DNA from: Burkholderia pyrrocinia
Lineage (GTDB): Bacteria > Pseudomonadota > Gammaproteobacteria > Burkholderiales > Burkholderiaceae
DNA length: 64,000 bases
Direction: 5' to 3'
Assembly: GCF_018417535.1 (NCBI RefSeq)
Contig: NZ_CP070977.1
Coordinates: 1,116,001 to 1,180,000, forward strand
Shown here: one piece after another, positions 1 through 64,000 of the stretch
How the letters are laid out: each line of letters opens with the position of its first letter
Numbering within the stretch: position 1 is the stretch's first letter
Made by a program: the position numbers and the translations under genes
The notes under the pieces: generated by a model
The model's input: only the letters and a program-made list of their open reading frames with translations
The model's database searches: none
Told to the model about the DNA's origin: nothing

Positions 1-415
1 CGAAGCCGGGACGGTCGCGATACGGGCCGGTCTGCCCGAAGCCCGACACGCGCAGCATCACGAGCCCCGGATTGATCGCGGACAGCGCGTCCCAGCCGAG
101 CCCCCAGCCTTCGAGCGTGCCGGGCCGGAAGTTCTCGATCAGCACGTCGGTTTCCGCGACGAGGCGGCGCACGACGTCCTGCCCTTCGGGCGTGCGCAGG
201 TCGAGCGTGAGCGAGGTCTTGTTGCGCGACTGCGCGGCCCACCAGACCGATGTGCCGTCGTGCAGCAGCCGCCATTTGCGCAGCGGGTCGCCGAGGGCGG
301 GCGGCTCGACCTTGATCACGTCCGCGCCGAATTCGCCGAGCATCCGGCCCGCGAACGGCCCGGCGATCAGTTGGCCGAGTTCCAGCACGCGGATGCCGTC
401 CAGGGGTCGCGTCAT
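1..415 (-). CDS. CaiB/BaiF-type class III CoA-transferase, N-terminal part
   Basis: Family III CoA-transferases move CoA between carboxylic acids in the cytoplasm. The visible 138 residues begin [20 protein letters not shown] and carry the family hallmarks [20 protein letters not shown] and [16 protein letters not shown]; the rest of the gene lies beyond the left edge. The ATG at 415 is chosen because the family's start motif follows at once. It is divergent from the hydroxyacid dehydrogenase at 679, and the 263 bp between them hold two matching palindromes that could control both genes. The substrate cannot be told. A second, unlinked CaiB-type gene lies at 37546-38709. Confidence 0.9.
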
Positions 416-500
416 GGCTGTCTCCGATGAAATCGCGTTGTCGATGACGGCGATCATGAACGCGTTCGCGCATCGCGAAAATCGATCGATGCTCAACCAG

Positions 501-519
501 CCTTTCCGAAACGGAAAGG
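501..519. promoter_or_regulatory. Palindromic operator candidate, copy 1
   Basis: Perfect 8-bp inverted repeat CCTTTCCG / CGGAAAGG around a 3-bp centre, in the divergent promoter region of the CoA-transferase and dehydrogenase genes. A near-identical copy lies 67 bp further on. Short TTTCC-n-GGAAA palindromes are typical of dimeric repressors; the regulator is not identified. Confidence 0.55.
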
Positions 520-567
520 CGCAGGTCGATGCGATTGCCGCATCCGTTTTTGTGCGCGGTGCGTCAG

Positions 568-586
568 CCTTTCCATACGGGAAAGT
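568..586. promoter_or_regulatory. Palindromic operator candidate, copy 2
   Basis: CCTTTCCATACGGGAAAGT, the same size and layout as the copy at 501-519 with a slightly imperfect centre. It lies about 90 bp upstream of the dehydrogenase start. Two related sites centred 67 bp apart suggest cooperative or paired operator use. Confidence 0.5.
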
Positions 587-678
587 GCGCTCGCGCAACG
601 GTCAAACGACACCGTGCGCGCCGCCGGCAGAATCGAAGCCGTTCCGCGCCCGCCGGGCGCCTGCCAGCGAGACCCGCC

Positions 679-1644
679 ATGTTTTCTGTTTCTTCTCCCG
701 CGAAGATCGTGTTTCTCGATCGCGCGACACTGTCGCCGCAAACCGTGCTGAAGCCGTTTCCGTTCCCGCACGTGTTGCATGCGTTCGACCGGACGGCCGC
801 GCATGAGGTGGCCGCGCGCATTGCCGACGCGGACATCGTCGTGACCAACAAGGTGCGGCTCGACGCTTCGGCACTCGCCGCTGCGCGGCGCTTGCGGATG
901 ATCGCGATCGCCGCGACAGGCACGGACATCGTCGATCTCGACGCGTGCGCGGCGCGCGGGATCGTCGTGAGCAACATTCGCGGCTATGCGGTCCGCACGG
1001 TGCCCGAACATACGTTCGCGCTGATCTTCGCGCTGCGCCGCAGCCTCGTGGCTTACCGCGACGCGGTGCGTGCGGGGCGCTGGCTCGACAGCGGACAGTT
1101 CTGCTTCTTCGATCATCCGATCCGCGACCTGGCCGGCTCGACGCTCGGGATCGTCGGCGACGGCGTGCTCGGGCGCGCGGTGGCCGGCATCGCGCGTGCG
1201 CTCGACATGCGCGTGCTGTTCGCGGCGCACGGCGATGCCGCAGGTGACGACTACGCGCCGCTCGACACGCTGCTGCGCGACAGCGACGTGATCACGCTGC
1301 ACTGCCCGCTCACGCCCGCGACACGGCACCTGATCGATGCGGCCGCGTTCGCGCGAATGGCGCGCCGGCCGCTGCTGATCAATACCGCGCGCGGCGGGCT
1401 CGTGGACGAAAACGCATTGGTCGATGCATTGCAGTCGGGGCAGATCGCGGGCGCGGGGTTCGACGTCGTCACGCAGGAGCCGCTGCCGGCCGTGCATCCA
1501 TTCCACGCGATCCTGTCGCATCCGGCGTTCATCCTGACGCCGCACGTCGCATGGGCGAGCGCCGAGGCCATGCAGGCGCTGGCCGATCAGCTCGTCGACA
1601 ATGTCACCGCGTTTGTCAGTGGTGAGCCGCGGCATGTGGTGTGA
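679..1644 (+). CDS. D-2-hydroxyacid dehydrogenase (glycerate dehydrogenase/hydroxypyruvate reductase-like)
   Basis: Predicted cytoplasmic NAD(P)-dependent 2-hydroxyacid dehydrogenase of 321 residues, a usual length for the family. The catalytic domain holds AATGTDIVDLDA and NIRGYAVRTVPEHT. The Rossmann motif GIVGDGVLGRAV follows at about residues 155-166, then the Arg-containing NTARGGLVDENAL and the His-containing PHVAWAS near the C terminus. The ATG at 679 starts MFSVSSPAKIVFLDR, a normal family N terminus; the frame stays open upstream, but that part is Arg-rich and not family-like. It is divergent from a CoA-transferase. The substrate (glycerate/hydroxypyruvate or another 2-keto acid) is inferred from family only. 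Confidence 0.85.
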   Translation: MFSVSSPAKIVFLDRATLSPQTVLKPFPFPHVLHAFDRTAAHEVAARIADADIVVTNKVRLDASALAAARRLRMIAIAATGTDIVDLDACAARGIVVSNIRGYAVRTVPEHTFALIFALRRSLVAYRDAVRAGRWLDSGQFCFFDHPIRDLAGSTLGIVGDGVLGRAVAGIARALDMRVLFAAHGDAAGDDYAPLDTLLRDSDVITLHCPLTPATRHLIDAAAFARMARRPLLINTARGGLVDENALVDALQSGQIAGAGFDVVTQEPLPAVHPFHAILSHPAFILTPHVAWASAEAMQALADQLVDNVTAFVSGEPRHVV

Positions 1645-1695
1645 CTCGTGCGATGCACGCCGCTGCGGGCGTTCGTTGCGACCGCACAAACGGAA

Positions 1696-1726
1696 CGGCC
1701 CCGCTCGATTGCTCGAAGCGGGGCCG
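1696..1726. terminator. Hairpin terminator after the dehydrogenase
   Basis: Perfect 10-bp stem (CGGCCCCGCT / AGCGGGGCCG) with an 11-nt loop, 52 bp past the dehydrogenase stop. No T-run follows, so termination is plausible but not certain. Confidence 0.5.
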
Positions 1727-1930
1727 ACTGATTGAGGGGCGGCTTACGCCAGCGACTCGGCACGTGACGGGTTCGTGCATCCGCCCTGTCTTGCGGCCGG
1801 TTTCTGAACTCCCGACGGGTTCTACTTTAAGGAATTCAGACCGCCAACGCTGTAGGGCTGGTCTGAAACTGGACGGGACGAATCATGAAAAACGTCCGGT
1901 TCGGCTGCAGCGCACCGCTCGACGCAAATT

Positions 1931-2143
1931 TCAGTATGCGGACATCTCGACGCAAGGATCGACCTTGGACGGCGAGCAGATGACCGAATACTTCGCGCTC
2001 TCGCGCATCAGCGCTTCGCCTTCGTGCAGCGCGATCTTGATCTCGGGGTGACGCTCGTATGCGAGGAATGCCGAGCACATGACCGCGGACATCACGACGA
2101 GGGAAAACACAAATTTTTCAAGGGTTTGGAAACGTTCAGGCAT
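1931..2143 (-). CDS. Small single-span membrane protein, unknown function
   Basis: A 70-residue protein starting MPERFQTLEKFVFSLVVMSA, with one hydrophobic segment at about residues 11-29 and a short polar tail holding two cysteines (VICS, DPCVE). The start at 2143 is supported by an AGAAAGG ribosome binding site. The local base composition is more AT-rich than the surroundings. No family is recognised; the hydrophobic segment could be an inner-membrane anchor or an uncleaved signal. The neighbours do not indicate a role. Confidence 0.6.
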   Translation of the reverse strand: MPERFQTLEKFVFSLVVMSAVMCSAFLAYERHPEIKIALHEGEALMRESAKYSVICSPSKVDPCVEMSAY

Positions 2144-2362
2144 GGTTCGACCTTTCTCTCAGCCTGTGATTATACCTTGAAGTAAGGGTTTTCCCTATAA
2201 CGCGACCCGCATACCGAGGATGCGCTCAACCGAAGGCCGACCGGGTGCTCGCGCCCTTTTTCTCCGTTAATCCGCGCTTAAGCGCCGGTCGAACAAGATG
2301 GGTCTACCGGTTGCGGCAACCTTGCCGCGCCGGCCGCCCTGTCCTTATCGGAGATCCTGACG

Positions 2363-2656
2363 ATGAAAACCGCCCTTTCCCTGCTCGTCCTCGCCGCCGC
2401 GATCGCGGCGCCCGCCGTGTCGTTTGCGCAGACGGCCAACGGCCCTGTCACGCGTGCCGAAGTGGTCGCGCAGTTGCGCCAGCTCGAACAGGCCGGCTAC
2501 AAGCCGCTGAAAGGCCAGTACCCGGACGACGTCCAGGCTGCCGAAGCGCGCGTCGCGCAATCGTCGGGTATTGGTGCGGAAGCCGGCGCGTCGAACGCGT
2601 CCGGCCGTCCGGCACTGCCGGCAATCGTGTCCGGCCAGGCTGGTCGCGGGCGCTGA
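2363..2656 (+). CDS. DUF4148 domain exported protein
   Basis: A 97-residue protein with an N-terminal signal peptide ending near VSFAQT, followed by the DUF4148 pattern PVTRAEVVAQLRQLEQAGY and YPDDVQAAEARVA. DUF4148 proteins are small, periplasmic and abundant in Burkholderiaceae; their function is unknown. The ATG at 2363 is preceded by GGAG. It stands alone, convergent with the lipoprotein gene at 2791. Confidence 0.85.
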   Translation: MKTALSLLVLAAAIAAPAVSFAQTANGPVTRAEVVAQLRQLEQAGYKPLKGQYPDDVQAAEARVAQSSGIGAEAGASNASGRPALPAIVSGQAGRGR

Positions 2657-2790
2657 CCGGCTCGACCGGCGCATACTCGTGCGGGCAATCGCCGTCGATG
2701 GCGTGCCGTCAGCGGAAGGAACGGGACGGTGCGGCCTTCAAGAACGACAGACCGTGCACCGAAGGAAGAGAAAGGCGCGCCGCCGGTGTG

Positions 2791-3228
2791 TCATTTCGGC
2801 GCCGACGCGGCACTGGCCGCGTTGCCGGGCCATGCCTTGCCGATCTGGTCGATCAACGATTTCGCGGTGCCGGTTGCGAGCGCCGCGTCGACGCCTGACG
2901 TCTGCCACGAGCCGTCAGCGGCCTTCACGAAGGTCAGGTTCGCGCGCGACGGCGAGTAATCGGCATTGCGCCACGTGACGACGACGTCGCACGAGTACGT
3001 GCGATCGCCGAGCTTCTTGCAGTCGCCGTCGGGTTTCGCCGACACGACGTCGGCCGATACCGGCAGCGGCTGGCCGAACAGCGCGTTCAGGCCGCCGTGG
3101 TTTTCCGCTTCGAGCGCGCGGCGCACCGCGGCGTCGACGTCGCTCGATCCGGGGCCGTCGTGGAGCAGGTTGCAGGCGGCCAGCAGCGTCGATGCACAGC
3201 CGAGTGTCAGCAGCGTTTGGAACTTCAT
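2791..3228 (-). CDS. Putative lipoprotein, unknown function
   Basis: A 145-residue protein starting MKFQTLLTLGCASTLLAAC; the lipobox LAAC puts the lipidated Cys at residue 19. The mature part has a Cys pair (GDCKKLGDRTYSCD) that could form a disulfide, and an Ala-rich end. It probably sits in the outer or inner membrane facing the periplasm. No named family is recognised. It lies downstream of nothing obvious and is likely monocistronic. Confidence 0.75.
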   Translation of the reverse strand: MKFQTLLTLGCASTLLAACNLLHDGPGSSDVDAAVRRALEAENHGGLNALFGQPLPVSADVVSAKPDGDCKKLGDRTYSCDVVVTWRNADYSPSRANLTFVKAADGSWQTSGVDAALATGTAKSLIDQIGKAWPGNAASAASAPK

Positions 3229-3399
3229 GGATATCCGTCAATCGGGTGAACGTCGGGGGGCGCGCGGCGACATGCATGAATGCAGTCGCCGTGCCGCTAC
3301 GCCGCGTAGTCTGCAACGTCCGCGCGTCGTTCGCGGTATCCATTTGTAACCAATTGCACGGACGCGCTGCGGCACGGCGCGTCCGTGTGACGCCCGCGC

Positions 3400-4323
3400 C
3401 TACTGCCGCTCTTGCTTCACGCGGCTGACGAGCTGCGTCGGGCTCACGAACTGCAGCGCGATCACGACCCATACGAGCGTGATGGCCATGTAGATCATCG
3501 CCATCGCGTCGATCGACTGCGGCGCGCGCACGCCGGTCGAGAACACCGCGTAATACAGCGCGACGACGAGCGTCTGCGTGCTCGGGCCTGCGGTGAAGAA
3601 CGTCAGCTCGAACATCCCGATCGTGCGCACCAGCACGAGCAGCCCGGCGGCGAGCATGCCGGGCACGAGCAGCGGCAGCAGCACGTAGCGGAAATAGCGC
3701 CACGTGTTCGCGCCGAAGATGCGCGCGGCGGCTTCGAGATTCGGATCGATCTGCTCGATGAACGGCGTCATCACGAGGATCACGAACGGCAGCGCCGGCA
3801 CCAGGTTCGCGAGGATCACGCCCGACAGCGTGCCCGCGAGCCCGACCTTGTACATCACGGTCGCCATCGGGATCCCGTACGTGACGGGCGGCACCATCAG
3901 CGGCAGCAGGAACACCAGCAACGCGAAGCGCTTGCCGCGAAACTGCACGCGTGCGAGCGCATAGGCGGCCGGCACGCCGAGCGCGATCGACAGCAGCACG
4001 ACCGCGCCGACGACCTCTACCGTCACCCACAGCACGCTCGCGAGCTGGAAGTCCTCCCACGCCTTCGCATACCAGTGCAGCGTGAAACCCTGCGGCAGCG
4101 GCGTGCCGAACCAGCGTGTCGCGATCGAGTTCACCGCGACGGTCGCGATCAGCAGCATCACGTTCAGCAGGAAAAACGCCATCAGCCCCCAGACGAGCGC
4201 CTTCCAGGCACGGCCGGCGAGGTTGCTTCTCATCTTCTGCGGTGTCCTCGCATTGACGGGCCGTGCGTCGGGCGAGCCCTGCTTCGGCGGCCAGGCCGGC
4301 GCGGCGTGATTGTCGGTCGCCAT
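3400..4323 (-). CDS. ABC transporter permease (second of pair)
   Basis: Inner-membrane permease of 307 residues, binding-protein-dependent type, with about six membrane spans. The EAA-type loop reads LEAAARIFGANTWRYFRYVLLPLLVPG. Its ATG overlaps the stop of the upstream permease by one base (TGATG), indicating translational coupling. It forms one operon with the ATPase, the first permease and the solute-binding protein. The polar N-terminal extension of about 45 residues before the first span is longer than usual, so an internal start is possible. The layout fits the spermidine/putrescine-iron-phosphonate permease group; the substrate is unknown. Confidence 0.9.
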   Translation of the reverse strand: MATDNHAAPAWPPKQGSPDARPVNARTPQKMRSNLAGRAWKALVWGLMAFFLLNVMLLIATVAVNSIATRWFGTPLPQGFTLHWYAKAWEDFQLASVLWVTVEVVGAVVLLSIALGVPAAYALARVQFRGKRFALLVFLLPLMVPPVTYGIPMATVMYKVGLAGTLSGVILANLVPALPFVILVMTPFIEQIDPNLEAAARIFGANTWRYFRYVLLPLLVPGMLAAGLLVLVRTIGMFELTFFTAGPSTQTLVVALYYAVFSTGVRAPQSIDAMAMIYMAITLVWVVIALQFVSPTQLVSRVKQERQ

Positions 4324-5192
4324 CAGCCCTTGCCCCCCGTCACCGGCCCCGTATAGAAGAAACGGCGCGCGCCGAGCATCGATGCGACCACCAGCAACTG
4401 CACGAAGCCCATCACGATCGCGATCGCCGACGCGAGCGAATAGTCGTAGCTCTCGAACGCGGCCTCGGCCGCCGCGATCGAGATCACGCGTGTCGGCCCG
4501 GCCGGCGCGCCGAGCAGCACGGCCGACGGGAACACCGAGAACGCCTGCACGAACGACAGGCACGCGGCCATCGTGAGCCCCGGCACGAGCAGCGGCAGGT
4601 AGATCTGCCGGAACTGCTGCCACGGGTTCGCGCCGAGCGTCGCCGCCGCGCGCGCGAGCGTCGGGTCGATGCCGCTGATGTACGACAGCATCAGCAGGAA
4701 CGCGAACGGAAAGCCCGACACGATCAGCGACAGCAGCACGCCCCAGTAGTTGTGCGTGAGGCGCACTTCGTCGGTGTACAGGTGCAGCCCCTGCAGCGCC
4801 TGCGGGAACCAGCCGTTCGGCCCGAAGTACGTGAGCATCCCGTCGGCGACGAGCACCGTGCCGAGCGTGACGGGAATCACGAGCAGCGTCGTGACGAACT
4901 TCTGGTACGGCGAATTGCGGCGCAGCGCGAACGCGACGGGCACCGAGACGCCGACGTTGATCAGCGTGGCCGGCACCGCGAGCTTCAGTGTGACGAGCAC
5001 CGTCGGCCACATCGCGGTATCGGTGAAGAACTGCACGTAGTTCGCGAGCGCGCCGCCGCCGTTCATCGGCTGGAACGACAGCACGAGGCCGTACGCGAAC
5101 GGATAGATGAACAGCGCGACGATGAACGCGAGCGCGGGCGTGACGAGCCAGGCCTTCGCGTCGCGCGGCGTGCCGGCCGCGAGCGTGCTCAT
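4323..5192 (-). CDS. ABC transporter permease (first of pair)
   Basis: Inner-membrane permease of 289 residues with about six spans and the EAA-type loop LARAAATLGANPWQQFRQIYLPLLVPG. The start MSTLAAGTPRDAKAW at 5192 is preceded by GGGAGG; the frame stays open further upstream but without a comparable site. It partners the permease at 3400-4323 as a heterodimer in the same importer. Confidence 0.9.
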   Translation of the reverse strand: MSTLAAGTPRDAKAWLVTPALAFIVALFIYPFAYGLVLSFQPMNGGGALANYVQFFTDTAMWPTVLVTLKLAVPATLINVGVSVPVAFALRRNSPYQKFVTTLLVIPVTLGTVLVADGMLTYFGPNGWFPQALQGLHLYTDEVRLTHNYWGVLLSLIVSGFPFAFLLMLSYISGIDPTLARAAATLGANPWQQFRQIYLPLLVPGLTMAACLSFVQAFSVFPSAVLLGAPAGPTRVISIAAAEAAFESYDYSLASAIAIVMGFVQLLVVASMLGARRFFYTGPVTGGKG

Positions 5193-5229
5193 GCGGCCTC
5201 CCGGCGCGATGGCGCGGCGGTCGGGCCGC

Positions 5230-6309
5230 TCATGCCGGCGCTCCCGCATAGACGAGCGTGCGCGACGGCGCGACGCGCAGCCGCAGCCGTTCGCCTTCCG
5301 AGAATTCGCCCGCGACGCGCGCCCAGATCGGGCCGAACGGCGTGACCGCGCGGATCAGCGAATCGCGGCCGCCGTACTCGACCGTTTCGACCGTCGCGTC
5401 GAACGTGTTGTCGCCGGCGTCGTCCGCGCGCTCGATGTCGTCGGGGCGCAGCGCGACCACGACGTCCTTCGCGTCGAAGCCGGCCATCGGCAGGCCCGCG
5501 ACGCGCACGCCGCCTGCCGTGACGTTCACGTAATCGCCAGCCATCCCTTCGAGCGTGAACGGCAGCACGTTGCGATAGCCCATGAAGCGCGCGACATGCA
5601 GGTTGTGCGGGCGCGTGTAGACATCCTTCGGCGACGCGACCTGCTGCACGACGCCCTCCTTCATCACGACGATGCGGTCGGCCATCGACAGCGCCTCGTC
5701 CTGATCGTGCGTCACGTAGATCGTCGCGCGTTCGAGCTGCGTGTGGATGCGGCGGATCTCCGCGCGCATCTCGATGCGCAGCTTCGTGTCGAGGTTCGAC
5801 AGCGGCTCGTCCATCAGCACGAGCGGCGGCTCGATGACGATCGCGCGCGCGATCGCGACGCGCTGCTGCTGCCCGCCCGACAGTTGCCCGGGCAGCTTGC
5901 CCTCGTGGCCGACGAGCTGCACGAGTTCGAGCGCCTGCTGCACGCGCCGCCGCGTTTCCTGCTTCGGCACGCCGCGCATCTTGAGACCGAAGCCGACGTT
6001 GTCGAGCACCGACATGTGCGGAAACAGCGCGTAGTTCTGGAACACCATCCCGAAGCCGCGGCGCTCGGGCGGCAGCACGTCGATGCGCGTGTCGTCGAGC
6101 CAGATGCCGCCGCTCGTGAGCGGCTGCAGCCCCGCGATGCAGTTCAGCGCGGTCGACTTGCCGCAGCCCGACGGGCCGAGCAGCGCGATGAACTCGCCGC
6201 GCCGGATCTCGAGGTCGAGCCCGTCCAGCGCGGCGACCTGCGCACCCTCCGCATTGGTGAAGCTGCGGCACACGCCGTCGAGCCGCAACCGTTCGAAACT
6301 GTGCTTCAT
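5230..6309 (-). CDS. ABC transporter ATP-binding protein (PotA/UgpC-like)
   Basis: A 359-residue ATPase that powers the adjacent permeases. It has Walker A GPSGCGKST (about residues 45-53), a Q-loop in VFQNYALFPHMSV, the signature LSGGQQQRVAIARAI, Walker B LVLMDEPLSNLD and the switch His in VTHDQDEAL. The C-terminal 120 residues look like the TOBE regulatory domain of the polyamine/sugar-phosphate/iron group. GGAG lies before the ATG at 6309. It follows the binding-protein gene by about 50 bp and precedes the permeases. Confidence 0.92.
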   Translation of the reverse strand: MKHSFERLRLDGVCRSFTNAEGAQVAALDGLDLEIRRGEFIALLGPSGCGKSTALNCIAGLQPLTSGGIWLDDTRIDVLPPERRGFGMVFQNYALFPHMSVLDNVGFGLKMRGVPKQETRRRVQQALELVQLVGHEGKLPGQLSGGQQQRVAIARAIVIEPPLVLMDEPLSNLDTKLRIEMRAEIRRIHTQLERATIYVTHDQDEALSMADRIVVMKEGVVQQVASPKDVYTRPHNLHVARFMGYRNVLPFTLEGMAGDYVNVTAGGVRVAGLPMAGFDAKDVVVALRPDDIERADDAGDNTFDATVETVEYGGRDSLIRAVTPFGPIWARVAGEFSEGERLRLRVAPSRTLVYAGAPA

Positions 6310-6358
6310 TACGCGAACTCCATGAACGCGGGCGCCGTGGCGCCCGCCGGTTCAAGCG

Positions 6359-7534
6359 TCACTTCGACTTCTGCGAGCCGATCTCGCGATCCCACTTCTG
6401 GAACGCGGCGACCATCGCCTGCGCGCTGAGCGGCTGCACGTGCGGACGATCGGCGAGCAGCTTCGCGTATTCGGGGCGGCCGAACTTGCGGATCACCTCC
6501 TGGCTGTGCGCGGGCGCCATCTCGAGCGTCACGCCCTTCACCGCCGGGCCCGGATAGAAGTAGCCGTCGTCGTAGGTCATCGCCTGCTGCGCCGGCTCGA
6601 GCAGGAAGTTCATCAGCTTGAACAGCACGTCGAGCTTTTCCTTCGGCACGCCCTTCGGGATCACCATGTAGTGCGCGTCGTTGACCCACGTCATGTTGTC
6701 GAACGACTGGACCCTGAACTCGGCCGGCACGATGCCGAGCGCGCGCGGGTTGAGGTCCCAGCCCGTGACGGTCACGGTCATGTCGCGCGTGCCCTCGCCG
6801 AGCTCCTTCATCACGGCCGACGTGCCGCCCGGGTAGTACGGCACGCAGTCGTTCAGCGCTTTCAGGAACGCCCAGGTCTTGTCCCAGCCGTTGATCGGGT
6901 CCTGCGGGTTCTTGTCGCCGAGCACGTACGGCAGCCCCATCAGGAACGTGCGGCCGGGGCCCGAGTTCGCCGGGCGCGCATAGATCAGCTTGTTCGGGTG
7001 CGCCTTGCACCACGCGAGCAACTGGTCGGGCGTCTTCGGCGGGTCGCCGACCTTCGCCGGGTTGTATTCGAGCAGCGGGCCGGCCGGCATGTAGGTCACT
7101 TCGAGGCCGAAGCCCTGCGCGAGATCCTGCATCTTGCGCGGGCCGGGCGCGTATTTGTCGAGCACGCCTGGGAACGCGGGCGCGTTGTCGGGCAGGAGCT
7201 TCTGCCACAGGTTCTGTTCGATGCCGGCGGCCAGCGCATCGGTGCCCGTCAGCACGAGGTCGATGTCCGAGCGCCCGGCCGCCTGCATCGCCTTGATCTT
7301 GCCCGGCAACTGCGGCGCGGGTGCATTCGTGAACGTGACGTTCGATACGAGATTCGGGTTCTTTTCCTTGAACGCTTCGATGGCCTTCTGCGTGAGCTGC
7401 AGGTTGCCCGCGACGTCGACGATGTTCAGCGACACGGGCGCGGCGATGGCCGTCGCGGCCCCCGCGGCCGACAGCGTGAAGCCCAGCGCGAGGGCGATCC
7501 GGCAGGCACGGCGCGCGATCGTGGTTGTGTTCAT
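6359..7534 (-). CDS. Periplasmic solute-binding protein of the ABC importer
   Basis: A 391-residue extracellular solute-binding protein (family 1-like) with a signal peptide ending near AIAAPVS. It is the first gene of the importer operon, with GAGGAG before its ATG at 7534. Motifs such as DIDLVLTGTDALAAG and NDAHYMVIPKGVPKE fit binding proteins of the iron/polyamine/phosphonate importers. The ligand cannot be read from the sequence, and no neighbouring enzyme points to one. Confidence 0.88.
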   Translation of the reverse strand: MNTTTIARRACRIALALGFTLSAAGAATAIAAPVSLNIVDVAGNLQLTQKAIEAFKEKNPNLVSNVTFTNAPAPQLPGKIKAMQAAGRSDIDLVLTGTDALAAGIEQNLWQKLLPDNAPAFPGVLDKYAPGPRKMQDLAQGFGLEVTYMPAGPLLEYNPAKVGDPPKTPDQLLAWCKAHPNKLIYARPANSGPGRTFLMGLPYVLGDKNPQDPINGWDKTWAFLKALNDCVPYYPGGTSAVMKELGEGTRDMTVTVTGWDLNPRALGIVPAEFRVQSFDNMTWVNDAHYMVIPKGVPKEKLDVLFKLMNFLLEPAQQAMTYDDGYFYPGPAVKGVTLEMAPAHSQEVIRKFGRPEYAKLLADRPHVQPLSAQAMVAAFQKWDREIGSQKSK

Positions 7535-7908
7535 GTCTCCTCACTTCGGTCGGTGGATGGGACCTTTCTTTTCAGGAAATCATGACGGCGTTATACGATG
7601 TCGGTCAACAAAAAACCGTGATGCGCGGGGCGGGACTTTCCCTGACAAAAACCCTTCTGCGATGGTGTGATTCAACAGGCCGAACGGATGCCGGGTGTGC
7701 TGCGGCAGGTTGAATGCAGCGTGTTAGGACATCGTATGTCGGCGTGAGAGCAGAATCAGGCCGGTGCGTCGGGAACGCCCGGCCGGCGTGTTTCGTGGGA
7801 GGAATGCAACGTCGACCGGATATCCGGAAGATGTATCGAGCCCGTGCAGGTTATCGGCGCGCGGTCATCAGGACAAGGCCGCAGAGAATGGCTGCGTGAG
7901 GCAGGGTT
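7535..7908. other. Intergenic region between importer operon and Doc toxin
   Basis: 374 bp without a convincing gene. It should contain the importer promoter near its left end (AT-rich stretch around 7560-7620). No clear palindrome, RNA gene or repeat was seen. Confidence 0.5.
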
Positions 7909-8294
7909 TCAACGGGACAGGGACAATTCCCAGACCGCACTGAAATACTCAGCCAGTTCCTCGCTCGTGACACTGCCGTCGGCGACATCGACCATGAGGT
8001 CTTCGAGATCGGCAAGGCGAGGAATCGAGATACCTTGCCGCTCCATATACGTCAAGGCGCAAGTGAGGCCAGTACGCTTGTTTGCATCATTAAACACATG
8101 GCCGCGCGCGATTGCGATGGCATAGGTCGCGGCAATACCGAACACGTCATCAAGGCCCGCGTAATGAACATGATTTTCGACGCGATGGAGAGCGGCCTCG
8201 ACGCCGCCTCGCCGGCATGAGCGAAACCGCTGAGGCCGCCGAGGTCCCGGATGATCTCGTCGTGAATGGTGATGACGTAATCGAGATCCAGCAA
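7909..8294 (-). pseudogene. doc: Doc-type toxin with a frameshift
   Basis: Doc toxins are Fic-fold kinases that phosphorylate EF-Tu. Reading from a TTG at 8294 (AAGGA site upstream) gives MLDLDYVITIHDEIIRDLGG and GFAHAG, then loses the Doc pattern near 8206-8212. The downstream frame resumes with GVEAALHRVENHVHYAGLDD and the intact Fic motif HVFNDANKRTG, ending at 7909. One missing base in the GCCGGCGAGG stretch would restore a normal protein of about 126 residues (AGRGGVEAAL). Either the gene is inactivated by a single-base deletion or the sequence has an error there. It follows the antitoxin stop at once, as in phd-doc operons. Confidence 0.75.
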
Positions 8295-8295
8295 A

Positions 8296-8469
8296 TCAGC
8301 GGTCCTTCAGCGCGATCAGCACGTCCCGGTGTTCGGTAATGACTTTTCGTGCTGCACGCAGCACGTCGCCTTTCTCGGTTTCGGTCGAGACCTTGACCTC
8401 CGTCGTGGGGCGAATGATCGTGCGAGGTTTCAGCTCGACTCCGTACAGCGTTTTCCTTTTGGGAGCCAT
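8296..8469 (-). CDS. Antitoxin partner of Doc (Phd-like role)
   Basis: A 57-residue, Lys/Arg-rich protein (MAPKRKTLYGVELKPRTIIR) ending in KVITEHRDVLIALKDR. Its stop lies 1 bp before the TTG start of the Doc ORF, the classic toxin-antitoxin arrangement. GGAAA precedes the ATG at 8469, and the upstream region to about 8530 is AT-rich, as expected for an autoregulated promoter. It is intact although the toxin is frameshifted. Assignment rests on position and size more than on sequence identity with Phd. Confidence 0.7.
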   Translation of the reverse strand: MAPKRKTLYGVELKPRTIIRPTTEVKVSTETEKGDVLRAARKVITEHRDVLIALKDR

Positions 8470-8602
8470 GACAGATTTCCGATAAAAAATGATATTAATC
8501 AGCCATTTATCTCGCATTGGCATGCGGCGGCCACACTGCTGATAATCATGGCATCCAACGAACCGCATCAGAATGTCTGCGCAGGCACACGATGGCGGCG
8601 TG

Positions 8603-9196
8603 TCAATCCGTCATATCGGCACGGCTTTCGCCGAGCGCAACCACTTCGCCGATCCACCGTTCCGCGTCATGCCATTCGCCATACCCGGATGCCGGGTTCA
8701 GGTGCCCGACCTCGCCGAGATCGACGAGCCGGCTGCCCCACCCGGCCGCCAGCGCCTCGACGCGTTCGAAGCGCGCGAGCGGATCGTTGCGGCTCGCGGC
8801 GACGACGCTCGGGAACGGCAGCCGCGCGGTCGGCACGGGCGTCCAGCCGTGCGCATCGATCGCATCGGGTGCCGGATAGCCGGCCGGCATCGGCGTATCG
8901 AGATCGGCCGGTGCCGCGAGCAGCGCGCCGTGGATCGCGCGTGTGGCCTGCCGCGCCCAGTGCACGGTGATCATTACGCCCGCGCTGTGCGCGACGAGGA
9001 TCACCGGGCCGTCGATCGCGGCCAGCGCAGCATCGAGCGCCGCGACGCGCGCGGCGCGGCTCAGTTTGTCGGCTTCGAGCGGTGCCACGGAGCGTGCGTT
9101 CGGCAGCCGCCGTTCGAGGTGCGTCTGCCAGTGGTCTTCGACGTGATCGCGCAAGCCGGGCACGATCAGGATGGTGGGCGCGGTCGCCAGGGTCAT
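8603..9196 (-). CDS. Alpha/beta hydrolase, RBBP9/YdeN family
   Basis: A 197-residue serine-hydrolase-fold protein with the family N terminus ILIVPGLRDHVEDHWQTHLE, the nucleophile motif VAHSAGV (about residues 68-74) and the His motif GEVGHLNPASGYGEW near the C terminus. GGAGG precedes the ATG at 9196. It is the last gene of the minus-strand catabolic operon, 17 bp after the MFS gene. The natural substrate of the family is mostly unknown. Confidence 0.85.
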   Translation of the reverse strand: MTLATAPTILIVPGLRDHVEDHWQTHLERRLPNARSVAPLEADKLSRAARVAALDAALAAIDGPVILVAHSAGVMITVHWARQATRAIHGALLAAPADLDTPMPAGYPAPDAIDAHGWTPVPTARLPFPSVVAASRNDPLARFERVEALAAGWGSRLVDLGEVGHLNPASGYGEWHDAERWIGEVVALGESRADMTD

Positions 9197-9213
9197 GCTG
9201 CCTCCGGGAGGGT

Positions 9214-10542
9214 TCAGGAAAGGTGTGTCGCGCGCCGTTCGCGTTCGACGCGCGCGAGATCGGCCGCGTAGCTCGCGCGTCCGATCGCGAACAGCACGGC
9301 GGCCGCGAGCGGCACGACGGGAATCCATTGCAGTGCGCCGACGAGCCCGGCGCGATCGGCCACCCACCCCGTCAGCAGCGGGCCCGGCGCCATGCCGAGC
9401 AGGTTGTTGGCGAGCGTGAGCGTCGCGAACGCCGACGCGTGGATCGCGGCCGGCGTCAGGTTCGCGACCATCGCGCCCGATGCGCCGGACGCGCCTGCGC
9501 CGACCAGCATGCCCGCGCAGATCAGCGCGAGCTGCAGCGGCCCGGGCGGCAGCCGGAACGCGACCGTAAGGCAGACGCCCGTCAGCACGCAATACGCGAT
9601 CGCGGTCAGCCATTTGCGCGAACCGTCGGCACGGCCGACGCGGTCGGTGACGATGCCGCAGCCGACCATCCCGACGCCCGCGAGCAGCACGAAGCCGGCT
9701 GCAAGCACCGCGGCGCGGTCGGGCGCCATCGCGTAGTAGCGGTTCAGGTAGCTCGGCAGCCATGCGAACAGCGCGCCGGGCACGAACAGGTGCAGCCCGC
9801 TGCCGATATAGGCGCATACCACCGAACGCGATGCGAACAGCCCCGACATCAGCGCGCGCACGCTGCCGAGCAGGTCGCGCGGCGCGTCGGCATCGCGCCG
9901 GCACGGTTCGATGCGGCATGCCGCGAGCCGCCGTTCCGTGACGACGCAGCGATACGCGACGAGCAGCACGATGCCGAGCGCGGCCATCACGCCGAACGAC
10001 CAGCGCCAGCCGAGATGCGCGCCGACCAGCCCGCCGAGCGCCATCCCGAACACGGAACCGAAGGCGCCGCCGGCCATGAACGCGCCGGTCAGCGTCGCGC
10101 GCAGGCGAGCCGGAAAGATGCTGAGGATCAGTGCGACGCCGACACTGCCGTACGCGGCTTCGCCGAGCCCGACGAGGCCGCGCGCCACGAGCATTTCGGC
10201 GTAGTTGGTCGACAGCGCGCAGCCGAGCGTCGCGACGCTCCACAACGCGGCCATCAGCACGATGCTGCGCACGCGCCCGAAGCGGTCGGCGAGCACCGAC
10301 AGCGGAAACGTCAGCAGGCCGACCAGCAGCGCGACGACGCCGCTCAACGAACCGAGCTGCGTGTCCGACAGCTCCCACGCGTGCTTGAGCAGCGGAAACA
10401 CGGCGTTGAGCACCTGCCGCGACATGTAGTCCGACAGCAGCAGGCCGACGGTCAGCCCGAACACGAGCCACGCATACGCAGGCGCGCGCCGCTCGGTGGC
10501 CGTCAGGTCCTGCAGCGACGGCTCGACATGATGAATCAACAT
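9214..10542 (-). CDS. MFS transporter
   Basis: A 442-residue inner-membrane major facilitator with about 12 spans and the loop 2-3 motif ADRFGRVRS. The start at 10542 (MLIHHVEPSLQDLTATERRA) is preceded by GGAGGAG. Placed between the keto-acid cleavage enzyme and the hydrolase, it is probably the uptake system for the organic acid handled by this operon (inference). Confidence 0.88.
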   Translation of the reverse strand: MLIHHVEPSLQDLTATERRAPAYAWLVFGLTVGLLLSDYMSRQVLNAVFPLLKHAWELSDTQLGSLSGVVALLVGLLTFPLSVLADRFGRVRSIVLMAALWSVATLGCALSTNYAEMLVARGLVGLGEAAYGSVGVALILSIFPARLRATLTGAFMAGGAFGSVFGMALGGLVGAHLGWRWSFGVMAALGIVLLVAYRCVVTERRLAACRIEPCRRDADAPRDLLGSVRALMSGLFASRSVVCAYIGSGLHLFVPGALFAWLPSYLNRYYAMAPDRAAVLAAGFVLLAGVGMVGCGIVTDRVGRADGSRKWLTAIAYCVLTGVCLTVAFRLPPGPLQLALICAGMLVGAGASGASGAMVANLTPAAIHASAFATLTLANNLLGMAPGPLLTGWVADRAGLVGALQWIPVVPLAAAVLFAIGRASYAADLARVERERRATHLS

Positions 10543-10698
10543 GCGTGTCTCCTCCGGCACCGGTGCGGCAACGCGCCGGCGCGGCTTGCGCGGCCCCGCT
10601 CCGTTCGGCGGAGCTTGCCTCGCGCGATGCGCGAGGGTGGGTGCCGCACCACATCGATCGGCGGGCGGCGCTCGCGGGCCGCCCGGATGCGCGGCGCG

Positions 10699-11754
10699 TC
10701 AGGCCGCGCGCAGCGGCACGCTCACCTGGCCCGGCCGGCGGTTCGGCGCCATCCCGAGCTGCGCGAGCGTTTCGTCGACGCCGTCGAACTGCACGCCGAT
10801 CCGGTAGATCGCCTTCGCCTCCTTGCCGGTCGCGATGTCGCGGCCGAGTTCGCGCGCGATTCGCGCGCACTGCTCGACCTGCTGCACCGACGTCATCCGG
10901 TTGCCCTTCTGGTCGATGATCGTGTCCTCGATCCCGCAGCGCGGATGCAGGCCCAGCGCCATCGCGATCGTGTTGATCGGCAGCACGTTCTTCATCAGCG
11001 ATTCGAGCGTGATGCACGCACCGTCCGGGCAACGTCGCACGAATTCCATGAAGTTGTACGGATTCGGGCCGTCGAAGCCGCCGCCGATGCCGACCCACGT
11101 GACGTTCAGCGGGCCGCGATAGACGCCGCGGCGGATGATCCGTTCGAGCGTTTCGAGCGCGTGCATGCCGGTGAGCTGGAAATGCGGCTGGATGCCGGCC
11201 GCCTGCAGGCGGCGCAGGTGTTCGTCGACCCAGCCGGGGCCGGCCGGTACGGTCATCTCGCGGTATGCGTCCCAGTACGCGGTTTCGTTCAGCGACGTGC
11301 CGGCGATGTCCTTGCGGTTCATCAGCTCGGTGATGTTCATCTGCACGGTGTTGATCGCGACCGTCACCTGGTCGGGCTTCGGCGTCAGATCGGCGAGCAT
11401 GTGCCGCGTGTCGTCGGACAGCCATTTCGCTTCCGCGCCGTCGCCTTCCGGCGCGAACGAGATCGAGCCGCCCACCTGCAGGATCATGTCGGGCACGGCC
11501 TCGCGCAGCCGGCCGAGCAGCTCGTTGAACTTCGACAGCCGCTTGCTGCCCTTGCCGTCGAGTTCGCGCACATGCATGTGCAGCACCGTCGCGCCCGCGT
11601 TGTAGCAGTCGACGGCCTTCTGCACGTGCTCGTCCATCGTCACCGGAATGTCTTCCGGAAAATCGGCGGGCATCCATTCGGGGCCGTACGGCGCGACCGT
11701 GATGACTACCTTGTCCTGGTTTTCCGGGTGCAGCGAATCGTCGAGAAATTGCAT
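10699..11754 (-). CDS. Beta-keto acid cleavage enzyme (BKACE, DUF849)
   Basis: A 351-residue TIM-barrel enzyme of the family that cleaves beta-keto acids with acetyl-CoA, giving acetoacetate and a CoA ester. The metal-binding HxH motif is seen in VLHMHVRELDGKGSKR; further family blocks are LQVGGSISF, NTVQMNITELMN and NVTWVGIGGG. GGAGG precedes the ATG at 11754. The family acts on 3-keto-5-aminohexanoate, dehydrocarnitine, 3-oxoadipate-like acids and others, so the substrate is open. It lies between a TauD dioxygenase and a transporter. Confidence 0.88.
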   Translation of the reverse strand: MQFLDDSLHPENQDKVVITVAPYGPEWMPADFPEDIPVTMDEHVQKAVDCYNAGATVLHMHVRELDGKGSKRLSKFNELLGRLREAVPDMILQVGGSISFAPEGDGAEAKWLSDDTRHMLADLTPKPDQVTVAINTVQMNITELMNRKDIAGTSLNETAYWDAYREMTVPAGPGWVDEHLRRLQAAGIQPHFQLTGMHALETLERIIRRGVYRGPLNVTWVGIGGGFDGPNPYNFMEFVRRCPDGACITLESLMKNVLPINTIAMALGLHPRCGIEDTIIDQKGNRMTSVQQVEQCARIARELGRDIATGKEAKAIYRIGVQFDGVDETLAQLGMAPNRRPGQVSVPLRAA

Positions 11755-11871
11755 GTCGTCCTCCAGTGGAAAGCGTTGTATTCGGGCGTACGGGCGTGCG
11801 TATCCCGTCGCGCCGGGCGGCGGGCCCGGCGCGTTGCATGGGGTTGCGGATCGGTTACGGTGCGGGCGCGC

Positions 11872-12720
11872 TCAGAACGGCACGTCGCCGACGATGCCCG
11901 CGCGCTCCATCTTGCGAACGCACGGCGGGTAATCCATCACCGCGTAATGCTGGGTGCTGCGGTTGTCCCAGATCGCGACGCTGTTCTTCTTCCAGCGCCA
12001 GCGCACCTGGTATTCGGGGATATGAGCCTGGCTGATCAGGTAGTGCAGCAACTGGCCCGCGCCGGGGTTCGCGTCCTGCCCGAAACGCACGCGCCCGGGC
12101 GTATGGAAGTTCGTGAAATGCGTCGTGAACGCATTCACGTACAGCACCTTCTCGCCGGTTTCCGGATGCGTGCGCACGACCGGATGCTCGGCGTCCGGAT
12201 ACTGCGCCTTCAGCGCGAGGCGCTTGTCGATCGGCATCGCCGCGCCGAAGCTCGCCTCGATGCTGTGGCGCGCGCGCAAGTCGTCGATCTGCTGCTTCAC
12301 GTGTTCCGGCAGGCGCTCGTACGCGAGCACCATGTTCGCCCACATCGTGTCGCCGCCAACCGGCGGACCTTCGATGCAACGCAGCACGCAGCCGAACGGC
12401 GGCGCCACGCGCCAGCTCGCATCGCTGTGCCACGCATTCTCGTAGCGGTCGTTCGGCTGGTCGGGCGACTTGTAGATGCGCACGAGCCCCGGGTGCTCGG
12501 GATCGCTGCCGGCGACCGGATGATCCTCGAGTTCGCCGAAGCGCCGCGCGAACGCGACGTGCTCGGCGCGCGTGATGTCCTGGTCGCGCAGGAACAGCAC
12601 GCGATGCCGAAGCAGCTGCGCGCGGAGTTCGGCGAACAGGCCGTCGTCGTGCACGGCGTCGGCGAGGCTCACATCCAGCAGTTCCGCGCCGATCGCGCAG
12701 GTCAGGGGTTCGACTCGCAT
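11872..12720 (-). CDS. TauD/TfdA-family 2-oxoglutarate-dependent dioxygenase
   Basis: A 282-residue Fe(II)/2-oxoglutarate oxygenase. The iron ligands HxD are seen in AWHSDASWRV and the distal region in WDNRSTQHYAVMDY, followed by a conserved Arg in CVRKMERAGI. The start MRVEPLTCAIGAELLDV at 12720 has GAGGAG before it. Members hydroxylate taurine, 2,4-D, alkyl sulfates, betaines and others. Beside a beta-keto acid cleavage enzyme and a quinone oxidoreductase, a hydroxylation-oxidation-cleavage route is plausible (inference). Confidence 0.88.
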   Translation of the reverse strand: MRVEPLTCAIGAELLDVSLADAVHDDGLFAELRAQLLRHRVLFLRDQDITRAEHVAFARRFGELEDHPVAGSDPEHPGLVRIYKSPDQPNDRYENAWHSDASWRVAPPFGCVLRCIEGPPVGGDTMWANMVLAYERLPEHVKQQIDDLRARHSIEASFGAAMPIDKRLALKAQYPDAEHPVVRTHPETGEKVLYVNAFTTHFTNFHTPGRVRFGQDANPGAGQLLHYLISQAHIPEYQVRWRWKKNSVAIWDNRSTQHYAVMDYPPCVRKMERAGIVGDVPF

Positions 12721-12730
12721 GCGCGTCTCC

Positions 12731-13711
12731 TCAGACGATGAACACCGACGAACCGGTCGTCCTGCGCGATTCGAGATCGCGGTGCGCCTGCGCGGCGTCC
12801 TGCAGCGCATAGCGCTGGTTGATCTCGATCCGGATGCGGCCGGCGGCAACGTGCGCGAACAGTTCGCCGGCCAGGTCGTTCTTCTCGGCCGGGTCGGCAA
12901 TGTAGTCGGCCAGCGCCGGGCGCGTCAGGTACAACGAGCCCTTCATCGCGAGGCGTTGCGGATCGAACGGCGGGATCGGGCCCGACGCGGTGCCGACGCA
13001 CACCATCAGCCCGCGCCGCTTCAGCGAATCGAGCGAGCCTTCGAAGGTGTCCTTGCCGACGCTGTCGAAGACGACGTCGACGCCCGCGCCGTCCGTCAGT
13101 TCGCGCACGCGTTTCGCGACATCCTCGCGGCTGTAGTCGATCGTATGGTCGCAGCCGTGCGCGCGGGCGATATCGGCCTTGTGTTCGCTCGACACGGTGC
13201 CGATCACCGTGAGCCCGAGCAGCTTCGCCCATTGCGACACGATCAGCCCGACGCCGCCGGCGGCCGCGTGCAGCAGCAGCGTGTCGCCCGGCGCGAACGC
13301 GTGGATGCGGCGCAGCAGGTAGGCCGACGTCAGGCCGCGCATCGTCATCGCCGCGGCGGTATCGCACGCGATGCCGTCCGGCAACCGGATGAGCGGCGCG
13401 GCCGGGATCAGGCGTTCGGTGCTGTACGCGCCGAGCGTGTTGATGAAGCCCGTGTAAGTCACGCGATCGCCGGCGGCGACGTTCGTCACGCCGGGGCCGA
13501 CGGCCTCGACCACGCCAGCCGCCTCGACGCCGATGCCGGACGGCAGCGGAACCGGATACAGGCCGCTGCGGAAATAGGTATCGGCGAAGTTCAGGCCCAC
13601 CGCCTCGTGCCGCAGGCGCACCTGGCCGGGGCCCGGATCCCCGACGTCGACTTCTTCCCAGCGCAGCACGTCGGGGCCGCCGGTTTCGTGGAATCGCACT
13701 GCATGTGCCAT
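12731..13711 (-). CDS. NAD(P)H-dependent quinone oxidoreductase, zinc-less MDR family
   Basis: A 326-residue medium-chain reductase of the Qor group: GroES-like N half (VGLNFADTYFRSGLYPVPLP, GVEAAGVVEAVG), Rossmann nucleotide motif LLHAAAGGVGLIVSQWAK, and the family block YSREDVAKRV. The catalytic-zinc cysteine pattern is absent, as in Qor. GGAG precedes the ATG at 13711. It is the second gene of the catabolic operon, 11 bp before the dioxygenase. Confidence 0.9.
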   Translation of the reverse strand: MAHAVRFHETGGPDVLRWEEVDVGDPGPGQVRLRHEAVGLNFADTYFRSGLYPVPLPSGIGVEAAGVVEAVGPGVTNVAAGDRVTYTGFINTLGAYSTERLIPAAPLIRLPDGIACDTAAAMTMRGLTSAYLLRRIHAFAPGDTLLLHAAAGGVGLIVSQWAKLLGLTVIGTVSSEHKADIARAHGCDHTIDYSREDVAKRVRELTDGAGVDVVFDSVGKDTFEGSLDSLKRRGLMVCVGTASGPIPPFDPQRLAMKGSLYLTRPALADYIADPAEKNDLAGELFAHVAAGRIRIEINQRYALQDAAQAHRDLESRRTTGSSVFIV

Positions 13712-13729
13712 CTTGTTCTCCGTATGGTG

Positions 13730-14653
13730 TCAGTCGGATGCGCGTCGCGCATCGTCGGGTTCGTTTGCGCCCGGCCGCGTCGCGGCTGCGCCGCCCGCCG
13801 GGGGCTCGTCCAGTTCGGCCCAGTCGGCGTCGCCCAGGTAGCGCCGCGCGGCCGGGAAAATCACGCCTTCCATCCGCCCCATCTGCTCGAACGTGCCATG
13901 TGCATAGCGCGCGAGCGCCGTGTCGAACGCGGGCGACGGCAGCCCGTCGGATGCGATCCGGGCCAGCGCGTCGAGCGCTTGCGCGTCGCGGCGTTGCTGG
14001 CGGTCGAGCTCGTCCAGTTCGGCCGCGACGCTCTCCGCGCGGGTGCGCAACGCCGCGAAGAGTTGCGCTTCCGCGGCACTGCCGAAACGCGCGCGTTGCA
14101 GGGCCGCGAGCGCTGCCAGGGTGCCGCGGATGTCGACGGCTTCGTGCGCCGCCGACGGTTCCGCTGCGGCCATTTCCGCCGCTTCCCCACCGTGCGCGAT
14201 CAGCTCATGCAGCATCGCGGTCACCGCGCGATGCGCATCGAGGCAGCGAGCGATCACGCGCGCCGCGGCCGGCGGGCGCGGCGACGCGCATACCAGCACC
14301 GGCACGCCGCACATCGCGAGCAGTCGCTGCCGCTGCTGGCATTCGGCTGCATCCGCGTGGGGCGGCAGCGCCGCCATGCCGATCAGGTCGCAGCCGAGCT
14401 CGCCGGCGAGCGTACCGGGCGACGTGTCGCCGGCCGCCGCGATCGCATGGGACAAACCCTGTGCCCGCGCGGCGGCTTCCACTTTCGCACCGTGTTCCGG
14501 CAGCCGCGCTCCGGATAAACGCGAGTCCGGCGTGGCGCCGGGCAGCACGAACGTGACCCGCGCGCCGACCGCGCGCGCCAGTTCGAGCGCATGGCCGATC
14601 GCGTCGATGCCGCCGGGCGCGCCGTCGACCGTCACGAGCAGATGGCGGTACAT
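13730..14653 (-). CDS. Universal stress protein fused to a hemerythrin-like domain
   Basis: A 307-residue protein in two parts. Residues 1-125 form a universal stress protein fold (MYRHLLVTVDGAPGGIDAI, VRKVEAAAR-like helix region, CGVPVLVC). Residues about 135-280 are a helical hemerythrin HHE-like domain (HRAVTAMLHELIAHG, then FEQMGRMEGVIFPAARRYLG). One expected His in the third helix is missing: that position reads ELDRQQRRDAQ. The diiron site may therefore be degenerate. It is the first gene of the minus-strand operon and is divergent from the LuxR activator, so it may sense redox or oxygen state (inference). Confidence 0.75.
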   Translation of the reverse strand: MYRHLLVTVDGAPGGIDAIGHALELARAVGARVTFVLPGATPDSRLSGARLPEHGAKVEAAARAQGLSHAIAAAGDTSPGTLAGELGCDLIGMAALPPHADAAECQQRQRLLAMCGVPVLVCASPRPPAAARVIARCLDAHRAVTAMLHELIAHGGEAAEMAAAEPSAAHEAVDIRGTLAALAALQRARFGSAAEAQLFAALRTRAESVAAELDELDRQQRRDAQALDALARIASDGLPSPAFDTALARYAHGTFEQMGRMEGVIFPAARRYLGDADWAELDEPPAGGAAATRPGANEPDDARRASD

Positions 14654-14903
14654 CGTGCCGCTCCGCTTATCCGGCGGTCGGCGCGCTGCGCCGCGCGCCG
14701 GTCGATACGATCTTCATGGGTGCCCTCCTCGTGGTGTTCGTCATTCGTCATGCAGCGGAACCCATGCTATCGGCGTGGCGCCGGTGCGGCCCCACTCGTC
14801 GCGGGGGGGATTGACGCGCGAACGCGGTTCGACCGATCCTTCCCCCCACGCCCACCCCGGACGCTGGCCCGCACGGCACCGCCGGATTCCGACTGCTGCC
14901 CCG

Positions 14904-17597
14904 ATGGCCCACCCACCCGATCGCGCCGACGCGCCCCCCACCGAACTGGTCCTGAAGACGACCGCGCCGCGCGTGCCGGCGCAGTTGCTCGCCCGCGCGC
15001 GGCTGAGCCTCGCCGCGCCGGCCTTCGACGGTCGTCCGGTCACGCTCGTGCAGGCGCCGGCCGGCTACGGCAAGACGTCGCTGCTCGCGCAATGGCGCCG
15101 CGAATACCTCGCGCTCGGCCGCGCGGTGGTGTGGCTGTCGGCCGACGAGCGCGACGACGCGCCGCGGCTGCTGCAGGGGCTCGTGCAGGCGGTGCGCACC
15201 GGCTGCGCGCGGCCCGGCTTCGGGCGCCTGATCCCGGGCGGCGCGGCGCGCGCGCTGGACGGCCTGACCGCATGGCTGGCCGAGGTCGCGCAACTGTCGA
15301 TCGACGCGCTGTTAATCGTCGACGACGCGGAGCGGCTGCCGGCCGCCGGTCTCGACGCGCTCACCTATGTACTGCACAACGCGCCGCAAAACCTGCAGGT
15401 CGTCGTCGCGGCGCGGCGCGGGCTCGATCGCGCGGCCGGCGACCTGCTCGCCGGCGGGCAATGCATGCTCGCGGGCCCCGACCGGCTGCGCTTCACGCTC
15501 GACGAGACGATCGCGCTGGTCGGCGCGCGCTTTGCGCAGCGCGTCGACGCCGACGCGTGCGCGCGGCTGTTCGAGCGCGTCGACGGCTGGCCGCTCGGGC
15601 TGCAGCTCGCGATGGCCGCGATGGCGCGCTCGGCCGATCCGCGCCAGGCGGTCGACGCGCTCGCCGCGCGTGTGGACGGCACGCGCGACCGGCTCGTCGA
15701 GTTGCTGCTCGCGAACCTGTCGGCCGACGACACCGCGTTCCTGACGCGCACGAGCGTCGCCGATCGCCTGCATCCGTCGCTGTGCGCCGCGCTGCTCGAC
15801 GACGCAGGCGCGCCCGACCGTCTCGCGCGGCTCGCGCGCGATACGCCGCTGTTCATTGCATCGGACGATTCGGACTGGTGCCGGCTGCATCCGCTCGTAC
15901 GCGACACGCTGCGCGACCGTCTGGCCGCGGCCCCGGACGCCGAGCGCAGCGTGCTGCATGCGCGTGCGGCCGCGTGGCTCGACGCGCACGGGATGACCGG
16001 GGAAGCCGCGCGCCACGCGTATGCGGCCGGCCAGTTCGAGACTGCATACGCGCTCGCGCAGCGTTGCCTCGAGGATGCGATCAAGCAGGGCCGCATCAAC
16101 GACGTGCTCGACTGGCTCGCGCTGTTGCCCGACGCGGAACTCGACAAGCGCCCGACGCTGCGGATCGCGGTCGCATGGGCGCTGGCGCTCGGCGAGCGCC
16201 ATGTCGAGGCGCAGCGGCAGATCGCGGGCATCCTGGCCGACCCCGGAACGCCGGCCGCAATGCGCTACGAATGCGCGCTGATTCTCAGCGCGGCCGCGTA
16301 TTACGCCGATGAAATCGATCGTTTCGTCGAACTGTTCGAACCGTGGGCCGACTTCACGCCGCCAGCGGCGACGTGGCTCGCGCAGATGCACGCGAACCGG
16401 TTGTCGGCACGCGCGATCATCGTCGGCGAACCGGCGCAGGCGCGACGCTTCCAGCAGGCCGCGCCGCGCGGCGAGACGGCGGCCGGGTTTGGCTACGTCG
16501 CGCGCTGGGGCGAGCTGATCACGGGCCTGAGCTACCTGCGCGAAGGCCAGATCCGGCTCGCGGACGACGCGCTGTCGCCGGCGCTGGCGCGCGCGGAAGC
16601 CGATCTCGGGCGCCGCCATCCGCTGACCTGCATGCTCGCGGCGATGTGCGCGGCGATCGCCTACGAGGCCGACCGCGTCGATCAGGCCGCCGCCTTGCTC
16701 GCGAACCGGCTCGACGTGCTCGAACACGCGGGCACACCCGACACCGTGCTGCTCGGCTACCGCACCGCCGCGCGCATCGCGCTGCTGCGCGGCGTCGAGC
16801 ATCGTGCGATCGACCTGCTCGAGGCGCTCGATGCGATGGGCGTCGCGCGCCGGCTGCCGCACCTGTCGGTCGCGAGTCTCGCCGAGCAGGTGCGGATACA
16901 CGCGGCGCGCTATCGCGAGGCAACCTGCCACGCGCTCGTCGAGCGGATCGATGCGATCGCCGCAGCGGAGTTTCCGTCGCACGGGCCGCTGTGGCGGCGC
17001 CCCGTCGTGCTGCTGCAGGCGACCGCGCATGCGGGTGCGGCGCTTGCCGCGCGCCGCTGGGACGACGCGAGCGCGGCGCTCGACGAAGCGGCCGTGCTGG
17101 CCCGCGAAATGAGCATGGGGCAAGCACGGATCGAGATCATGGCGCTCAGCGCGTTCGCGCTCGAACAGTCGGGGCGCGGCGGCCGCGCGCTGCTCGACGA
17201 GGCGATGAACCTCGCGGACATGTTCGGGCTCACGCGCACGCTCGCGGACGCGCATCCGGCCGTCGCCGACTGGGCGCGCCGCGTCGGCGACGAGGCCGCC
17301 GCCGGCGACGGCCCCGCGCGACACGCGCTGCCGCAGCCGCGCATCGTGCCGCCCGCGCCGCGCGGCGCGGCCAGCCCGCGCGCGGTGCCGAGCGTCGTGC
17401 TGACGCCGAAGGAGCGCGCGATTCTCGAACTGCTCGCGCGCAACCTGTCGAACAAGGAGATCGCGGTCGCGCTCGCCGTCGGCGAGGAAACCGTGAAGTG
17501 GCACCTGAAGAACCTGTTCGGCAAGCTCGACGCCAGCTCGCGCAAGCACGCGGTGCGCCGCGCGCTGGTGCTCGGGCTGCTCGAAAGCGCGCCTTGA
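14904..17597 (+). CDS. MalT-like large ATP-binding LuxR-family regulator (LAL)
   Basis: A cytoplasmic transcription activator of 897 residues. Walker A APAGYGKTSLLAQW lies at about residues 50-63, then a Walker B-like LLIVDDAERL, a long helical TPR-like middle, and a C-terminal LuxR helix-turn-helix (LTPKERAILELLARNLSNKE, VGEETVKWHLKNLFGKL). The start MAHPPDRADAPPTELVLKTT at 14904 matches family N termini (TKLxxP-type lead-in) but has a poor ribosome binding site; the frame stays open upstream. It is divergent from the catabolic operon starting at 14653 and is the likeliest regulator of it; the porin downstream is another candidate target. Confidence 0.88.
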   Translation: MAHPPDRADAPPTELVLKTTAPRVPAQLLARARLSLAAPAFDGRPVTLVQAPAGYGKTSLLAQWRREYLALGRAVVWLSADERDDAPRLLQGLVQAVRTGCARPGFGRLIPGGAARALDGLTAWLAEVAQLSIDALLIVDDAERLPAAGLDALTYVLHNAPQNLQVVVAARRGLDRAAGDLLAGGQCMLAGPDRLRFTLDETIALVGARFAQRVDADACARLFERVDGWPLGLQLAMAAMARSADPRQAVDALAARVDGTRDRLVELLLANLSADDTAFLTRTSVADRLHPSLCAALLDDAGAPDRLARLARDTPLFIASDDSDWCRLHPLVRDTLRDRLAAAPDAERSVLHARAAAWLDAHGMTGEAARHAYAAGQFETAYALAQRCLEDAIKQGRINDVLDWLALLPDAELDKRPTLRIAVAWALALGERHVEAQRQIAGILADPGTPAAMRYECALILSAAAYYADEIDRFVELFEPWADFTPPAATWLAQMHANRLSARAIIVGEPAQARRFQQAAPRGETAAGFGYVARWGELITGLSYLREGQIRLADDALSPALARAEADLGRRHPLTCMLAAMCAAIAYEADRVDQAAALLANRLDVLEHAGTPDTVLLGYRTAARIALLRGVEHRAIDLLEALDAMGVARRLPHLSVASLAEQVRIHAARYREATCHALVERIDAIAAAEFPSHGPLWRRPVVLLQATAHAGAALAARRWDDASAALDEAAVLAREMSMGQARIEIMALSAFALEQSGRGGRALLDEAMNLADMFGLTRTLADAHPAVADWARRVGDEAAAGDGPARHALPQPRIVPPAPRGAASPRAVPSVVLTPKERAILELLARNLSNKEIAVALAVGEETVKWHLKNLFGKLDASSRKHAVRRALVLGLLESAP

Positions 17598-17951
17598 CGC
17601 TTGCCTGAAACGGCCTGTTCCGCCCGCATTGCGGCGTCGTTCGTCGTTGCAATAGCTGCGGCTATCGCGCCCCCCCTCTCCTTGCACGCGCCCAAAGGAA
17701 GTCGCCTTCGGGGACGGGCTGAAACGCACGTTCGCAAGCCCGTTATTGGCGTGCACCGGCCCTAACCCCCTTCCGATTCTCCGCAACCCTGCCCCCCGCG
17801 CATGGGGGGGAGCGGCCGCTCGCCGTTGCGTAGTCTTTCCGCACGGCTCGCACCGGCGCCTCATCCCGCGCCTGCCCGCCTGCCTCGCTGCTTCACCGCT
17901 TCTCCCGGCCGGGCTCGATCCCGTCCGGTCCATTACGACCCTGGAGACTTC
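17598..17951. other. Intergenic region before the porin gene
   Basis: 354 bp without a supported gene. It must hold the porin promoter. Around 17692-17716 it contains CCAAAGGAAGTCGCCTTCGG, similar to a sequence at about 36060 in another intergenic region, which suggests a dispersed Burkholderia repeat or hairpin element. Confidence 0.45.
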
Positions 17952-19076
17952 ATGAAGACGAAACTGGCCGCGCTCGCGGCGCTTGCCGGCTGTTCCGCGC
18001 TCGCGCACGCGCAATCCTCCGTCACGCTGTACGGCGTGGTCGATACGGGCCTGCTGTACCAGAGCACGTCGGCCGCGTCGTTCAGCCCGACCGCGCCGAA
18101 TACCGGCAAGGTGTTTCGCATGAAGGACGGCGGCATCTATTCGAGCTTCTGGGGCATCAAGGGGAACGAGGACATCGGCGGCGGCTACAAGGTCAACTTC
18201 AAGCTGCAGGGTTCGTTCGACAGCGGCACCGGCAAGCTGCAACTGAGCGACACGCCGGGCGCCGTCGCGATCTTCAACCAGGTCGCGTCGCTCGGCGTGT
18301 CGGGCCCGTTCGGCACGTTCACGGCCGGCCGCCAGATCGTGCCGATGATCTATGCGATGGCCGACACCGACGTGCGCAACGCGCAGTTCTTCGGCAGCGT
18401 GCTGACCGCGTGGCTCGGCCTGAACACCGCGGCCGGCTGGCCGGGGACGAGCACCAACGGCTCGATCGGCGCGCTGTACGACAGCAATGCGCTCGTCTAC
18501 CAGTCGCCGACGTTCGCGGGCGCGTCGATCGCGCTCGAATATGCGCCGGGCGGCGTCGCCGGGCAGTTCCAGGGCGGCACGCGCGAATCCGTCGTGCTCA
18601 GGTATGCGAACTACGGTCTGAATGCGTCGGCCGTCTACTACAACGGGCATGACACGAATCCGGCACAGGGCGTCGCGCCGACCGGCGTCGACAACAACCG
18701 CTTCATTTACTTCGGCGCGAAATACACGATCCGCGATTTCTCGGTGTCGGCGTCGTACGGCAACGGCAGGAATCCCGCGCATGCCGACCGGGTGAACCTC
18801 GACCTGCTGTCGGCCGGCGTCGGCTATCGCTTCACGCCGGCGCTGCAGGTCGCGTCGGCCGTGTACTACCTGAAGGATCGCAACAATTCGGCGAACAAGT
18901 CGACGTCGGTCGTGCTGAGCGCCGACTACAGCCTGTCGAAGCGGACGCTGGTCTATGCGCAGGTCGGCCACGTGAACAACCGCGGCACGATGGACCAGAT
19001 GCTCGTGTACGGGCAGCCGGTCGCGCCCGGTGTCGGCACGACGGCCGCGATGGTCGGGCTGCGGCACAACTTCTGA
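17952..19076 (+). CDS. Outer-membrane trimeric porin (Burkholderia OmpC-like)
   Basis: A 374-residue porin with a signal peptide (MKTKLAALAALAGCSALAHA, cleavage before QSS) and the typical start SSVTLYGVVDTGLLY. The C terminus ends in Phe (GLRHNF), as required for outer-membrane insertion. Internal blocks such as RQIVPMIYAMADTDVRN and FSVSASYGNGRN fit the 16-strand porin family of beta-proteobacteria. GGAG lies before the ATG at 17952. Its gene follows the LAL regulator by 354 bp; regulation by it is possible but unproven. Confidence 0.92.
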   Translation: MKTKLAALAALAGCSALAHAQSSVTLYGVVDTGLLYQSTSAASFSPTAPNTGKVFRMKDGGIYSSFWGIKGNEDIGGGYKVNFKLQGSFDSGTGKLQLSDTPGAVAIFNQVASLGVSGPFGTFTAGRQIVPMIYAMADTDVRNAQFFGSVLTAWLGLNTAAGWPGTSTNGSIGALYDSNALVYQSPTFAGASIALEYAPGGVAGQFQGGTRESVVLRYANYGLNASAVYYNGHDTNPAQGVAPTGVDNNRFIYFGAKYTIRDFSVSASYGNGRNPAHADRVNLDLLSAGVGYRFTPALQVASAVYYLKDRNNSANKSTSVVLSADYSLSKRTLVYAQVGHVNNRGTMDQMLVYGQPVAPGVGTTAAMVGLRHNF

Positions 19077-19269
19077 CGAGGTGATGCGCCGACGCGGAAT
19101 GGGCGTGGCGGCGCCCGCGTGCGAATCCCGGCCGCCGCCTGCATCGATTCCGGGGATCGGCTAAAGTGGGCGTTTTTCGGCGCGCCCCGCCGCCCGCCGT
19201 GTCGAGCCCCAGGCGCGACACGCGGCGATACGGTGGACGCGGATCATCCACTTCGACGAGCGAATCTCC

Positions 19270-19974
19270 ATGCCCGACCTGTCCGTCTTCCCGATTACGC
19301 AAAAGTGGCCGGCCCAGCATCCCGACCGTCTCCAGCTCTACTCGCTGCCGACGCCGAACGGCGTCAAGGTGTCGATCATGCTCGAGGAAACCGGCCTGCC
19401 GTACGAGCCGCACCTCGTGCGCTTCGACACGAACGACCAGTTGTCGCCCGCGTTCCTGTCGCTGAACCCGAACAACAAGATCCCGGCGATCATCGATCCG
19501 AACGGCCCCGACGGCAAGCCGCTGCCGCTGTTCGAATCGGGCGCGATCCTGATCTATCTCGCGGACAAGACCGGCCAGTTGATCCCGAAGGATCTCGCCG
19601 GCCGCTACGAGACGATCCAGTGGGTGATGTTCCAGATGGGCGGCATCGGCCCGATGTTCGGCCAGGTCGGCTTCTTCCACAAGTTCGCCGGCCGCGACTA
19701 CGAGGACAAGCGCCCGCGCGACCGCTACGTCGACGAGTCGAAGCGCCTGCTCGCGGTGCTCGACGCGCATCTCGCGGATCGCAAGTGGGTGATGGGCGAC
19801 ACGTACACGATCGCCGACATCGCGATCTTCCCGTGGGTGCGCAACCTCGTCGGCTTCTACGAAGCGGGCGATCTGGTCGGCTTCAGCGAATTCCGGCATG
19901 TCGCGCGGGCGCTCGACGCGTTCGTTGCGCGTCCGGCCGTCGCACGCGGGCTCACGATCCCGGCCCGCGACTGA
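19270..19974 (+). CDS. Glutathione S-transferase, YghU/Ure2-like
   Basis: A 234-residue cytoplasmic GST. The thioredoxin-like N domain holds LYSLPTPNGVKVSIMLEETG and NPNNKIPAIIDP with the Glu-Ser glutathione-binding pair FESGAILIYLADKTG. The helical C domain holds WVMGDTYTIADIAIFPWVRN. The PNG motif near residue 28 is typical of the YghU/YfcG (Nu-class) group, which reduces organic peroxides or disulfides with two glutathiones. It is monocistronic and convergent with the MarR gene. Confidence 0.9.
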   Translation: MPDLSVFPITQKWPAQHPDRLQLYSLPTPNGVKVSIMLEETGLPYEPHLVRFDTNDQLSPAFLSLNPNNKIPAIIDPNGPDGKPLPLFESGAILIYLADKTGQLIPKDLAGRYETIQWVMFQMGGIGPMFGQVGFFHKFAGRDYEDKRPRDRYVDESKRLLAVLDAHLADRKWVMGDTYTIADIAIFPWVRNLVGFYEAGDLVGFSEFRHVARALDAFVARPAVARGLTIPARD

Positions 19975-20087
19975 TCGGCAGCGCGGGCGCACCGAGTGCG
20001 GCCCGCGATCCGCGCAGCCCGCCCCCCACGGCGCGGCGGGCGCTGCTGCCTTCCGGCCGGCGCGGGCGCGCCCGCCGTGCGCCGACG

Positions 20088-20612
20088 CTACTTTCCGCCC
20101 GGCCCTTCCGGTCGTTCCGCCGGGCCGTCGGCCAGCCCCGCCAGCAGTTTTTCCAGCAGTTTCGACAACTGCGCCTGTTCCGCGTCCGACAGCGCGGCCA
20201 GCAGCGCGCGCTGGTTGTCGATGTGCGCGACGACCGCGTCGTCGATCAGCGCGCGCCCGGTATCCGTCAGCGCGACGAGCGTGCCGCGCCCGTCGGCCGG
20301 GTTCGGCCGGCGCTCGACCCAGCCGGCCTTCTGCAGCCGGTCGATGCGCGCGGTCATCCCGCCCGACGACATCATCAGCGCATCGTACAGCGCCGTCGGC
20401 GTCAGCGCGAACGGCGCACCGCCACGCCGCAGCGTCGCCAGCACGTCGAATTCGCCCGGTTGCATCCCGTAGCGCGCAAACAGCGGATTGAGACGGTCGC
20501 GCGCGATTACCAGCGCGGCTTCCTGCAGCCGCCCCATCACGACCATCGACGACGCGTCGAGATCCGGACGCTCGGCGCGCCATTGCGCGAGCGCATGCGC
20601 GGCTCGATCCAT
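20088..20612 (-). CDS. MarR-family transcriptional regulator
   Basis: A 174-residue dimeric winged-helix repressor. The DNA-binding region is FDVLATLRRGGAPFALTPTA, followed by LMMSSGGMTARIDRLQKAGW and the wing RPNPADGRGTLVALTDTG. GAGGAGG precedes the ATG at 20612. It is divergent from an MFS exporter with two near-identical palindromes in between, so it very likely represses both genes and is released by a ligand of the exporter. Confidence 0.9.
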   Translation of the reverse strand: MDRAAHALAQWRAERPDLDASSMVVMGRLQEAALVIARDRLNPLFARYGMQPGEFDVLATLRRGGAPFALTPTALYDALMMSSGGMTARIDRLQKAGWVERRPNPADGRGTLVALTDTGRALIDDAVVAHIDNQRALLAALSDAEQAQLSKLLEKLLAGLADGPAERPEGPGGK

Positions 20613-20634
20613 TAACCCTCCTCGGCTCACCAGT

Positions 20635-20652
20635 TATCTTGACGTCGAGATA
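20635..20652. promoter_or_regulatory. MarR operator, copy 1
   Basis: TATCTTGACGTCGAGATA, an 18-bp near-perfect palindrome (TATCTyGACGTCrAGATA), 22 bp upstream of the marR start codon. The second copy begins 28 bp further on. Confidence 0.75.
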
Positions 20653-20662
20653 AACCACCGTT

Positions 20663-20680
20663 TATCTTGATGTCGAGATA
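20663..20680. promoter_or_regulatory. MarR operator, copy 2
   Basis: TATCTTGATGTCGAGATA, differing at one position from copy 1. The 28-bp start-to-start distance is under three helical turns. It lies 63 bp before the MFS start. Confidence 0.75.
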
Positions 20681-20743
20681 CTTTACCTGAAAACGCACGG
20701 CCCCCGGACGGATGCCGTGCACCGATACCGAGAGGGCCTGTCG

Positions 20744-21922
20744 ATGAAGCGCTTCACTTCCCCCGGATGGCGGCTCGCCGCCATCGTGCTGGTCGGGCTG
20801 AACCTGCGGCCGGCGCTCGCCGCGGTCGGCCCGCTGCTCGACATGATCCAGCGCGCGACCGGCATCGGCGACGGCGCGGCCAGCCTGCTGACGACGATCC
20901 CGATCCTGCTGATGGGGCTCGGCGCGTTGAGTGCGCGGCGCCTGCAGCGCGTGACGGGCATTGCGGGCGGCGTGTGGCTCGGCGTCGCGCTGATCGCGCT
21001 GGCCTGCGTGTCGCGCATCGGCGCGCAGCACGCATGGCTGCTGCTCGCGAGCGCATGCTGCGCGGGCGTCGGGATCGCGATGGTGCAGGCGCTGCTGCCC
21101 GGTTTCGTGAAGGCGCATTTCGCGACGCACATCGGCAGTGCGATGGGCGTCTATTCGACGTCGATCATGGGCGGCGCGGTGCTCGCGAGCGTCGTCGCGC
21201 CGTTCGCCGCGGTGCGCTGGGGCTGGCTCGCCGCGCTCGCGGGGTGGGCACTGCCGGCCGCGGTGGCTGCGCTCGCCTGGCCGCTGGCCAGCCGCGGCGG
21301 CGATGCACTCGCCGCCGGGCCGGCTTCGGCGTCGGCTGCGCAGCCGTCGCGCTCGCCGCGCGCATGGCGGCTCGCGCTGTTCTTCGGGATCGCGACGGGC
21401 GCGTACACGCTCGTGCTCGCGTGGCTGCCGCCGTACTACATGCGGCTCGGCTGGTCGCCGACGGCGGCCGGCAGCCTGCTCGGCGGCGTGACGCTCGCGG
21501 AAGTCGTCGCGGGGCTGACGATCTCCGCGACGATCGACCGCCTGCCCGATCGCCGGCCCGCGCTGCATGCGGCGATCGCGTCGTTGTTCATCGGCTTGCT
21601 GGTGATGCTGGCCGCGCCCGAAGCGCTCGCGCTGCCGGCCGCACTGCTGCTCGGCGCGGGGATCGGCGCGCTGTTTCCGCTGTCGCTGATCGTCACGGTC
21701 GACCATGCGGCGACACCGGCGGACGCCGCATCGCTGACGGGGTTCGTTCAGGGTGTCGGCTACCTGATCGCCGGGTTGTTCCCGTTCGCGGCCGGCGTCG
21801 TGCGCCAGCATCTCGCGGACCTGACGCCCGCATGGGTGGCGATGGCGTGCCTGTGCGTCGCGCTGTTCGCGCTGGCGGCGGGTTTTGCGCCGCGGCTCGC
21901 GCGGCATGTTGCGCGGGCCTAG
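20744..21922 (+). CDS. MFS transporter, CynX/NimT family
   Basis: A 392-residue inner-membrane major facilitator with the family start VGLNLRPALAAVGPLLDMI and about 12 spans; the central loop is short and Ala-rich. The start MKRFTSPGWRL at 20744 has GAGAGGG before it. It is probably an exporter of cyanate/nitroimidazole-like or other small compounds, induced when the divergent MarR repressor is released. Confidence 0.88.
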   Translation: MKRFTSPGWRLAAIVLVGLNLRPALAAVGPLLDMIQRATGIGDGAASLLTTIPILLMGLGALSARRLQRVTGIAGGVWLGVALIALACVSRIGAQHAWLLLASACCAGVGIAMVQALLPGFVKAHFATHIGSAMGVYSTSIMGGAVLASVVAPFAAVRWGWLAALAGWALPAAVAALAWPLASRGGDALAAGPASASAAQPSRSPRAWRLALFFGIATGAYTLVLAWLPPYYMRLGWSPTAAGSLLGGVTLAEVVAGLTISATIDRLPDRRPALHAAIASLFIGLLVMLAAPEALALPAALLLGAGIGALFPLSLIVTVDHAATPADAASLTGFVQGVGYLIAGLFPFAAGVVRQHLADLTPAWVAMACLCVALFALAAGFAPRLARHVARA

Positions 21923-21968
21923 CGCGGGTCGGGGAACACGGCCATGGCCGTTCGGCTGCGGCCGCCGT

Positions 21969-22838
21969 TCAGTTGACCGGCTCGCAGAAAGACACCTTGT
22001 CGCGCAGCGCGGTGCCGGCGGAAACAGGATCCTGCGCTGCCGGCAACGTCACGGAAACCGACGTGTGCTCGATCGTGCTTTTCGGCTTCAGCCCCGGCCA
22101 ATGCGTCTCTTTCCAGGTTGCGATCCAGTCGAGTTTGCCGGCACTCGCGCCGGGCACGAAGCGCAGCCGCAACGAACCGTCGAAGTCTTCGCTGCAATGC
22201 GGCGAGTGCTGGTACTCGCGTTCGGAAAAGCATGCGCGAATCTCCTTGTTGCAACTGAACGGCAGCTTCGATATCCGTGGCGTGCCGGCATGCCCGCCAT
22301 TCGGCTGCAGTTCGACGAAGTCGGCGTTTTCCCAGCTTCCGCCGCCGCCCGAATAGCTCTCGGACCATCCGGCCAGCACCGCGACCGCGAAGCGCTCGCC
22401 GCCCAGCGGGTACAGCGCGGGGTAGATCCCGAGCGGCGGCGCGTCGCCATCGCCGTCTACGCGGTCGGCGGGCCGGTAGTCGGAGAAATCCCACCGTTGC
22501 AGGACTTTCCAGCCGGTGGCGGATGCGAAGCTCACCTTCAGCAACTGCGGGCCGGGCAGGATCGCGTAGTAATTGCCGGGCGCGTCGTTCCTGACCCGGT
22601 ACAGCGACGGCGCTTTGCTTGCGTCGCTTGGCTGGCCTGCCGTACCGCATGGTGCCGAAACCAGTTGGCAGACCCTGGGTTGCCAGTCGCGATCGGGCAC
22701 GGCGGCTTTCGCGACCTCGACGAACGGCACGGCGCGCGCTTCGTTTGCCTCGCCGGCGGCGTGCACTGCGGATACCGCCAGCAAAGCGGCCGCCAATCCC
22801 GCCAAGCCGAAAATGCCCGATCGAATACGGTGATTCAT
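21969..22838 (-). CDS. Secreted or periplasmic protein of unknown function
   Basis: A 289-residue protein with a clear signal peptide (GIFGLAGLAAALLAVSAVHA) and six or more Cys in the mature part (VCQLVSAPC, FSCNKEIRAC, HCSEDF, FCEPVN), which suggests disulfides. AAGGA precedes the ATG at 22838. Tryptophan- and glycine-rich stretches (SYSGGGGSWENADFVELQPN) hint at a beta-rich fold. No family is recognised. Confidence 0.7.
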   Translation of the reverse strand: MNHRIRSGIFGLAGLAAALLAVSAVHAAGEANEARAVPFVEVAKAAVPDRDWQPRVCQLVSAPCGTAGQPSDASKAPSLYRVRNDAPGNYYAILPGPQLLKVSFASATGWKVLQRWDFSDYRPADRVDGDGDAPPLGIYPALYPLGGERFAVAVLAGWSESYSGGGGSWENADFVELQPNGGHAGTPRISKLPFSCNKEIRACFSEREYQHSPHCSEDFDGSLRLRFVPGASAGKLDWIATWKETHWPGLKPKSTIEHTSVSVTLPAAQDPVSAGTALRDKVSFCEPVN

Positions 22839-22935
22839 TCAGCAATGTCCTTGTGAGGTGGTCTGCGCGCCGTGATCCCGCGAAGTGGGCCAGTCTGACC
22901 GAAAGTGCCCGACATGCCCAGGCACCGTGCCGGTA

Positions 22936-23127
22936 TCAGCCGCCCGCGTCGCGCTCCGCGAGGAACCGCCGGCAGGCGCGCTCGGACGGACACCGGCGCA
23001 AGTCGCACGCGTCTTCGTCGCACTGCCGGCACACCTGGATCGCATTCTGCATGTCGTCCGCCGGTGCGCGGACCGGTTGCTCGCAGATCGGCTGAGCTGC
23101 GAACACCGTTCGGGCGTCCACGTGCAT
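22936..23127 (-). CDS. Small Cys-rich protein
   Basis: A 63-residue ORF whose second half reads VCRQCDEDACDLRRCPSERA then CRRFLAERDAGG. Five regularly spaced cysteines resemble a metal-binding knuckle. It begins 80 bp after cobM in the same direction and could be co-transcribed with the B12 genes. The ribosome binding site is weak and an internal start (MQNAIQV) is possible. No family is recognised; it could be spurious. Confidence 0.45.
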   Translation of the reverse strand: MHVDARTVFAAQPICEQPVRAPADDMQNAIQVCRQCDEDACDLRRCPSERACRRFLAERDAGG

Positions 23128-23207
23128 GTGATGTCCGCGATGGCCGCGCCGCGATCTACACGCACCTGCGCGAACGGCGCGCCGAACGCCGGCCGGCGCG
23201 CGCGTGA

Positions 23208-23936
23208 TCAGCCTGCGCTCGCGTACAGCGTCGAATCCGCGAACCCTTCGGCGTCGAGCACGCGCCCGATCAGGATCAGCGCGGTGCGCTCGATCTGCGT
23301 GCCCTGCACCTTGCCGACGATGTCGGCGAGCGTGCCGGTCACGCGTTCCTCGTCGGGCCAGCTCGCGCGATAGATCACCGCGACCGGGCAATCGGCGCCG
23401 TAATGCGGCAGCACTTCGTCGACGATGCGCGCGAGATGGCGCACGCCGAGATGGATAGCAAGCGTCGCGCGGTGCGCGGCGAGCGAGCCGAGCGCTTCGC
23501 CTTCCGGCATCGTGGTCTTGCCCGCGAAGCGCGTGAGGATCACTGTCTGCGCAACACCGGGCAGCGTCAGTTCGACGCCGAGCGTCGCCGCGCACGCGGC
23601 CGTGGCCGTTACGCCCGGCACGATTTCGTACGGAATCCCGAGTGCCTTCAGCCGGCGGATCTGCTCGCCGATAGCGCCGTACAGCGACGGATCGCCCGAA
23701 TGCACGCGCGCGACGTCCTGCCCTTTCGCATGCGCGGCGGCGAGCAGCGCGACGATCGCGTCGAGGTCGAGTTCGGCCGTATTGACGATCTGCTCCGCGC
23801 GATGGCCGTCGAGCACGGCCGCCGGCACCAGCGAGCCCGCATACAGGATCACCGGGCAGGTACGCACGAGGCGCTGCCCCTTCACCGTGATCAGCTCCGG
23901 GTCGCCGGGGCCCGCGCCGATGAAATACACCGTCAT
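23208..23936 (-). CDS. cobM: Precorrin-4 C(11)-methyltransferase
   Basis: A 242-residue SAM-dependent tetrapyrrole methylase that methylates C-11 of precorrin-4. The SAM-binding start is VYFIGAGPGDPELITVKGQR and the second family motif is RVHSGDPSLYGAIGEQ; GVTATAACAATLGVELTLPG is specific for the CobM/CbiF group. It is the last canonical gene of the cobL-cbiD-cobK-cobM operon, about 40 bp after cobK. Confidence 0.95.
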   Translation of the reverse strand: MTVYFIGAGPGDPELITVKGQRLVRTCPVILYAGSLVPAAVLDGHRAEQIVNTAELDLDAIVALLAAAHAKGQDVARVHSGDPSLYGAIGEQIRRLKALGIPYEIVPGVTATAACAATLGVELTLPGVAQTVILTRFAGKTTMPEGEALGSLAAHRATLAIHLGVRHLARIVDEVLPHYGADCPVAVIYRASWPDEERVTGTLADIVGKVQGTQIERTALILIGRVLDAEGFADSTLYASAG

Positions 23937-23979
23937 CGAAAAATCTCCGTCAATTCGTTGGAAGATCGACCGCGCGATG

Positions 23980-24711
23980 TCACGCGCGCACGGCCGGATC
24001 GAGTGCGTCGAGCAGCGCGGCAGCCGAGTCGAACGCGCGGTCGGGCTCGGGCAGCGGCGGCCGGCGCAGCATCACGACCGGCAGCCTGCGTTCGCGCGCG
24101 ACGTCGAGCTTGGCCTCGGTGGCCGCACCGCCGCTGTTCTTGCTGACGACGACGTCGATCCCCATCAGCGCGAACAGCGCGCGCTCGCCGTCGAGCGTGA
24201 ACGGCCCGCGCGCGGCGACGATCTGCGCGTGCGCGTTGCCGGGATGCGCGTCGAGGCAGCGCACGAGCCAGAACTGGTGCGGCGGGATCGCGTCGAGATG
24301 CGCGAGCGGTTCGCGGCCCAGCGTGAAAAGCGGCCGCCGGAACGGCGCGAGCGCGGCCTCGATGCCGGCCCAGTCGTCGACCATCCGCCAGTCGTCGCCG
24401 GGTTGCGGCGCCCATGGCGCGCGGCGCAGCGCCCACAGCGGCACGCCCGCGTCGCGTGTCGCGGCAGCCGCGTTCGCGCTGATTCGCGCGGCATACGGAT
24501 GCGTCGCGTCGATCACGAGACCGATGCCGGTGCTGCGCAGATACGCGGCCAAGCCGGCGGCGCCGCCGAAACCGCCGACGCGCACGTCGCAGCGCAGGTC
24601 GTCGGGCACCTTGCCGAGGCCGGCGAGGCTGTACACGTGATGCGGACCGAGTGCGCGCGCGATTGTCAGCGCATCGCCGGTGCCGCCGAGCAGCAGGATG
24701 CGCGCGCTCAT
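23980..24711 (-). CDS. cobK: Precorrin-6A reductase
   Basis: A 243-residue NADPH-dependent reductase of the corrin macrocycle. Family motifs: [45 protein letters not shown] and [15 protein letters not shown]. Its ATG overlaps the cbiD stop by 4 bp (ATGA), so the two are translationally coupled. Length is normal for CobK. Confidence 0.95.
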
Positions 24712-25796
24712 CGCGCTTGCCCGACGAAGCGGCCCTGCCGGTCGATCGCGAACATCTCGACGGCGACCGATGGCGGCACGATATCGCGCGCGACGCGCAG
24801 CGCCTGCGCGCAGACGAGATCGCCGAGCGGCACGCCGTCGGCCAGCGCGAGCTTCAGTGCTTCTTGGCTCGTGTTCGCGGCGCGCATCGCGGCCTGCAGC
24901 GCATCGCTCGCGCCGGCCTCGGCCGCCCACTGCGCGAGCAGCGGCAGGTCGATGCTCGAATGGCGGCTGTGCAGGTCGAGGTGGCCCGCCGCAAGCTTGC
25001 TCAGCTTGCCGAAGCCGCCGCACATCGACAGCCGCGCGATCGGTGCGCGTCGCAGGTGCTTGAGCACCGCGCCCGCGAAATCGCCCATCTCGACCAGCGC
25101 CATGTCGGGCAGGTGGTAATGCGCGCGCATCGCGTCCTCGCTCGCATTGCCCGTGCACGCGGCGATATGCTCGATGCCGTTCGCGCGCGCGACGTCGATG
25201 CCCTGGTGGATCGACGCGATATAGGCCGAGCACGAGAACGGCCGCACGATGCCGGTCGTACCGAGGATCGACAGCCCGCCGACGATGCCCAGACGCGGGT
25301 TCATCGTCTTCAGCGCGAGCGCTTCGCCGCCTTCGACACCGATCGTCACGTCGAAGCCGCCCGCGTAGCCATGCTCGTCTGCCAGCGCGTCGAGGTGCGT
25401 CGTCATCATCTGGCGCGGCACCGGGTTGATCGCCGGTTCGCCGACCGGCAGCGTCAGCCCCGCACGCGTGACCGTGCCGACGCCCGGCCCCGCGTGAAAA
25501 CGCACGCCGGGCGCCGCCGCGAGCGCGACGCGCGCGAAGATCAGCGCGCCGTGCGTGACGTCCGGATCGTCGCCGGCATCCTTGATCGTGCCGGCTTCGG
25601 CGCCGTCGGCCGTGGTCCGGCAGAACTCGAGCCGCATCATCACGCGCTGCCCCTTCGGCAGCACGATCTCGACGGCATCGTCCGCGCGGCCCGCGAGCAG
25701 CAGGCGCGCGGCCGCGAGCGACGTCGCGGTCGCGCAGCTTCCGGTCGTATAGCCGAAGCGCAGCGGCGCGGGATGTTCGGGGGTTTCGTCGCGCAT
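24708..25796 (-). CDS. cbiD: Cobalt-precorrin-5B C(1)-methyltransferase
   Basis: A 362-residue CbiD, which methylates C-1 of the ring-contracted intermediate. Motifs: [41 protein letters not shown] and [17 protein letters not shown]. CbiD belongs classically to the anaerobic route and replaces CobF; no cobF is visible in the window although the oxygen-dependent CobG is present. The ATG at 25796 overlaps the cobL stop by one base (TGATG), and the stop overlaps cobK by 4 bp. Confidence 0.95.
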
Positions 25797-27049
25797 CACG
25801 CGTCCGTTGCGTTCGTCACGTTCGACGGTCCGGTCGTGGCGGCCGCGTCGGGCTTGCGCACGTCGTACAGCGTGACCGGCAACGGCTGCCGCCACGTGTC
25901 GAAGCGGCCGAGCGGTTCGGCATGCGCAAGCGACACGCGCGTGAGCGTGCCGCCGTGCGCATCGCGCCATGCGGCGAGCGCCATCTCGCCCTGCAGCGTG
26001 ACCGCGTTCGCGACCAGCCGGCCGCCGGGCTTCAGCGACGACCAGCACGCGTCGAGTACGCCGGGCGCCGTCGCACCGCCGCCGATGAAGATCGCGTCCG
26101 GCGCGGCGAGCCCCGCGAGCGCATCGGGCGCGCGGCCCGCGACGAGCTGCAGGCCCGGCACGCCGAGCGCGTCGCGGTTGTGCTCGATGAAGCGCTGCCG
26201 TTCCGCATGGGCTTCGATCGCGATCGCCTGGCATGACGGATGCGCGCGCATCCATTCGATGCCGATCGAACCGCTGCCCGCGCCGACGTCCCACAGCAGC
26301 TCGCCGGGCGCGGGTGCGAGGCGCCCGAGCGTCATCGCGCGCAGGTCGCGTTTGGTGAGCTGGCCGTCGTGGCGGTACGCATCGTCGGGCAAGCCGGGCG
26401 TGAGCGCGCGGCGCGGTGCGTCGGGGCCGGCCTGGCAGTCGAGCGCGACGAGATTGAGTGCGGCCGTTTCGTCGACGTTCCAGTCCTGCGCGAGGCCGTC
26501 GAGACGCCGCTCGAACGGGCCGCCCAGATGTTCGAATACGCTGATGCGGGTCGGCCCGAAGCCGCGTGCGGTGAGTTCGGCCGCGACGGCGGCCGGCGTG
26601 CGGCCGTCGGCACTCAGTACGAACAGGCGCCGGCCCGGCAGCAGGTGACGTGCGAGCGTCGCGAGCGGACGGCCGACGAGCGATACCGCGCCGACGTCCT
26701 GCAGCGCCCAGCCGAGGCGCGCGGCCGCGAGCGACAGCGACGACGGCGCGGGCAGCACGCGCCATTCGTCGGGGGAAAGCTGGCGCGCGAGCGTCGCGCC
26801 GACGCCGAACAGCATCGGGTCGCCGCTCGCGAGCACGCATACGGGCGACGCGCGACGCGCAAGCACGCCCGCGAGATCGAACGGCGACGGCCACGCTTCG
26901 CGCGCGGCCGGCAGCCGCGCGGGCAGCATGTCGAGATGCCGCTTCGCGCCGACGACGAGCGTCGCGTCGAGCAGCGCGCGCCGCGCGCTGCGTCCGAGCC
27001 CCGCGTAACCGTCGTCGCCGATGCCCACTACCGTCAGCCACGCCGTCAT
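25796..27049 (-). CDS. cobL: Precorrin-6Y C5,15-methyltransferase (decarboxylating), CbiE-CbiT fusion
   Basis: A 417-residue bifunctional enzyme. The N-terminal CbiE methylase part ([40 protein letters not shown]) methylates C-5. The C-terminal CbiT part ([30 protein letters not shown]) methylates C-15 and decarboxylates. GGAAGGG precedes the ATG at 27049. It heads the minus-strand operon, divergent from the riboswitch-led cobG operon; no cobalamin aptamer is seen in its own 5' leader. Confidence 0.95.
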
Positions 27050-27259
27050 GCACCCTTCCCCATCGTTCGATTCCATCGTGTCGCCGCGCGGCCGTGAAAG
27101 AGCCGGCGCAGCCGTCCCCATTGCGAAAGACGGCATGGTACCGTGTTCCATCCCGCGTTTCATCTGCCGGCACGCCAGCGCCGGGCTGTCCCGCCTCGTC
27201 TGTCGCGAACCGCCTTCCGGTCGCGAAACGCGGTCGAAATCAGGTATCCTACGGCCGTT
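27050..27259. promoter_or_regulatory. Divergent promoter region cobL / cobG
   Basis: 210 bp that must hold promoters for both cob operons. A sigma-70 -10-like GTATCCTAC at about 27244-27252 sits just before the riboswitch on the plus strand. No B12 box is present on the minus strand, so the cobL side seems not to be riboswitch controlled. Confidence 0.4.
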
Positions 27260-27430
27260 CGTTCGCCGGTGCCCTTCGGGGCCGAAGAGGGAACACAGGG
27301 CGCATCGCGCGCCGCTGTGGCTGCCCCCGCAACTGTAGACAGCGAGCCGATCTCCCCCCTGATGCCACTGGTTCGACCGGGAAGGCCGGGAGCCGGCGCC
27401 GACCTGTCAGCCAGGAGACCTGCCGGCCAG
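27260..27430 (+). ncRNA. Cobalamin riboswitch upstream of cobG
   Basis: AdoCbl-type aptamer. Conserved parts in order: AGAGGGAACACAGG (27286-27299), CTGCCCCCGCAACTGT (27321-27336), GCCACTG (27364-27370), CCGGGAAGGCC (27377-27387) and the B12 box AGCCAGGAGACCTGCC (27409-27424). GCCGG (27265-27269) can close P1 with CCGGC (27423-27427). The distance to the cobG TTG (about 80 nt) leaves room for an expression platform; GGGGTGTACCG and CGGTACCCC there could pair across the start region. Cobalamin binding should lower cobGHIJ expression. Confidence 0.93.
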
Positions 27431-27509
27431 AAAGTGCGTGCGTGCCAGTCGGCGTCGGGCGGGGTGTACCGATGCGTTGGCCGCGGCGCGACACTGTCCC
27501 GGTACCCCG

Positions 27510-28913
27510 TTGAGTTCCGCCCCCGATTCGATTCCTGCGTCGCCCATCGTACGCCCGTCGGCCTGCCCGGGGCTCGTGCGCGTCGTCGCGGCCGCCGATG
27601 GCGGACTGTGCCGGATCAAGTTGCCGGGCGGCCGGCTCGATGCCGCGCAGGCCCGCGCGATCGCCGCCGCCGCGCGTGCGTACGGCTCCGGCGCGATCGA
27701 TGCGACCAATCGGGCGAATCTCCAGCTGCGCGGCATTCGCGACGGCGCGACCGACGCGCTGACGCGCGCGTTGCTCGACGCGGGGCTCGGCCCGCGCGCC
27801 GATGCAACCGCAGACGCCGCCGCCGATGCGGCCGCGCTTGCCGCGAGCGACGACGTCCGCAATGTCATGCTCAGCCCGCTCGCCGGGCATGACCCCGCCG
27901 CGCTCGTCGACAGCCGCGCGCTCGCCATTCCGCTGCTCGACATGCTGGCGAGCGAGCCGCGCCGCGGCGAGCTGTCGCCGAAATTCTCGATCCAGCTCGA
28001 CGGCGGCGAATCGGTCGCGGCGCTCGATCATCCGCACGACATCTGGCTCGCCGCATGGCGCCGCGACGACGGCGCGGTGCGCATCGCGGCCGGGCTGGCC
28101 GGCTGCCCGCCGGTCGCGCACGACGATCCGCCTGCTTCAGTCGATGTGTCGCCCGGCCAGGCCGTCGCGCTCGTCCGCGCACTGCTGCTCGCGTTCCTCG
28201 ATCTCGCGCCGGCCGACGTCACGCGGATGCGTGCGCTGCTCGCGACGTGCGGCGAACGCGCATTGTTCGAACGCGCCCGGCACTACCTGCCCTTCCCGCT
28301 CACGGCCGATCCCGCGCTCGCCGGCTGGCGGCGCATGCGCTCCGATTCCGCACTGCGGTTCGGCGCGCGCCCGTCGCTCGATGCGCCCCGTTGCAGCGTC
28401 GGCGCGCAATTCGCGCTCGGGCGGCTCGACGCGACGCAACTGGAACGGCTCGCCGCATTGGCCGAATCGGACGGTAACGGCACGCTGTCGATGACGCCGT
28501 GGCAAGGCGTGTTCATCCACGGCGTGTCGCACGCACGCGCACCGGCCACGCTCGATGCGCTCGCGACGCTCGGCCTCGTCTGCGCGTCGTCGGACCCGCT
28601 TGCGACGATCGTCGCGTGCACCGGCAGTGCGGGCTGCGCGAAAGCGCACGCCGACACGAAACACGACGCGCTCGCGCTCGCCACGCGCATCGGCCATCCG
28701 GTCGACGTGCACCTGACCGGCTGCGAGCGCCACTGCGCGCTGCCGCATCCCGCGACGCACACGCTCGTCGCGGTTGCGCCCGCACACTACGACCTTTACC
28801 GGCGCGACGCCGCCGCGGGCCTCGGCGCCCCGCTCGCGCGCCATCTGACGATTGACCAGGCCGCGGCCCGACTGACGGGCGCGCGGCATAGCCAGGACAC
28901 CACCGATGCTTGA
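27510..28913 (+). CDS. cobG: Precorrin-3B synthase
   Basis: A 467-residue nitrite/sulfite-reductase-like monooxygenase that uses O2 to convert precorrin-3A to 3B ahead of ring contraction. The Fe-S cysteines are in ACTGSAGCAKAHADTK and TGCERHCALP near the C terminus; N-terminal ferredoxin-like motifs are GLCRIKLPGGRL and TNRANLQLRGI. The TTG at 27510 (SSAPDSIPAS follows) is favoured because the upstream reading frame overlaps the riboswitch platform. It overlaps cobH by 8 bp. Its presence marks an oxygen-dependent route. Confidence 0.93.
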   Translation: MSSAPDSIPASPIVRPSACPGLVRVVAAADGGLCRIKLPGGRLDAAQARAIAAAARAYGSGAIDATNRANLQLRGIRDGATDALTRALLDAGLGPRADATADAAADAAALAASDDVRNVMLSPLAGHDPAALVDSRALAIPLLDMLASEPRRGELSPKFSIQLDGGESVAALDHPHDIWLAAWRRDDGAVRIAAGLAGCPPVAHDDPPASVDVSPGQAVALVRALLLAFLDLAPADVTRMRALLATCGERALFERARHYLPFPLTADPALAGWRRMRSDSALRFGARPSLDAPRCSVGAQFALGRLDATQLERLAALAESDGNGTLSMTPWQGVFIHGVSHARAPATLDALATLGLVCASSDPLATIVACTGSAGCAKAHADTKHDALALATRIGHPVDVHLTGCERHCALPHPATHTLVAVAPAHYDLYRRDAAAGLGAPLARHLTIDQAAARLTGARHSQDTTDA

Positions 28914-29532
28914 CTACATTCGCGACGGGCAGGAAATCTACCGCCAGTCGTTCGCGACGATCCGCGCCGAGGCCGACCTGTCGCAGGTTCCGCCGGATCT
29001 CGAGAAACTCGCGGTGCGCGTGATCCACGCGTGCGGGATGGTCGATGTCGTCTACGACCTGCGCTTCTCGGCCGGCGCCGGCACCGCGGGCCGCACGGCA
29101 CTCGCGGCCGGCGCGCCGATCCTGTGCGACGCGAAGATGGTCGCCGAAGGCATCACGCGCGCACGGCTGCCGGCCGGCAATCCCGTGATCTGCACGCTCG
29201 GCGAGCCGGAGGTGCTCGACCTCGCGCGCCATCTCGGCAACACGCGCTCGGCCGCGGCACTCGAACTGTGGCGCCCGCATCTCGCGGGCAGCGTCGTCGT
29301 GATCGGCAATGCGCCGACCGCGCTGTTCCACCTGCTCGACATGATCGACGCCGGCGCGCCGCGCCCCGCGCTGATCCTCGGGTTCCCGGTCGGCTTCATC
29401 GGCGCGGCCGAATCGAAGGCGATGCTCGATGCCGACAGCCGCGGCGTGCCGTACGTCGCGCTGCTCGGCCGGCGCGGCGGCAGCGCGATGGCTGCCGCCG
29501 CGATCAACGCGCTCGCGACGGAGGTCGAATGA
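28906..29532 (+). CDS. cobH: Precorrin-8X methylmutase
   Basis: A 208-residue enzyme that moves the C-11 methyl to C-12 to give hydrogenobyrinate. The catalytic His lies in [19 protein letters not shown]; other family blocks are [31 protein letters not shown] and [13 protein letters not shown]. It overlaps cobG at its start and cobI at its end (4 bp, ATGA), indicating tight coupling. Confidence 0.95.
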
Positions 29533-30263
29533 CGGCCGCGCGCGGACGCCTGTTCGGGGTCGGGGTCGGCCCCGGCGACCCTGAACTGATGACGATCAAG
29601 GCGCTGCGCGTGCTGCAGGCCGCGCCCGTGGTCGCGTATTTCGTCGCGAAGGGCAAGAAAGGCAATGCATATGGCATCGTCGAAGCGCACCTGCTCGACA
29701 CGCAGACGCAACTGCCGCTCGTCTATCCGGTAACGACCGAGGCATTGCCGCCGCCGCTTTGCTACGAGACCGTGATCGCCGATTTCTACGATACGGCCGC
29801 CGAAATCGTCGCGGCGCATCTCGACGCGGGCCGCGACGTCGCGGTGATCTGCGAAGGCGATCCGTTCTTCTACGGCTCGTACATGTATCTGCACGACCGC
29901 CTCGCACCGCGCTACGACACCGAGGTCATCCCGGGCGTGTGCGCGATGCTCGGCGGCACGGCCGTGCTCGGCCAGCCGCTCGTCTATCGCAACCAGAGCC
30001 TGTCGGTGCTGTCGGGCGTGCTGCCCGAGCACGAACTGCGCGCGCGGCTCGCGCAGGCCGACGCGGCCGTCGTGATGAAGCTCGGCCGCAATTTCGACAA
30101 GGTGCGGCGCGTGCTCGACGAACTCGGGCTCGCGAAACGCGCGCTGTACGTCGAGCGCGCGACGATGGCGAGCCAGCGCATCGTGCCGCTCGACGAAGTC
30201 GATCCGATGGCGTCGCCGTATTTCTCGCTGCTCGTCGTGCCGGGGGAAAAATGGCAAGGATGA
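29529..30263 (+). CDS. cobI: Precorrin-2 C(20)-methyltransferase
   Basis: A 244-residue SAM-dependent methylase: [20 protein letters not shown] at the N terminus, then [18 protein letters not shown] and [19 protein letters not shown], typical of CobI/CbiL. It overlaps cobH by 4 bp and precedes the cobJ fusion by overlap, so cobGHIJ form one coupled operon. Confidence 0.95.
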
Positions 30264-31969
30264 CGACTCCGCCCGCGATCGTGATGCTCGGCGCGGGCGC
30301 GCTCGACACCGCGCGGCGGATCCAGGCGCGCTACCCGGGCGCCCGCGTGCACGGGCTCGCGTCGCGCGTCGACGCCGACGTGCCGTTCGACGAACTCGGC
30401 GCGCACCTGCGCGAACTCTATGCGCGAGGCTTGCCGATCGTCGCGCTGTGCGCCGCCGGCATCGTGATTCGTTGCCTCGCGCCCGCATTGGCCGACAAGG
30501 GCGTCGAGCCGCCCGTGCTCGCGGTCGCGGAGGACGGCTCGGCCGTCGTGCCGCTGCTCGGCGGGCTGACGGGCGTCAACGTGATCGCGCGCGAACTGGC
30601 CGAATGGCTCGGCGTCGCGCCGGCGATCACGACGAGCGGAGAACTGCGCTTCGGCGCATGCGTGCTCAATCCGCCCGAAGGCTATGCACTCGCCGATCTC
30701 GCACAGGGCAAGCGGTTCGTGTCCGACCTGCTCGCGGGCGCGTCGACACGCATCGACGGCGCGGCGCCGTGGCTCGACGATGTCGCGCTGCCGCGCGACG
30801 ACGCGGCTGCGCATGCGATCCGCGTGACGCCCGAAGCATGGCGCGGCACGCAAGACGAACTCGTGATCCATCCGCGCAGCGTGATGGTCGGCGTCGATGC
30901 GCATGCCGTGCACGCGGACGAAGCGCTCGCCGCGCGCATCGAAGCCGCGCTCGACGCACAAGGCCTCGCGCGGCTGGCGCTCGCGGCCATCGTCGCGCCG
31001 GCATCGGCGATCGGCGAAGCCGCGCTGGAAGAAGCGGCGCAAACGCTCGACGTGCCGCTGCGCTTCGTCGATGTCGACGGTGACGCGCAAGCCGATGCGG
31101 CCACGCTGCTCGGCCGTGCATTGCGCGTCGCACACACGCTGCGCGCAGCGTCGAACGGGCTCGCGTGCGCGGTCGCGTCGCAGCCGGTCGATCCCGCCAC
31201 GCTCGGCCGTGCGCGCGGCCGCCTGACCGTGCTCGGCCTCGGCCCGGGCGGCGCCGCGTGGCTCACGCCGGCCGCGCGCGCTGCGCTCGCGGAGGCGACC
31301 GACATCCTCGGCTACACGACCTACGTGAACATGGCCGGCCCTTTTCGCGACAACCAGCGCGTGCACGGCACCGACAATCGCGAGGAGATGCAGCGCGCGC
31401 GCCATGCGTTCGAGCTCGCGGCCGAAGGCCGGCGCGTCGCGGTCGTGTCGTCGGGCGACCCCGGCGTGTTCGCGATGGCCGCGGCCGTGCTCGAAGCGCT
31501 CGACGAAGCGCGCGACCCGCAATGGGCGAAAGTCGACCTGCGCGTGGAACCCGGCGTATCGGCGTCGCTCGCGACGGCCGCGCAAGCTGGCGCACCGCTT
31601 GGCCACGACTTCTGCGCGATCTCGCTGTCCGACAACCTGAAGCCGTGGGACGTGATCGAGACGCGCCTGCGGCATGCGGCGCAAGCTGATCTCGTGATGG
31701 CGTTCTACAACCCGATCTCGCGTGCGCGGCCGTGGCAGCTCGACCGCGCGCTCGATGTCGTGCGCGCGCACCGTGCCGCCGATACGGTGGTCGTGCTCGG
31801 CCGCGACATCGGCCGGCCGGGCGCGACGCTCGCGACGACGACGCTCGGCGCGCTGCGCAGCGATCAGGTCGACATGCGCACGATGGTGATCGTCGGCTCG
31901 TCGACCACACGGCGTTTCGCGATCGACGGCGGACGCGAGTGGGTCTATACGCCGCGCTGGTATCGCTGA
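30251..31969 (+). CDS. cobJ: CbiG-CobJ fusion: cobalt-precorrin-5A hydrolase-like domain plus precorrin-3B C(17)-methyltransferase
   Basis: A 572-residue fusion. Residues about 10-210 are CbiG-like ([38 protein letters not shown]). A degenerate CbiG C-domain follows ([20 protein letters not shown]). From about residue 320 a full CobJ/CbiH methylase carries [38 protein letters not shown] and [19 protein letters not shown]. CobJ methylates C-17 and contracts the ring; CbiG opens the delta-lactone in the anaerobic route. The ATG at 30251 has GGGGGA before it; an ATG at 30260 overlapping the cobI stop by ATGA is an equal alternative. Confidence 0.9.
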
Positions 31970-31975
31970 ACGCGG

Positions 31976-32323
31976 TTAGCGCGTAAACCGGGCGCCGCAC
32001 ACGTCGGCGTGCCCGGTGCCGGCCTCACTGCCGGTTCGCCAGAACCGGTACACGAGCACGCCGACGATGGCCTGCGCAACGACGACGAACGCGACGCAGC
32101 CGGCCCATCCCCACCGATGCCAGCCGGGTACCGGCAGGATCGACCCGAGACTGCTGCCGAAGTCATGGCAGGACAGGTAGATGCCGCTCGCCGGCACGCG
32201 TGCCGTCGAGCAGATCGTGTCGTGGCGCGAGCCGTTTGCGTCGGCGTGCGTCGAGCGCTTCGTCGCACGGGCACGCTCGCTGGTGCAACCTGCATTGGCA
32301 TAAGCGACATAAGCGACGCGCAT
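31976..32323 (-). CDS. Possible small membrane protein
   Basis: A 115-residue ORF with one strong hydrophobic span near its C-terminal end (WAGCVAFVVVAQAIVGVLVY), preceded by a polar Cys-containing stretch. It is convergent with cobJ, 6 bp from its stop. A 7-bp hairpin (ACCGGGC at 31987-31993, GCCCGGT at 32011-32017) lies inside its 3' end and could instead be the cob operon terminator. Start codon choice is uncertain (ATG at 32323 or 32383). It may not be real. Confidence 0.35.
   Translation of the reverse strand: MRVAYVAYANAGCTSERARATKRSTHADANGSRHDTICSTARVPASGIYLSCHDFGSSLGSILPVPGWHRWGWAGCVAFVVVAQAIVGVLVYRFWRTGSEAGTGHADVCGARFTR
31987..32017 (+). terminator. Hairpin after cobJ
   Basis: ACCGGGC / GCCCGGT 7-bp stem with further pairing inside (GCCG / CGGC), 18 bp after the cobJ stop. 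No T-run follows. It would end the cobGHIJ transcript. Confidence 0.4.
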
Positions 32324-32561
32324 CGAGCTTCGCGCGATCGGCACGATCGATCGGGAAAATCGCCCGCCCGATGCATTGCGCAACGGTGTCGAATCGGCAA
32401 GATCGTTTCGTATCGGAAATCAAATAACAAAAAGAACTCCTGACTATTCACTATTCGACGCGAATCCTCCAAGATGGGCACGCCGCCGGCCAGGCATGCC
32501 CGGTCGTCCGCCCGGCGGCGATACGCGGGCCAGCGTATCCCTCTTCCACTTGGAGAACAGA

Positions 32562-33917
32562 ATGAACAACAATGTGTTGCCGCGTTTCATCCCGCGCGCG
32601 CTTGCCGCGGGCTGTCTGCTCGCCGCCGCGAGCGTGTCCCAGGGCGCCGGCGTCTATGCGCCGTTTGTCGACGTGACGCTCTATCCGACGCCGCTCGTCG
32701 ACCAGATCGGCGTCCGGCAAGGCATCCAGCAGTTCACGCTCGCGTTCGTGGTGGCGGGCAACGGCTGCGCGCCGTCGTGGGGCGGCGTGCAGCCGATCGG
32801 CAACGGCGCGAGCGGCGGCCTGCTCACCGCGCTGTCGACGTCGATCGCGAGCTATCGCGCGAAAGGCGGCGAAGTCGCCGTGTCGTTCGGCGGCGCGAAC
32901 GGCACGCCGCTGATGCAGGCCTGCTCGACGGTTCCCGCGTTGAAGAGCGCCTACCAGACGGTGATCGACACGTACGGCCTCACGCATGTCGATTTCGACA
33001 TCGAAGGCGCGTCGCAGCAGGACACCGCCGCGGTCGCGCGCAACTTCCAGGCCGTCGCGCAACTGCAGGCCGACTATGCGGCGAAGGGCAAGCCGCTGCA
33101 CGTCACGCTGACGCTGCCGACGATGCCGACCGGGCTCACGCAGGACGGCTTGAACGTCGTCAACGCGGCGATCGCGAACAACGCGGCATTCGACGCGGTG
33201 AACCTGATGACGATGGACTACGGCCCCGCGAACATCGACATGGGCGCGGCCGCGATCAGCGCCGCGCAGGCGCTGTACGCGCAGCTCGACACGGCGTTCA
33301 AGTCGGCCGGCCAGCCGAAGACCGGCGCGCAGCTGTGGCAGATGGTCGGCGTCACGCCGATGATCGGCGTGAACGACGTGCAGGGCGAGACCTTCACGCT
33401 CGCGAACGCGCAAAGCGTGCTGAACGCGGCGGTCAACAACGGCTACGGGTTCTTCGGCAACTGGTCGGTCGGCCGCGACCAGCCGTGCCCGAACAACGGC
33501 GCGTATGCATCGCCGACCTGCTCGGGCGTCGCACAGCAGCCGTACGCATTCGCGGCGATCTTCAAGGCACTCGACGGCAAGTGGGGCACGGGCGTCACGC
33601 AGGATCCGAACTACGGCGGCGGCTCGGACGGCGGTACGCCGCAGCCGGGCGCGCCCTGGGCGGCCGGCCAGGTCTATACGGCCGGTGCGACGGTTACCTA
33701 CCAGGGCACCACGTATCAGGCGCAATGGTGGACGCAGGGCGACGTGCCCGGCCAGGCGGCCGTATGGAAGCCGGTCGGCGGCGGCTCGCCCGTGTGGTCG
33801 GCCACGACCGCCTACCAGGGCGGCACGTGCGTGATGTACCAGGGCGCGAAGTACTGCGCGAAATGGTGGACGCAGGGCGACAACCCGAGTGCCGGCGGCG
33901 TGTGGGTGAAGTCGTGA
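32562..33917 (+). CDS. Secreted GH18 chitinase with two C-terminal chitin-binding modules
   Basis: A 451-residue exported chitinase. After a signal peptide (cut near VSQGA) comes a GH18 TIM barrel with the catalytic motif THVDFDIEG (Glu is the acid/base) and the SFGG motif VAVSFGGANGTP. A Gly-rich linker leads to two CBM5/12-type modules, each with a YxAQWWTQGD or YCAKWWTQGD core. GGAG lies before the ATG at 32562. Such chitinases act outside the cell after Sec and usually type II export. It splits the two halves of the B12 locus and has no visible functional link to it. Confidence 0.93.
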   Translation: MNNNVLPRFIPRALAAGCLLAAASVSQGAGVYAPFVDVTLYPTPLVDQIGVRQGIQQFTLAFVVAGNGCAPSWGGVQPIGNGASGGLLTALSTSIASYRAKGGEVAVSFGGANGTPLMQACSTVPALKSAYQTVIDTYGLTHVDFDIEGASQQDTAAVARNFQAVAQLQADYAAKGKPLHVTLTLPTMPTGLTQDGLNVVNAAIANNAAFDAVNLMTMDYGPANIDMGAAAISAAQALYAQLDTAFKSAGQPKTGAQLWQMVGVTPMIGVNDVQGETFTLANAQSVLNAAVNNGYGFFGNWSVGRDQPCPNNGAYASPTCSGVAQQPYAFAAIFKALDGKWGTGVTQDPNYGGGSDGGTPQPGAPWAAGQVYTAGATVTYQGTTYQAQWWTQGDVPGQAAVWKPVGGGSPVWSATTAYQGGTCVMYQGAKYCAKWWTQGDNPSAGGVWVKS

Positions 33918-33946
33918 CGGCGCAACGCACCGGCGCATGACGCACG

Positions 33947-33994
33947 GCGGGCCGTTTCCGGCGCGGCAGGATCGAACGCCGGCGAACGGCCCGC
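33947..33994. terminator. Bidirectional terminator between chitinase and IclR genes
   Basis: Strong hairpin with 10-bp outer stem (GCGGGCCGTT / AACGGCCCGC) and an inner GGCG / CGCC stem, centrally placed between two convergent genes. Confidence 0.65.
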
Positions 33995-34029
33995 GATGCA
34001 GGCCCGCTGCCGGCCGTCGTGCCGTTGCC

Positions 34030-34773
34030 CTACCCGCGCGCGTGCTCGGCCAGCAGCCGCGCCTTCGCGTCGACGAGCAGCGCCGCATGCGTGTCGCGAT
34101 GCTGGCGGATCCGCTCGGTCGGCCCGACAACCGACAGCCCGTACCAGTCGCCGTCGAGTATCAGCGCGACCGCGATCGCCGACAGCTCGGGCGCGCTTTC
34201 GCCGAAGTTCTCGGCCCAGCCGAGTTCGCGAAACCGCGCGGTTTGCGCGACGAGCGCCGGCAGGTCCGCCACCGTCGCGTCGGTGAAGCGCTCGAACGGC
34301 AACTGCGCGCCGAGCGCCTGCTGCGCAGCGCCGGCGAGTTCCGCGAAGATCGCCTTGCCGATCGAATTCGCGTGCAGCGGGCGCAGTTCGCCTGGCTGGC
34401 GCGTATAGCGGATCGCCTGCTCGGACTCGACGACGTCGAGGTAGGTCACCGACAGGCCCTGGATCTTGCCGAGCACGGCCGTCTCCCGGCTCGCGTCGCG
34501 CAGCGCGACGAGATGCGGATGCACGATGTCGACGACGGGATCGGTCGCATCGATCGCGGCGGCGATCGTCTGCAGGCGTCGCGTCGGGTAGTAACCGCCG
34601 CGCTTGCGCACTTCGTACAGGTAGCCGCGGCTCACGAGCGTGCGCGCCATCGCAAGGCAGCTCGACGCCGGCACGTTGAGCAGGCGTGCGAGTTCGGTAA
34701 GCGGCAGCGGCCGCCGTTCGGCGGCGAACAGCTCGAACAGGTCGAGCGTGCGGGCAACGAGTTTGACGTCCAT
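34030..34773 (-). CDS. IclR-family transcriptional regulator
   Basis: A 247-residue regulator: N-terminal winged helix (RTLDLFELFAAERRPLPLTE, NVPASSCLAMARTLVSRGYL) and a C-terminal effector domain (GKIQGLSVTYLDVVES, HANSIGKAIFAELAG, AIAVALILDGDWYGLSVVGP). It is the last gene of a CoA-transferase/CitMHS/acyl-CoA dehydrogenase run, 53 bp after the dehydrogenase, and is the likely regulator of that run, perhaps through the palindrome at 38804. Confidence 0.9.
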   Translation of the reverse strand: MDVKLVARTLDLFELFAAERRPLPLTELARLLNVPASSCLAMARTLVSRGYLYEVRKRGGYYPTRRLQTIAAAIDATDPVVDIVHPHLVALRDASRETAVLGKIQGLSVTYLDVVESEQAIRYTRQPGELRPLHANSIGKAIFAELAGAAQQALGAQLPFERFTDATVADLPALVAQTARFRELGWAENFGESAPELSAIAVALILDGDWYGLSVVGPTERIRQHRDTHAALLVDAKARLLAEHARG

Positions 34774-34826
34774 GACGAGTGCTTGAATCGGAACGGGAAA
34801 CCGCGCGCCGGGCGGGCCGCCGCGCG

Positions 34827-35993
34827 TCAGTACGACTTCGGCAGCCCGAGCACCTTCTCCGCGATGTAGCACAGGATCAGTTGCGGACTCACGGGCGCGA
34901 GCCTCGGAATCATACACTCGCGCAGGTAGCGCTCGACATGGTATTCCTTCGCGTACCCCATCCCGCCGTGCGTCGCGACCGCCGTCTGGCACGCCTGGAA
35001 CGCGGCTTCCGCGCCGAGGTATTTCGCCGCATTCGCCTCCGCGCCGCACGACTGGCCCGCGTCGTAGCGCGTCGCGGCCTTCATCACCATCAGCCACGCG
35101 GCCTCGAGCTGCATCCACGCCTGTGCGAGCGGATGCTGGATCGACTGGTTCTGCCCGATCGGCCGGCCGAACACGACGCGCTCGTTCGCATACTGCGTCG
35201 CGCGGCGCAGCGCCGCCTGCCCGAGCCCGATCGCCTCCGCGGCGATCAGGATCCGCTCGGGGTTCAGCCCGTGCAGCAGATAGCGGAAGCCGTCGCCTTC
35301 GTTGCCGATCAGGTCGTCGCGCGAGACGCGCAGGTTGTCGATGAACAACATGTTCGAATCGACGGCCTTGCGGCCCATCTTCTCGATCTCGCGCACCTCG
35401 ATGCACGAACGGTCGAGGTCGGTATAGAACAGGCTCAGCCCGTCGGTCGGTTTCGTGACCTGGTCGAGCGGCGTCGTACGCGCGATGATCAGCATCTTGT
35501 TCGCGACCTGCGCAGTCGAGATCCAGATCTTGCGCCCGCTCAGCACGTAGTGATCGCCGTCGCGGCGCGCCTGCGTGGTCAGGTGCGTGGTGTCGAGGCC
35601 CGCGTCGGGTTCCGTCACCGCGAAGCACGCCTTGTCGCGCCCGGCGATCAGCGGCGGCAGGAAGCGCGCCTTCTGTGCGTCGTTGCCGAACACCTGCACC
35701 GGGTTCAGCCCGAAGATGTTCATGTGGACGGCCGATGCGCCGGACAGGCCGGCGCCCGACGCGCTGATCGTGCGCATCATCAGCGCGGCCTCGGTCATCC
35801 CGAGCCCGGCGCCGCCGTGGGCCGGGTCCATCGCGATGCCGAGCCAGCCAGCCTCGGCGAGCGCCGCGTGGAAATCGGCCGGAAACCCGCCCGCGCGATC
35901 GCGTTCGAGCCAGTAGTCGTCGCCGAAGCGCTCGCAGATTTTCTCGATCGCGCTTTCGATCGCGCGCTGGTCGTCGGTCAGGTCGAACTGCAT
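34827..35993 (-). CDS. Acyl-CoA dehydrogenase
   Basis: A 388-residue FAD-dependent dehydrogenase. Family motifs: FAVTEPDAGLDTT (FAD/substrate binding), YVLSGRKIWISTAQ, RVVFGRPIGQNQSIQHPLA and THGGMGYAKEYHVERYLREC near the C terminus. GGAG precedes the ATG at 35993. Flanked by a CaiB-type CoA-transferase and a CitMHS carboxylate carrier, it probably oxidises the CoA ester made by the transferase. The acyl chain is not determined. Confidence 0.92.
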   Translation of the reverse strand: MQFDLTDDQRAIESAIEKICERFGDDYWLERDRAGGFPADFHAALAEAGWLGIAMDPAHGGAGLGMTEAALMMRTISASGAGLSGASAVHMNIFGLNPVQVFGNDAQKARFLPPLIAGRDKACFAVTEPDAGLDTTHLTTQARRDGDHYVLSGRKIWISTAQVANKMLIIARTTPLDQVTKPTDGLSLFYTDLDRSCIEVREIEKMGRKAVDSNMLFIDNLRVSRDDLIGNEGDGFRYLLHGLNPERILIAAEAIGLGQAALRRATQYANERVVFGRPIGQNQSIQHPLAQAWMQLEAAWLMVMKAATRYDAGQSCGAEANAAKYLGAEAAFQACQTAVATHGGMGYAKEYHVERYLRECMIPRLAPVSPQLILCYIAEKVLGLPKSY

Positions 35994-36054
35994 GGACTGC
36001 TCTCCCGGAAAAGGTGAACGGTCGCGCCGTTCTCAAGAAAACGCCGGGCCGCCC

Positions 36055-36085
36055 CAAGGGTTCCGTCCCGAAGGAAGTCCCCTCG
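36055..36085. repeat. Intergenic hairpin/repeat resembling the one at 17692
   Basis: CCCGAAGGAAGTCCCCTCGG in the 127-bp gap between the CitMHS and acyl-CoA dehydrogenase genes shares the core AAGGAAGTC-n-CCT-n-CGGGG with the sequence near 17692-17716. It may be a dispersed small repeat. Confidence 0.35.
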
Positions 36086-36120
36086 GGGGGCATGGCGCGA
36101 AGTGACGGGGCTGCGGACGC

Positions 36121-37422
36121 TCATAGCGGAAACACGCCCGTCGCGACCGCGGCGAAAACCATCAGCACGGTGGCGGCGAACAGGAACGGAATCGTGAATT
36201 TCTGGTGCTCGGCGAGTTCGACGCCGGTCAGGCCGACGATCAGGAACGTCGCGGGCGTGAGCGGGCTCACCGGAAAACCCGTCGTCATCTGGCCGAGCAG
36301 CGCGGCCTGCGCCATCTGGATCGGCGGCACGCCGAGCAGCTTGCCGCTCTCCGCGAGCACCGGCAGCACGCCGAAATAGAACGAATCGGGGTCGAACAGC
36401 AGGCTGAGCGGCATCGACAGCAGCCCGAGCACGAACGGCATATGGCGCGCATGCTCGACCGGCACGTGCGCGACGACGACTTCCGCCATCGCCTTCAGCA
36501 TCCCGGTGCCGGACATGATGCCGGTGAACGCACCGGCCGCGAGCAGCACGCTCGCCATCATCAGCGCGGCCTTCGCATGCGCGTCGATCCGCTCGCGCTG
36601 GGCCTGCACGTCCGGGTAGTTGATCACGAGCGCGGCGACCGTGCCGAGCATGAACATCACCATCGGGTCGACGATGCCCGACACCAGCGTGGCGAGCACG
36701 ACGAGCGTCAGCGCGAGGTTGATGCGGAAGCGGCCGGGCCGGCGCAGCGCGCGTTCGGCGTCGGTCAGCTCGCGTGGCGCGATCGCGAGTGCCGCCGCGC
36801 CGGCGCGATCGAGCCCGAGCCGTTTCGCCTCGCGTACGCCGAGCACGTACGCGGTGCCGAACACGAACACGAGCCCGACGATCTGCACCGGAATCATCGG
36901 CATGAAGATCGCCGAGCCGGGAATGTGCAATGCCGCCGACGCGCGCAGCATCGGCCCGACCCACGGCAGGAAGTTGACGCCGGCCGCCATCGATGCAACG
37001 CATGCCAGGATGCGGCGATCCATCCCGAGCCGCGTATAGAGCGGCATCATCGCGGGCAGCGTGACGAGAAACGTGACGGCGCCCGAGCCGTCGAGATGGA
37101 TCAGCAGCGCGAGCAGCGCCGAACCCATCACGATGCGCGGCGGATGGCAGCCGATCACGCGCAGCACGCCCGCGATGATCGGGTCGAGCATCCCCGCATC
37201 GGTGAGGATTCCGAAAAATAGAATCGCAAAAACGAACATCCCGGCGATCGGGCCGATGTTCTGTACGCCGTGCACGATGAACTTGCCGGTCGTCAACCCG
37301 AAACCGGCCGCGAGCGACGCGGCCACCGGCACGACGATCAGCGCCACGAGCGGCGACAGCCGCTTCGTGATGATCAGGCCGAACAGCGCGACGATGGCGA
37401 TCGCGCCGATCCATGCGAGCAT
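36121..37422 (-). CDS. CitMHS-family citrate/carboxylate transporter
   Basis: A 433-residue inner-membrane carrier with 11-12 spans. The start MLAWIGAIAIVALFGLIITK at 37422 has GAGGAG upstream. Family blocks: GVQNIGPIAGMFVFAILFFG, LIHLDGSGAVTFLVTLPAMM and FDPDSFYFGVLPVLAE. The family takes up metal-citrate complexes or related tri- and dicarboxylates. In this operon it probably brings in the acid activated by the CoA-transferase. Confidence 0.92.
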   Translation of the reverse strand: MLAWIGAIAIVALFGLIITKRLSPLVALIVVPVAASLAAGFGLTTGKFIVHGVQNIGPIAGMFVFAILFFGILTDAGMLDPIIAGVLRVIGCHPPRIVMGSALLALLIHLDGSGAVTFLVTLPAMMPLYTRLGMDRRILACVASMAAGVNFLPWVGPMLRASAALHIPGSAIFMPMIPVQIVGLVFVFGTAYVLGVREAKRLGLDRAGAAALAIAPRELTDAERALRRPGRFRINLALTLVVLATLVSGIVDPMVMFMLGTVAALVINYPDVQAQRERIDAHAKAALMMASVLLAAGAFTGIMSGTGMLKAMAEVVVAHVPVEHARHMPFVLGLLSMPLSLLFDPDSFYFGVLPVLAESGKLLGVPPIQMAQAALLGQMTTGFPVSPLTPATFLIVGLTGVELAEHQKFTIPFLFAATVLMVFAAVATGVFPL

Positions 37423-37545
37423 GATGCGTCTCCTCTTCAGCCGGTGCGTCCGTGCGCGGGCCGGCGTGGTGTCCGAATGGGGCGTGCGGCCCGCGGCCGT
37501 GCGCCGCCGCCGGGCGCGCGGCACGGCCGGCGGCCGCGATGCCGG

Positions 37546-38709
37546 TCAGTCCCGGCGGTTGTCGTGATCGTTGTCGGCGTCGGCAAACACCTGCGCCGCA
37601 TGTTCGTTCAGCGCGGGCGGCGGCCGCCGGTACGTGGCCGGCGTGCGGCCGAGCTTGATCGGCGACGCGATGCCGCGATGCCGGCCCAGCTCGACCTTCA
37701 TCTGCCGATGCGCGACATGCGGATGGTCGAGCGCCGAATCGAGCCCGAGCACCGGCGCGCACGGCACGCCGCGGCGCATCAACTGTTCGGCGAGCGCCGC
37801 GCCGTCGTGTCCGGCCAATGCCGTCTCGAGCAGCGCGCGCAGCGCGGCGCGGTTCGCGCTGCGCGCGCGGTTGTCCGCGAAACGCGGATCGCCGGGCCAC
37901 TCGCGCGTGCCGAGCACGTCGCACAGTGCCGCGAACTGCCCGTTGTTGCCGACCGCGAGAAAGATGTCGACGGTTGCCGTCGGAAAGCTGTCGTACGGCG
38001 TGATGTTCGGATGCGCATTGCCGGTGCGCCCGGGCGCGTTGCCCGAATGGAAGAAGTTCGGCGTATGCGGATGCAGGATCGACAGCGCGCAGTCGAACAG
38101 CGTCGCTTCGACGAACTGGCCGCGGCCGCTCGCGTCGCGCTCGCGCAGCGCCATCAGCACGCCGAGCGCCGCGTTCAGCCCCGTGACGAGATCGACGATC
38201 GGCACGCCGACGCGCAGCGGCGCGCCGCCGGCTTCGCCATTGACGCTCATCAGCCCCGCGAGCGCCTGCACGGCCGCGTCGTAGCCGGGCAGCCCGCCCA
38301 GCGGGCCGTCCGCGCCGAAACCCGACACGCGGCAATGGACGAGGCGCGGAAACCGCTCATGCAGCGCGTCGAAACCGAGCCCCCAGCGTTCCATCGTGCC
38401 GATCTTGAAGTTCTCGACGACGGCGTCGGCGTGTTCGAGCAGGCCAAGCAGCCGCTCGCGGTCGTCCGGCTGCGTCAGGTCGAGTGCGATGCCAAGCTTG
38501 TTGCGGTTCACGCCGAGGAAGTACGACGCGGTGTCGCCGTCGAATGGCGGGCCCCACGTGCGCGTCTCGTCGCCGGACGGCGGTTCGACCTTGATCACCT
38601 CCGCGCCGTGGTCGGCGAGGATCTGCGTCGCGTACGGGCCGCCCAGCACCCGCGACAGATCGACGATGCGCAATCCTGCCAGCGCGCCCTGCTGCTCCCG
38701 CTCCGCCAT
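37546..38709 (-). CDS. CaiB/BaiF-type class III CoA-transferase
   Basis: A 387-residue CoA-transferase, normal family length. Motifs: GLRIVDLSRVLGGPYATQIL, GAEVIKVEPPSGDETR, VNRNKLGIALDLTQ, VENFKIGTMERWGLGFD (with the region of the catalytic Asp further on) and TPYDSFPTATVDIFLAVGN. AGGAG precedes the ATG at 38709. It heads the run followed by CitMHS, acyl-CoA dehydrogenase and IclR genes. A carboxylate import - CoA activation - dehydrogenation route is inferred. Confidence 0.92.
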   Translation of the reverse strand: MAEREQQGALAGLRIVDLSRVLGGPYATQILADHGAEVIKVEPPSGDETRTWGPPFDGDTASYFLGVNRNKLGIALDLTQPDDRERLLGLLEHADAVVENFKIGTMERWGLGFDALHERFPRLVHCRVSGFGADGPLGGLPGYDAAVQALAGLMSVNGEAGGAPLRVGVPIVDLVTGLNAALGVLMALRERDASGRGQFVEATLFDCALSILHPHTPNFFHSGNAPGRTGNAHPNITPYDSFPTATVDIFLAVGNNGQFAALCDVLGTREWPGDPRFADNRARSANRAALRALLETALAGHDGAALAEQLMRRGVPCAPVLGLDSALDHPHVAHRQMKVELGRHRGIASPIKLGRTPATYRRPPPALNEHAAQVFADADNDHDNRRD

Positions 38710-38803
38710 GCGTCTCGCTCCTGGTTCCGGTTGATCGGACTGCCGGTTCCGGTAGGCCGGCGCGTGCAGCGTAGCCCTCCGGAATCGGCGAATAATTCTT
38801 GCA

Positions 38804-38821
38804 TGTGAATTTATATTCACA
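38804..38821. promoter_or_regulatory. Operator-like palindrome upstream of the CoA-transferase run
   Basis: TGTGAATTTATATTCACA, 7-bp arms (TGTGAAT / ATTCACA) around TTAT, in an AT-rich patch about 95 bp upstream of the CoA-transferase start. It is the likely site for the IclR regulator encoded at the end of this gene run. Confidence 0.6.
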
Positions 38822-38984
38822 CTCAGGAATTGTATTGTCAAGCCCGGATGCACCCGGCCGACGCGCGGATAACGCTGCCGGACGCAAGTGGGGCCGAAAC
38901 CGAATCCGGGCCGGTTGCGCCGTCGCCCCGCCGTTCGTTAAGCTGACGAAAATCGTTCATCTCGAAAAACAAGGCGGAATATTC

Positions 38985-39215
38985 ATGAAACGGATACTGC
39001 TGGCGGCCTTCATGCTGGCGTCGACGCTCGGCGTCGGACACGCACAAACCCAGACTTTCCATTTCGGCGAAGGACAGACGCAGACGCCCGGCGCACGGCC
39101 CGCGCCCGCGCGCCGGCACGTAACGGCGCCGCCCCATCACCGGCGCGCCGTTCACGAGCGCCGCCAGCCGCGCCACGCGAAGCCGACGCGCAACGGGATC
39201 TATACGCACGCATAA
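38985..39215 (+). CDS. Small exported basic protein
   Basis: A 76-residue protein with a signal peptide (MKRILLAAFMLASTLGVGHA) and a short mature part rich in Pro, His and Arg (ARRHVTAPPHHRRAVHERRQ). AGGCGGAA precedes the ATG at 38985. Similar small His/Arg-rich exported proteins are common in Burkholderia; the function is unknown. Confidence 0.65.
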   Translation: MKRILLAAFMLASTLGVGHAQTQTFHFGEGQTQTPGARPAPARRHVTAPPHHRRAVHERRQPRHAKPTRNGIYTHA

Positions 39216-39365
39216 CCCGGCGCAGGCGGCGCGACATCATGCACGGAACTGTCACGAACGGCCGGTATGATCGCCGCGGCTGCCTGCATGCCTTCGCGGC
39301 CCGCTGCCGGATCACGAACCGCCGACGCGCAATTTCTCCACGATTCAGCACCTGTTTTGCCGAAC

Positions 39366-39788
39366 ATGAGTACCGGGCCGGACACCCTCGCCGTCATCAA
39401 GGAAAGAGCCACGATCGTGTGCTGCCAGCGCAGCAGCGTGCTGCTGGTCGCCCGCACCGCGTCGCGCTGGGCCCTGCCGGGCGGCACGATCCGGCGCGGC
39501 GAGACGCCGCTCGAGGCTGCGCAGCGGGAACTCGCCGAGGAAACGCGGCTGGAGGGGCTCGCGCTCGACTACGCGGTGCAGTTCGGCGGGCTGACGAAGC
39601 TGCATCACGTGTTCGTGGCCGACGTGCCGGCGCACCTGACGCCGCGCGCGAGCAACGAGATCGCCCGCTGCAAGTGGTTCACCGTCGACCGGCTCGACAC
39701 GCTCCGTGCGAGCGTGCCGACGCGCAAGATCATCGAGTTGCTGCGCCTCGACTGCTTTTCGGCGATCGCGAACGGCCCGCTTCGCTGA
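39366..39788 (+). CDS. Nudix hydrolase
   Basis: A 140-residue hydrolase of nucleoside-diphosphate-linked compounds. The full Nudix box reads GGTIRRGETPLEAAQRELAE followed by ET, matching GX5EX7REUXEEXGU apart from Thr at the late Gly. The start MSTGPDTLAVIKERATIV at 39366 is favoured because the fold begins right after it; an upstream in-frame ATG at 39267 is possible. The substrate is unknown. Confidence 0.85.
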   Translation: MSTGPDTLAVIKERATIVCCQRSSVLLVARTASRWALPGGTIRRGETPLEAAQRELAEETRLEGLALDYAVQFGGLTKLHHVFVADVPAHLTPRASNEIARCKWFTVDRLDTLRASVPTRKIIELLRLDCFSAIANGPLR

Positions 39789-39809
39789 CGTCGATGTCGC
39801 CTGCGCCGG

Positions 39810-40136
39810 TCACGCGCGCAGGAACGGGCCGGCCTTGCGTTCGAGCAGCGCGACGAGTTCGGGCTGCATGAACGCGTAACGGTCGGGGATGTCGAGGCAA
39901 ACAATCTTCTTGTGCTTCAGACGAGCGCCGAATTGGGCCGACAGCCGCGCCTTGTGCGCGCGCTCCATCACGAAGACGATCTCGGCCCAATCGAGCTGCC
40001 CGGCGCACAGGCGCGTGTCCGCATCGGGCGCGAGGCCCGCGGAGTCGGTCTCGACGCCCGGCCACGCGGCGAATACCGCTTCGGCCGTCGGACTGCGCAG
40101 CCGGTTGCGGCTGCAGATGAACAGTGCCCGTGTCAT
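39810..40136 (-). CDS. Low-molecular-weight protein tyrosine phosphatase-like protein
   Basis: A 108-residue protein with the P-loop FICSRNRLRSPTAE (C-x5-R-S) and a candidate general-acid Asp in VCLDIPDRYAFMQ. It is shorter than classical LMW-PTPs (about 150) and lacks the second Cys of the usual CxGNxCRS motif, so it is a divergent subgroup. It overlaps nothing and is 24 bp from the DUF1993 gene. Confidence 0.8.
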   Translation of the reverse strand: MTRALFICSRNRLRSPTAEAVFAAWPGVETDSAGLAPDADTRLCAGQLDWAEIVFVMERAHKARLSAQFGARLKHKKIVCLDIPDRYAFMQPELVALLERKAGPFLRA

Positions 40137-40160
40137 GTCGCTTCGCGGCCTGCTCGCCAC

Positions 40161-40733
40161 TCACCCTTGCGGAATCGTGCCGGGCCGCACGTACGCGAGC
40201 ATGTGCGGCACGTAGTCGGCCTTGCCGAGTTCGACGCCGTGATGGCGCAGGATCGCGTACGCGGCGATCGCGTGGAAGTAGAACTGCGGCAGCGCCCAGT
40301 CGCGCGCGTACTGTTCGCCCGTCATGTCGAATGCGATCCCGTTCGGCATTTCGAGCGCGATCGAGAGCGCAGCGCCGCCATCGAGCGCATCCGGTGCGAG
40401 TTCGCCGAGAAACGCGAGCGTGCCGGCGATGATCGCCTGCGCGTCGCTCAACGTGCCGGGCTGCGCATCCGCATTCCATCCGGCCTCGCGCAAGGCCAGC
40501 AGCGCCGCCGGCAGCGGTTCGGCGCGCAGCCGGTAGACCGGCTCCATCGCCTGGAAGCACGAGAAGCGCACCTGTGCGGCGAGCGGATACATGTCGGCTG
40601 CGAGCTTCAGCACCATTACCGTATCGGGATCGCCGCCCGCGGCCTGCCGGTGCGCGACAGCCTTGTCGAGCCACGCGGACTGCGCGCGCAGCATCTGGGT
40701 AAATGTCGGAACGAGAAGTTGGGTCGGTGACAC
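40161..40733 (-). CDS. DUF1993 domain protein
   Basis: A 190-residue helical protein of the DUF1993 family, which is related to DinB-like four-helix proteins. It starts with GTG at 40733 (SPTQLLVPTFTQMLRAQSAW), preceded by AGGAG. Conserved blocks: LKLAADMYPLAAQVRFSCFQ and ALPQFYFHAIAAYAILRHHG. The function is unknown. It is probably co-transcribed with the phosphatase-like gene. Confidence 0.85.
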   Translation of the reverse strand: MSPTQLLVPTFTQMLRAQSAWLDKAVAHRQAAGGDPDTVMVLKLAADMYPLAAQVRFSCFQAMEPVYRLRAEPLPAALLALREAGWNADAQPGTLSDAQAIIAGTLAFLGELAPDALDGGAALSIALEMPNGIAFDMTGEQYARDWALPQFYFHAIAAYAILRHHGVELGKADYVPHMLAYVRPGTIPQG

Positions 40734-40905
40734 GTGTGCGCTCCTGTGTAGTGGTTCGCGCCACGATATCAGCGTCGGCGAAAACCTGCATCTCGACCTG
40801 GGTGGCGCACATGATCCGATGCGGATCCGGCGCATTGTCGCGTGGCGCGTGCGAGCGTTTTCGCACGCGGGACGATCGACGGCGCCTGACCGCCGACACG
40901 CGGCG

Positions 40906-41358
40906 TCATGGCTTGCCGTGGCGTGCCAGGAACCGGTCGAGCTGCGATGCAAACGTCTTGCCGTCGCGCGCGCTGAACGGCGCCGGCCCGCCCGTGTCGA
41001 TGCCCGCGCTGCGCAGCTGGTCCATCATCGCGCGCGTTGACAGGCGTTCCTCGATGTTCTCGCGGCTGAACCAGTTGCCGCGCGGGTCGAGCGCATGCGC
41101 GCCCTTGTCGAGCACGGCGGCGGCGAGCGGGATGTCGGCGGTGATCACGAGGTCGCCGGCCTCGGCCAGCTCGACGATGCGCGCGTCAGCGACGTCGAAG
41201 CCGGCCGGCACCTGCACCGCCTTGATGAACGGCGACGGCGGCGTGCGCAGAAACTGGTTCGCGACCAGCGTCACGCAGATTTCGGCACGACGCGCGGCGC
41301 GAAACAGCATGTCCTTGATGACGGCGGGACACGCGTCGGCATCGACCAGTACTTGCAT
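40906..41358 (-). CDS. YaiI/YqxD-family protein (DUF188)
   Basis: A 150-residue PIN-like-fold protein with the family start MQVLVDADACPAVIKDMLFR and the blocks LVITADIPLAAAVLDKGAHA, DPRGNWFSRENIEERL and TGGPAPFSARDGKTFASQLD. Its length is normal for the family. The function is not established; nuclease-type acidic residues are present. It lies 82 bp downstream of the chelatase operon, same strand. Confidence 0.92.
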   Translation of the reverse strand: MQVLVDADACPAVIKDMLFRAARRAEICVTLVANQFLRTPPSPFIKAVQVPAGFDVADARIVELAEAGDLVITADIPLAAAVLDKGAHALDPRGNWFSRENIEERLSTRAMMDQLRSAGIDTGGPAPFSARDGKTFASQLDRFLARHGKP

Positions 41359-41440
41359 GGCGGGTTTTCCAGTGGGTAGAAGCAGAAGCGGCGATCATAT
41401 CGCACCGTCGGCCGTGGCCTTGTGCCGGCACTCGGCCCGA

Positions 41441-42124
41441 TCAGCCTGCGAGGTCCGTGCAAAGCGCATCGGCCATCACCCACTGCCCGCCCCACGCATC
41501 GGCCAGCCGTGCACCCTGCCCGAGCCGCACGGCCGCGTCGTCGAAGTCGACGAACACGACATGATCGGCCGCCGCGGGTTTCGCCGGCACTTCGCGCGTG
41601 CGCCCGTCGGACAACACCCACAGCCAGCGCTGCTTGTCGGGCGCACGCCGCGCATCGCGCGCGAGCAACTGGGCGGCGGCCGCGATGCCGTCCGCGAGCG
41701 GCGTGCCGCCGCCGCCGTCGACCGGTTCGAGCCAGCGCGCATTCCACCAGCGCGGCACGGCCGGGCCGAAGCGCCGCGCGGCGCCGTTGCCGCCGAAGCA
41801 GATCAGCGCGGTTTCGACGCGGTCGCGCGCGGCGCGATCGAAATACGCGACGATCAGCCCCTTGGCCAGCGCGAGCCGCTCGTGCGATAGCATCGACGCC
41901 GAACAGTCGAGCACGAAGCAATGCAGCGCGTGCGGTGCGCCGGCCCGCTTCCGGAAGCGCAGATGGCCGTGATGCAGCGGGCCGCTGCGTTTCGCGGCGA
42001 GCGTCGCCGGCCACGCAACGGCGGTGCCGGCGCGCGCCGTGCCCGGCACGCGCGCGGCGGCGCCTTGCTGCCATCGAGGACCGCGAATGGTGTTCGCGGC
42101 GGCGCCGGCTCGATGGCTCAGCGT
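41441..42124 (-). CDS. chlD: C-terminal VWA half of cobalt chelatase ChlD, read in the -1 frame
   Basis: 227 residues reached by a -1 shift at 42124 from the upstream ATPase ORF; the fusion would be 584 residues. A von Willebrand A domain has the MIDAS motif FVLDCSASML, LICFGGNGAARRFG and GGGTPLADGIAAAAQLL. There is no ATG near its 5' end and only a poorly placed GTG, so independent initiation is weakly supported. The -1 frame is also open upstream of the shift site. ChlD is the medium subunit of the CobN-type cobalt chelatase. This is the last gene of the NiCoT-cobW-cobN-chlD operon. Confidence 0.85.
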   Translation of the reverse strand, partial: TLSHRAGAAANTIRGPRWQQGAAARVPGTARAGTAVAWPATLAAKRSGPLHHGHLRFRKRAGAPHALHCFVLDCSASMLSHERLALAKGLIVAYFDRAARDRVETALICFGGNGAARRFGPAVPRWWNARWLEPVDGGGGTPLADGIAAAAQLLARDARRAPDKQRWLWVLSDGRTREVPAKPAAADHVVFVDFDDAAVRLGQGARLADAWGGQWVMADALCTDLAG

Positions 42125-42130
42125 TTTTTT
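42070..42130 (-). promoter_or_regulatory. Programmed -1 ribosomal frameshift signal in chlD
   Basis: In the mRNA sense: slippery heptamer A-AAA-AAA in phase with the zero frame (42130-42124), a 6-nt spacer holding the zero-frame stop TGA (42120-42118), then a two-tier hairpin. The outer 9-bp stem is GCCATCGAG (42117-42109) with CTCGATGGC (42078-42070). The inner perfect 7-bp stem is CCGCGAA (42099-42093) with TTCGCGG (42087-42081). I see no clear Shine-Dalgarno-like stimulator upstream. Confidence 0.85.
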
Positions 42131-43194
42131 AGCGGCAGCGGCACGACGCTTTTCACGTCGCGCAGCCCGGCGGGTTCGGGCGGCAGGTAGCCCCAGTCGC
42201 CCTGCGATGCCGCGGCATCGTTTTTTGTCGCGCCCGGTCGGTCGTCGGGCTGCTGGCGCGCGTCCGGCGGCGAGCGATCGTCGCGTTCGCCGCCCGGCTG
42301 CGACGCGCCGGAAGGTGGCGGCGTACCCGCATGGCGCCGGTGCCGCAACACCGCTTCGGCCACGCGCTCCACATGCGACACCGTCACCGCATCGGCCTGT
42401 TCCAGCGCGGCGAGTGCGCGCGCGGCGCGCAGCATCACGAGATCGGCGCGCAATCCGTCGACGGCCGCGTCGATGCACAGCGCGCTGACGCGCGCATGGA
42501 CCGCATCGTCGAAATCCAGCATCGGCAGCCGTGCGCGCGCCGCATGAATCCGGTCGCCGAGTTCGCGCTGCGCGGCTGCATGCCGTGCGCGGAACGCGTC
42601 CGGATCGAGATCGAATGCGAGTCGGGCCTTCACGATCCGCTCACGCTGCGCGGCGTCGAAGCAGTTCTCGAGCTCGACCATCAGCCCGAAGCGGTCGAGC
42701 AACTGCGGGCGCAGCTCGCCCTCCTCGGGATTCATCGTGCCGACCAGCACGAAGCGCGCATCATGCGCGTGCGATACGCCATCGCGCTCGACGATGTTCA
42801 CGCCGCTCGCGGCGACGTCGAGCAGCGTATCGACGAGCCCGTCGGCGAGCAGGTTCACTTCGTCGACATACAGCACGCCGAGATGCGCGCGAGCCAGCAG
42901 GCCCGGCCGGAAGCGCACGCCGTTCTCCGCGAGCGCATGCGCGAGATCGAGCGAGCCCGTCACCTGTTCGTCGCTCGCCGACAGCGGCAACGTGACGAAC
43001 TGCCCTTCGGGCAGCAGCTCCGCGAGGCCGCGCGCGGCGGTCGATTTCGCGGTGCCGCGCGGGCCGCTCACCAGCACGCCGCCGAGCGACGGATCGATCG
43101 CGGCGAGCAGCAGCGCCTGCTGCAAGGCATCCTGCGCGACGAGCGCCGCAAACGGAAAGACCGCGCGGGCGCGGTGCGTTGTCGGATCGGTCAT
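42118..43194 (-). CDS. chlD: Cobalt chelatase ATPase: ChlI-like product, and N-terminal half of ChlD
   Basis: A 358-residue AAA+ protein if translation stops at 42118. Walker A is GPRGTAKSTAARG, Walker B region VLYVDEVNLLADGLVDTLLD, sensor region VGTMNPEEGELRPQLLDRFG. The last 60 residues are the Pro/Asp-rich linker typical of ChlD (GERDDRSPPDARQQPDDRPG), which a plain ChlI lacks. The end LPLKKR-stop sits on the A7 slippery run. No separate chlI gene is in the operon, so this termination product probably supplies the small subunit. The ATG at 43194 overlaps the cobN stop by 4 bp. Confidence 0.9.
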   Translation of the reverse strand: MTDPTTHRARAVFPFAALVAQDALQQALLLAAIDPSLGGVLVSGPRGTAKSTAARGLAELLPEGQFVTLPLSASDEQVTGSLDLAHALAENGVRFRPGLLARAHLGVLYVDEVNLLADGLVDTLLDVAASGVNIVERDGVSHAHDARFVLVGTMNPEEGELRPQLLDRFGLMVELENCFDAAQRERIVKARLAFDLDPDAFRARHAAAQRELGDRIHAARARLPMLDFDDAVHARVSALCIDAAVDGLRADLVMLRAARALAALEQADAVTVSHVERVAEAVLRHRRHAGTPPPSGASQPGGERDDRSPPDARQQPDDRPGATKNDAAASQGDWGYLPPEPAGLRDVKSVVPLPLKKR

Positions 43195-46100
43195 CGCCGT
43201 CCCCCTTCCTGGAGTTGTTCACTCGCGAGCCAGACCGCTTCGATCCGTTCGCGATAGTCGCCCGGCTGCTGCCACAAGCCGCGCTGCATCGCCTCGACGA
43301 AGCGTTCGCAGATGCCGTGCAGCGCCTTCGGGTTGTGCCGTTCGAGGAACGCGCGCGTGTCGTCGTCGAACAGGTATGCGTCGGCGACGAGCGCGTACTG
43401 GTGATCGGACAGCACGCGCGCGGTCGCGTCATAGCCGTACAGGTAGTCGACGGTCGCGGCCAGCTCGGCCGCGCCCTTGTAACCATGGCGCTTCACGCCG
43501 TCGAGCCATTTCGGGTTGACGACGCGCGAGCGGATCACGCGCGCGATCTCCTCGCGCAGCGTGCGCATCTTCGGCGCGACCGGGTTCGCATGGTCGCCGT
43601 GGTAGATGCTCGGCTGCTGCCCGGACAGGTGCCGCACGGCCGCCGTCATCCCGCCCTGGAACTGGTAGTAGTCGTTCGAATCGAGGATGTCGTGCTCGCG
43701 GCTGTCCTGGTTCTGCACGACGACGTCGATCGTCGCCAGCCGCTCGCCGAACACGTCGGGCGCGGCGTCGCCCGCGCTGTTCTGCGCGTACGCATGGCCG
43801 CCCCACTGGCGGTACGCATCCGCGAGATCGGCGTCGGTCTGCCAGCGGCGCTGGTCGATCAGGTCCTGCAGGCCCGCGCCGTAGCTGCCCGGCCGCGCGC
43901 CGAACACGCGCCAGCCGGCGCGGCGCCGCGCTTCGTCGGGCGGCACGCCCTGCGTGATCCATTTCGCGCGTTCGCGCTCGATGCGTGCGCGGATCGGGTT
44001 CATTTCCTCCGGCTCGTCGAGCGCGGCGACGGCCTGCACGGCCGCGTCGAACAGGTGCATCAGGTTCGGAAACGCGTCGCGGAAGAAGCCCGATACGCGC
44101 AGTGTCACGTCGATGCGCGGCCGGTCGAAGATCTCGATCGGCAGGATCTCGAAGTCGGTCACGCGATGGCTGCCGTGCGCCCATTTCGGCCGCACGCCGA
44201 GCAGCGCGAACGCCTGCGCGATGTCGTCGCCGCCCGTGCGCATCGTCGCCGTACCCCACACCGACAGGCCGATCGCGCGCGGATAGTCGCCGTGATCCTG
44301 CAGATGACGCTCGATCAGCTGTTGCGCGGATTTCAGGCCGAGCGACCACGCTGCCTGCGTCGGCACTGCGCGCGTGTCGACCGAGTAGAAATTTCGGCCG
44401 GTCGGCAGCACGTCGGGACGGCCGCGCGACGGCGAACCGCTCGGCCCCGGCGGCACGAAGCGGCCGTCGAGCCCGCGCAGCAACTGGCGCATTTCCTCGC
44501 CGCCGCATGCGTCGAGCGCAGGCATCAGCGTCGCGCGAACGCGTTCGATCACCGCGAGCGTATGCGGCCATTCGCCGGGCGGCGTCGCGTCGGTGCCGGG
44601 GTTGCCCCCGGTGGCCGCGCACAGCCCGTCCAGCCATTGCTGCGCGAGCCGTTCGAGCCGCTCGCGCGTATCGCCCGCATGACGCCACGGCGATCCATCG
44701 AGCGCCTGCAGGATCGCCGGGCGCGGGCCGGCCCACGGCGCGGCCCAGTCGGCCGACAGCGGATCGAAATCGTCGCCGAGCATCAGGTCGCGCGCGAGCG
44801 CGCCGATCAGCCCCGCGCGCGCGCCCTTGCCGTCGCCGACCGGAAAGCGCGCGAGCGCAAGCAGCGTGTCGCGTCGCTGGCGATCGGCCGGCGACACGCC
44901 GAACACGTGCAGCCCGTCGCGAATCTGCGCTTCCTTCAATTCGCACAGCCACGCGTCGACTCGCGTCAGCAGCGCATCCTCGTCGCCCGCGTCGCGCGGC
45001 GGCGATACGCTCAGTTCGTCGTGCAGCCGATGTTCGGCGATCGTCGCGAGGATCGTCTTGCGCAGCAGCTTCGCGCGCCGCGCGTCGACCATCAGCGCTT
45101 CGTAGTATTCGTCGACCTGCCGCTCGAGATCCTGCAGCGGCCCGTAGTTTTCCGCGCGCGTGAGCGGCGGCATCAGGTGATCGACGATCACCGCCTGCGC
45201 GCGGCGCTTCGCCTGGCTGCCCTCGCCCGGATCGTTGACGATGAACGGATACAGGTGCGGCAGCGGCCCGAGCGTCAGGTCGGGCCAGCACGCGTCGGAC
45301 AGCGCGACGCTCTTGCCCGGCAGCCATTCGAGGTTGCCGTGCTTGCCGAGGTGGATGACCGCGTCGATGCGATACGCATCGCGCAGCCAGAAATAGAACG
45401 CGAGGTACGCATGCGGCGGCACGAGATCCGCGTCGTGGTAGCTCGCGTAGTCGTTCTCGCCGCGCGAGCGCGACGGCTGGATGCCGACGAACACGTTGCC
45501 CGCGCGCCAGCCCGCGATCGTGAAACGCCCGTGGCGCAGCGTCGGGTCGGCCTCGGGCGGGCCCCAGCGCTCGTTCAGCGCGTCGCGCACGGCCGCCGGC
45601 AGCCGCGCGAAATGCGCGGCGTAGTCGGCCAGCGCGAAACTCTGGAACGCCGGGCGCAGCGCATGCACGGCCACGTCGTTGGTCACGCCTTCGGTGAGCC
45701 GTGCGATCAGCGCGTCGCCATCGGGCGGCAGGTCGGCCAGCGCGTAGCCCGCGTCGCGCAGCGCCGCGAGCACGCGCAGCGCGGACGCCGGCGTGTCGAG
45801 CCCGACGCCGTTGCCGATCCGCCCTTCGCTTTGCGGATAGTTCGCGAGAATCAGCGCGATGCGCTTGCTCGCGTTGTCGAGCGTGCGCAGCCGGCACCAG
45901 CCGCGCGCGAGCGCCGCGACGAACGCGATCCGCTCGGCGTCCGGCTGATAGCGCACGACGTCGACCTCGGTGTGCGGACAGCGATACGCGAGCCCCTTGA
46001 AGCTCACCGCGCGCGTGACGATGCGCCCGTCGACCTCGGGCAGCGCGATATGCATCGCGATGTCGCGTGCGTGCAGGCCCTGGTTATCGGTGACCCATGC

Positions 46101-47000
46101 GTCGCGATTGCCGCCGGACAGGATCACCTGCAGCACCGGCGCGTCGCCGGCGAGCACCTCCGGCTCGGCCGCATCGATCGCGCCGGCCGCGAACGCGGTC
46201 GTGTTCAGCACGAGCGCGACGCCGTGCGTATCGCAGAGTTGCGTGATGACCTCGCGACTCACCGCGTCCTTCAGCGACGTCACCGCGATCGGCAGCGGAT
46301 TCAGCCCCTCCCGAACGAGTGCGTCGGCCAGCGCATCGAACACGGCCGTGTTCGCGGCCTGCCAGTGCGCACGATAGAACAGGATCGCGACGACCGGCGC
46401 GCCGGGCGTGCAGCGCGGCCGCCAGTCGTCGACGCTCGCGCGGTCGCGCGCCGGGTGATACAGCGCGGCGGCCGGCAGCGGACGCGGCAGCTCGGGTTCG
46501 TCGCCGAAGCCGAGCGTATGGAATGCGATGCTGCGCAGCAGCGCGTCGGCGTTGTGCACGCCGCCTTCGCGCAGGTAACGCCACCACAGCCGGCACAGGT
46601 CGGGCGCGACCGTGCTTTTCGCGACGAGGTTCGGGTCTTCCTGCAGGTCGCCCGAGAACATCGCGAGCTGCTGAGCGCGCTTCGACGCGAGCGACTCGGC
46701 CTGCTCGATCCCGTACGGCCAGTACGCTTCGCCGCCGAGATGATCGATCACGACCGTCTTCGCGTGGCGCAGCACGTCGTCGACATAGAAATCGACGGAC
46801 GCCGGCTGCCGCAGGAACGTGACGTTCGCGAGCCGCACGCTCGGGAAGCCGGCCGGCAGTTGCGGCACGACGCTCGCGAGCAGCGACAGCGTCGTGTCGG
46901 CCGAACTCAGGATCACGATGTCGGCCGGCTGCTGGTCGATCCGGACGACGCCCTGCGTATCGTCGACGAAGCCGCCCGGCGTGGTGCGCAGCAGATGCAT
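43191..47000 (-). CDS. cobN: Cobaltochelatase large subunit
   Basis: A 1269-residue CobN, the subunit that binds hydrogenobyrinate a,c-diamide and inserts cobalt using ATP. Typical blocks are SSADTTLSLLASVVPQLPAG at the N terminus, VIHLGKHGNLEWLPGKSVAL in the middle and YGAGLQDLIDQRRWQTDADL, SNDYYQFQGGMTAAVRHLSG toward the C terminus. The length is normal. It starts 6 bp after cobW and overlaps the chelatase ATPase gene by ATGA, so all chelatase parts are co-expressed. Confidence 0.96.
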   Translation of the reverse strand: MHLLRTTPGGFVDDTQGVVRIDQQPADIVILSSADTTLSLLASVVPQLPAGFPSVRLANVTFLRQPASVDFYVDDVLRHAKTVVIDHLGGEAYWPYGIEQAESLASKRAQQLAMFSGDLQEDPNLVAKSTVAPDLCRLWWRYLREGGVHNADALLRSIAFHTLGFGDEPELPRPLPAAALYHPARDRASVDDWRPRCTPGAPVVAILFYRAHWQAANTAVFDALADALVREGLNPLPIAVTSLKDAVSREVITQLCDTHGVALVLNTTAFAAGAIDAAEPEVLAGDAPVLQVILSGGNRDAWVTDNQGLHARDIAMHIALPEVDGRIVTRAVSFKGLAYRCPHTEVDVVRYQPDAERIAFVAALARGWCRLRTLDNASKRIALILANYPQSEGRIGNGVGLDTPASALRVLAALRDAGYALADLPPDGDALIARLTEGVTNDVAVHALRPAFQSFALADYAAHFARLPAAVRDALNERWGPPEADPTLRHGRFTIAGWRAGNVFVGIQPSRSRGENDYASYHDADLVPPHAYLAFYFWLRDAYRIDAVIHLGKHGNLEWLPGKSVALSDACWPDLTLGPLPHLYPFIVNDPGEGSQAKRRAQAVIVDHLMPPLTRAENYGPLQDLERQVDEYYEALMVDARRAKLLRKTILATIAEHRLHDELSVSPPRDAGDEDALLTRVDAWLCELKEAQIRDGLHVFGVSPADRQRRDTLLALARFPVGDGKGARAGLIGALARDLMLGDDFDPLSADWAAPWAGPRPAILQALDGSPWRHAGDTRERLERLAQQWLDGLCAATGGNPGTDATPPGEWPHTLAVIERVRATLMPALDACGGEEMRQLLRGLDGRFVPPGPSGSPSRGRPDVLPTGRNFYSVDTRAVPTQAAWSLGLKSAQQLIERHLQDHGDYPRAIGLSVWGTATMRTGGDDIAQAFALLGVRPKWAHGSHRVTDFEILPIEIFDRPRIDVTLRVSGFFRDAFPNLMHLFDAAVQAVAALDEPEEMNPIRARIERERAKWITQGVPPDEARRRAGWRVFGARPGSYGAGLQDLIDQRRWQTDADLADAYRQWGGHAYAQNSAGDAAPDVFGERLATIDVVVQNQDSREHDILDSNDYYQFQGGMTAAVRHLSGQQPSIYHGDHANPVAPKMRTLREEIARVIRSRVVNPKWLDGVKRHGYKGAAELAATVDYLYGYDATARVLSDHQYALVADAYLFDDDTRAFLERHNPKALHGICERFVEAMQRGLWQQPGDYRERIEAVWLASEQLQEGGRR

Positions 47001-47006
47001 CGCGCG

Positions 47007-48086
47007 TTACGCCTGTTGCGGTTCGGCCGCGCACGCGGCGTCGAACGCGCGCTGCAGCGCGGCCGCGTCGAGATCCTCGCCGATCAGCACGAAGCGGCTC
47101 GCGCGCGTTTCGCCGTCCTGCCAGCGGCGGTCGAAATAGCTGTCGAAGCGGCGGCCGACGCCCTGGATCACGAGCCGCATCGGCGCGCCGGGCAGCGCGG
47201 CGAAGCCTTTCGCGCGGTAGATCGTGTGCGTCTCGACGACACGCTGCAGCGCGGCGATCGTCGCTTCGCGCGTGAGCGCGTCGCCCGACACGACCACCGA
47301 GTCGAAATCGTCGTGATGATGATCGTGATCGCCGTCGTCGGCCGAGCCGTGATGGTCGTGACGCAGGTGGATCGTTTCCTCCGACGCCGATTCGAGCCCG
47401 AGCAGCATCGCGAGGTCGAGCTCGCCGCGCGTCGCGCGCACGATCTTCACCTGCGGCGGGATCTCGTCGCGGATCGCGGTTTCGATCTGCGCGAACTGCG
47501 CGTCGCCGACGAGATCGGCCTTGTTCACGATCACGAGATCGGCGGACGACAGTTGGTCGGCGAACAGTTCGTGCAGCGGCGATTCATGATCGAGGTTCGG
47601 ATCGGCGCGGCGTTGCGCGTCGACGGCCTGCGGGTTTTCCGCGAACTGGCCGCTCGCGGCCGCCGGCCCGTCGACGACGGTCACGACCGCGTCGACCGTG
47701 AAGCTGTTGCGGATCGTCGGCCAGTTGAACGCCTGCACGAGCGGCTTCGGCAGCGCGAGCCCGGAAGTCTCGATCAGCACGTGGTCGATGTCCGCGCGGC
47801 GCTCGACGAGCGCCTCCATCACCGGGTAGAACTCTTCCTGCACCGTGCAGCACAGGCAGCCGTTCGCGAGCTCGTAAAGCTGGCCCGACGCTTCGTCCTG
47901 CGCGTCGTCGCAGCCGATGCCGCAGCCCTTGAGGATTTCGCCGTCGATGCCGAGCTCGCCGAATTCGTTGACGATCACCGCGATGCGGCGGCCTTCGGCG
48001 TGCTGCAGGATGTGGCGCATCAGCGTCGTCTTGCCGCTGCCGAGAAAGCCCGTGACGATCGTGACGGGCAGCTTGCGTAGGGTCAT
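47007..48086 (-). CDS. cobW: CobW-family zinc/cobalt-related G3E GTPase
   Basis: A 359-residue GTPase: Walker A VTGFLGSGKTTLMRHIL at the N terminus, the metal-binding NGCLCCTV (CxCC), ETSGLALPKPLV, the G4 motif VIVNKADLV and a His-rich loop (HLRHDHHGSADDGDHDHHHD) before the C-terminal CobW domain. G3E GTPases deliver metal to partner enzymes; beside cobN this one probably serves cobalt loading. It lies 25 bp after the NiCoT transporter gene and 6 bp before cobN. Confidence 0.95.
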   Translation of the reverse strand: MTLRKLPVTIVTGFLGSGKTTLMRHILQHAEGRRIAVIVNEFGELGIDGEILKGCGIGCDDAQDEASGQLYELANGCLCCTVQEEFYPVMEALVERRADIDHVLIETSGLALPKPLVQAFNWPTIRNSFTVDAVVTVVDGPAAASGQFAENPQAVDAQRRADPNLDHESPLHELFADQLSSADLVIVNKADLVGDAQFAQIETAIRDEIPPQVKIVRATRGELDLAMLLGLESASEETIHLRHDHHGSADDGDHDHHHDDFDSVVVSGDALTREATIAALQRVVETHTIYRAKGFAALPGAPMRLVIQGVGRRFDSYFDRRWQDGETRASRFVLIGEDLDAAALQRAFDAACAAEPQQA

Positions 48087-48111
48087 GGAATATCCAGTGT
48101 CGTAAGGGGAG

Positions 48112-49170
48112 TCAGGCCGAGATCGTCACGTCGATCTCGTCGTAGCGCTTTAACCGGTAGATCAGGGCCGACACGAGCCAGCATGCGAGGAACAGGCCGA
48201 TCACGACGTAGCCGAGCATGCCGAAATGCGACGCCACCATCGACGCGAAGTCCCACACCGGGCCCTGCAGCGACAGCTTGTCCGCGAGCAGCGCGAGCAC
48301 CTCGATGCCGCCGATCAGCGCGGCGACCAGCACCGACACGAAGGTGATCGTCATGTTGTAGTAGATCTTGCGGATCGGCCGCACGTACGCCCAGCGATAC
48401 GCGCCCATCATCAGGATGCCGTCGGTCGTGTCGACCAGCGTCATGCCGGCGGTGAACAGCACCGGCAGCGCCATCACGGACCAGAACGACAGACCGCCCT
48501 GCACCTGCGCCGCCGAGATGCCGAACAGCGCGATCTCGGTCGCCGTATCGAAGCCGAAGCCGAACAGGAACCCGACCGGATACAGGTGCCAGCTACGCGA
48601 CACGAGCCGGAACAGCGGGCGGAACAGGCGCGCGAGCACGCCGCGCTGGTTCAGCAGCAGGTCGAGATCGGCGTCGACGATCGGCTCGCCGCGCCGCGCG
48701 GCGCGAAACGTCCGGTAGACGGAAATCAGGATCAGCAGGTTCGCGATCGCGAGCACCAGCAGGAAGAACGCCGACACGCTCGTGCTGATCACGCCCCCCC
48801 ACGCTTTCATGCTCTCGAAGCGCGCGAGCGACGCGGCCGTGAGCGTGACCACGACCGACATCACCATCACCACCGTCGAGTGGCCGAGCGAGAAGAACAG
48901 GCCCGCGCCGAGCGGGCTGCGGCCCTCCTGCATCAGCTTGCGCGTGACGTTGTCGATGGCCGCGATGTGGTCGGCGTCGACCGCATGGCGCAGCCCGAAC
49001 ACGTACGCGAGCAGCGCGGTGCCGAGCAGCACGGGCTGGTCGTGGAAGGCGGCGAACGCCCAGATCCACGCGCCTGCGTTGAAGGCGATCAGCAGCGCAT
49101 AGATCGCGACGATCTTGCCGCGCAGCCCGGAGGAACTGTCGTTGAACAGGCGAAACAGCGAATCGAGCAT
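48112..49170 (-). CDS. NiCoT-family nickel/cobalt permease (HoxN/NixA type)
   Basis: A 352-residue inner-membrane transporter with eight predicted spans. The family signature RHAVDADHIAAIDNVTRKLM (HX4DH) lies in the second span; further blocks are FFSLGHSTVVM, GFGFDTATEI and LFTAGMTLVDTTDGILM. AAAGGAG precedes the ATG at 49170. It is the first gene behind a cobalamin riboswitch, which makes cobalt the likely main substrate, supplying CobN. Confidence 0.95.
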   Translation of the reverse strand: MLDSLFRLFNDSSSGLRGKIVAIYALLIAFNAGAWIWAFAAFHDQPVLLGTALLAYVFGLRHAVDADHIAAIDNVTRKLMQEGRSPLGAGLFFSLGHSTVVMVMSVVVTLTAASLARFESMKAWGGVISTSVSAFFLLVLAIANLLILISVYRTFRAARRGEPIVDADLDLLLNQRGVLARLFRPLFRLVSRSWHLYPVGFLFGFGFDTATEIALFGISAAQVQGGLSFWSVMALPVLFTAGMTLVDTTDGILMMGAYRWAYVRPIRKIYYNMTITFVSVLVAALIGGIEVLALLADKLSLQGPVWDFASMVASHFGMLGYVVIGLFLACWLVSALIYRLKRYDEIDVTISA

Positions 49171-49371
49171 GACGCTCCTTTGCGAACGGTCGACATGAAG
49201 AATGCCAACACGGCCGTCGCTGCCCGGCCCCGCGCGGTCCGGCCTGCCATCGGGCCGGATCATGCGCGCTCGCGCAGGCGGCCGGACGACGGGAATCGGG
49301 AAACGCTCGGGTGTCGGGCACGCTGCGGCCGTGGACGATGCGCCGCCTCCCCGCGGCGCTGAACCCCAATG
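49171..49371 (-). promoter_or_regulatory. Leader between riboswitch and NiCoT gene
   Basis: About 200 nt of transcript leader that can hold the expression platform. A hairpin GCGCCGC / GCGGCGC (49340-49359), enclosing a GGGGAG loop in the mRNA, lies 17 nt past the aptamer and could be a regulated stem. Confidence 0.45.
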
Positions 49372-49580
49372 TTTAGGCCGGTATCCGGGCTGGCGAACAC
49401 GCCGCTTCGCCTTCCCGGGTGCACAGGGCATCCAGTGGCGGTCGTCCGCATGCGCGCGCGGCATGCGGCGAAGCGGCGCTGCATCGCGGCGGGCACGATG
49501 CGTTCGCTTACCGTTGCGGGGGCAGCACAGGTTGGCTCGACTGCGATGCAGGCAGGCTCCCTGTTTCCCGTTTAACTGCG
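49372..49580 (-). ncRNA. Cobalamin riboswitch upstream of NiCoT-cobW-cobN-chlD
   Basis: Read on the minus strand: GTTAAACGGGAAACAGGG (start near 49577), GCTGCCCCCGCAACGGTAAG, CGCCACTGGATG, CCGGGAAGGC and the B12-box region GCCAGCCCGGATACCGGCC (49394-49376). All conserved blocks of the AdoCbl aptamer are present in order. It should shut down cobalt uptake and chelation when cobalamin is plentiful. It closely resembles the aptamer at 52145. Confidence 0.93.
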
Positions 49581-49713
49581 CGCGCCGGAGGGCGCGCGCG
49601 AGCACCAAAACGCGTGCGAGTGTAGGCGCCGGGGGCGGGAGCGTCAAGGCGGCCGCCGACGGGCGCGTCGGACGGGTTCGGTGCGTGTGTGCATCCTGCC
49701 GTCAACTTCAGAC

Positions 49714-49732
49714 GAGAACGATTGTCGTTTTC
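49714..49732. promoter_or_regulatory. Fur box upstream of TonB receptor
   Basis: GAGAACGATTGTCGTTTTC matches the 19-bp Fur consensus at 13 positions and is itself roughly palindromic. It lies 77-95 bp before the receptor start, a normal place for iron repression. Confidence 0.65.
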
Positions 49733-49808
49733 GCTTGCACGGGATAAACTTTTCCTGATCGCAAGCCGAAGCAGAAAAACCCGTTCATTCAGTAATCCTG
49801 ATATTCAA

Positions 49809-51959
49809 ATGCCGAAACGTCTCAATTACGGGCGGCGGCGCGACGCGCTGCCCATCGCGCTGTGCGCAATGCTGTCGACTTGTCCCTGCGTGTCCGGGGC
49901 CGCCGAAGCCGAAGTCGGCGCCGAAGCCGAGCTGCCGGTGCTGGAGGTGCGCGCGCGCCGCCATCCGCACGATCCGCGTCCCGAGCAGGTGAGCACCGCG
50001 ACGCGCGCCGCGAGCGACCCGCGCGACGTGCCGCAGACCATCGACACCGTGTCGGTCGACGAGACGCTGTCCTACGGCGGCCGCACGCTCGCCGACGCGC
50101 TCGCGGGCGTGCCCGGCATATCGAACACGTCGGACACGCGGTTCGACGCGTTCCGGCTGCGCGGCTTCTCCAGCGCGGGCGACCTGCTGCTCGACGGCAT
50201 GCGCGACGACGCGCAGTACGTGCGCGGTCTCGGCAACATCGAACGCGTCGAGGTGCTGAAGGGGCCGGCTGCGGCGCTGTATGGCCGCGGCAGCGGCGGC
50301 GGCGTGATCAATCGCATCACCAAGCAGCCGCAGCCCGAGAATTTCGGCAGTGTGTCCGCGACGACGGGCAGCTACGGCCGGCTCGGCGTGTCGGCCGACC
50401 TCAATCGCGCACTTTCGCCGCGCTGGAGCATGCGCGTGAACGCCGGGCGCGAGTATCAACGCAGCTTCCGCGACGCGGTCGACGGCACGCGCCAGTATGT
50501 GGCGCCGTCGCTCAAATGGCAGGGCGAGCGCAGCAGCTGGCTGATGCAGTTCGAATACGACGCTTACGAGCGCGTACCCGATCGCGGGATGCCCGCGGCG
50601 GTCGCCGCGGTCGATCCGGCCGGCAAACCGGTCGCGTTCACGCTGCCGCCGGCGTCGCGCCGCACCTTTTTCGGCGTGGCCGACCGCGACACGATCCGCG
50701 ACGCGAGCATGAACTGGCGGTCGGTGTTCACGCGGCAGCTGGGCGGCGACTGGCAGGTGCGCCACCTGCTGAGCGTGCTCGACCTGCACAGCACGTTCGA
50801 CAACACCTACGTCACGCAGGGTTACGTGACGAAACCGCGCGACTACGCGCGCGTGCAGCGGGCCCGCTATCTGCAGGACCTTCGGCACCTGAACGTGCAG
50901 ACCGATCTTGAACTGAGCGGCAGCGTGACGACCGGGCCGGTCGCCCATCACCTGCTGCTCGGTGTCGAATACGGCTGGCAGCGGCGAGCGCCGCGGTTGT
51001 GGAGCGCCACCGCGTCGCCGGTCTCGATCACCGCCCCCGACAACGTCGACCGTCGCGGGTCCGCGCCGGTCCCGTACATGATGAACCGCCATCTCGCGAC
51101 CGACTACGCGCTCTACGCGCAGGACCGGATCGACATCGGGCGCGCATGGAAACTGCTGACCGGCCTGCGCTGGGATCGCTTCGTCGCCGATTCGACGAGC
51201 CAGTTGAACGGATTGCAGGCGCGACGCGCGTCGACCGCGTGGAGCCCGCGGCTCGGCATCGTATGGTCGCCGCTCGACGCGCACAGCGTCTACGCATCCT
51301 GGAGCAAGAATTTCGCGCCGGTCGGCGGCGACCTGATCGGCATCACGCCGGGCGCGCGCGGCAATGCGAACGATCTCGGCCCGCAATACAGCCGGCAGGT
51401 CGAAGTGGGCATCAAGAGCGACTGGCTGGACGGCAAACTCAGCACCACGCTCTCGGCATTCCAGATCGATCTGTACAACCGCAAGACCGCCGATCCGGTC
51501 AGGCCCGGCTATTTCGAGCTGACCGGCCTCGAGCGCAATCGCGGCGTCGAACTCGGCATTGCCGGCAGGCTGGCCGGCGACTGGTTCGCGCGCGGCGGGA
51601 TCGGCTGGCAGAACGCGCGGATCGTCGAGGCCGAAGCGAAATCCGTCGGCAAGCGATCGGCCGGCGTGTCGTCGTCCAACGGCAGCCTGTTCGTCGGCTA
51701 TGCGCCGCTCTCCGGCTTCTTCGCGGAAGCCGGCGTGATCTACGAAGGCGCGCGCTACGCCGATCGCGACAACCTGCTCACGCTGCCCGCCCATGTACGC
51801 TGGGACGGCAAGCTTGGCTACCGCATGCGCGACCTCGATCTGACGCTGGCGGTCGTCAATCTCACGGGTCGCAACGACTACGCGAATGCGACGAGCGTCG
51901 CGCAGATCATGCCGGGCGCACCACGAACGTTCACGCTGACCGCCGCCTACAAGTTCTGA
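49809..51959 (+). CDS. TonB-dependent siderophore receptor, Fiu/PiuA-like
   Basis: A 716-residue outer-membrane receptor. After the signal region come a TonB-box-like ELPVLEVRA, the plug (RTLADALAGVPGISNTSDTR, DLLLDGMRDDAQYVRGLGNI, VEVLKGPAAALYGRGSGGGV) and a 22-strand barrel ending in YKF. Plug wording fits the catecholate-siderophore group, not BtuB. Iron control is suggested by the Fur box upstream, and no cobalamin aptamer precedes it although B12 riboswitches lie on both sides. The ATG at 49809 is used; the frame is open further upstream without a signal peptide. Confidence 0.9.
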   Translation: MPKRLNYGRRRDALPIALCAMLSTCPCVSGAAEAEVGAEAELPVLEVRARRHPHDPRPEQVSTATRAASDPRDVPQTIDTVSVDETLSYGGRTLADALAGVPGISNTSDTRFDAFRLRGFSSAGDLLLDGMRDDAQYVRGLGNIERVEVLKGPAAALYGRGSGGGVINRITKQPQPENFGSVSATTGSYGRLGVSADLNRALSPRWSMRVNAGREYQRSFRDAVDGTRQYVAPSLKWQGERSSWLMQFEYDAYERVPDRGMPAAVAAVDPAGKPVAFTLPPASRRTFFGVADRDTIRDASMNWRSVFTRQLGGDWQVRHLLSVLDLHSTFDNTYVTQGYVTKPRDYARVQRARYLQDLRHLNVQTDLELSGSVTTGPVAHHLLLGVEYGWQRRAPRLWSATASPVSITAPDNVDRRGSAPVPYMMNRHLATDYALYAQDRIDIGRAWKLLTGLRWDRFVADSTSQLNGLQARRASTAWSPRLGIVWSPLDAHSVYASWSKNFAPVGGDLIGITPGARGNANDLGPQYSRQVEVGIKSDWLDGKLSTTLSAFQIDLYNRKTADPVRPGYFELTGLERNRGVELGIAGRLAGDWFARGGIGWQNARIVEAEAKSVGKRSAGVSSSNGSLFVGYAPLSGFFAEAGVIYEGARYADRDNLLTLPAHVRWDGKLGYRMRDLDLTLAVVNLTGRNDYANATSVAQIMPGAPRTFTLTAAYKF

Positions 51960-52144
51960 CGACGCAGGGTCGCCGCCGCATGCCGGTCAACGCGTGCGAG
52001 TCAGCCTGGCGACCGACGCGACGTTTTTGCAACGCATGGAATCGGATTTGCCCTTGCCGTGCGTGGCGCCAGGGTCACGCATCGGCATGCCGACGCGTGT
52101 GCTATCGTATGCGCCGCGTTCGGTGCTCGCATGCGCATTCCGCG

Positions 52145-52330
52145 CATGCAGTTAAACGGGAAACAGGAGGCGGACCACCGCCCGGCCTGTGCTGTCCCCG
52201 CAACGGTACGCCGCCCGCGCGACGCGCTTCCCCGCGCACGCGCCCATGCCGCCCACGATGCCACTGCCCTTCAGCCGGGCGGGAAGGCTGCGGCCTGGCG
52301 AGCGGCCAGCCCGGATACCGGCCGACGCAA
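52145..52330 (+). ncRNA. Cobalamin riboswitch upstream of cobA-cobE-cobO-cobB
   Basis: Conserved blocks in order: GTTAAACGGGAAACAGG (52149-52165), CTGTCCCCGCAACGGT, GCCACTG at about 52259-52265, GCGGGAAGGC and the B12-box region GCCAGCCCGGATACCGGCC (52305-52323). Start and end blocks are almost identical to the minus-strand aptamer at 49372-49580, pointing to duplication or strong constraint. Confidence 0.93.
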
Positions 52331-52391
52331 GGGGCGAGCCCGACGCTCGCCGAACGCCCGATCCGCGGGGGACGGATGGGGTGCGCATTCC

Positions 52392-52409
52392 GCCCGCGTT
52401 CGCGCGGGC
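52392..52409 (+). terminator. Hairpin in the cobA leader
   Basis: GCCCGCG-TTCG-CGCGGGC, a 7-bp GC stem with a TTCG tetraloop between the riboswitch and cobA. A second hairpin GGCGAGC / GCTCGCC lies just upstream (about 52331-52349). Either could be the regulated element of the riboswitch; no long T-run follows. Confidence 0.45.
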
Positions 52410-52510
52410 TTCGCCCGATCCTTTATGCGTTGCCTGTCCGCCGGCCGCCGATGTGCCGCCCGCCTTCCCCTTTCCACTGTCTCGACACGGTGCGCGCCGT
52501 GCCGCGCGCG

Positions 52511-53260
52511 ATGAGCCGCGCATGGCTCGTCGGCGCCGGCCCCGGCGCCGCCGACCTGCTGACGCTCAGGGCCGTGCGCGCGATCGGCGCGGCGGACGTG
52601 CTGCTCGTCGACGATCTCGTGAACCCCGACATGCTGTGCCATGCGCGCGCCGACGCGCAGATCGAGCATGTCGGCAAGCGCGGCGGCCATGCGTCGACGC
52701 CGCAGGAGGCGATCGTCGCCGCGATGCTCGCGCACCTGCGCGCGGGCCGCAGCGTCGCACGGCTCAAGGGCGGCGATCCGTTCGTGTTCGGCCGCGGCGG
52801 CGAGGAACTGGCCGCGCTCGGCGCGGCGGGCTTTCCGGTCGAGGTCGTGAACGGCATCACGGCAGGCATCGCCGCGCCGGCCGCGCTCGGCATTCCGGTC
52901 ACGCAGCGCGGCGACGCGCAGGGCGTGATCTTCGTCACGGGCCACGGCGCGGGCGCCGACGAACCCGACTGGCGCGCGCTGGCGGCCACGCGCATGACGA
53001 TCGTGATCTACATGGGCATCCGCCGGCTCGATGCGATTGCGGCGGCGCTGCGCGCCGGCGGCCTGCCCGGCGATACGCCGTGCGCGGCGATCGAGAACGC
53101 GACGCGCCCCGAACAGCGGCACGTGCTCGCGACACTCGACACCGTCGTCGAACGCGTCGGTGCAACCGGCATCGGTTCGCCGGCGATCGTCGTGATCGGC
53201 CGCGTCGCGGCGCTGGCCGACGATCCCGCGGTGCGCGCGGCGCTCGGCGGCGGTGCATGA
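52511..53260 (+). CDS. cobA: Uroporphyrinogen-III C-methyltransferase
   Basis: A 249-residue SUMT that doubly methylates uroporphyrinogen III to precorrin-2, the entry to B12 (and siroheme). Motifs: AWLVGAGPGAADLLTLRAVR, VGKRGGHASTPQEAI, VARLKGGDPFVFGRGGEEL and VNGITAGIAAPAALGIPVTQ. The ATG at 52511 fits the family start; an in-frame ATG at 52451 would add 20 residues. No good ribosome binding site is seen at either, which fits start-site control by the riboswitch leader. Confidence 0.95.
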   Translation: MSRAWLVGAGPGAADLLTLRAVRAIGAADVLLVDDLVNPDMLCHARADAQIEHVGKRGGHASTPQEAIVAAMLAHLRAGRSVARLKGGDPFVFGRGGEELAALGAAGFPVEVVNGITAGIAAPAALGIPVTQRGDAQGVIFVTGHGAGADEPDWRALAATRMTIVIYMGIRRLDAIAAALRAGGLPGDTPCAAIENATRPEQRHVLATLDTVVERVGATGIGSPAIVVIGRVAALADDPAVRAALGGGA

Positions 53261-53634
53261 TGCGCGTCGCGCTCGGCGTCGGTTTCCGCGCGGGCGTGAC
53301 GGCCGCGCAACTCGATGCCGCGATCCGCGCGGCGCTGGCGCTCTACCCGGCCGCCGAGCCGGCGCTCGTCGCGACGCTCGCCGACAAGGCGCGTGCCCGC
53401 GCGCTGCGCACGCTGTGCGCGCGACGCGGCTGGCCGCTCGTCGCAGTCGACGCGGCGCGGCTCGCGAGCCGTCCGGAACTGGCCGCGAGCGGTCCGTCGG
53501 ACGCCGCGCTCGCGCGCTTCGGCGTCGCGGGCGTGGCCGAGCCGTGCGCGCAGCTCGCGGCGCCGCACGGCCGGCTGCTGGGCCCCAAATCCATCCGGGA
53601 CGGTGTGACGGTCGCACTCGCCGGCCCGCTCTGA
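53257..53634 (+). CDS. cobE: CobE / CbiG C-terminal domain protein
   Basis: A 125-residue protein of the CobE/CbiG_C family: VALGVGFRAGVTAAQLDAAI at the N terminus and LLGPKSIRDGVTVALAGPL at the end. CobE is needed for B12 synthesis, but its exact step is unclear. It overlaps cobA by 4 bp (ATGA). A degenerate copy of the same domain seems to sit inside the CbiG-CobJ fusion, so this stand-alone copy may provide the functional one. Confidence 0.88.
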   Translation: MMRVALGVGFRAGVTAAQLDAAIRAALALYPAAEPALVATLADKARARALRTLCARRGWPLVAVDAARLASRPELAASGPSDAALARFGVAGVAEPCAQLAAPHGRLLGPKSIRDGVTVALAGPL

Positions 53635-53668
53635 ACCTTTTGTTTCGCTTTCGACAGGACGATTCCCG

Positions 53669-54271
53669 ATGAAGACCGATTCCGAATCCCATCAGCGGAT
53701 GACCGAACGCCGCCGTGCCGGCCACGAGAAGAAGCAGGCCGCCGCCACCCATGAAAAAGGCCTGCTGATCGTCCACACCGGCAACGGAAAGGGCAAGAGC
53801 ACCGCCGCGTTCGGCATGGCCGTGCGCGTGCTCGGCCACGGCATGCGGCTCGGCGTCGTGCAGTTCATCAAGGGTGCGCTGCACACGTCCGAGCGCGACT
53901 TCCTCGGCGCGGTCGCGGAATGCGACTTCGTGACGATGGGCGACGGCTACACGTGGAACACGCAGAACCGCGATGCCGACATCGCGACCGCGCGCAAGGG
54001 CTGGGACGAGGCGCGCCGGATGATCGAAAGCGGCGACTACCGGATGGTGATCCTCGACGAGCTGAACACCGTGCTGAAGTACGAATACCTGCCGCTCGAC
54101 GAAGTGCTCGCGACGCTCGTCGCGCGCCCGGAGTCGGTGCACGTCGTCGTTACCGGGCGGCACGCGCCGGATGCGTTGATCGACGCGGCCGATCTCGTCA
54201 CCGAAATGCGGCTCGTCAAGCATCCGTACAAGGAGCAAGGGGTGAAGGCGCAGCGCGGCGTGGAGTTCTGA
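53669..54271 (+). CDS. cobO: Cob(I)yrinic acid a,c-diamide adenosyltransferase
   Basis: A 200-residue CobA/CobO-type adenosyltransferase that attaches the 5'-deoxyadenosyl group of ATP to cobalt. The P-loop is VHTGNGKGKSTAAFGMAVRV; further blocks are GVVQFIKGALHTSERDFL, VILDELNTVLKYEYLPLDEV and VTGRHAPDALIDAADLVTEM. It is 34 bp after cobE and 2 bp before cobB. Confidence 0.96.
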   Translation: MKTDSESHQRMTERRRAGHEKKQAAATHEKGLLIVHTGNGKGKSTAAFGMAVRVLGHGMRLGVVQFIKGALHTSERDFLGAVAECDFVTMGDGYTWNTQNRDADIATARKGWDEARRMIESGDYRMVILDELNTVLKYEYLPLDEVLATLVARPESVHVVVTGRHAPDALIDAADLVTEMRLVKHPYKEQGVKAQRGVEF

Positions 54272-54273
54272 GC

Positions 54274-55578
54274 GTGCCGGCCTGCCCCGCGCTGTTCGTC
54301 AGTGCGCCCGCGTCCGGCCAGGGCAAGACGTCGGTGACGGCCGGCCTCGCGCGGCTGCACCGCCGGCTCGGCCGCCGCGTGCGCGTGTTCAAGACCGGGC
54401 CTGATTTTCTCGATCCGATGCTGCTCGAACGCGCGAGCGGCGCGCCGGTGCATGCGCTCGACCTCGGGATGGTCCGCGAGGCCGGCTGCCGCGCGCTGCT
54501 TGCCGACGCCGCGCGCGAGGCGGACCTGATCCTGATCGAGGGCGTGATGGGGCTGTTCGACGGCACGCCGAGCAGTGCCGACCTCGCGGCCGCGTTCGGC
54601 GTACCGGTCGTCGCGGTGATTTCAGCGAAGGCGATGGCGCAGACGTTCGCGGCGATCGCGTTCGGGCTCGCGCGGTTCCGGCCGGGGCTGCCGTTTCACG
54701 GTGTGCTGGCGAACCGCGTCGGCTCGGCCCGGCACGCGGATTTGCTGCAACAGGCGCTGCCCGCCGACCTGCGCTGGCTCGGGCACGTGCCGGCCGATGC
54801 GGGCATCGCGCTGCCGGAGCGGCATCTCGGCCTGCACCAGCCGGCCGACATCGACGACCTCGATGCGCGGCTCGAGCGCGCGGCCGACGTGCTCGCGCAG
54901 ACGGCGCTCGCCGAATTGCCGCCTGCCGTCGCGTTCGCGGAACCGGACGTCGCGGCGCCGCTGCCGCGTGCGCTCGCCGGCAAGCGGATCGCGATCGCGC
55001 GCGATGCGGCGTTCTCGTTCATCTATCCGGCGAATCTCGCGCTGCTCGACGCGCTCGGTGCGCAGTTGCGGTGTTTCTCGCCGCTTGCCGACGAGGGCGT
55101 GCCGGACGATTGCGACGCGCTGTTCCTGCCGGGCGGCTATCCGGAACTGCATGCGGCGACGCTCGCGGCCAATGCCGAAACCGCACGGACGATTCGCGCG
55201 CATGCGGCGGCCGGCCGGCCGATCGTCGCGGAATGCGGAGGGATGGTGTATCTGTGTGAATCGCTGACTGACGTGGACGGCGCGACGACGCCGCTGCTCG
55301 GCCTGTTGCCGGGCCACGCGACGATGCAGCGCCGGTTCGCGGCGCTGGGAATGCAGCAGGTCGACACGCGGCACGGCACGATGCGCGGCCATACGTTCCA
55401 CTATTCGCGGCTCGCCACGCCGCTCGAGCCGATCGCGACCGCAAGGCGCCCGGACGGCGCGTCGGGCAGCGGCGAAGCCGTCTATCGCCGCGGCGCGATC
55501 GTCGCGACGTACATGCACATGTACTGGCCGTCGAATCCGGATGCTGTCGTGGCGTTGTTCGGTGGGGAAGCGTTCTAG
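54274..55578 (+). CDS. cobB: Cobyrinate/hydrogenobyrinate a,c-diamide synthase
   Basis: A 434-residue glutamine amidotransferase that amidates side chains a and c. The ATPase half starts FVSAPASGQGKTSVTAGLAR and carries FKTGPDFLDPMLLERASG; the glutaminase half carries the nucleophile motif IVAECGGMVYLCESL and the His motif RGHTFHYSRL. The GTG start at 54274 has GGAG upstream and follows the cobO stop by 2 bp. The CobN-type chelatase uses the product of this step. Confidence 0.95.
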   Translation: MPACPALFVSAPASGQGKTSVTAGLARLHRRLGRRVRVFKTGPDFLDPMLLERASGAPVHALDLGMVREAGCRALLADAAREADLILIEGVMGLFDGTPSSADLAAAFGVPVVAVISAKAMAQTFAAIAFGLARFRPGLPFHGVLANRVGSARHADLLQQALPADLRWLGHVPADAGIALPERHLGLHQPADIDDLDARLERAADVLAQTALAELPPAVAFAEPDVAAPLPRALAGKRIAIARDAAFSFIYPANLALLDALGAQLRCFSPLADEGVPDDCDALFLPGGYPELHAATLAANAETARTIRAHAAAGRPIVAECGGMVYLCESLTDVDGATTPLLGLLPGHATMQRRFAALGMQQVDTRHGTMRGHTFHYSRLATPLEPIATARRPDGASGSGEAVYRRGAIVATYMHMYWPSNPDAVVALFGGEAF

Positions 55579-55669
55579 ACTGCTCGATGCCTCGCTCGGA
55601 TCGAGACGGCACCAGTCATGCCGGGATTGCGGGCCACTTTGCAACGATCGCGCCGCTTGACGTGCTCGG

Positions 55670-55969
55670 CTACAAATGTCGTTCGATATCCATCCGCTGA
55701 TGCAGGACCCGAATCACATCGATTGCGTCATCCGTTTCGCGATAGAACACGACGTGAGAACCAACTGCGTACCGGAAATACCCATCCCGAACAATGCAAG
55801 TCCGGCCAGCCTTTTTGCCGCGCGCCAGCGCTTCCATCGTCCCGATCAGATCGCGATGGTAGTGGTCTGCCTGCTCGAGCGACCAATGCTCGACGGTATA
55901 ACGCCAAATGTCTTCGAGATCGAGTTCGGCCAGCGGTGTCAGCCGAAGCTGTCTGCCTTTAACCGCCAT
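55670..55969 (-). CDS. parE: ParE-family toxin
   Basis: A 99-residue RelE/ParE-fold toxin: QLRLTPLAELDLEDIWRYTV at the N terminus and YRETDDAIDVIRVLHQRMDI near the end. ParE toxins poison DNA gyrase. The start MAVKGRQLRL at 55969 overlaps the antitoxin gene by 11 bp, the usual ParDE arrangement. It appears intact. Confidence 0.92.
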   Translation of the reverse strand: MAVKGRQLRLTPLAELDLEDIWRYTVEHWSLEQADHYHRDLIGTMEALARGKKAGRTCIVRDGYFRYAVGSHVVFYRETDDAIDVIRVLHQRMDIERHL

Positions 55970-56204
55970 GCGTGGCCCGCATGCGGACCAGGAAGGCCTC
56001 GCTGTCGAATGGCTTGGGCACCCCTGATGCCTCACCGGCCTTCAACGCTTCTTGCAACGCACGCATTTGTGTTTCGTGTGACTCGAGGAGCCGCAAACCG
56101 GCTCGCACGACGTCGCTTGCGGAACCGTATCGCCCCGATTGGACTTGAGCGTCGACGAATTCGGCAAAGTGGTCGCCCAGGGAAACGGATGTGTTTCGCG
56201 ACAT
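55959..56204 (-). CDS. parD: ParD-family antitoxin
   Basis: An 81-residue antitoxin with an N-terminal ribbon-helix-helix (MSRNTSVSLGDHFAEFVDAQ, GRYGSASDVVRAGLRLLESH) and a C-terminal toxin-binding tail. GGAGGTGA precedes the ATG at 56204. It should autoregulate the operon through the palindrome at 56236. Confidence 0.92.
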   Translation of the reverse strand: MSRNTSVSLGDHFAEFVDAQVQSGRYGSASDVVRAGLRLLESHETQMRALQEALKAGEASGVPKPFDSEAFLVRMRATHGG

Positions 56205-56235
56205 GAGTCACCTCCTTTTCAATGCGATCATCATA

Positions 56236-56250
56236 TACCAAAATTTGGTA
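56236..56250. promoter_or_regulatory. ParDE operator palindrome
   Basis: TACCAAAATTTGGTA, a perfect 7-bp inverted repeat around a single base, 32 bp upstream of the parD start in an AT-rich promoter patch. Confidence 0.65.
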
Positions 56251-56325
56251 CATTTCGCGTTGAACCACAGTGGCGACCTTGCCGATGTCCGACCCCGTGC
56301 CGCATGTGTTGCTTCCTTCGTCAGG

Positions 56326-56865
56326 TCAGGGTTTTTCGCGGCCCGGCGCTTCCGAACGCGAAGTCCGGATCACGGTGCCGTCGGGCGAGAAATGCGCGTT
56401 GAACATCCCGTCGCCCGATACGCCACCCTCGGCCCAGTGCCAGCTCCATACCTCTTCATGGCTCAACGCGTATTGCGCGACCTCGGTCGGCTTGCCGAGC
56501 AGTTGCCGCACGTCGTCCTTCGACATCCCGGGCACGACCTTCGCGATGTTCGCCGCCGTCAGCGCCTGCGTGATCGACACGAGCCGGCCGTCGGACCCGA
56601 AATCGAGCATATAGGTGCTCGTGCCGTACGGGCCGCGCGGATACTCGAACCGCTGCGAGCCGTCTTCACCCTGCCTGACCATCTCGGGCTTGCCGGCCTG
56701 GCGGAGCACGTCCTCGACCATCGAGACGCCCGGCTGCAGGTTGCCGAACGCCATCGGATCGGGCTTGATCGCATTGACCGCGTCAGCCACCTTCTGGTCG
56801 TCGCACCCGGCCGCCAGAACGCCGACCGCACAGGCCGTCAGCACGGTCAGAAGCTGTTTTCGCAT
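56326..56865 (-). CDS. Putative lipoprotein, OmlA/SmpA-like pattern
   Basis: A 179-residue lipoprotein with lipobox VLAAGC (Cys at about residue 21). Two repeats of the small-protein-A type are visible: LQPGVSMVEDVLRQAGKPEM and VVPGMSKDDVRQLLGKPTEV, each with G-M/S-x-x-D/E-V and GKP. Such repeats resemble BamE/OmlA folds, but BamE itself is usually shorter. AGG lies before the ATG at 56865. The role is unknown, probably in the periplasmic face of a membrane. Confidence 0.75.
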   Translation of the reverse strand: MRKQLLTVLTACAVGVLAAGCDDQKVADAVNAIKPDPMAFGNLQPGVSMVEDVLRQAGKPEMVRQGEDGSQRFEYPRGPYGTSTYMLDFGSDGRLVSITQALTAANIAKVVPGMSKDDVRQLLGKPTEVAQYALSHEEVWSWHWAEGGVSGDGMFNAHFSPDGTVIRTSRSEAPGREKP

Positions 56866-56999
56866 ATCGTCCACACCTGTATTCATCGAGCCGATTCGGC
56901 GTCGCGCGCAGCGTAGCACGCGACCTGTCCCGCCGATGTCAAGGAGCGTCAAATTCACGCGCATGCCACGCACCGGGTGGCGGCTTCCACGCCGCCGCG

Positions 57000-58169
57000 T
57001 CAGATCAGAAACGCCTCGGCCAGCTTGACCCAGTACGACGCGCCCGTCGGCAGCGCAGCGTCGTTGAAGTCATAGCCGGGGTTGTGCACCATACAGCCGC
57101 CCTCCCCGTCGCCGTTGCCGTTGCCGATGATCAGGTAGCAGCCCGGCCGCTTCTCGAGCAGGAACGCGAAATCCTCGCTGCCGGTGAGCGGCACCATCCT
57201 GTCGATCAGGTTCGCATCGCCCACCCACTCGCGCGCGACGTTGCGCGCGAACGCGGTCATCTCCGCGTCGTTGACGAGCACCGGGTAGCGGCGCTGGTAG
57301 TCGATCGTCGCGGTCGCACCGAACACGGCCGCCTGCGCATGTACGACTTCCTTGATGCGCGTCTCGAGCAGGTCGCGCACCTCCGGTTTCAGCGCGCGCA
57401 CCGACAGGCGCATCTGCGCGCGATCGGGAATCACGTTCGGCGCCTCGCCCGCGTGGATCGCGCCGACCGTGACGATCGCCATGTCGAGCGGCGACACGTT
57501 GCGCGACACGATCGTCTGCAACGCGAGCACGATCTGCGCGCACACGACGACCGGGTCGATCGCCTTGTGCGGCACCGCGCCGTGGCCGCCACGGCCCTGC
57601 ACGTCGATGACCACGGTATCCGACGACGCCATGAACGGCCCCGGCAGGAAGCCGAACTTGCCGGTCGGGAAGCCCGGCATGTTGTGCATCGCGAAGATCG
57701 CGTCGCACGGGAACAACTCGAACAAGCCTTCGTCGAGCATCTTCTTCGCGCCGCCGAGCCCTTCCTCGGCCGGCTGGAAAATCAGGTTCAGCGTGCCCGA
57801 GAAGCGGCGCTCGCGCGCGAGATGCTTCGCGGCCGCGAGCAGCATCGCCGTGTGGCCATCGTGGCCGCACGCGTGCATCTTGCCGGCGATCGTGCTCTGG
57901 TACGGCAGGCCCGTCGCCTCGTGGATCGGCAGCGCATCCATGTCGGCGCGCAGGCCGAGGCGCTGCGTGCCGTTGCCCACCTTCAGCTGCGCGACGACGC
58001 CCGTGCCGCCGAGCCCGCGATGCACCGTGTAGCCCCACGACTGCAGTTGCTCCGCGACGAGGTCGCTCGTCGCGAATTCCTCGAAACCCAGTTCGGGATG
58101 TGCATGGATGCGGTGCCGGATCTCGATCATTTCGTCGGCGAGGCCCGCGGGAATCACGCTGTGCGTCAC
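57000..58169 (-). CDS. M20-family amidohydrolase (hippurate hydrolase-like)
   Basis: A 389-residue metallo-amidohydrolase. Metal ligands are seen in ACGHDGHTAMLLAAAKHLA and FQPAEEGLGGAKKML; other blocks are LGLRADMDALPIHEATGLPY, GRGGHGAVPHKAIDPV and PLTGSEDFAFLLEKRPGCYL. The GTG start at 58169 (THSVIPAGLADEMIEIRHRI) is supported by AGGAGA. Relatives cleave N-acyl amino acids, hippurate or auxin conjugates. It is monocistronic between two toxin-antitoxin modules. Confidence 0.92.
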   Translation of the reverse strand: MTHSVIPAGLADEMIEIRHRIHAHPELGFEEFATSDLVAEQLQSWGYTVHRGLGGTGVVAQLKVGNGTQRLGLRADMDALPIHEATGLPYQSTIAGKMHACGHDGHTAMLLAAAKHLARERRFSGTLNLIFQPAEEGLGGAKKMLDEGLFELFPCDAIFAMHNMPGFPTGKFGFLPGPFMASSDTVVIDVQGRGGHGAVPHKAIDPVVVCAQIVLALQTIVSRNVSPLDMAIVTVGAIHAGEAPNVIPDRAQMRLSVRALKPEVRDLLETRIKEVVHAQAAVFGATATIDYQRRYPVLVNDAEMTAFARNVAREWVGDANLIDRMVPLTGSEDFAFLLEKRPGCYLIIGNGNGDGEGGCMVHNPGYDFNDAALPTGASYWVKLAEAFLI

Positions 58170-58511
58170 GGTGTCGTCTCCTGTGTTCGGTGGGGAATGT
58201 GCAGGCAAGGATAGTCGGTTCGCTGGCAACCGGGCAGACGAAAAGTCGTCGTGGCAGCAACCGGTAGTTGCCGTATCGGGCACGGTGCGCGGTATGCGCA
58301 AGCCGGCCATCCGGATGACTGCCGCACATGATCCGGACACGTAAAACTGTGCGCTCCGCATCGATTTTATGTGCATAAGGGCCCGGCGATGACCGTTCAA
58401 ACATCCAAAATAACTCCATAGCATCAAAGACTTATGGATATTTGTTCACTTTTTGACGTTTGTACACTTTCTGTGTACACTGACAAAGAAGTGAACAAGC
58501 GATTGCCTCTG
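58170..58511. promoter_or_regulatory. Divergent promoter region with nested operator for the AbiE pair
   Basis: 342 bp between the amidohydrolase and AbiEi genes. Its right end holds two nested inverted repeats. The inner is TGTACAC-TTTCT-GTGTACA (58461-58479). The outer is TTGTTCACTT (58442-58451) with AAGTGAACAA (58489-58498). The region is AT-rich compared with its surroundings. Nothing else was seen. Confidence 0.65.
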
Positions 58512-59585
58512 ATGCCCGAGAACGCCCCTCTCCCGATGTCGGAACAGCATGTGCTCGACGAAGCCTGCGCCGCGTTCGAACGCGCGACCCGGCGCTTCAG
58601 GGCGCGGCCCGTGCGCGTGCCGGCCGCGTACCACGCGCGTGCCGACGCGATGATCCGCTTCGACGTTGCCGGGCAGGCATTCGAGATGCCGGTCGCCGTG
58701 AGCCTGCGCGCCGAATCGCTGCAGGGCGCGCTTGCGGAATTGCGTCGCCGCCGCGGCGCTGCCGCGATGCCCGGCGAGCGGCCGCTGATGCTGGTCGCGC
58801 CGTATCTTTCGGCCGAACTGGCCGCGCGCCTGACCGACCAGGGCATCCCGTTTCTCGACACCGCAGGCAACGCATGCCTGATTCAGCCGGAGGCGACCGT
58901 GATGATCGCGGGGCGGCCGAAGCCCGCGCGCGCGCCCCGCCGGCAGGCGTCGCGTGCGACGACACCGAAGGGACTGGCCGTGATGTTCGCACTCGCGACG
59001 CAGCCGGGCCTCGTCGCGCAGCCGTATCGGGGGATTGCCGCCGCGTCGGGCGTCGCGCTCGGCACGGTCAATCTCGCGATGGACGATCTGATCGCGCGCG
59101 GCCTCGTCGGGCAGCGCCGTAACGGCGAGCGCCTGATTCCCGACTGGCCGCGCTTCGTGCAGGAATGGGTCGCGTTGTACCCGAGCCGCTTGCGCGCGAA
59201 ACTGCCGAGCCACCGGTTTGCCGGCCTCACGCCCGACTGGTGGCGCGGTTTCGATTTCGCGTCATTCGACGCGCAGCTCGGCGGCGAGCCGGCGGCCGAC
59301 CTGCTGACGCACGATCTGAAGCCGGCCGCGATCACCGTCTACACGCACGGCGCGGTGTCGAACCGCCTGCTGCTCCAGGCCCGCCTGCGTCCGGACGAGC
59401 GCGGCGACATCGAAATCCTTGAAGCGTTCTGGCCGCACTCGCCTGCGCTCGACTGGCGCGAGCAGGATGTGCCGCTCGTACCGCCGCTCCTGATCTACGC
59501 GGATCTCGTCTCGTCCGGGGACAGCCGCAATCTTGCCGCCGCCGAACGGATCCATGACCGATACCTCGCCCACCCGCCCGCTTGA
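58512..59585 (+). CDS. AbiEi-family antitoxin (type IV toxin-antitoxin)
   Basis: A 357-residue protein with a winged-helix segment in the middle (TPKGLAVMFALATQPGLVAQ, GIAAASGVALGTVNLAMDDL) and a C-terminal domain (VYTHGAVSNRLLLQARLRPD). AbiEi antitoxins repress their operon by binding inverted repeats and counter the AbiEii nucleotidyltransferase without contact. The start is uncertain: the ATG at 58512 lies past the nested operator, but a GTG at 58491 and an ATG at 58536 are possible. It overlaps the toxin gene by 32 bp. Confidence 0.8.
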   Translation: MPENAPLPMSEQHVLDEACAAFERATRRFRARPVRVPAAYHARADAMIRFDVAGQAFEMPVAVSLRAESLQGALAELRRRRGAAAMPGERPLMLVAPYLSAELAARLTDQGIPFLDTAGNACLIQPEATVMIAGRPKPARAPRRQASRATTPKGLAVMFALATQPGLVAQPYRGIAAASGVALGTVNLAMDDLIARGLVGQRRNGERLIPDWPRFVQEWVALYPSRLRAKLPSHRFAGLTPDWWRGFDFASFDAQLGGEPAADLLTHDLKPAAITVYTHGAVSNRLLLQARLRPDERGDIEILEAFWPHSPALDWREQDVPLVPPLLIYADLVSSGDSRNLAAAERIHDRYLAHPPA

Positions 59586-60459
59586 AGTCGATGCGCGCCG
59601 GCCGCTCGAGCCGGCGGCGGTCGCGCTGCTGCAAGCGGTCAGCGTGGCCTGCGCGCGCCTCGATACGGCGTTCGTCGTCGCCGGCGCAACCGCGCGCGAC
59701 ATCCTGATGTGGCACGTCCACGGCATCCGGCCGGTGCGCGCGACGCGGGACGTCGACGTCGCGGTGTGCGTAGTGAGCTGGCCGTTTCACGAGCAACTCG
59801 TCGATGCACTTATCGCGACCGGGCAATTCACGCGCGCACCGAAACAGCAGCAGAAACTGCTGTTCGATGGCGGAACGCACGGTTTTCGCACCGAGCTCGA
59901 TCTGGTGCCGTTCGGGCCGCTCGAAACGCCGCCGGGCGAGATCGCATGGCCGCCGGGCGGCGAATTCGTGCTGAACGTGCTCGGGTTCCAGGAAGCGGTC
60001 GACACGGCACAGCCGGTGTCGATCGATGCGCGCACCGTGGTACCTGTGGCCAGCCTGCCGGCGCTCGCGCTGCTGAAGTTGCTCGCATGGAAGGACCGGC
60101 GTGCGCGCCAGAACAGCGACGCGTACGACCTGCTGTTCCTGCTGCGGAATTTTCACGACGCCGGCAATCGCGAACGCATCTGGAAGGCCGCGCCGGACCT
60201 GCTCGAAACGCACGCGTTCCAGCCGGGCCTCACCGCCGCCGCACTGCTCGCGCGAGAGGCGAAACGGATTGCTTCGCCGCAAACGCGCGACGCCATCCGC
60301 ATGCTGCTATCCGACGAAGCGACTTACGCGGCGCTCGGCCAGGATCTGCTGGCACGTGCGTTCGCGCTGCTGCCGGGTGAGTTCAGCGATGACGCCGACC
60401 GGTATCTCGACGCGTTCCGCAACGCCTTTCTCGCTGATCCGCACGCGCCGCACGCGTGA
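59554..60459 (+). CDS. AbiEii/AbiGii-family nucleotidyltransferase toxin
   Basis: A 301-residue nucleotidyltransferase-fold protein. The catalytic DxD is in RATRDVDVAVCV, preceded by FVVAGATARDILM; the conserved Lys/Asp block reads LLKLLAWKDRRARQNSDAYD. AbiEii toxins modify RNA such as tRNA and can cause abortive phage infection. Its start lies inside the antitoxin gene, giving a 32-bp overlap, the usual abiE arrangement. Confidence 0.85.
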   Translation: MTDTSPTRPLEVDARRPLEPAAVALLQAVSVACARLDTAFVVAGATARDILMWHVHGIRPVRATRDVDVAVCVVSWPFHEQLVDALIATGQFTRAPKQQQKLLFDGGTHGFRTELDLVPFGPLETPPGEIAWPPGGEFVLNVLGFQEAVDTAQPVSIDARTVVPVASLPALALLKLLAWKDRRARQNSDAYDLLFLLRNFHDAGNRERIWKAAPDLLETHAFQPGLTAAALLAREAKRIASPQTRDAIRMLLSDEATYAALGQDLLARAFALLPGEFSDDADRYLDAFRNAFLADPHAPHA

Positions 60460-60507
60460 CGCGACGCGGCGGAGCAGCAACGTCATCGCGCTTGCGCCCC
60501 GCCGCGC

Positions 60508-60924
60508 TCAGGCCGCCCAGTCTTCGAACGACAACCCGGCGACACGGCCGAATTCCCGGCCGTTGTTCGTGACGAGCACCGCACCGGCCGCAATCGCATG
60601 CCCGGCGATCGACGCATCGTTCGCGCCGATCGGCGTGCCGCGCGCGGCGAGATCCGCGCGAATCGCGGCCGTTGCATCGACGGCCGCCGGATCCCACGAC
60701 AGCACGCCATCCAGCCGCGAAACAAAGGCCGTCACGAGTTCCGCATGCTTCGGCGACGCCTTCCTGCCGACCGCGCCGAACCGCATTTCGGCATAGGTAA
60801 TTGCCGACACGACGATCCGGTGCTGCGCATTGACGCACGACTGCAACCGCGACAGCACCACGGGCGGCCGCTCGCGCATGATGAACGAACAAATGTTCGT
60901 ATCGAGCATGTAGAGCGTGGTCAC
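60508..60924 (-). CDS. vapC: VapC-family PIN-domain toxin
   Basis: A 138-residue PIN ribonuclease. Acidic site residues are seen in YMLDTNICSFIMRERP, SAITYAEMRFG and IGANDASIAGHAIAAGAVLV, with the last motif TNNGREFGRV. The GTG start at 60924 overlaps the antitoxin stop by 4 bp (GTGA). VapC toxins cut tRNA or rRNA. Its end faces the AbiEii gene convergently, 48 bp apart. Confidence 0.92.
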   Translation of the reverse strand: MTTLYMLDTNICSFIMRERPPVVLSRLQSCVNAQHRIVVSAITYAEMRFGAVGRKASPKHAELVTAFVSRLDGVLSWDPAAVDATAAIRADLAARGTPIGANDASIAGHAIAAGAVLVTNNGREFGRVAGLSFEDWAA

Positions 60925-61184
60925 CGGCCGGACTCCGTCGGCGAGCCGGCATCGCCGGACAGGTCGAAACGGCCGGACTCGATGACGGCCGGGCGTTCGG
61001 CGAGGAAATCGGCGTCGGCCAGCGGTTCGTTCGCGAACGAAAGCCACGTGGGACGCACCGGCCGCAGCAGCAGCGTATCGCCCTCGCGGCGGATCTCGAG
61101 TTCCGTCACACCCTCGAACTCCATGTCCTTCGGGATGCGGATTGCCTGGTTACGGGCGTTCTTGAAAATGGAAACAGTGCGCAT
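60921..61184 (-). CDS. vapB: VapB-family antitoxin (AbrB-like)
   Basis: An 87-residue antitoxin with an N-terminal swapped-hairpin AbrB/SpoVT-like fold (TVSIFKNARNQAIRIPKDME, VTELEIRREGDTLLLRPV) and a C-terminal toxin-binding tail. GGAG precedes the ATG at 61184. It should bind the repeat at 61220-61239. Confidence 0.92.
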   Translation of the reverse strand: MRTVSIFKNARNQAIRIPKDMEFEGVTELEIRREGDTLLLRPVRPTWLSFANEPLADADFLAERPAVIESGRFDLSGDAGSPTESGR

Positions 61185-61219
61185 GAGCCACTCCATGGGA
61201 GTACGGTGCGCCCATTTTA

Positions 61220-61239
61220 GACATATGTCGGCATATGTC
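61220..61239. promoter_or_regulatory. VapBC operator-like repeat
   Basis: GACATATGTC followed directly by GGCATATGTC: two 10-bp units that match at 9 positions. The first is a perfect palindrome. They lie 36 bp upstream of the vapB start. Confidence 0.6.
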
Positions 61240-61434
61240 AATTTCAGGGGGCGCGAATCGGACGTCGCGCCCCACGCTGTCACGGGTGTTTTTGTCATGC
61301 TGCCGGCCTGTCGTCGATGAGGAGAGCGATCCATTCTTCACGACGCGGGCCGCGCGGTCCATATCCCGAACGGCCGATGCAGGCGCGATGCACGGCCGCG
61401 CGCAACGTCGCACCGACGCTGCGCGCCCGCCCCG

Positions 61435-62451
61435 TCACGGCAACCGGAAAGTGTCGAAGAATGTTTCGCGCTCGATCACGGTGAGCGCCGCGCGTTTGTG
61501 CGGGAAGTCGAATTCCTTCAGCGTGTAGAACCCGAGCCGGTGCATGTACGCGATGTGCCGCACGTGATCGACGCGCGGCTCGCCAACGAGCCGCTGGGTG
61601 CGCGGTTCGTCGACGAACATGTAGTGCAGCACCCCGCTCCACCACGCATGCAGCTTGCCCGCGCTCTGGAAGCGCGAGTCGCCGATCAGCAGGTGCAGCC
61701 CGCGATCGTAGTCGTGCGCGTCGTAGAACGGCGCGAGGCGGTCCTCCTTCGCCCAGTAGAACTCGAAATAACCGAACGGCGTGTCGTCGAAATAGCCGAT
61801 CATCGGGTGCATGTGCGGATCGGCGAGCCGCTCGGCGAGATACGCCGCATGCTCGTCGCGCGTGCCGCGCTGGTCCCAGAAATGCGCGACGCGATCGAGA
61901 TTCATCCAGCCGCTGAACAGGTCAGCGTGCGCGTCGATATCGACGGTGCGCAGGCTGAACCTCATCCCGACCTGCGGCATGGCGCGCGCGTAGATCTCGC
62001 CGACCGGCGACGGCGGCCGCACCGGGTGCCGGTGGCCGTTCGTGATCGCGTAGCGCAGCGGCATCCCGCCCGATGCGGGCGCCTTCAGCCACGGCTGCGG
62101 GTTCTGCCAGAACGTCGTGCGCGACACGTTCAGGCGCAGCGTGCCGCCGGCGACCTGCGCGCCGTCGATCACGCCTTCGCGCACCGCGCGGGCGACGTAC
62201 GACGCGACGGCCGCCGGATCGGTGCCGGCGAGCGGCACCGAGATCGTCGCCGCATCGTGCCGCGTGTCGGTGTTGAACAGCGCGACGAACGCCGCGAGCA
62301 GCACGTCCGGCGAGTCGTCGGGTCGCCATGCGTCGAGCGTGCGCTCCGCGACCGGCGCCGCCTGCCCGTGCGCGGCGCCGTCCAGCGCGGCGGCCACCTC
62401 ACCTTCGACGGCGTCCGCGGCGCCGGCCGGTTTCGTCAGCGTGTCCTCCAT
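61435..62451 (-). CDS. orbL: Ornibactin-type siderophore N-acyl/acetyltransferase
   Basis: A 338-residue protein with a C-terminal GNAT domain of the siderophore acetylase (IucB/AlcB-like) type: MIGYFDDTPFGYFEFYWAKE, YDRGLHLLIGDSRFQ, FVDEPRTQRLVGEPRVDHVR and MHRLGFYTLKEFDFPHKRAA. The N-terminal 150 residues are a less conserved extension. It would acylate hydroxyornithine during ornibactin assembly. Its ATG overlaps the pvdF stop by one base (TGATG). Assignment to orbL rests on family plus the gene order orbA-pvdF-orbL. Confidence 0.85.
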   Translation of the reverse strand: MEDTLTKPAGAADAVEGEVAAALDGAAHGQAAPVAERTLDAWRPDDSPDVLLAAFVALFNTDTRHDAATISVPLAGTDPAAVASYVARAVREGVIDGAQVAGGTLRLNVSRTTFWQNPQPWLKAPASGGMPLRYAITNGHRHPVRPPSPVGEIYARAMPQVGMRFSLRTVDIDAHADLFSGWMNLDRVAHFWDQRGTRDEHAAYLAERLADPHMHPMIGYFDDTPFGYFEFYWAKEDRLAPFYDAHDYDRGLHLLIGDSRFQSAGKLHAWWSGVLHYMFVDEPRTQRLVGEPRVDHVRHIAYMHRLGFYTLKEFDFPHKRAALTVIERETFFDTFRLP

Positions 62452-63290
62452 CACAGTGCTCCCGCGTCGTGGCGGTCGGCGAGCACGTGAAGCCCCCGCT
62501 CGAGCGCCGGAAACAGGCTGCGCTGGAAGTTGTTCCAGCGCAGTTCGAGGATCGTGTCGTCCGGCGCGATCGGCGTGTCGAGCACGTCGCAGATCACCTC
62601 GCCGGAATCGATGCCGTTGTCGACGTAGTGGAACGACGCACCCGTCATCGTCACGGGTTCGACGGACGACGTCGCGCCGCTCGCCCAGTCGACCCGTTCG
62701 CCGCGCGCGCCGTGCAGCGCGTCGAGCGTCGCCCACGCGCCGCGCCGCTGGTACGGCGAATCGTCGGCCGTGATGCCCGGGTGGATGTTCGCGATGCGCC
62801 GGTGAAAGCGCGCACCGGGCCGCACGAGTTCGTCGAGGATCACGAGCAGCCCGTCGAGCACGACGACGTCGGCGTCGAGTTCGAGCAGGCGCTCGAGCAG
62901 GCGGCGCTCGAACGCCTGTTTGCCCGCCGCGCGCTCGCGCGCGTCGCGCGGCAGCCGCCGGTACATCGACGGAATCGTGCAGAACAGTGCGTCGACCGGC
63001 CGGCCCTGCACCGTCAACCCGTCCGGCAGGATCCACGGGCGGCCCGGCGTGCGCGTGAAGCCGTAGTCGGCCACCTTCGCGCGGTCGGCCGGCGAACCGT
63101 CGTCGTCGTCGACGATCACGCCCCGGAGCGTGTAGCGCTCGCCGAGCGGCGAGTCGTTCAGGCGCTCGACGAGGAATTCGAGCGGCGCCTTCATGTAGCG
63201 CGTGCCGCCCTGATACGCGACCGGCTGGCCGGCGCGATCGGCCGCGCCGTTGCGCAGCGACTGGATGTAGACGAGATTTTTCTTCGGCAT
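62451..63290 (-). CDS. pvdF: Hydroxyornithine formyltransferase of the siderophore operon
   Basis: A 279-residue formyltransferase-fold protein that formylates N5-hydroxyornithine using formyl-tetrahydrofolate. Motifs: RIANIHPGITADDSPYQRRG (catalytic Asn-His region) and GASFHYVDNGIDSGEVICDV. The ATG at 63290 (MPKKNLVYIQSLRNG) fits PvdF N termini. It lies 86 bp after the receptor gene and overlaps the acyltransferase gene. Confidence 0.88.
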   Translation of the reverse strand: MPKKNLVYIQSLRNGAADRAGQPVAYQGGTRYMKAPLEFLVERLNDSPLGERYTLRGVIVDDDDGSPADRAKVADYGFTRTPGRPWILPDGLTVQGRPVDALFCTIPSMYRRLPRDARERAAGKQAFERRLLERLLELDADVVVLDGLLVILDELVRPGARFHRRIANIHPGITADDSPYQRRGAWATLDALHGARGERVDWASGATSSVEPVTMTGASFHYVDNGIDSGEVICDVLDTPIAPDDTILELRWNNFQRSLFPALERGLHVLADRHDAGAL

Positions 63291-63376
63291 GGATGCGTCG
63301 TGGAAAAGCGGACGAAGGCGCCGCGGCCGGCCCGCGCCAGCCACGAAGGCTGGCCGGCGCACCGCGGCGCGCAACG

Positions 63377-64000
63377 TCACCAGTTGTATTTCGCGGTCGC
63401 GATCACGGTACGGTCGGTGCCGAAAACGCAGACGTTCATCGACTGGCAGCCGCTGATGTAGTGGCGGTTGGCCAGGTTCGTCCCGTTCACGGCGAAGCGC
63501 CAGTTACGCGTGTCGTAATGCACGCCCGCGTCGAACAGCGTGACGCTCGACACCGCCAGCGAGTTGTCGGCCGCACCGGCCGACGCGCTCTGGTAGCGAA
63601 CGCCGCCGCCGAGGCCGAAGCCCGCGAGCGGCCCCGTGTGCCATGTCCAGTCGGCCCACATCGACGCCATCTGGCGCGGACGCGGAATGTCGACCGGCCA
63701 GTTGTTCAGCGACACGTCGTTCGCCTTCACGTTCTTCACGTCCTGGTACACGTACGACGCGATCAGCGACAGGTTCCGCGTGAGCTTGCCGGTCGCGCTC
63801 AGCTCGATCCCGCGCGAACGCACCTCGCCCGCCTGCACCGACTTCGTGCCGGTCGTGTCCTGACTCGGCAGCGCCGGCGTGATCCCGTTGGTCTGGTTGA
63901 TCTGGTAGATCGCCGCGTTCAGCATCAGGTTCTTGCCAGGCGGCTGCCAGCGCAGGCCGGCCTCGATCTGCTTGCCGCGAGTCGGCTGCGGCAGCCCGCC
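63377..64000 (-). CDS. orbA: TonB-dependent ornibactin receptor, C-terminal part
   Basis: The last 207 residues of a TonB-dependent barrel; the start lies beyond the right edge. Typical strands are RSRGIELSATGKLTRNLSLI, ASYVYQDVKNVKANDV, DIPRPRQMASMWADWTWHTG and NRHYISGCQSMNVCVFGTDR, ending KYNW with an aromatic C terminus. The Cys pair in the last loop and RYQSASAGAADNSL fit hydroxamate siderophore (FhuA/FpvA-like) receptors. Its place before pvdF and orbL supports OrbA. Confidence 0.85.
   Translation of the reverse strand, partial: GGLPQPTRGKQIEAGLRWQPPGKNLMLNAAIYQINQTNGITPALPSQDTTGTKSVQAGEVRSRGIELSATGKLTRNLSLIASYVYQDVKNVKANDVSLNNWPVDIPRPRQMASMWADWTWHTGPLAGFGLGGGVRYQSASAGAADNSLAVSSVTLFDAGVHYDTRNWRFAVNGTNLANRHYISGCQSMNVCVFGTDRTVIATAKYNW

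Follow-up and report, generated by a model that had tools for sequence, protein, structure and literature searches.

The locus analysed here raises the question whether a single chelatase gene, divided over two reading frames, can supply two different chelatase subunits. It lies on the minus strand of a 64,000-nucleotide stretch of the Burkholderia pyrrocinia genome (contig NZ_CP070977.1, hereafter the window), where an ATPase (AAA+) frame ends at a TGA and a VWA frame continues in the -1 frame. Under standard annotation this vitamin B12 gene would be split and appear as two proteins, and passages of Antonov et al. 2013 (PMC3711429) describe such fs-genes as having been shown in RefSeq as two adjacent genes. 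We conclude that the gene is very probably an fs-chlD, in which programmed -1 ribosomal frameshifting would give a short and a long chelatase product.

The coordinates and frames that the initial annotation had assigned to the two halves were confirmed (Table 1), and its product sizes of 358 and 584 residues agree with the lengths of the open reading frames: the full-length product consists of 357 residues from the ATPase half followed by 227 from the VWA half. The gene is located directly 3' of cobN, the stop codon of which overlaps the chlD start codon (ATGA). The cobalamin riboswitch upstream of the transporter gene would govern all four genes (transporter, cobW, cobN and chlD). Two more cobalamin riboswitches are present in the window, at 27250-27441 (+) and 52103-52340 (+), which brings their number to three.

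Table 1. Features of the fs-chlD locus and its neighbouring genes (positions in the window).
Feature	Position	Strand	Remarks
fs-chlD ATPase (AAA+) half	42118..43194	-	358 aa if the ribosome terminates at TGA 42120-42118
VWA half of fs-chlD	41441..42123	-	-1 frame (ACG CTG AGC ...), 227 residues from TLSHR; would form the C-terminal part of the long product
Slippery heptamer A_AAA_AAA	42124..42130	-	In phase with the ATPase frame
Spacer CGC TGA, 6 nt	42118..42123	-	Contains the zero-frame stop
Two-tier hairpin, 9-bp outer and 8-bp inner stem	42070..42117	-	Presumed stimulator (fold and covariation)
cobN, cobalt chelatase large subunit	43191..47000	-	TIGR02257, 1584.8 bits, above cut-off
cobW	47007..48086	-	TIGR02475, 486.7 bits, above cut-off
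NicO-family nickel/cobalt transporter gene	48112..49170 (start provisional)	-	Pfam PF03824, 345.4 bits
Cobalamin riboswitch upstream of transporter-cobW-cobN-chlD	49359..49624	-	RF00174, 52.8 bits

Pfam matches are found to Mg_chelatase and AAA_lid_2 in the ATPase half and to VWA_2 in the VWA half; over the ATPase half the closest named relative is Burkholderia arboris (95%). When scored apart, the two halves obtain 384.6 (ATPase) and 67.3 bits (VWA) with TIGR02442 (putative cobaltochelatase), both below the cut-off of 779.45. The in-frame cobaltochelatases of this family have the same domain order and homologous halves, but are encoded in a single frame where the present gene uses two. With the small-subunit equivalog TIGR02030 (ChlI/BchI) the ATPase half scores 321.4 bits, below the curated cut-off of 466.95. 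It covers model positions 1-54 and 93-314; since the approximately 38 positions in between are left unmatched throughout the genus, the short product departs from a canonical ChlI.

At the junction the zero frame reads CTA AAA AAA CGC TGA. This reading bears out both the in-phase heptamer and the 6-nt spacer with the stop that had been noted earlier. Of the hairpin proposed directly behind the stop the 9-bp outer stem stands as described, whereas RNAfold gives the inner stem 8 bp, namely the 7 pairs noted before plus a closing G-U. Its predicted energy is -26.5 kcal/mol (z -1.88), and 8 of 200 shuffled sequences are equally stable, so on its own the energy of this hairpin is only modestly above chance. 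Similarly, the heptamer is the single AAAAAAR in the window, counting both strands, against a mean chance expectation of 0.97. Given that about one such motif is expected anyway, it is the place and phase of the heptamer, its conservation in 63/63 loci and a stem with compensatory changes that rise above chance. No Rfam family is found at the chlD junction at gathering thresholds.

These elements suggest the following course of events. The hairpin would stall a ribosome that reads the junction, with its two lysine codons on the heptamer, and the two lysyl-tRNAs could then slip back by one base in tandem on A_AAA_AAA. Without a slip, translation would terminate at the TGA and leave a 358-residue protein made of the ATPase domain plus linker; with a slip, the VWA half would be read as well, giving an ATPase-VWA protein of approximately 584 residues. 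In an aerobic cobalt chelatase with CobN, the role of the small subunit (ChlI/CobS-like) might then fall to the short form and that of the medium subunit (ChlD/CobT-like) to the long form. A comparable arrangement is known from E. coli dnaX, where a slippery site of the A_AAA_AAG type and a downstream hairpin allow one gene to encode a short and a long AAA+ subunit, and where an upstream Shine-Dalgarno-like element is used as well. The outcome of the shift is reversed, however: it gives the short form in dnaX and would give the long form in fs-chlD.

In order to assess the conservation of the junction, 65 Burkholderia genomes were searched, of which 63 contain the ATPase half. CobN and fs-chlD co-occur in the identical 63 genomes; both are absent from the remaining two (G016, 99% complete, and G057, 82% complete). 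The VWA half occupies the -1 frame at all 63 loci, and a single in-frame chlD, which the initial annotation would have taken as a sign of a sequencing indel in the A7 run, occurs at none of them (0/63). The heptamer is AAAAAAA at 61 loci and AAAAAAG at 2, and invariably ends three bases ahead of a TGA (63/63). Of 62 loci, 59 have the predicted stem starting right after the stop, and in the other 3 it starts two bases further on. Its folding has a mean z of -1.77, with 54/62 loci below -1. Nonetheless, folding energy alone does not mark out the junction in the genus, because windows located 60 and 90 nt downstream fold more strongly (mean -32.5 and -32.6 kcal/mol, against -28.5 at the junction).

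Covariation is more informative. Among 57 sequences (41 distinct; six of the 63 loci were excluded), 99.1% of the pair cells are paired and double-sided changes are seen at 7 of 17 pairs (24 cells), against 30-46% paired and 0-7 double-sided cells for slid controls, though this comparison is tilted towards the unslid version from the outset, since the structure was taken from the sequence of the window. The heptamer, spacer and hairpin are conserved across the Burkholderia chlD loci, a comparison that the initial annotation had proposed, and the stem covaries. The VWA frame also varies in the manner of a coding sequence: at 40 loci with an ungapped VWA part of 225 codons, the variation at codon positions 1, 2 and 3 amounts to 0.051, 0.059 and 0.168 (nt 60-330). 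Silent variation is low at the junction: values of only 0 to 0.03 are reached at the third positions of the five final ATPase codons. It is true that homopolymer runs are error-prone and that one locus outside the genus (L152) has six A at the site plus a further break in the linker, but with the same -1 junction in 63/63 independent genomes, a VWA frame under codon constraint and a stem with compensatory changes, an A7 sequencing or assembly error or a decayed gene (the true chlD being a single in-frame gene, or dead) is scarcely credible.

Outside the genus we collected 94 loci, consisting of 74 named ones and 20 picked for open frames of at least 502 residues; in-frame genes are over-represented among these 20, as they were chosen by their long open frame. 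Both halves are present in 93 loci (L141 ends on its contig): 81 of them have the VWA half in the -1 frame, 11 are in-frame and L152 is disturbed (positions 2700-3300), due to either draft error or decay. The -1 layout recurs in other Burkholderiaceae, in Comamonadaceae and in Pseudomonas. At 80 of these -1 junctions the heptamer is AAAAAAA (38) or AAAAAAG (42), and three bases separate it from a stop that is TGA in 46, TAG in 33 and TAA in 1 case; the A run counts 6 (42 junctions), 7 (36) or 8 (2) bases. The remaining -1 locus, L090, was left out of the 80 since its ATPase reading ended early; a pattern search there shows A7, GCC and TGA. Over all 81 rows, counting L090, z averages -2.49, and of the 19 offsets compared it is at the junction that folding is strongest. 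Pairing in the Pseudomonas-type junctions (n=37, 34 distinct) extends to 94.7% of the pair cells, and 2 of the 10 pairs show double-sided changes. We also looked for a reversed, dnaX-like signal in the 11 in-frame relatives; this candidate was dropped as they have no common in-phase slippery site. Only L130 carries an A_AAA_AAA in the linker, with a -1 stop three codons further on.

The VWA half might alternatively be made as a separate protein, through reinitiation or translational coupling after the TGA and without any frameshift. A GTG does occur 23 codons into the VWA frame at 29 of 40 loci. Yet at 59 of 63 loci the 25 codons that lead up to the stop contain no start in the VWA frame, the downstream candidates are variable or absent, and such a mechanism would need neither an in-phase A_AAA_AAR nor a fixed 6-nt spacer. 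Moreover, according to passages of the 2013 study (PMC3711429), initiation was assayed separately there and the frameshift fusion was still seen. Overall, reinitiation appears highly improbable as the source of the VWA half.

Only slightly better placed, and still very unlikely, is transcriptional slippage, by which RNA polymerase would add or drop an A in the A7 run so that some of the mRNAs become in-frame. A homopolymeric A run is the kind of site where polymerases slip. However, 42 of the 80 junctions outside the genus and 2 of the 63 within it have only six A followed by G. Six A is short for polymerase slippage and ideal for tandem tRNA slippage. Slippage during transcription would furthermore leave the fixed phase, the spacer and the paired stem unexplained. 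Because all 63 loci share the arrangement and the stem shows compensatory changes, the -1 junction is not a sequencing error, and on comparative grounds its interpretation as a predicted site of ribosomal frameshifting is well supported.

The idea that -1 frameshifting in chlD makes both subunits was cited as an existing proposal in the initial annotation, and it is indeed in print (PMC9227772); the frameshift itself is published for the family and the genus (PMC3711429). Antonov et al. 2013 count 23 magnesium-chelatase fs-genes of the -1 type, spread over six genera of which Burkholderia is one, and report, for three family cassettes in E. coli, 63, 40 and 10% frameshifting with 11, 9 and 7 A (PMC3711429, in the passages compared). 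Atkins et al. 2016 (PMC5009743) describe purifying selection on A_AAA_AAR and the potential for a stem downstream of it, and Kuznetsov et al. 2022 (PMC9227772) regard both the small and the medium cobalt-chelatase subunit as products of fs-chlD. The archaeal cases are taken up again in a 2021 review (PMC8211752, passage). The passages of PMC7242693 contain no mention of a chlD frameshift. The present locus has in common with the published fs-chlD genes the gene itself, the -1 direction, A_AAA_AAR, the downstream stem-loop and the cobN companion, and there is no difference in kind; it belongs to the system already described in print, and its genus was among those named there. As far as can be read from the DNA, it combines a VWA half in the -1 frame, an in-phase A_AAA_AAR, a predicted covarying stem and a cobN for which no small-subunit gene was found (with at most 27 candidates scored per genome for chlI). 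The published proposal that the two products serve as small and medium subunits would fit such a locus. What is newly added are the conservation in 63/63 loci of the genus, the covariation of the Burkholderia hairpin (the published passages compared hold no such count) and the in-frame relatives in which no small-subunit gene was found.

The small-subunit gene content bears directly on the role of the short product. A search of the window's genome with the ATPase half returned only fs-chlD itself and one very weak place (E 9.6e-4, 20.3 bits). The earlier claim that no separate chlI accompanies cobN thus holds, also genome-wide as far as searched. A separate chlI elsewhere, which together with a missing frameshift product had been named beforehand as counting against frameshifting, was found neither in this genome nor in any of the 65 Burkholderia genomes when up to 27 candidates in each were scored against the ChlI model: in 63 of these the model gives two matches each, being adjacent pieces of fs-chlD. 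CobS and CobT, the small and medium subunits of the aerobic cobalt chelatase, belong to different families and have a presumed role with CobN in common with the fs-chlD products. Their models (TIGR01650 and TIGR01651) have no match in the window's genome, fs-chlD included. Strong CobS matches (531.8-540.0 bits, all below the cut-off of 558.55) with an adjoining CobT match occur in 19 of the 65 genus genomes. Eighteen of them are among the 63 with fs-chlD and the nineteenth is G016; since G016 has the pair without CobN or fs-chlD, the pair may serve a role that does not involve CobN. Examples of the pair are located at G058 C2:166695-169324 and G016 C1:357870-360514 (loci L165-L168). CobN itself comes as two separate matches at G063 C1:804604-807922, G026 C1:2399967-2403286 and G025 C223:5200-8384, which may represent an error, a gap or a real break.

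The ChlI model was also applied to 34 genomes, 24 with the -1 arrangement and 10 in-frame. A second ChlI-like place is present in 1/24 of the former (Hydrogenophaga) and in 0/10 of the latter, so that in this sample the frame state does not track the absence of a small-subunit gene. Considering the in-frame genomes, CobN is found in 10/11 and a strong CobS in 3/11. Eight of the 10 that were searched for both (G332, locus L091; G336, L099; G338, L101; G339, L104; G348, L132; G161, L163; G175, L162; G080, L164) have CobN, but the searches turned up no separate chlI and no full-strength CobS, indicating that a separate short product is not required in every lineage, though this in-frame sample is small and was picked by similarity. 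The role of the short product matters for this reason: several in-frame relatives seem to manage without a small-subunit gene.

It might thus be argued that frameshifting does take place, yet without the short product being obligatory as a small subunit. The long protein alone would then serve with CobN, and termination would set or regulate the amount of long form or yield a by-product. This is compatible with frameshifting at the junction, it agrees with the eight in-frame relatives, and a passage of the 2016 review poses the question of a regulatory frameshift (PMC5009743). Against it, the ATPase half has kept motifs resembling Walker A and B, both in the present gene and in almost every row of the tree set, and the in-frame genes form the small, similarity-chosen sample mentioned above. 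Antonov is also said to have observed, in 2020, that frameshift signals are enriched where small-subunit genes are absent. Altogether we regard a dispensable short product as unlikely, albeit clearly less so than reinitiation or polymerase slippage.

Somewhat more doubtful still is a further proposal, in which the frameshift chiefly tunes the ratio of short to long form, perhaps in response to metal or polyamines, rather than being an obligatory source of the small subunit. Here the frame state would have changed within Pseudomonadota, and since it would have done so without a compensating chlI or CobS being found, the long protein alone could work with CobN. A tree built from 42 selected rows places the in-frame genes of marine relatives, eight in number, next to Pseudomonas (95/85). 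This clade appears nested in the frameshifted set; a single clade of all -1 genes is not rejected (AU p 0.101, for rows selected by similarity). The Hydrogenophaga genome referred to above is that of H. intermedia (G334, locus L094), where the extra ChlI-like place lies at C44:135724-136548, besides fs-chlD.
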